This document shows positions 1 to 17,988 of a stretch of 17,988 nt of DNA, piece after piece. Origin of the DNA: Marinagarivorans sp. UBA5868 (GTDB lineage: Bacteria; Pseudomonadota; Gammaproteobacteria; Pseudomonadales; Cellvibrionaceae); contig DJFQ01000232.1 of NCBI GenBank assembly GCA_002432095.1, positions 1-17,988 on the forward strand, written 5' to 3'. The notes under the pieces are model-generated. The model saw only the letters and a program-made list of their open reading frames with translations. It searched no databases and was not told the DNA's origin. Positions within the stretch are counted from its first letter, which is position 1. Every line of letters begins with the position of its first letter. The translations under genes and the position numbers were made by a program.

Positions 1-21
1 TTTGTGTTTGGAACTGGACAT
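1..21 (-). CDS. Possible start of a minus-strand gene cut by the window edge
   Basis: On the minus strand an ATG (complement of 19-21) opens a frame reading MSSSKHK before the window ends. An AAAAAGG purine run lies 7 nt upstream, a well-placed ribosome binding site. Seven codons cannot identify a product. It lies on the same strand as, and about 170 bp downstream of, the small lipoprotein gene, so it may belong to the same transcript or be the next unit. The call rests only on the ribosome binding site and start codon. Confidence 0.35.
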
Positions 22-191
22 CGTAGAACCTTTTTATGTAATTCCGAGCGGTTCGGCGCCCGGTACGATTTGAACTTCCGCCAGCTGGGTGCGGCGAGCC
101 ATTCTAACGGAAGCTTTTGGAATAAAGGGCGGGTTTTTGTTCGATCCGGTCGCGAATCGTTCGCAAAGCAAGATGGGCTTCGCTTTTTTTG

Positions 192-599
192 CTACCAGCG
201 TTGCACCGTGTCGGGAAACCGCTGGCGATCCTCGTCGGTTGCTCGGTCTTTGCATTCGCCGCGCAACCGGCGGGTCGTTTCGCCAGCATAGCGTCCTAGC
301 AGCACATAACCGTCGCGACAGTATTGGGACTGTTCCATCACCTCGTCCAACATGCTTTGCATCTGTCGCGCGTTGGTTTCGGGGCGTTTTTTGGGCGGGC
401 GTTCGCTGCCCGTGGGTAATGTCATGGGTTGGGATTGCATGGGGAATGTGAGCTCGAACAATTTTAAACCGCCCTCCGTAATGCGGGTTTGCAGTTCGAG
501 CGCGCGGATATCCGCCTGTTTATGGGCGCAGCCAGCGGCTATACAGAGCACAATTAACAGCCAGCGTATGGGCGAATGGTGAATTGTCATGCGGCGCAA
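192..599 (-). CDS. Small hypothetical lipoprotein at the end of the iron/copper operon
   Basis: A protein of about 135 aa that I do not recognise. It has a short basic start, a hydrophobic stretch (WLLIVLCIAA) and a lipobox-like IAAGC with Cys24, so it is predicted to be exported and lipidated by Lgt/LspA. The mature part is hydrophilic, rich in Arg, Glu and Gln, and has two further cysteines in its second half (QYC and GEC). Start choice is uncertain: a TTG at 599 has GGGAG 4 nt upstream, whereas the ATG at 590 is 13 nt from it. Both keep the signal peptide. The gene starts 17 bp after the multicopper oxidase stop on the same strand, which implies cotranscription. An accessory role for the oxidase is inference from position only. 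Confidence 0.7.
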   Translation of the reverse strand: MRRMTIHHSPIRWLLIVLCIAAGCAHKQADIRALELQTRITEGGLKLFELTFPMQSQPMTLPTGSERPPKKRPETNARQMQSMLDEVMEQSQYCRDGYVLLGRYAGETTRRLRGECKDRATDEDRQRFPDTVQRW

Positions 600-616
600 G
601 GAACTCCCGAAGGTGA

Positions 617-1984
617 TTAGGTGACGCGAATATACCCCATCAGTCCCGTCTCCAGGTGTTCGATCACGTGGCAGTGGAACATCCAGTCGCCGGGGTTATC
701 CGCCACTATGGCGACCTCGGCGCGTTGATTTTTGCCCAGCAGAATCGTATCTGTGTGGTAAGGCTCCAGCATCTGTTGATTGACACTCAGAACGGTAAAA
801 GTGAAACCGTGGAGATGAATCGGGTGCGGGTGGGGAGTCGCGTTGTACAGCTCGAAGATATAGGTGCGCCCCATGCGCAGCGTTGCCAGCGGGTCCGGCA
901 GATGTTGGTGATTATGTTCGGCCCAGGCGCGCTTATTGATTGTCCAGAATACCGGATCTGCTTTGCCATCCTCTCCTACCGGTGATAGGGCGCCGGCCCA
1001 TTCAAAACTCAGCGGTATGCGCTCTGCATTGGCCAGATCCAGCGCCGGGACAGGATTGGGCGGCAAAGATGGCATTGGCAAAGGCGGCACTTGTCCGGGA
1101 ACGACTTCCAGTTCACACAGGCTGAAGGCAAACCGGCCTTTGCGGTCGAGGATCTGATAAACCCCCGGCGTTTGCGGCACCTGCAGCGCCAGATCCACTC
1201 GCATACCGGCACCGAGGGGATGGCTTTCCAGGGGTATTGGTCGAGGCAGTGGATTGCCCTCCACGGCGATGACCATCGCCGGCAGGTCCGCGCCTATGTT
1301 GAATACGCGGGTGTTATCCATGTTGGCGATGCGCAGACGTACCACACTGCCGGCTGTAAGCGTGAGTCGCTCGCTGGTTTTGCCGTTCACGGTTGGATGG
1401 TTGCCGAGGGTACCAGCACGGGCGGCGGCCCGGTGACTGGTGAAAGGGGCAAAGCTGCCATCGGCGTTCAGGTGCCAATCTTTGAGTGCCAAGCTGAGAT
1501 CCTGATGGAAAAAAACAGGATTCTCCTCTTCAACGATGAGCAAGCCCACCAGACCGCGACCAAGCTGTTCGAGGCTGTTGAAGTGGGGGTGGTACCAAAA
1601 AGTGCCGGCGTCCGGGCAGGTGAATTCATAAACGAATGCACCGCCCGGCGGGATAGGGTCCTGTGTCAGTCCCGGCACGCCATCGGCGGCGTTGTTCAAG
1701 CGGATGCCGTGCCAGTGGATGGTGGTTGGTTCCGGCAATTCATTGCGCACCAGAATGCGCACCGGGTGATTTTGCCGCAGGCGGAGCGTTGGCCCGGGAG
1801 ATGTGCCGTTGAAGGTCCACGCTGGAGTGCTGGTGCCGGGTATCAAAGAAATCGATTGTGGTTTGAGTATGAGTTCATATTCATAAGTACTGTGCCGTGG
1901 ACGAGTGGCGCATCCGCCAAGCGCAAGGCCGCCGAAAGTCAGCAGGGTTTGCAGGCAACGGCGCCGGGTTAAAGACATCAGCAT
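617..1984 (-). CDS. Tat-exported lipoprotein multicopper oxidase (laccase/CueO-like)
   Basis: 455 aa with the full copper-ligand set of three-domain multicopper oxidases: HWHG at 90-93, YHPH at 131-134, the HPIHLHG block with His387, His390 and His392, and HCHVIEH at 437-443. Cys438, His387 and His443 should hold the type 1 copper, and the other histidines the trinuclear centre. The position corresponding to the axial Met of CueO is Leu448, with Met449 after it. The N-terminus has a twin-arginine stretch (TRRRCLQ) and a lipobox ending LGGC at Cys25, so it is probably exported folded and membrane-anchored. Family members oxidise Cu(I), Fe(II) or phenols. The Fur-type operon promoter makes ferroxidase the favoured inference. 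No Met-rich copper insert was seen. ATGs at 1984 and 1978 are equally possible. It lies 67 bp after the DUF1513 gene. Confidence 0.93.
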   Translation of the reverse strand: MLMSLTRRRCLQTLLTFGGLALGGCATRPRHSTYEYELILKPQSISLIPGTSTPAWTFNGTSPGPTLRLRQNHPVRILVRNELPEPTTIHWHGIRLNNAADGVPGLTQDPIPPGGAFVYEFTCPDAGTFWYHPHFNSLEQLGRGLVGLLIVEEENPVFFHQDLSLALKDWHLNADGSFAPFTSHRAAARAGTLGNHPTVNGKTSERLTLTAGSVVRLRIANMDNTRVFNIGADLPAMVIAVEGNPLPRPIPLESHPLGAGMRVDLALQVPQTPGVYQILDRKGRFAFSLCELEVVPGQVPPLPMPSLPPNPVPALDLANAERIPLSFEWAGALSPVGEDGKADPVFWTINKRAWAEHNHQHLPDPLATLRMGRTYIFELYNATPHPHPIHLHGFTFTVLSVNQQMLEPYHTDTILLGKNQRAEVAIVADNPGDWMFHCHVIEHLETGLMGYIRVT

Positions 1985-2051
1985 AAAAAACCGCAGTTCA
2001 GAATCAGCAAGTTGATGGATGGCGCCACGCCCAAACCAGTGGGTCGCGTGC

Positions 2052-3155
2052 TCAAACGAGCGCCAGATGATTGTCCCAGTGCATTCCGGGGGTGTGGGTC
2101 GCCAGCTCCAAGTGGGGTTCGGGCGCGATCCGTAGATAGACCAGCTGACCCATTCCGTTGCTCACCATAAAGCTGTTTTCAGCAGAGACCCAGGCGGCGC
2201 CAGCAACATCGCGCACGGTGAAATGACCCATCAAACGATTGCCGGCGAGATCCCACAGGGAAATCAAGTTACCCCGCGGCGTGGTGCTGAGGGCCAAGCG
2301 CCCGTCCGCTGATAGTGCGACGCTGGCAATATATTGGTTCATCTGCCGCCAATCCTCTGACTGTGCCGGAAATTCTCGTAGCGCACGTCCCTGTTGGTGT
2401 TGAAACACCAGTGGATGGGGACGCGCTTCGATGCCCGATGTGTGGTCCTGAGCACCGACCACGACGAGTCCCGTAGCACTGACCGCCAAATGGCGCAGGC
2501 TGATCTGGTGGTGGGGTGGCATCACCTGGTCGACCAGTTCGCCGGACTGCGCCCGCAAATACGCCAAGCTCGGAGCCATAGTGTCCAGATTGAGCATTTC
2601 CCTCTGGGAATTCGGATGGGTGAGAATGCCGCCGTTGGCTACCACCAAAGTGTCGCCGCCGGGGAGTAATGCGAGTTGGTGAGGGTCCAGACCATGAGTA
2701 TTGAATTGGGTCAGCTTGCGAAACGGAGGGCGGGTTTCGTGAACCGCAACCACGCCCATGCGTCGGTTGTAAGCGTAGGTGGTGAGAAACAAAAACTGGC
2801 CATCCTCGCTGACGCAGCCATGTCCGCAAAAGTGCTCACCCTCGTCGGCGTTCAGCGTACCCATCAACTCGCCGTGGTGCATATCCACCACATAACACTC
2901 CCGGCCGGGGCGGCGGGCGAAGTAAATAGCCAATTGATCGTCGAGCACGCGCGCTTCGTGGGCGCGGTGAGGCACTGGCAGACAGTAGTTCAGATGTCCG
3001 TCGGCTCTTATCCCAAGCAGACAGTGTCCGCCTTGCTCGTCGTCCGCGGCGCTTAAAAACCGCGTGCTATCGGCGTTTAGCCGAGCGCCCACGGAAGCCA
3101 ATAAGCCTCCACCAAGCGTGGCCAAAACAAGGCGGCGACGAGTGACTGGCCTCAT
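2052..3155 (-). CDS. DUF1513 family protein with Tat signal, beta-propeller type
   Basis: 367 aa. It begins MRPVTRRRLVLATLGGG, a twin-arginine signal with hydrophobic core, so it is predicted to be periplasmic. The mature part has repeated propeller-like strands (for example GRECYVVDMHHGELMGTL, LALLPGGDTLVVANGG and ALSADGRLALSTTPRG), as in DUF1513 proteins. Conserved His-containing patches such as HGLDPHQ and MPPHHQ are visible. The family is found beside imelysin and di-haem oxidoreductase genes in Fur-regulated clusters of Pseudomonas and relatives; its biochemical role is not established. It starts 3 bp after the upstream imelysin-like gene, and its probable GGTGA ribosome binding site lies at the end of that gene, suggesting translational coupling. 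Confidence 0.88.
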   Translation of the reverse strand: MRPVTRRRLVLATLGGGLLASVGARLNADSTRFLSAADDEQGGHCLLGIRADGHLNYCLPVPHRAHEARVLDDQLAIYFARRPGRECYVVDMHHGELMGTLNADEGEHFCGHGCVSEDGQFLFLTTYAYNRRMGVVAVHETRPPFRKLTQFNTHGLDPHQLALLPGGDTLVVANGGILTHPNSQREMLNLDTMAPSLAYLRAQSGELVDQVMPPHHQISLRHLAVSATGLVVVGAQDHTSGIEARPHPLVFQHQQGRALREFPAQSEDWRQMNQYIASVALSADGRLALSTTPRGNLISLWDLAGNRLMGHFTVRDVAGAAWVSAENSFMVSNGMGQLVYLRIAPEPHLELATHTPGMHWDNHLALV

Positions 3156-3158
3156 AGA

Positions 3159-4238
3159 TCAGTCACCATCACTGGAATTAAACCCCAGTTGCAATTGCAA
3201 TTTGGCCGGCATTTCGCGTTTCAACAATGGCAGAAGTTGATCGAGGCTGTCCCAGGCGGCTTGAAACTGCGGCAGCGCGTCCGGCTGCTGTAAGTGGACG
3301 AAGAGCGGAGAGGGAAGCGGGGCGATTTTTTGGCGGCTGTCGGTGAAGGCTGCTTCTATCCGTCGGGCCAGTTCTTTGTGACCCCGCTCTATTAATGCCG
3401 GTTGAATGCCGGTGAGAAACAATTGCTCGCTCGCCGCCAGCTCCGCCTGCATCGCCTGGAGTGAAAGGCCGCTGCGCCAAAGTTCCAGGTGGTACGGGTT
3501 GACCCTCCCCGCACCAGGACGCCCGCCGAATGGTTCCCCCAGCTCCTTGTTCTTGAGCGTCTCGATACTCATAACCATGGCGCTGATCAATGCCGTCAAC
3601 ACGTCATCCTCTGCTGGGAATGCCAGATTCCCCGGCCCTGGAGCTAAAAACGTTTTCACATAGTTGCCGCCTTCTGGCGACCAGTCGTGTGCCAACCGTT
3701 CGGCAACCGTCTGAGTATTGGTCGCCGCCGCTTGTAAAAACAAGCACGTCCGCGGTTCGGCGAATCTTGCAGGCGATGCCTGACTGGGATCGAATAGGAG
3801 GTATTCGAGTGCCGAAAGTCCCTGCACCAGTACGTTGCTCTCCGCCAGAGTCGTCGCATCGATCGGCGTTTGCGCCGCCAATAGCGCTTCTACCTTTTGC
3901 CCCACCCGATTGTGAGTATCCGGCCAAAACTGTATTCGCCAGGCCTGATTGCCCTCCGTTACTGGACCGAAGTTCACCAGTTGTAGGGTTTGCCACGTCA
4001 TCATGGCTGCGCGCCAGGCATCACGGCTTTGCTCCAGGGAGGCGGAGTCGGAGGGGTTTTGGCAAAATCGTTCAAGACTCTTGCGTAGCTCTGCGGTGGA
4101 ACGCGAAAAATCCTGATGCCACGGCATGATCAGGTTATCTGCGGTATTCGTTAAGGCCTGTTCGAACGCGGAAGCCGTGGGTTTGGGCGTACAGGCGAAC
4201 AAGGTGGTGAGCAGCAGTAACATCAATCGAGTTGGCAT
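3159..4238 (-). CDS. Imelysin-like (M75 family) lipoprotein, second paralogue
   Basis: 359 aa. The signal peptide ends in TTLFAC (Cys16), a lipobox, so this is a predicted lipoprotein. The helical imelysin fold is suggested by the N-terminal four-helix pattern (SRDAWRAAMMTWQ) and by GLSALEYLLFD at 140-150, which occupies the place of the GxHxxE motif. The His is replaced by Ser142, while Glu145 is kept. This matches the second imelysin type commonly found with di-haem oxidoreductases. Proteins of this group are thought to bind or deliver iron rather than cleave peptides. The gene lies 14 bp after the di-haem oxidoreductase and 3 bp before DUF1513, within one operon. Membrane-side iron binding is inferred from family and context. 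Confidence 0.9.
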   Translation of the reverse strand: MPTRLMLLLLTTLFACTPKPTASAFEQALTNTADNLIMPWHQDFSRSTAELRKSLERFCQNPSDSASLEQSRDAWRAAMMTWQTLQLVNFGPVTEGNQAWRIQFWPDTHNRVGQKVEALLAAQTPIDATTLAESNVLVQGLSALEYLLFDPSQASPARFAEPRTCLFLQAAATNTQTVAERLAHDWSPEGGNYVKTFLAPGPGNLAFPAEDDVLTALISAMVMSIETLKNKELGEPFGGRPGAGRVNPYHLELWRSGLSLQAMQAELAASEQLFLTGIQPALIERGHKELARRIEAAFTDSRQKIAPLPSPLFVHLQQPDALPQFQAAWDSLDQLLPLLKREMPAKLQLQLGFNSSDGD

Positions 4239-4252
4239 GGATTACTTGGCCA

Positions 4253-5680
4253 TTAAAGTGAATTAAGAAATGCCAGCAGCGCTTCGCGCTTGTCGGCGGT
4301 CAGCTGGCGCACAGCCTGCTGGCTTGCATCGGCTTCACCACCGTGCCAAAGAATCGCTTCCAGCAGATTGCGGGCGCGCCCGTCGTGAAGAAAGAAAGTG
4401 TGACCGGTCACGGTTTCGGTCAGGCCGATCCCCCACAGCGGCGGTGTGCGCCATTCACTGCCACTGGCGAGAAATTCGCCGCGGCCGTCGTCGAGACCCG
4501 GACCCATGTCGTGCAGCAGTAGATCCGTGAATGGGTGAATCGTCTGCTGACTTAACCACTCGTGGAATGAATTGCCCGTGGTCCAGGTGGGGGTGTGGCA
4601 GGCGGCGCAGCCGGAATCGACAAATACATTCCAGCCGGCCTGTACCTTGGGGTCATCAATATTTCGTCGCACCGGCACCGCCAAGTTAGCCGTATAAAAA
4701 TCCACCTGCTCCTGGATTTGTGCCGCCAACTCGGGCGCCCCACCGCTGGATGCCTGGCAAGTTGCGGCCGAGACGGGGCAGTCCTCATCAGGGAGCAGTC
4801 TGGAAGTGATCCCCATATCATTGACGAAGGCGGCCGCGTTTTGCTGCGGCAGCGAAGGTTGACCGGCTTTCCAGCCAAACCGTCCCAAAACCGTCAGGCC
4901 CCCGCTAAGGTCCCAGACCCGGTTTGCGCGTCCCGAAATACCGTCGCCATCGGCGTCGTTCGGGTCTTCGCGCGCTACTATGTGGGCGGCATCCAGCGCT
5001 GCCAGGAGTCCCAGTCCGATCATTGGCGGAGCTACTCTTGCAGACAGTTGCACCTGCGGGTGCAGAGGTCCGTAGTTAGTGTCCAAGATAGTGAGTGTCG
5101 GCTGTCGCAGCATCACCTGCGCACCATCGGATAGGGTCACCGGCTGTTCCCGGTAGCTCACCTGGACGCGGCCCTCTGGTGCCAGATTGGTGACGGCAAA
5201 ATCCTGCAGTTGTAGCCCGTAGGTGGGTTCTGGAACATTGCCCAACCTGCGCAACAGCTCCTGATCTCGGCCATCCGAATCCGGCGGAATGCTAAGCCGC
5301 ACTAGCATCGAGACTCTATTGGCAAGTTCGGGCTCCGGAGGATGCCCGCGACCATCTTTAATGTGGCAGTTCTGGCAGGCGTTGGTATTGAGAAGCGGTC
5401 CCAAGCCGTCCCTCGCTGTGGTGGAGGATGGGGCTGTCACCCAAGGGTTGCGGAAGAAACTGTTGCCGACGCTAAAGTCGAGACGCCGTTGCAACGGCAT
5501 ATTGGCAGCAGGCAGAGAAAATGCGGAATGATGGTCGCTGCGGATACTGGTATCGCCGCCAAGCCTTTCGCCCGGCATCGGCGGTGCGGATGCTGCAGCC
5601 GTACTGCTCATCATCGCGAAGATGACGAGCAGTCGAAACACAAAGTTACCGTATTGGATGTTAGAAGCTGTGGTCTGCAT
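4253..5680 (-). CDS. Di-haem oxidoreductase (DHOR, formerly 'thiol oxidoreductase', COG3488-like)
   Basis: 475 aa from the ATG at 5680. A signal peptide (FVFRLLVIFAMMSSTAAASA) precedes two c-type haem sites, CQNCH at 102-106 and CAACH at 358-362, so it is predicted to be a periplasmic cytochrome-c peroxidase-like protein. The stretch RLDFSVGNSFFRNPW and the calcium-like DPNDADGDGISGR loop are typical of this family, as is HDGRARNLLEAILWHGGEA near the C-terminus. The start codon overlaps the 3' end of the imelysin gene by 20 bp, suggesting coupled translation. A TTG at 5692 would add 4 residues but has no better ribosome binding site. The family is placed with imelysins in iron-responsive clusters. 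A redox role in iron handling, analogous to the haem peroxidase EfeB, is inference. Confidence 0.92.
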   Translation of the reverse strand: MQTTASNIQYGNFVFRLLVIFAMMSSTAAASAPPMPGERLGGDTSIRSDHHSAFSLPAANMPLQRRLDFSVGNSFFRNPWVTAPSSTTARDGLGPLLNTNACQNCHIKDGRGHPPEPELANRVSMLVRLSIPPDSDGRDQELLRRLGNVPEPTYGLQLQDFAVTNLAPEGRVQVSYREQPVTLSDGAQVMLRQPTLTILDTNYGPLHPQVQLSARVAPPMIGLGLLAALDAAHIVAREDPNDADGDGISGRANRVWDLSGGLTVLGRFGWKAGQPSLPQQNAAAFVNDMGITSRLLPDEDCPVSAATCQASSGGAPELAAQIQEQVDFYTANLAVPVRRNIDDPKVQAGWNVFVDSGCAACHTPTWTTGNSFHEWLSQQTIHPFTDLLLHDMGPGLDDGRGEFLASGSEWRTPPLWGIGLTETVTGHTFFLHDGRARNLLEAILWHGGEADASQQAVRQLTADKREALLAFLNSL

Positions 5681-6908
5681 TGTCCGGCGCAAAGTGACTT
5701 ATGCCGAGCGTCTTGGCGATCTCTTCGATGACAGTGGTTTCCGCTACCAATGCCTGGATGCTGTTTTTAATGAGAGTGGCTCCAGCGCTATTGCCCTCGG
5801 CGATCATCTGGTCAAATTTCATGGATTTGGCGGGATCTTCCGCTGCGGCGACCATGGCGTGCAGCGCCGCTTCGGTATTGTCCAGTGCGGTTTCCATCCG
5901 CTGATGCAATGCGGGGTTTTTGGTCTTGATGAATTCCGCAAGGGATGTGCCTTTAACGAGTCCACCGTCAACCCGCGAGTATTGGCCGTTATAAACGTTG
6001 GCGATGCCTTTGGCGTTGTAATAGTGAGCGTTGTGGGTGTTATCACTGAAGCAATCCTGCTCGTCTTCGGTGGAGTTGGCCTCTAGGGCGACTTTCATAC
6101 GCTCGCCCGCAAGTTCGCCAAGTGCCAGGCTGCCCATGCCAAACAGCATAATCTTCAGCGCATTGTTAGGGTTTTGCAGTAGATCATTGCGATAACTGCC
6201 TTTGGGTGCCCAGATTCCCGCCATCTCTTCCAGGTCTTTCACCAAAAGATCGGTGGCCGCTTGAAGATAATCCCGGCGACGGTCGCAGTTGCCGTTCGTG
6301 CACTCTTTGCCGATGGCAAAATCTGTATAGGGTCGTTCTCCGGCGCCAGCGTTGGTGCCGTTCAAATCCTGACCCCAAAGCATAAATTCGATAGCGTGAT
6401 AACCGGTGGCAACGTTGACCTCGGACCCTCCCAACTCATTCAGGTCCACCAATAGTTCTGGGGTGATGGAAGTCAGCGGCAAGGCGGTGGTGCCAAGCTT
6501 CAGTTCTTTGTTCGCAACCACATTCGCGGTCGCCGCAATATTGCCCATTTCATGATGATAATTCTTGGCAACATAGTCGATCATGCCTTCGTCCAGCGGC
6601 CAGGCGTTTACCTGCCCCTCCCACTCGTCGACCGGCGGATTGCCGAAGCGGAAGACTTCACTTTGAGTGTAGGGGATGCGGGCGGTGATCCAGGCAATAC
6701 GGGCCTTGTCCAAACTTTCGGAGCTTGGATTGGCCAACAGTTGCTGGATTTCCTTTTGCAGGTTTTTGGCCTGGAGCAGAGCATCGTCAAAAGTGGCGTA
6801 CGCAATGTCCGCATATGTTTTGGCCACATCGCTGGCACTAACGGCTGCTTGAGCTGGCCCCGCTGCTAGCAAGCCAGCCAGGACCAGGGAGGAATAAATG
6901 GTTTTCAC
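5661..6908 (-). CDS. Imelysin / IrpA-like iron-regulated periplasmic protein (M75)
   Basis: 415 aa. The chosen start is a GTG (complement of 6906-6908) with GAGG 7 nt upstream. It gives a clean signal peptide, MKTIYSSLVLAGLLAAGPAQA, cut near residue 21. The upstream in-frame extension lacks a ribosome binding site. The imelysin motif GYHAIE at 169-174 (His171, Glu174) is intact, followed by FMLWGQDLN, which is strongly conserved in IrpA-type proteins. There are four Cys, two of them in KECTNGNCDRRR. The family is periplasmic or membrane-associated, iron-regulated and related to the M75 domain of EfeO; proteolysis is doubted for most members. As first gene of the operon it sits 62 bp from a Fur-box match, so iron repression is expected. 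Confidence 0.93.
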   Translation of the reverse strand: MKTIYSSLVLAGLLAAGPAQAAVSASDVAKTYADIAYATFDDALLQAKNLQKEIQQLLANPSSESLDKARIAWITARIPYTQSEVFRFGNPPVDEWEGQVNAWPLDEGMIDYVAKNYHHEMGNIAATANVVANKELKLGTTALPLTSITPELLVDLNELGGSEVNVATGYHAIEFMLWGQDLNGTNAGAGERPYTDFAIGKECTNGNCDRRRDYLQAATDLLVKDLEEMAGIWAPKGSYRNDLLQNPNNALKIMLFGMGSLALGELAGERMKVALEANSTEDEQDCFSDNTHNAHYYNAKGIANVYNGQYSRVDGGLVKGTSLAEFIKTKNPALHQRMETALDNTEAALHAMVAAAEDPAKSMKFDQMIAEGNSAGATLIKNSIQALVAETTVIEEIAKTLGISHFAPDNADHSF

Positions 6909-6956
6909 AATGAGACCTCGTTGCAGTGAATTGCATGGAGATTCGAACGGGCTCGC

Positions 6957-6985
6957 ACAATAATACAAATAATAATTGTTATCAA
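6957..6985 (-). promoter_or_regulatory. Sigma-70 promoter of the imelysin/multicopper oxidase operon
   Basis: On the minus strand TTGATA (complement of 6980-6985, 5/6 to TTGACA) is followed after exactly 17 bp by TATTGT (complement of 6957-6962, 4/6 to TATAAT). It reads towards the imelysin gene, whose start is about 48 bp below the -10. The Fur box covers the -35 and part of the spacer. The region is strongly AT-rich compared with its surroundings. Confidence 0.6.
6970..6984 (-). promoter_or_regulatory. Fur box (predicted)
   Basis: Read on the minus strand the site is TGATAACAATTATTA. It matches 12 of the 14 defined bases of the 7-1-7 Fur motif TGATAAT-N-ATTATCA. It overlaps the -35 element and spacer of the predicted imelysin operon promoter, the usual position for iron-dependent repression. 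Iron-regulated imelysins support the reading. Confidence 0.8.
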
Positions 6986-7000
6986 TTGTGTGTGGCGCAA

Positions 7001-7037
7001 CTGCTAATCGAGCAACTAACAGCTGCTAATCGAACAA
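7001..7037. repeat. Two 15-bp direct repeats upstream of the iron operon promoter
   Basis: CTGCTAATCGAGCAA at 7001-7015 recurs as CTGCTAATCGAACAA at 7023-7037, one mismatch, 22 bp apart start to start (two helical turns). A partial third element, GAGCAACTA, occurs at 7010-7018 and again at 7051-7059. They lie just upstream of the predicted promoter and downstream of yhbY. Spacing by two helical turns suits an activator or repressor site, but duplication slippage is equally possible. Confidence 0.55.
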
Positions 7038-7094
7038 GTCGTCAGCGCGTGAGCAACTAGTTGTGCGTGCCGAGCCTTGGAAAGAGGTTCATGG

Positions 7095-7394
7095 TCAACG
7101 GATATTCGAGGTGGATAACTTGGGTTTGCGTGCGGCGCGAAACACCAGTACGACCTTGCCAATGGTTTGTACAATTTCTGCTCCGGTCTGTTCGCAAAGA
7201 TCGGTGACAACTTGTTTGCGCTCTTCGCGGTCCTCCATCGCCAACTTCACCTTGATTAGCTCGTGGTCGTCCAGTGCTCGCTGAAGTTCGGCGATGACTC
7301 CTTCGCTAAGTCCTTTGCCGGCGACAGTGACCACGGGCTTCAGTCCATGACCTATAGTGCGGTAACGCTTTTTGGTATCGGTGTCTAAACTCAT
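7095..7394 (-). CDS. yhbY: YhbY family RNA-binding protein (CRS1/YhbY domain)
   Basis: 99 aa, basic and very close in length and pattern to E. coli YhbY. It shows LKPVVTVAGKGLSEGVIAEL, the glycine-rich loop of the CRM fold, then HELIKVKLAMEDREER and a C-terminal IGKVVLVFRAARKPK. The family binds pre-50S ribosomal particles. The start at 7394 (MSLDTDTKKRYR) matches the known E. coli N-terminus better than the ATG at 7412, which would add six residues. It is transcribed divergently from rlmE, the arrangement seen in E. coli. The C-terminal tail STSNIR is short and poorly conserved. No convincing terminator was found after it. Confidence 0.93.
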   Translation of the reverse strand: MSLDTDTKKRYRTIGHGLKPVVTVAGKGLSEGVIAELQRALDDHELIKVKLAMEDREERKQVVTDLCEQTGAEIVQTIGKVVLVFRAARKPKLSTSNIR

Positions 7395-7573
7395 AAAACT
7401 GCCTTTGTTCATAGCTACAGCCTATCGGCTGTTCTTAGGGATTCAACTTCACTTTTCCCGCGTAGATGCAATAATACCCGGCCTGCTGAACCCGGCAGCG
7501 CCTCACGACGGCGAATTCGGCTGAAGTGCGGGCATATTGTAGCGACTCACCCTCTCGCGAGCTCAAGGTTTTT

Positions 7574-8194
7574 ATGGCGCGATCAAAAAGCAGCAGCCGT
7601 TGGCTGCAAGAACATTTCAACGACCACTATGTCAAAGAGTCCCAAAAAGACGGTTATCGATCGCGCGCGAGTTACAAACTGTTGGAGATCCAGCAAAAGG
7701 ACCGGCTTTTTAAGCCAGGAATGGTGGTGGTTGATCTCGGCGCAGCGCCTGGGGGGTGGTCTCAGGTTGTGGCTCAGCTGGTCGGTGACAAAGGGATGGT
7801 GTTGGCTTCGGACATCTTGCCTATGGACAGTCTTGAGGGAGTGACATTTATTCAGGGCGATTTCACCGAGATTGAGGTTTTTGACCAATTGGTGGCAGCT
7901 TTGGATGGGCGGCAGGTGGATGTTGTAATTTCGGACATGGCCCCCAATATGAGCGGCATACCGGGCGTGGATCAGCCAAAGGCTATGCACTTGGTGGAAC
8001 TGGCGTTGGATATGACTCGCCAAGTGGTGAGGCCGGGCGGGGCGTTCGTCAGCAAGGTGTTTCATGGCGAAGGCTTTGATAATTGGATGAAAGAGTGCAA
8101 GCAGCAGTTTGAAAAAGTATCGACGCGCAAGCCCGATGCGTCTCGCTCAAGGTCCCGGGAAGTCTACGTAGTTGGAAAAGGATTCCGCGGATAA
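7574..8194 (+). CDS. rlmE: 23S rRNA 2'-O-ribose methyltransferase RlmE (FtsJ/RrmJ)
   Basis: 206 aa. It methylates U2552 of 23S rRNA late in 50S assembly, using S-adenosylmethionine. The N-terminus [14 protein letters not shown] and the SAM-binding [11 protein letters not shown] at 54-64 are diagnostic. The catalytic K-D-K-E tetrad is present: Lys35 in RSRASYK, Asp in [10 protein letters not shown], Lys in [11 protein letters not shown] and Glu in SREVYVV. The start at 7574 has AAGG 5 nt upstream; an upstream in-frame start at 7526 would add 16 residues that fit no RlmE. It is followed by ftsH after 163 bp, as is common in Gammaproteobacteria. Confidence 0.97.
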
Positions 8195-8275
8195 TAAAGG
8201 TTGACGATGGAGTATCACGCTTTAACCATTGTCGCTGCGTATTAAAACGCACAGTTTTAGGGTACTAATTCCTGC

Positions 8276-8303
8276 AGTTTAGGACCGGCATGGTGTCTAT
8301 ACT
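8276..8303 (+). promoter_or_regulatory. Possible ftsH promoter (-10 TATACT)
   Basis: TATACT at 8298-8303 is 5/6 to the sigma-70 -10 consensus and lies 54 bp before the ftsH start. No good -35 is present at 16-18 bp, so it would need an activator or be weak. The rlmE-ftsH gap (8195-8357) also holds a TTGACG at 8201-8206 without a matching -10, and a small inverted repeat TGCGT/ACGCA (8236-8251). I did not see a convincing sigma-32 element, which would be expected if ftsH is heat-inducible here. Confidence 0.3.
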
Positions 8304-8343
8304 GCAATTTACACGCTCACTATGTGGAGCTTTCGTGGTATCT

Positions 8344-8349
8344 GAGGAG
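8344..8349 (+). promoter_or_regulatory. ftsH ribosome binding site selecting a TTG start
   Basis: GAGGAG ends 8 nt before the TTG at 8358 but 17 nt before the first ATG at 8367. Spacing favours the TTG, giving an N-terminus [11 protein letters not shown] instead of MAKNLVLW. Confidence 0.65.
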
Positions 8350-8357
8350 AGCCTCAA

Positions 8358-10253
8358 TTGAACGACATGGCAAAAAATCTCGTACTTTGGCTGGTTATCG
8401 CGGCGGTTCTGTTTACCGTCTTTGAAAACTTTAAAGATCATGAACCCAAGGGCGAGCTTACGTATTCTCAGTTCGTCCACGCGGTGCAGGAAAACCAGGT
8501 GCGGGAAGTTGTCATTGATGACACGCATATCCGTGGTATCCGCATCGATAACACACCTTTTGTTGTGGTGCGCCCTCAGTTGTGGGATGAAAAACTCGTG
8601 GATGATCTGCTGGCTCACGACGTCGTAATCAAAGGAGCCGAGCCCCACTCGCCAAGTCTTTGGGAGCAATTGCTGGTCGCCAGTTTCCCTATTCTTCTTT
8701 TTATTGCCGTGTTCATCTTTTTTATGCGGCAGATGCAGGGCGGAGCTGGTGGTCGCGGCGGTCCTATGAGTTTTGCTAAAAGCCGTGCGCGCTTGTTAGG
8801 TGACGATCAGATAAAAACCACCTTCGCCGATGTGGCGGGCGTGGACGAGGCCAAAGAGGAAGTGCAGGAATTGGTGGAGTATCTGCGCGATCCGGGCCGT
8901 TTCCAGCGTCTCGGTGGTCGCATCCCGCGCGGAGTGCTGATGGCAGGTCCTCCCGGAACAGGTAAAACTTTGCTCGCTAAAGCCATTGCAGGCGAAGCTA
9001 AGGTGCCGTTTTTCTCCATCTCCGGTTCTGACTTCGTCGAAATGTTCGTCGGCGTGGGCGCGTCTCGTGTTCGCGATATGTTTGATCAGGCGAAGAAACA
9101 AGCGCCGTGTATCATTTTTATTGACGAGATCGACGCGGTTGGCCGGCATCGCGGTGGCGGCCACGGTGGTGGCAACGACGAGCGCGAGCAGACCTTGAAC
9201 CAGCTGTTGGTCGAGATGGACGGGTTTGAGGGCAATGAAGGCATTATTGTGATTGCGGCGACTAACCGTCCGGATGTGCTGGATCGCGCGCTGCTGCGTC
9301 CCGGCCGTTTCGATAGGCAGGTGAACGTGGGCCTGCCGGATGTTCGCGGTCGTGAACAAATTTTGAAAGTGCATATGCGTAAGGTCCCATTAGATGAGCG
9401 CGTTGATTCAAAAATAATTGCCCGTGGCACACCTGGATTTTCTGGTGCCGATTTGGCGAACTTGGTCAATGAAGCCGCACTTTTGGCGGCGCGCGCTAAT
9501 AAGCGCGTAGTAACGGAAGAAGAGTTTGAAAAAGCGCGCGACAAGATTCTGATGGGCACTGAACGCCGCACTCTGGTGATGTCGGAGAAGGAAAAAGAAG
9601 CCACGGCATACCATGAAGCTGGCCATGCGATTATTGGTTTCCTATCTGCGGAGCACGATCCCATCCACAAGGTGACCATTATTCCGCGAGGCAGGGCGCT
9701 CGGCGTGACCCAATTCCTCCCAGAGGGCGATCGCATCAGTGAGAGTCGTCGCAAGCTTTTAGGAGATATCGCTACGTTGTACGGCGGTCGTATTGCGGAA
9801 GAAATGGTGTATGGCTCGGAAGGTGTTAGTACGGGAGCTTATCAGGACATTAAGATGGCAACTTCTATAGCTCGTGCGATGGTGATGAGCTACGGCTTGT
9901 CTGAAAAGCTCGGCCCGCTGGATTACGACGCTAAAGACGACGACTACATGGGCGGCCGGAAGATTTCCAGCCATACCCAAATGTTGATTGACGAGGAAGT
10001 AAAAGTTATCACCGACGATTGTTATGGGCGTGCGAGGACCCTGCTGAGAGAAAACGAGGATATTCTCATCGCCATGAAAAATGCGTTGGTGGAATTTGAA
10101 ACCCTCGATTCAGAGCAGGTTGGTGATCTGATGGCTCGCCGCAAGGTACGACCTCCGCGGGAATGGCGGGACGGTGATGTCGGTGGTGCTAAAACCAAGA
10201 ACGATGACGGTACGGACCGCGGCACAGTGGGTAAGCCTGCAGAAGAAGTTTAG
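8358..10253 (+). CDS. ftsH: ATP-dependent zinc metalloprotease FtsH
   Basis: 631 aa, the usual length. It is an inner-membrane AAA+ protease that degrades misfolded membrane proteins and regulators; in enterobacteria these include sigma-32 and LpxC. Visible parts in order: first membrane helix about 5-22 ([16 protein letters not shown]), periplasmic domain about 25-103, second helix about 104-124 ([17 protein letters not shown]), Gly-rich linker, Walker A GPPGTGKT at 197-204, Walker [12 protein letters not shown], second region of homology [21 protein letters not shown], zinc site HEAGH at 419-423, and the third-ligand region [10 protein letters not shown]. The start is a TTG supported by GAGGAG at 8344-8349. 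A strong terminator lies 23 bp after the stop, ending the rlmE-ftsH unit. Confidence 0.98.
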
Positions 10254-10276
10254 AGTCGGTTCCGTGATCAATATCC

Positions 10277-10306
10277 AAGGCCAGACACAATTGTCTGGCC
10301 TTTTTA
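10277..10306 (+). terminator. Rho-independent terminator after ftsH
   Basis: A perfect 11-bp stem (AAGGCCAGACA at 10277-10287 with TGTCTGGCCTT at 10292-10302) closes a 4-nt loop and runs into TTTTT at 10301-10305. It separates ftsH from folP. Confidence 0.93.
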
Positions 10307-10375
10307 TTTGTTGGTAGGCCTTTCTTCTTGTTTATTGGTAAACCTTTCTTCGGCTGCCGGATTCTTTTGTTGGTA
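10307..10375. repeat. Degenerate direct repeats between ftsH terminator and folP
   Basis: A 21-bp unit TTTGTTGGTAGGCCTTTCTTC (10307-10327) recurs as TTTATTGGTAAACCTTTCTTC (10331-10351) with three differences. Its first half (TTTGTTGGTA) returns at 10366-10375, just before the folP start. The first copy touches the T-tract of the terminator. There is no obvious -10/-35 pair for folP here, so these repeats occupy the whole folP leader. Confidence 0.6.
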
Positions 10376-10380
10376 AGTGC

Positions 10381-11214
10381 ATGTATCGATTTTTTGGCTC
10401 GCGTGTCCTGGATTGTTCGGTGCCCAGGATTATGGGCATTCTCAATGTCACACCGGATTCGTTTTTTGATGGCGGATCATGTTATCGAAACGGCGAGCTG
10501 CAGCTGGATTTAGCTTTGCGCCAGGCGGAGCGCTTGGTGCAGGAGGGTGCGGATTTTCTCGATATCGGCGGTGAATCCACCAGGCCTGGAGCACGACCCG
10601 TCTCATCTCAAGAGGAATGCGATCGCGTTCTACCAGTAGTTGAGGCAGTTGCACACAGGTTAGACGTGGTGATATCGGTGGATACCAGTAACCCGGAGCT
10701 TATTACCGAAGCCGCCGAGCTTGGCGCTGGATTGATTAATGATGTGCGAGCGCTCCAGGTCCCCGGCGCGATGGAGGCTGCCGCCGCTTCGGGTGTTGCT
10801 GTCTGTTTAATGCATATGCTCGGCTCACCCGGGAATATGCAGAATCAACCTTCCTATCAGGACGTCGTCGAGGATGTATTGGATTTTCTGAGGCAGCGCA
10901 AGCGCGCGTGCCTCGCCAGTGGCATTGTCGAGGATGCCATCTGGGTCGATCCAGGTATCGGATTTGGCAAAACGGACGAGCATAACCTCTCACTTATTCG
11001 TGAGCTTGAACGCTTGTCGGAACTGGGACCAGTACTGCTGGGCGTGTCGCGCAAGTCGATGTTTGGCCGGTTGTTAGGGCGGGAAACGTCTCAGCGTTTG
11101 TCGGGCAGTCTCGCGGCGGGACTTATCGGGGTGCAGAGGGGCGCGCGCATTTTACGAGTTCACGATGTAGGTCCGACCCGCGATGCGCTTGAAATCTTGC
11201 GTATGATCGGTTGA
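10381..11214 (+). CDS. folP: Dihydropteroate synthase
   Basis: 277 aa. It condenses p-aminobenzoate with 6-hydroxymethyl-dihydropterin pyrophosphate to dihydropteroate in cytosolic folate synthesis and is the sulfonamide target. Motifs: IMGILNVTPDSF at 17-28, DIGGESTRPGA at 61-71 in the second substrate loop, DTSNPE and NDVRAL, DPGIGFGKT at 190-198, and GVSRKSMFG near the C-terminus for phosphate binding. Length and motif spacing match E. coli FolP. The start at 10381 has only a weak GGTAAG upstream. glmM begins 61 bp downstream, the usual folP-glmM pairing. Confidence 0.97.
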   Translation: MYRFFGSRVLDCSVPRIMGILNVTPDSFFDGGSCYRNGELQLDLALRQAERLVQEGADFLDIGGESTRPGARPVSSQEECDRVLPVVEAVAHRLDVVISVDTSNPELITEAAELGAGLINDVRALQVPGAMEAAAASGVAVCLMHMLGSPGNMQNQPSYQDVVEDVLDFLRQRKRACLASGIVEDAIWVDPGIGFGKTDEHNLSLIRELERLSELGPVLLGVSRKSMFGRLLGRETSQRLSGSLAAGLIGVQRGARILRVHDVGPTRDALEILRMIG

Positions 11215-11275
11215 GTGAGTTTTGTTATTCTGCGCCCTTAAAAAATGAATTTGTTAATTGAATTGGGGGCTGTGC

Positions 11276-12619
11276 ATGGCACGCAAATATTTTGGAACCG
11301 ATGGCATTCGCGGTCGGGTAGGGCAGGCTCCAATCACGCCGGATTTCTTTTTGCATTTGGGTTGGGCTGTGGGCAAAGTTTTGGCCGGTGACCCATCGCT
11401 GGATATGAAAGCGCCGATGGTGTTGATTGGTAAAGACACGAGAATTTCCGGTTACATGTTTGAATCCGCGCTTGAAGCTGGGTTGATCAGCGCTGGCGTG
11501 GATGTGGGGTTGCTAGGACCTATGCCCACGCCAGCCATTGCCTATCTCACCCGCACATTTCAAGCGCGAGCCGGGATTGTCATCAGCGCATCTCACAATC
11601 CCTATGCGGACAACGGCATTAAATTGTTCAGCACGGACGGCGGCAAATTGAGTGATGAGTTGGAAATGGCTATTGAGGCGCAACTCGATCAGCCTATGTC
11701 GACTGCAGCACGTCTTGGTAAAGCACGCAGGATCGGTGATGCGGAAGGTCGTTATATTGAGTTTTGTAAAGGCAGCTTGCCGTGGGGATTTTCTCTCGCA
11801 GGGATGAAGCTGGTGGTGGATTGCGCCAACGGCGCAACGTACAAAGTTGCCCCCGAAGTGTTTCGCGAGCTGGGCGCCGCCGTGACATCATTGGCAGTTT
11901 CCCCTGATGGGGTAAATATCAACAAAGACTGCGGCTCTACCGATGTTGGAGAATTGCAGGCAAGAGTGTTGGCGGAAGGCGCAGACCTTGGCATCGCCTT
12001 CGACGGCGATGGTGATCGGGTGATTTTTGTCGACCACACCGGCGCCGAAGTCGATGGTGATGAGTTGCTTTATATTATCGCGCTACATAAACAGCTTTTC
12101 GACGGCGGGTGCTCTGGCGTCGTTGGCACTTTAATGACGAATTTCGGTTTCGAGTTAGCGCTCAAGGAATCCGGCGTTCCATTTGCGCGCGCCAAAGTTG
12201 GTGATCGCTACGTTTTGGAAATGATGAAAGAGCGCGATTGGTCATTGGGGGGGGAGTCATCCGGACACATTGTTTGCGGCGATGCCACGACAACGGGAGA
12301 CGGTATCATATCCGCGCTGCAGGTATTGCGCGCGTTGCAAAAGACGGGCAAATCTTTGGCGGATGCGCGCAGTGGTCTCAACAAAACGCCGCAGTGCATG
12401 ATCAACGTGCCCGTAACCGTAAAAACGGATCTGGGGCGTAATGAAGCGATTCAAACCGCAGTAGCTCGGGTAGAAGCAAAGCTAGAGGGGCGAGGGCGCG
12501 TGTTGTTACGCGCATCGGGTACCGAGCCAGTAATTCGTGTGATGGTTGAAGGACCGCGTATCGAGCTAGTCAAATCACTGGCGGCGGAACTCGCAGATGC
12601 GGTGCGGGCGGCAGTTTGA
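11276..12619 (+). CDS. glmM: Phosphoglucosamine mutase
   Basis: 447 aa. It interconverts glucosamine-6-phosphate and glucosamine-1-phosphate on the way to UDP-GlcNAc for peptidoglycan and lipopolysaccharide. The phosphorylated catalytic Ser is Ser106 in [14 protein letters not shown]; the Mg-binding loop is DGDGDR at 243-248; the sugar loop is GGESSGHI; the phosphate-binding loop is RASGTEP at 412-418. The start at 11276 ([13 protein letters not shown]) has GGGGG 6 nt upstream and matches the family N-terminus. An in-frame start at 11258 would add six residues and was rejected. Confidence 0.98.
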
Positions 12620-12756
12620 AATAGTGGCAAATAACTATATTGCGGGCATTGTCTCCGACGGTATTCTCGGATACCATTTGCGCCCGTTTCGCCAAGGGCC
12701 ATTAAGTCGCATTCAGATGATGCTCCCAGATTCTGAGAAAGACTCCGAGAATCGTT

Positions 12757-13497
12757 ATGCGACGCCCAATCGTAATAGGTAATTGGAAATTACACGGCGA
12801 TCAGCAATTTGTTTCCGAATTGTTGCGGGAGCTGATGGCGGGTTGGATGGGTGTTCATCGGGCGGAAGTGGTGATATGTCCCTCCTATGCTCATGTGGAT
12901 CTGGCGTGTCGCGCGCTAAGCCATTCCAACATCGGGTTGGGCTCGCAGGATGTCAGTCCATACGTCGAAGGGGCGTACACGGGCGAAGTCTCTGCAAGTA
13001 TGTTGCACGATCTTGGATGTCACTACGCAATCGTTGGGCATTCAGAGAGGCGCCGCTGGTATGGCGAGAACAACGAACTAATCGCCCGAAAATTTGAATC
13101 AGCACAGGAAGCCCACTTAGTGCCGATATTATGTGTCGGCGAAAGTGCAAAAGAGCGTGAGCAGGGAATTACCCTGGACGTAATTGATAAGCAAATCATG
13201 GCTGTTGCTAATTACTGCAGTTATGAGCGGATAGCCCGAGGCGTCATCGCATACGAACCACTTTGGGCAGTAGGTACGGGCAAAATTGCATCACCACAGC
13301 AGGCTCAGCAGGTGCATGAATTTATTCGTGACCGTTTGGGTGCAGCCGGAGTGGTAACCCGCATCGTGTATGGTGGCAGCGTAACACCCCAGAACGCCCA
13401 GGCGATGTTTGCAATGCCTGACATTGATGGCGCTTTGGTCGGTGGCGCCGCTTTGAGAGCGAATGATTTTTTAGAGATATGCCGGGCCGCTGAATAG
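12757..13497 (+). CDS. tpiA: Triosephosphate isomerase
   Basis: 246 aa TIM barrel that interconverts dihydroxyacetone phosphate and glyceraldehyde-3-phosphate. Catalytic residues are visible: Lys11 in GNWKLHG, His95 in IVGHSERR and Glu167 in AYEPLWAVGTG, with the phosphate-binding YGGSVTPQN and GGAAL loops after. Loop 6 (the flexible lid VGTGKIA) is intact. The 137-bp gap after glmM shows no clear promoter or terminator, and the ribosome binding site is weak. tpiA directly before secG is a common arrangement in Gammaproteobacteria. Confidence 0.98.
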   Translation: MRRPIVIGNWKLHGDQQFVSELLRELMAGWMGVHRAEVVICPSYAHVDLACRALSHSNIGLGSQDVSPYVEGAYTGEVSASMLHDLGCHYAIVGHSERRRWYGENNELIARKFESAQEAHLVPILCVGESAKEREQGITLDVIDKQIMAVANYCSYERIARGVIAYEPLWAVGTGKIASPQQAQQVHEFIRDRLGAAGVVTRIVYGGSVTPQNAQAMFAMPDIDGALVGGAALRANDFLEICRAAE

Positions 13498-13521
13498 CGC
13501 TTAAGGCTAGAGACTTCGAGA

Positions 13522-13911
13522 ATGGAAAGTATTCTGCTGGTAGTACATGTTATCGTTGCGCTGGCCATTGTCGGCTTGATTATGTTGCAGCAAGGTAAAG
13601 GCGCGGAAATGGGTGCGTCTTTTGGTGGTGGCGCATCGCAAACGGTTTTTGGTTCAGTTGGCTCGGGAAATTTCTTTTCTCGTATGACCGCAATTCTGGT
13701 AGCTGTTTTTTTTGTTACTAGTTTCGTGTTGGCGATAATGGCAAAAAGCAGCATCGAGCTTGATGATCCGCTAATTCCTGAGTTAGAAACAATATCCGAA
13801 GTTCCGGCATCCGCACCAGCGGCTACCGATGAAGTTCCAGAGGCTCCAGCCGGTTCAGCTTCTGATGAGGTGCCTGCGTTAGAGCAGGATGCTTCTCCGG
13901 AAGTGGAGTAA
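13522..13911 (+). CDS. secG: Protein-export membrane protein SecG
   Basis: 129 aa. It is a subunit of the SecYEG translocon in the inner membrane. Two membrane helices are visible (about 4-21, LLVVHVIVALAIVGLIML, and about 57-73, AILVAVFFVTSFVLAIM). Between them is the conserved loop QQGKGAEMGASFGGGASQTVFGS. The C-terminal 50 or so residues are acidic and rich in Pro, Ala and Ser (many DE-VP-A units), a low-complexity tail longer than in many relatives. It starts 24 bp after tpiA and ends 14 bp before tRNA-Leu, so the tRNA is probably cut from the secG transcript. Confidence 0.96.
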   Translation: MESILLVVHVIVALAIVGLIMLQQGKGAEMGASFGGGASQTVFGSVGSGNFFSRMTAILVAVFFVTSFVLAIMAKSSIELDDPLIPELETISEVPASAPAATDEVPEAPAGSASDEVPALEQDASPEVE

Positions 13912-13925
13912 TTTTTAAAACTTTT

Positions 13926-14010
13926 GCCCAAGTGGTGGAATTGGTAGACACGCTATCTTGAGGGGGTAGTGGCGTAAGCTGTGCCGGTTCGAGTCCGGCC
14001 TTGGGCACCA
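13926..14010 (+). tRNA. tRNA-Leu (anticodon GAG)
   Basis: 85 nt including an encoded CCA. The acceptor stem is GCCCAAG/CTTGGGC. The anticodon stem CTATC/GGTAG encloses TTGAGGG, with GAG at 13960-13962. There is a long class II variable arm (TGGCGTAAGCTGT), and the T arm is GCCGG-TTCGAGT-CCGGC. It follows secG just as leuU does in E. coli. Confidence 0.98.
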
Positions 14011-14043
14011 TTTCTATACGGCATGCTTAGGCATCGCGCGATA

Positions 14044-14071
14044 AAAGCCTTCCAGTGGAAGGCTTTTTCTT
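14044..14071 (+). terminator. Rho-independent terminator after tRNA-Leu
   Basis: The stem AAAGCCTTCC (14044-14053) pairs perfectly with GGAAGGCTTT (14057-14066) around a 3-nt loop, followed by a T-rich run. It ends the folP-to-tRNA-Leu unit and lies upstream of the chosen alr start. This argues against the long alternative alr start at 14055. Confidence 0.9.
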
Positions 14072-14162
14072 TTTCTGCGTTTTTTCGCTTACCTATCGTC
14101 TTATGACGGTTAAACTGCTTCGTGGGATGGGGTTTGCCCCCGTGACATTCTCGCGAGGATCT

Positions 14163-15287
14163 ATGCATCAGTATTCGGGTGTTCTCAAAGTTAATCTGTC
14201 CGCATTGCGTCGAAACTGGCGGGTAATGCGCGAACGTTTTTCTGGACAAGACTGCGGCGCAGTAGTGAAGGCAAACGCCTACGGTTTGGGTGTCGCCCCG
14301 GTGGTGCAGTCGCTTTACAGTGAAGGTTGCCGGCAATTTTTTGTTGCGACATATGACGAGGCAATCCAGGTTAAGCGTCTTATCCCCGAGTCGGTGGACA
14401 TTTTTGTTCTTCAGGGTGTTTGCCCCGGTATGGAGCAAAGGTTCTGCGATGAGGATCTGGTGCCGGTCATTTTCTCCACTGAAATGTTGCGTAGGTGGAT
14501 GGCGGTTACCGTGATCGGCCGCCGCCGCTGCGCACTCAAAATCAACACAGGCATGAATCGGCTGGGCTTGGAGCCTGAGGATTTCTTGGCATTTGCAGAT
14601 GAGGTGGCATTTCCCCAAACGATTGGTGTTGAGCTTGTAATGAGCCACCTGGCGTGTGCTGACGAGCCACAACATCCATTAAACATTTCTCAGTTGGAAA
14701 GGTTTCGGCCGATTGTGGAAATGGTGCGCCAGCGATTTCCCCAAACAAGAATATCCCTGGCTAATTCGGCTGGTATTTTTCTTGGAGATGCATGGCATTT
14801 TGATCTGGCACGGCCGGGCATCGCGCTCTATGGTGGCAGTTGTGTCCCCGAGTTGCGCGCGCGCTTATCCACCGTGGTCACCTTGAAGCTGCCGGTAATT
14901 CAGTTGCGGACCATTTTCGCAGGCGAGTCGGTTGGTTATGGTGGTGATTTTGTGGCACAGGAGGAAATGCGCATCGCGATTGTTAGCGGGGGCTATGCCG
15001 ACGGATTGTTGCGGCGTTTAGCGCCGCGTTTTGCAGGTTGGTGCGAGTGGTATTTGCCCATGCTGGGGCGAGTTTCCATGGACTCCTGTGCGTTTGATGT
15101 CAGTCAATTGCCGTCAGAAATATTGCCTCGCGAGGGTGATTTTATTGAAATCATAGGAGATCACGTGTCTCTTGACGATGCCGCGAAAGCGGCCGATACA
15201 ATCAGTTATGAACTGTTGACTCGCCTGGGAGATCGCTTACAGAAAGTCTATTTCGAAGATGCGGATCACTTAAGCCCGCCCATTTAA
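14163..15287 (+). CDS. alr: Alanine racemase (PLP-dependent)
   Basis: 374 aa from the ATG at 14163, which has GAGGA upstream at short spacing. Longer in-frame starts (14055, 14103, 14127) fall in or just after the terminator and add non-conserved residues. It makes D-alanine for peptidoglycan. PLP Lys36 is in VVKANAYGLG and the opposite catalytic base Tyr259 is in SVGYGG. The PLP-binding NTGMNRLGL, LARPGIALYGG and SGGYADGLLR and the C-terminal GRVSMDS and ISYELLTRLGDR are all visible. No signal peptide, so cytosolic. The pattern CGAVVKANAYGLG...GCRQFFVATYDEA...FVLQGVCPG is, from memory, more like alphaproteobacterial Alr than typical gammaproteobacterial Alr/DadX. birA follows after 31 bp on the same strand. 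Confidence 0.95.
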   Translation: MHQYSGVLKVNLSALRRNWRVMRERFSGQDCGAVVKANAYGLGVAPVVQSLYSEGCRQFFVATYDEAIQVKRLIPESVDIFVLQGVCPGMEQRFCDEDLVPVIFSTEMLRRWMAVTVIGRRRCALKINTGMNRLGLEPEDFLAFADEVAFPQTIGVELVMSHLACADEPQHPLNISQLERFRPIVEMVRQRFPQTRISLANSAGIFLGDAWHFDLARPGIALYGGSCVPELRARLSTVVTLKLPVIQLRTIFAGESVGYGGDFVAQEEMRIAIVSGGYADGLLRRLAPRFAGWCEWYLPMLGRVSMDSCAFDVSQLPSEILPREGDFIEIIGDHVSLDDAAKAADTISYELLTRLGDRLQKVYFEDADHLSPPI

Positions 15288-15318
15288 TTTATCCGTTTTA
15301 GTCTTTTGGGAAATCTGC

Positions 15319-16290
15319 GTGGACGTCAAACAGCTTCTGGATATCCTCTCCGATGGTGAATTTCATTCTGGTGAAAATCTGGGTTTGCGGCTTGGGATAA
15401 CCAGGGCGGCGGTGTGGAAGCGTCTGCAATATTTAGCTGTCCTGGACATTCCTGTGGAGGCGAGCAGGGCGCGCGGCTATCGGATTTTGGGAGGTATGGA
15501 TCTGCTCAGTCGTGATCGCATCCTTTCCGCGCTCGCCCCTGACGCTCGGGTTCTCCTTGGGAATTTGTCGTGCTTGCTTGAAGTTGAGTCCACCAACAGC
15601 TCGTTATTGCAAAGCGGTGGATGCGGAGATGTATGCCTTGCCGAGCGACAAACGGCCGGGCGGGGTCGCCGGGGCCGGCAATGGTTCAGTCCTTATGGTC
15701 GCAATCTTTATTTATCCGTGCGCTGGCACTTTGATCAGGGCATCACCGCCCTGGAAGGGTTGAGTCTTGCGGTTGGTGTCTTGCTGGCTGAAACACTGGA
15801 TCGCATCGGAATCGCAAATATTCATCTCAAGTGGCCAAACGACCTTTTGTGTGGCGGCAATAAGCTGGGTGGCATATTGATTGAGGTTGGTGGCGACCTC
15901 ACTGGTGAGTGTGTTGTTGTAGTAGGCATCGGGTTAAATATTTCTATGTCGGATGTATTGCGAGACGGTGCGGCGACAAGAATTGATCAGCCTTGGACTG
16001 ACCTCAAGCAGTTGGGATTTTCGGCAAGCCGCAATGATTTGTGCGGGGCTATATTGTCCTCTCTGTTGCCCGCGCTAAATGATTATCCTGTTCATGGTTT
16101 TGAGCAATATCAGGATCGTTGGCAAAGTCGTTGTGCTTATTTGAATCAGCCGATACAAGTTTTTTTGCCGACGGGCAATTGCGAGGGGATTTTGCTTGGC
16201 GTTGATGGGCAGGGCGCGCTGCGTGTGGCGACAAAAGAAGGTGAATTATTATTCTCTGGCGGTGAGATTTCGTTGCGGAGTGCGGTGTGA
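15319..16290 (+). CDS. birA: Bifunctional biotin--[acetyl-CoA-carboxylase] ligase / biotin repressor
   Basis: 323 aa. It activates biotin with ATP, transfers it to the biotin carboxyl carrier protein, and probably represses biotin synthesis genes. An N-terminal winged helix is present (about 14-58; recognition helix LGITRAAVWKRLQYL). The catalytic GRGRRG at 114-119 forms the biotin/adenylate loop, and KWPNDLL at 171-177 is also diagnostic. GGILIEV and GIGLNIS follow, and a C-terminal SH3-like domain ends the protein. Start is GTG at 15319 with GGGAAA 5 nt upstream. The stop overlaps the coaX start (GTGA at 16287-16290), so the two are translationally coupled. The presence of the DNA-binding domain makes it a regulator-type BirA. 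Confidence 0.96.
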   Translation: MDVKQLLDILSDGEFHSGENLGLRLGITRAAVWKRLQYLAVLDIPVEASRARGYRILGGMDLLSRDRILSALAPDARVLLGNLSCLLEVESTNSSLLQSGGCGDVCLAERQTAGRGRRGRQWFSPYGRNLYLSVRWHFDQGITALEGLSLAVGVLLAETLDRIGIANIHLKWPNDLLCGGNKLGGILIEVGGDLTGECVVVVGIGLNISMSDVLRDGAATRIDQPWTDLKQLGFSASRNDLCGAILSSLLPALNDYPVHGFEQYQDRWQSRCAYLNQPIQVFLPTGNCEGILLGVDGQGALRVATKEGELLFSGGEISLRSAV

Positions 16291-17048
16291 TCGTCGATGT
16301 AGACATTGGCAATACGCGTATCAAATGGCGCATTGTGGGCGAAGCTGACATTTTTTATTTCAGTGGCGATGATCAATTTCCTGAGCAATGGAGAGCTCTG
16401 CCGCAGGGTTCTCGTTTTCGAGTGAGTTCGGTGTTGAGTGCTGACCAGACTCATAAATTCTGCGATCAGCTTGCGCTGCTCTCAGCGGCGCCTGTGGAGA
16501 TCGCCACAGTTAGGAGTTCTTTTGGTGGTGTCTCGGTAGCGTATCGAGATGTGGCGAGTTTTGGTGTTGATCGCTGGCTCGCGCTATTGGCGGCACGCAA
16601 ACGTTGTCCAGCAATGGATTGTGTTGTTGTTCATGCGGGAACAGCATTAGTGGCGGATTTTCTACGTGCCGACGGACAACATCTGGGTGGTTATATTATC
16701 GGCGGCTGGCAGACTTCTCTGCGCGCCCTTGGCGAAGCTGCACAGGTTCTTCAGTCGTCAATTGGTGGTCAACTAAATCCCACACATGGATTTCCCGGTA
16801 CCACTACAATGGAATGCATCGCCGCCGGTACATCATTGCTTTTTCGCGGGTTTCTGCTGGAGTTGGCGTGTGCTGCGTCGGCGCATCTCAATTCGCCGGC
16901 ATGGTTGTTTGCTGGCGGCGATGCGGACAAACTGGTGCAGTTGTATGAGGGGCTGGAGAAAGCGTATATGCCTGAAGATTTCGCCATGGGCAATCCGCAA
17001 TGTGTGCCTGCGCTAGTGCTTGACGGGCTTGCCATAGCGCTTCCCTAA
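16287..17048 (+). CDS. coaX: Type III pantothenate kinase, with altered active-site motif
   Basis: 253 aa. The family phosphorylates pantothenate in the first step of coenzyme A synthesis. Start is GTG overlapping the birA stop. DIGNTRIKW at 6-14 is the first ATP-site motif and GVDRWLAL at 93-100 carries the conserved Asp95. The third motif, normally D-x-GTA-x-T-x-D, reads HAGTALVAD at 116-124: His116 replaces the Asp and Val122 the Thr, while Asp124 is kept. HLGGYIIGG and the C-terminal FAGGDADKL are family-like. Cotranscription with birA matches pseudomonads. Function as a kinase is likely from context, but the substitutions leave some doubt. Confidence 0.9.
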   Translation: MIVDVDIGNTRIKWRIVGEADIFYFSGDDQFPEQWRALPQGSRFRVSSVLSADQTHKFCDQLALLSAAPVEIATVRSSFGGVSVAYRDVASFGVDRWLALLAARKRCPAMDCVVVHAGTALVADFLRADGQHLGGYIIGGWQTSLRALGEAAQVLQSSIGGQLNPTHGFPGTTTMECIAAGTSLLFRGFLLELACAASAHLNSPAWLFAGGDADKLVQLYEGLEKAYMPEDFAMGNPQCVPALVLDGLAIALP

Positions 17049-17135
17049 GGCTCTCCAACACAATTATTTATTTTCCTGCTAATTAAGCGGGGAATAACAA
17101 TAACGATAACTGCTGCACGGGTGCGTCCGGTTCCA

Positions 17136-17834
17136 ATGCGTTGGATATTTTTTTTCTTGCTCGCTGCTAATGCGGCTTTTTTCCTTTGGCGCGTGTTGTC
17201 TGTGCCTGCGGCGAGCCCGACCGTTGCACCTATGATCAATACAACGTTTGCTCCCTCGGCGTCTGCAAGACAGGTGAAACTGCTCCGCGAGCTGGCGCCG
17301 GGCGCAGTTCGGGCGCGCACTGAAGCGCCGATTGTTAAAAATCCGTCTCTGTGCGTTATGGTGGGTGCTTTTGCATCACAAGTTGATGCGCAGGAATTCA
17401 TGACGCGTTTGGCGGCGCTTGATGTGGTTTCATTTGATCACCCATTAGATTTGTCTGCTGGCGAAGGCTATTGGGTTTATTTGCAGCCTTTTGCTAATCG
17501 CGACCAGGCTCGTCGGCGATTGGCGGAGCTTCAGGCAAGAGGTATTGATAGCTATATTATTCCCAAGGGAGAGCTGGAAAATGGCATTTCATTAGGTGTT
17601 TTCACGCGGCGAGATCTTGCGGAGGCGCGCCTTGTGGAGCTGAAGCGTCTAGGACTTTCGGTGGATTTATACAACATCGAGCGGTCGTATCGAGAGCACT
17701 GGGTAATGCTGGGCGAATCAGAGGAGCACAAGTTGGACGAGTCTGTCTGGTTGGCTCTGTTGCGGGAAAACATTTCCCTCCGGCGCAGACAAAATTTGTG
17801 TTCAGATGTTGCTTCCGCGAAAAACTTTCACTAG
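17136..17834 (+). CDS. SPOR-domain inner-membrane protein
   Basis: 232 aa. Start at the ATG 17136 gives MRWIFFFLLAANAAFFLWRVL, a membrane anchor of the kind seen in the protein encoded between coaX and the tRNA cluster in pseudomonads. A GTG at 17121 would add five residues without a clear ribosome binding site. After a Pro/Ala linker there are SPOR-like stretches: LCVMVGAFASQVDAQEFMTRL and YWVYLQPFANRDQARRRLAELQARGIDSYII, followed by LGVFTRRDLAEARLVELKRLG. SPOR domains bind denuded septal peptidoglycan, so a cell-division or envelope role is inferred. Its TAG stop is part of the next promoter's -10 hexamer. Confidence 0.88.
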   Translation: MRWIFFFLLAANAAFFLWRVLSVPAASPTVAPMINTTFAPSASARQVKLLRELAPGAVRARTEAPIVKNPSLCVMVGAFASQVDAQEFMTRLAALDVVSFDHPLDLSAGEGYWVYLQPFANRDQARRRLAELQARGIDSYIIPKGELENGISLGVFTRRDLAEARLVELKRLGLSVDLYNIERSYREHWVMLGESEEHKLDESVWLALLRENISLRRRQNLCSDVASAKNFH

Positions 17835-17837
17835 AAT
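17809..17837 (+). promoter_or_regulatory. Stable-RNA promoter for the tRNA-Thr (tRNA-tufB type) operon
   Basis: TTGCTT at 17809-17814 and TAGAAT at 17832-17837 (5/6 to consensus) are 17 bp apart. CCCGCCTCC follows at once, the GC-rich discriminator typical of stringently controlled tRNA and rRNA promoters. It lies about 70 bp before the mature tRNA-Thr 5' end. The -10 overlaps the SPOR gene stop codon. Confidence 0.6.
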
Positions 17838-17908
17838 CCCGCCTCCACAAACGATGGCCCACCCGAGATGGGTGTCTGCAATCGATTTGGAGCGCTTGAA
17901 AAATAGTT

Positions 17909-17984
17909 GCTGGCGTAGCTCAGTAGGTAGAGCAGCTGACTTGTAATCAGCCGGTCGGGGGTTCGATTCCTCTCGCCAGCTCCA
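17909..17984 (+). tRNA. tRNA-Thr (anticodon TGT)
   Basis: 76 nt with encoded CCA. The acceptor stem is GCTGGCG/CGCCAGC. The anticodon stem GCTGA/TCAGC encloses CTTGTAA, with TGT at 17942-17944. The T loop is TTCGATT. In E. coli the equivalent gene (thrU) opens the thrU-tyrU-glyT-thrT-tufB operon downstream of birA-coaA, so further tRNAs and tuf probably follow outside the window. Confidence 0.98.
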
Positions 17985-17988
17985 GCTT

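Follow-up and report, generated by a model that had tools for sequence, protein, structure and literature searches.

The six-gene locus

The window, that is, the whole 17,988-nucleotide stretch of DNA analysed here, carries six genes on the minus strand between positions 192 and 6908. As the sequence-only reading had described, they follow one another with tiny gaps or overlaps (junctions of -32, 14, 3, 67 and 17 bases). The features of the locus, in the direction of transcription, are:

6957..6985, minus strand: sigma70-like promoter site, TTGATA / 17 nt / TATTGT (promoter scan of positions 1-7560)
6965..6983, minus strand: Fur-like box GATAACAATTATTATTTGT, lying over the promoter-like site (agrees with the consensus at 13 of 19 positions)
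5661..6908, minus strand: imelysin A, ICMP type, GxHxxE, GTG start (Pfam, motif, match to 7xrx)
4253..5692, minus strand: DHOR/DUF1111 di-haem oxidoreductase, two CxxCH motifs (PF06537, E 2e-91)
3159..4238, minus strand: imelysin B, IPPA type, GxxxxE, lipoprotein-like signal (Pfam, motif, match to 3pf0)
2052..3155, minus strand: DUF1513 protein, twin-arginine signal, predicted seven-bladed propeller (Pfam, predicted model)
617..1984, minus strand: three-domain multicopper oxidase (MCO), twin-arginine and lipobox signal (Pfam, complete copper-ligand motifs)
192..599, minus strand: small lipoprotein, two invariant Cys in addition to that of the lipobox (comparison of relatives)

Pfam searches of the six open reading frames matched M75 imelysin twice (E 6e-87 and 1e-50), DHOR, DUF1513 (E 9e-87) and multicopper oxidase, and gave no match for the sixth frame (192..599). 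Imelysin A has the GxHxxE motif of the ICMP family as GYHAIE at residue 169, and its closest solved structure is 7xrx (479.7 bits, E 6e-143), named as an insulin-cleaving metalloproteinase outer membrane protein. Imelysin B has the IPPA-type GxxxxE motif as GLSALE at residue 140 and matches 3pf0 (E 2e-21). The only Pfam matches of DHOR are PF06537 and cytochrome c, and at E≤0.01 no solved relative was found by sequence. All six products carry export signals, as had been proposed, when their translations are read by eye and not with a predictor: Sec-like in imelysin A and DHOR, a lipobox in imelysin B and the small protein, a twin-arginine signal in DUF1513 and a twin-arginine signal together with the lipobox LGGC in the MCO.

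Relation to known iron operons

In kind, the locus matches the published ICMP/imelysin iron-starvation operons, such as PA4370-4373 of P. aeruginosa, VC1264-1266 and their alphaproteobacterial counterparts. Its imelysin-DHOR-imelysin-DUF1513 core had rightly been called known, being that of PA4370-4373. The window and the ICMP-type operons share a GxHxxE imelysin, DHOR/DUF1111, a GxxxxE imelysin and the lack of EfeU; the Fur regulation of the published operon is only predicted for the window, and the MCO and the small lipoprotein are additions in the window. According to PMC3143127 (Xu 2011), PA4370-4373 is Fur-regulated and the absence of EfeU is expected in such operons; in its Thermofluor assays, neither ferric ions nor haem were bound specifically by two imelysin-like proteins. 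The main text of that paper nowhere uses the words multicopper, ferroxidase or DUF1513. VC1264 (irpA) and VC1265 are tabulated in a study of V. cholerae iron regulators (PMC7600106), and in R. sphaeroides the DHOR gene group is probably cotranscribed with hemP-irpA-bfd-bfr (PMC4618611). In the portion of the open-access literature (PMC) covered, no account of imelysin, DUF1513 and a multicopper oxidase in combination was found.

Like the window, EfeUOB/M systems combine imelysin (M75) domains with a haem-dependent redox protein. However, the haem protein of the window is DHOR/DUF1111 and not a DyP peroxidase, the family to which EfeB belongs according to PMC3577903, and for a copper protein the window has an entire three-domain oxidase. 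Membership in EfeUOB is ruled out by three defining features (FTR1, cupredoxin-M75 and the DyP EfeB), so that the earlier term "EfeOB-like" survives as an analogy only. No cupredoxin is fused to M75, as Pfam shows M75 alone in both imelysins; an M75-only EfeM does occur in EfeUOB/M systems (PMC9174327). No FTR1 gene is linked to the cluster, in agreement with the earlier statement that the window holds no EfeU-type permease. FTR1 was matched in 7 of the 23 genomes tested, on the contig of the cluster in none of these 7; in the window's genome the single match, on another contig, is weak and partial, as is that in G001.

A multicopper oxidase tied to the core

What is new at the locus is one MCO subfamily that is tied to the core in two bacterial classes and two slots. 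In the first slot the MCO gene follows directly upon DUF1513 on the same strand, as do 11 of the 12 MCO genes in the window's family, the exception being that of G018. In the second it separates the first imelysin gene from that of the oxidoreductase, the arrangement of all high-scoring matches in the relatives of Azospirillum (26/26) and Microvirga (7/7). Among 144 genomes of the window's family, an MCO (E≤1e-40) occurs in 12 and DUF1513 in 26, and all 12 MCO genomes have DUF1513 (Fisher p 9e-11). In 82 genomes of the Azospirillum order, the 26 MCO matches of 351-401 bits are all on the same strand as DUF1513 and 2.6-2.9 kb before it, whereas the other 26 (≤322 bits) are all unlinked; likewise, in 199 genomes of the Microvirga family 6 low-scoring MCOs are unlinked. 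The oxidase is in place in all three genomes of the window's genus, where its absence or separation in close relatives would have counted against the extended module.

In a tree of 70 of 96 MCO sequences (24 near-copies picked by eye, the split frame L025 and L089 were omitted), all 25 linked rows fall in one 34-row group with support of 100/100, and the other 36 rows are unlinked. L089, whose DUF1513 is 4-5 kb away on the opposite strand, was counted as neither linked nor unlinked. The nine unlinked rows within the group are seven from alpha- and betaproteobacteria, G055 and G018; near the listed unlinked members no iron genes were noticed by eye from the protein starts, several of the contigs being short. 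The G055 MCO, preceded by a cytochrome c gene, is 48% identical to that of the window. Its start resembles 6VOW by eye. In a second, quick tree without bootstrap, from which 14 further sequences were omitted, 20 of the 32 low-scoring unlinked alphaproteobacterial MCOs (14/26 and 6/6) were added; all fell outside the linked group, and for these 20 membership in the same subfamily is rejected. His 385 and Trp 354 are shared by the 25 linked MCOs compared, whereas most unlinked ones lack them.

The core does not depend on the oxidase. A linked MCO is lacking in 15 of the 26 DUF1513 genomes of the window's family and in 16 of the 42 of the Azospirillum order, counts on which G019 and G569 bear, as their MCO slot falls beyond the contig; the MCO is therefore dispensable to the core. 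The many cores without it, along with the unlinked members of its own group, could mean that only chance or shared regulation makes the MCO a neighbor, and that it has no mechanism in common with the core. However, linkage of the subfamily is nearly complete over two slots, two classes and three samples, and at least five gains or losses of the MCO are forced on the core tree (48 loci with a long match to both genes; 15 named loci omitted as near-copies, duplicates, frame-split or incomplete), which makes a mere neighbor highly improbable.

Regulation of the locus

The Fur-box promoter of the sequence-only reading stands in part: a Fur-like box does lie over a promoter-like site, but the box is weak and, in the window alone, marginal. 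Its score is equalled or bettered in 13 of 200 shuffles (p 0.05 in a second test), and of 54 stretches of the window, 4 reach it as well. The promoter-like site is the sole sigma70-like match on the minus strand in positions 1-7560, a scan that is at chance overall (4 found, 3.8 expected). Over 26 gammaproteobacterial loci, Fur-like sites are enriched ahead of the first imelysin and not ahead of the MCO: imelysin A is preceded by such a site at p<0.05 in 11 of them (combined p 3e-7) and by none at that level in the other 15, while upstream of the MCO such sites were found in 0 of 10 loci.

Possible substrates of the oxidase

The copper-site motifs of the MCO (HWH, HxH, HPxHxH, HCHxxxH) are complete, as HWHG, WYHPH, HPIHLHG and HCHVIEHLETGL. 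In the window's family it is probably membrane-anchored, judged from its twin-arginine and lipobox signal, and the alphaproteobacterial enzymes are probably soluble periplasmic proteins. An oxidase of this kind may serve the operon by acting on Cu(I) or on a phenolic or catecholate compound such as a siderophore, and not on Fe(II), thereby protecting against copper or processing a ligand; we regard this as possible, if somewhat unlikely. The solved MCOs closest to that of the window are 6vox (E 9e-124) and 6vow (E 1e-121), and two papers call the latter, from Pseudomonas thermotolerans, a laccase or multi-copper oxidase; this would suit a phenolic substrate or Cu(I), as would weak similarity to the CopA and CueO models. 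Unlike the P. thermotolerans enzyme, the window MCO sits in an imelysin operon. Against such substrates, it scores far under the curated cut-offs of both copper-resistance families (143.7 against 525 bits for CueO, 159.5 against 478.95 bits for CopA), which excludes it from either, no further copper gene lies within the six, and the scan of positions 1-7560 gave no promoter-like site before the MCO.

A siderophore-type substrate draws on LbtU-type siderophore porin genes, which pass the cut-off in 4 of 144 family genomes, all directly before imelysin A, and take the same place in G053. However, no match was found in the window's genus. In the class sample, where 71 of 369 genomes pass the cut-off, 2 of 30 LbtU loci with about 1.5 kb of flank match an imelysin, in one case weakly, and the porin as a general partner is thus partly rejected. 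A ZnuA-type ABC transporter gene after DUF1513 was also set aside as a partner, being seen at L047 only among the loci compared.

DUF1513 and a possible redox assembly

Five His are invariant in DUF1513, and each falls within an innermost strand of the predicted seven-bladed propeller, which in the model suggests a metal site. By a wider proposal, tentative and in our view unlikely, DUF1513 would be no passive propeller but a metal protein (with copper, iron or haem) that is exported folded by the Tat route, with His of five of its seven blades lining the central channel in a way comparable to the nitrous oxide reductase copper site, and would join DHOR, the MCO and the two imelysins in one periplasmic redox assembly that oxidizes and traffics iron, with O2 as oxidant if the cluster has the MCO and a different one if it does not. 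If true, a family of "unknown function" would gain a testable role.

The five His and the twin-arginine signal of DUF1513, as well as the placement of DHOR in the known core, where an imelysin lies on either side of it, would also fit maturation, in which the MCO and DHOR oxidize residues or a metal centre of the imelysins or DUF1513 and do not serve to oxidize iron. Di-haem enzymes of the MauG/MbnH type, which modify a partner protein, offer an analogy. However, many cores have DUF1513 and DHOR but lack the MCO, and no partner modification is known from our analysis; such a role for the two enzymes appears improbable.

Proposed role of the locus

With a probability of about one half, the locus is an iron-acquisition operon with a dedicated O2-using putative ferroxidase, the MCO, beside the di-haem oxidoreductase. 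The linkage of the MCO, its trees, the Fur-like sites across relatives and the published iron context of the core speak for this reading; against it stand the laccase-like nearest solved relative, the cores that lack a linked MCO, the unlinked members of the MCO group, the marginal Fur-like box of the window and the negative Thermofluor result. The copper oxidase of the cluster suggests that iron uptake here may involve oxidation of the metal by oxygen on the outer side of the inner membrane. Under iron scarcity the six proteins would be made and exported together. The MCO would oxidize Fe(II) with O2, four electrons reducing it to water, and DHOR, perhaps using peroxide, could carry out a redox step that parallels or complements this one. 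The product would be bound and passed on by the imelysins, DUF1513 might be a carrier of a metal centre or a docking hub, and the permease that finally imports the iron would be encoded elsewhere in the genome.

An MCO coupled to iron uptake would have broad counterparts in Fet3p-Ftr1p of yeast and PcoA of P. aeruginosa, the P. aeruginosa MCO being a ferroxidase needed for iron uptake according to a review (PMC7922089). In contrast to these, the window MCO has no linked permease and is linked to imelysins. Imelysin operons are Fur-linked. The tie of the MCO to them in two classes and two slots points to oxidation chemistry as central to the job of the operon, and it offers a direct assay with Fe(II) and O2, with and without imelysin.

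The small lipoprotein

The extended module of the sequence-only reading joined the MCO and the small lipoprotein to the core. Extension by the MCO is recurrent (11, 26 and 7 genomes of the three samples), but the small lipoprotein is no general part: all three genomes of the window's genus carry it, but it was found nowhere among the remaining family clusters with an MCO that were examined, a genus restriction by which it is rejected as a core part. Its model (pLDDT 73.7) gave no match in a fold search at E≤0.001, and none of its 33 database homologues has a Pfam domain. It probably stays linked within its own group, since nine contigs listed for these homologues apparently recur among the DUF1513 or DHOR matches.

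Organization of the gene cluster

The sequence-only reading proposed a six-gene operon on one strand, and this was confirmed, with successive gaps of -32, 14, 3, 67 and 17 bases between the genes. An export-type signal is seen by eye at the start of all six products.

Genes of the operon, in transcription order
6908-5661, minus strand, imelysin A
5692-4253, minus strand, di-haem oxidoreductase (DHOR)
4238-3159, minus strand, imelysin B
3155-2052, minus strand, DUF1513 protein
1984-617, minus strand, multicopper oxidase (MCO)
599-192, minus strand, small lipoprotein

The window, 17,988 bases long, is the whole of contig G000:C25 in a 263-contig genome of 4.2 Mb, and yhbY is the same-strand gene preceding the operon. 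In the Fur-regulated operon PA4370-4373, as described by Xu et al. 2011 (PMC3143127), one imelysin is of the ICMP type with GxHxxE, another of the IPPA type with GxxxxE, and a DUF1111-type protein is encoded as well; the same paper reports EfeU to be absent from operons of this type. Like these, the products in the window carry GYHAIE, two CxxCH motifs and GLSALE; the nearest solved structures of its imelysins are 7xrx and 3pf0. A Rhodobacter sphaeroides iron study includes related alphaproteobacterial genes (PMC4618611). The core of the operon is thus already known, and the MCO is the new part. The earlier interpretation holds in that an oxidase extends the iron operon, but was too broad in counting in the small lipoprotein and in its "EfeOB-like" label.

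Another imelysin, the third in the window's genome, begins like a lipoprotein (L003 1279-2457, on G000:C95), with no DHOR evident beside it within the 3.7 kb examined. In the genus-mate G001 (L025 and L117), DHOR, DUF1513 and MCO are each matched in two pieces, which may be sequencing error.

Linkage of the oxidase to the core

Among the best 80 of 507 relatives kept from a scan of genome contigs, all six genes are also found in two genus-mates of the window. Unexpectedly, an MCO also lies inside the core in Azospirillum, Microvirga, Faunimonas, a Parvibaculaceae and a Rhodospirillales MAG. The gene in these alphaproteobacteria is placed between imelysin A and DHOR, not 3' of DUF1513. The two slots suggest that the MCO and the core are paired in at least two arrangements.

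In the window's family (144 genomes), MCO was found in 12 genomes (E<=1e-40) and DUF1513 in 26, including all 12 with MCO. Eleven of the 12 MCO genes come immediately after DUF1513 in the same orientation, the matched regions being 20-338 bases apart; the copy in G018 is 244-246 kb from DUF1513. In the Azospirillum order (82 genomes), where DUF1513 is above cut-off in 42, there are 52 MCO matches in 48 genomes: 26, scoring 351-401 bits, are found 2.6-2.9 kb before DUF1513, and the remaining 26 score at most 322 bits and are all located elsewhere. The 199 genomes of the Microvirga family give 13 MCO matches at E<=1e-60, seven of at least 588 bits, all 2.4-2.5 kb before DUF1513, and six of at most 269 bits, none at that place. 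Across a class-wide sample, MCO was detected in 8 of 369 genomes (E<=1e-40), the window's included. MCO and core are on different contigs in G055, where a cytochrome c gene precedes the MCO relative outside the cluster (L123 133-1050).

In a tree of 70 rows from the 96 MCO sequences available, all 25 linked MCOs fall in one 34-row group (support 100/100) together with nine unlinked relatives, and the remaining 36 rows are all unlinked. Of the MCOs in the class-wide sample, those of G118, G150, G270, G410 and G417 are outside this group; that of G144 has no placement. A second, quick tree added 20 unlinked matches from the two alphaproteobacterial samples (14 of 26 in the Azospirillum order, 6 of 6 in the Microvirga family), all of which were outside the linked group; here the nine gammaproteobacterial linked rows form a group (93%) that is separate from G055 and G018. 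When imelysin A and DHOR from 48 loci are placed in a tree, cores with and without an MCO are intermixed in both classes, with seven changes in MCO presence, at least five of them forced by well-supported branches. Repeated gains of the MCO and a single gain in each class with later losses fit these data equally well.

Features of the linked oxidases

The window's MCO has complete copper-ligand motifs and scores far below the CueO and CopA family cut-offs. All 25 linked MCOs, from both classes, share three residues that are found in few unlinked rows: His385, which lies two positions ahead of a copper ligand (6 of 61 unlinked), Trp354 (8 of 61) and Asp223 (9 of 61). The motif HCHxxxHxxxxx ends in Leu in the three gammaproteobacterial linked copies that could be read through it (those of the window, G024 and G002), and in Met in the linked copies of alphaproteobacteria; Leu at this position goes with higher-potential copper. 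By eye, a twin-arginine signal and lipobox-like Cys begin the MCO at 9 of 10 loci in the window's family, counting the unusual LPHC of G511, the start at the tenth (L156) being unread; no lipobox was seen in 11 of 12 alphaproteobacterial starts.

Fur-like sites

The sole minus-strand promoter-like site found within 1-7560 is at 6985-6957, in a scan at chance level overall, and is overlapped by a Fur-like box that is marginal alone. The 200 bases before imelysin A were compared over 26 gammaproteobacterial loci, each against a first-order null built from its own upstream sequence. Eleven have a Fur-like site at p<0.05, with a combined p of 3e-7, although the loci are related and hence not independent. 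At the same threshold, sites were found before DHOR in 2 of 25 loci, before DUF1513 in 0 of 26 and before MCO in 0 of 10. Since a gap of ~300 bases lies upstream of MCO in G011 and G511, a separate MCO promoter is possible there.

A possible metal site in DUF1513

Five His (66, 112, 159, 222 and 363) are invariant over 69 DUF1513 sequences, seven of them alphaproteobacterial. The AlphaFold2 model (pLDDT 93.4) is a propeller by structure comparison, and its strand pattern was assigned to seven blades with innermost strands at 65-70, 107-115, 158-163, 218-225, 278-281, 317-323 and 361-367. All five His, from five blades, are within these strands (47 of 337 residues; hypergeometric 4e-5, or 2e-4 drawing from the protein's own 23 His), the assignment having been made with model and conservation already known. 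Together with the twin-arginine signal, this placement in the predicted model suggests that DUF1513, a family of unknown function, may hold a metal or haem site.

Neighbouring genes

Among the clusters examined, relatives of the small lipoprotein are recognisable in the window's genus only, and outside it the MCO is followed by unrelated genes or no clear genes. In both genus-mates an AmpG-family-like MFS permease gene lies 3' of the small lipoprotein (L024 9982-11343, L025 9968-11323); the match is below the family cut-off, the L025 copy was judged by eye, and the window's contig stops short of that place. An LbtU-family siderophore porin gene directly precedes imelysin A in G511, G018, G429, G430 and G053 (L153 3182-4306, with similar genes at L118, L161, L162 and L116), the family being assigned by model for G511 and for the four members of the window's family. 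LbtU has no match in the window's genus and is common across the class, mostly without an adjoining imelysin (30 loci fetched). Alone among the compared loci in having a ZnuA gene, Microvirga lenta (L047 12658-16816) has a CtaG-like gene and a ZnuA/ABC-3 metal transporter after the cluster on the same strand.
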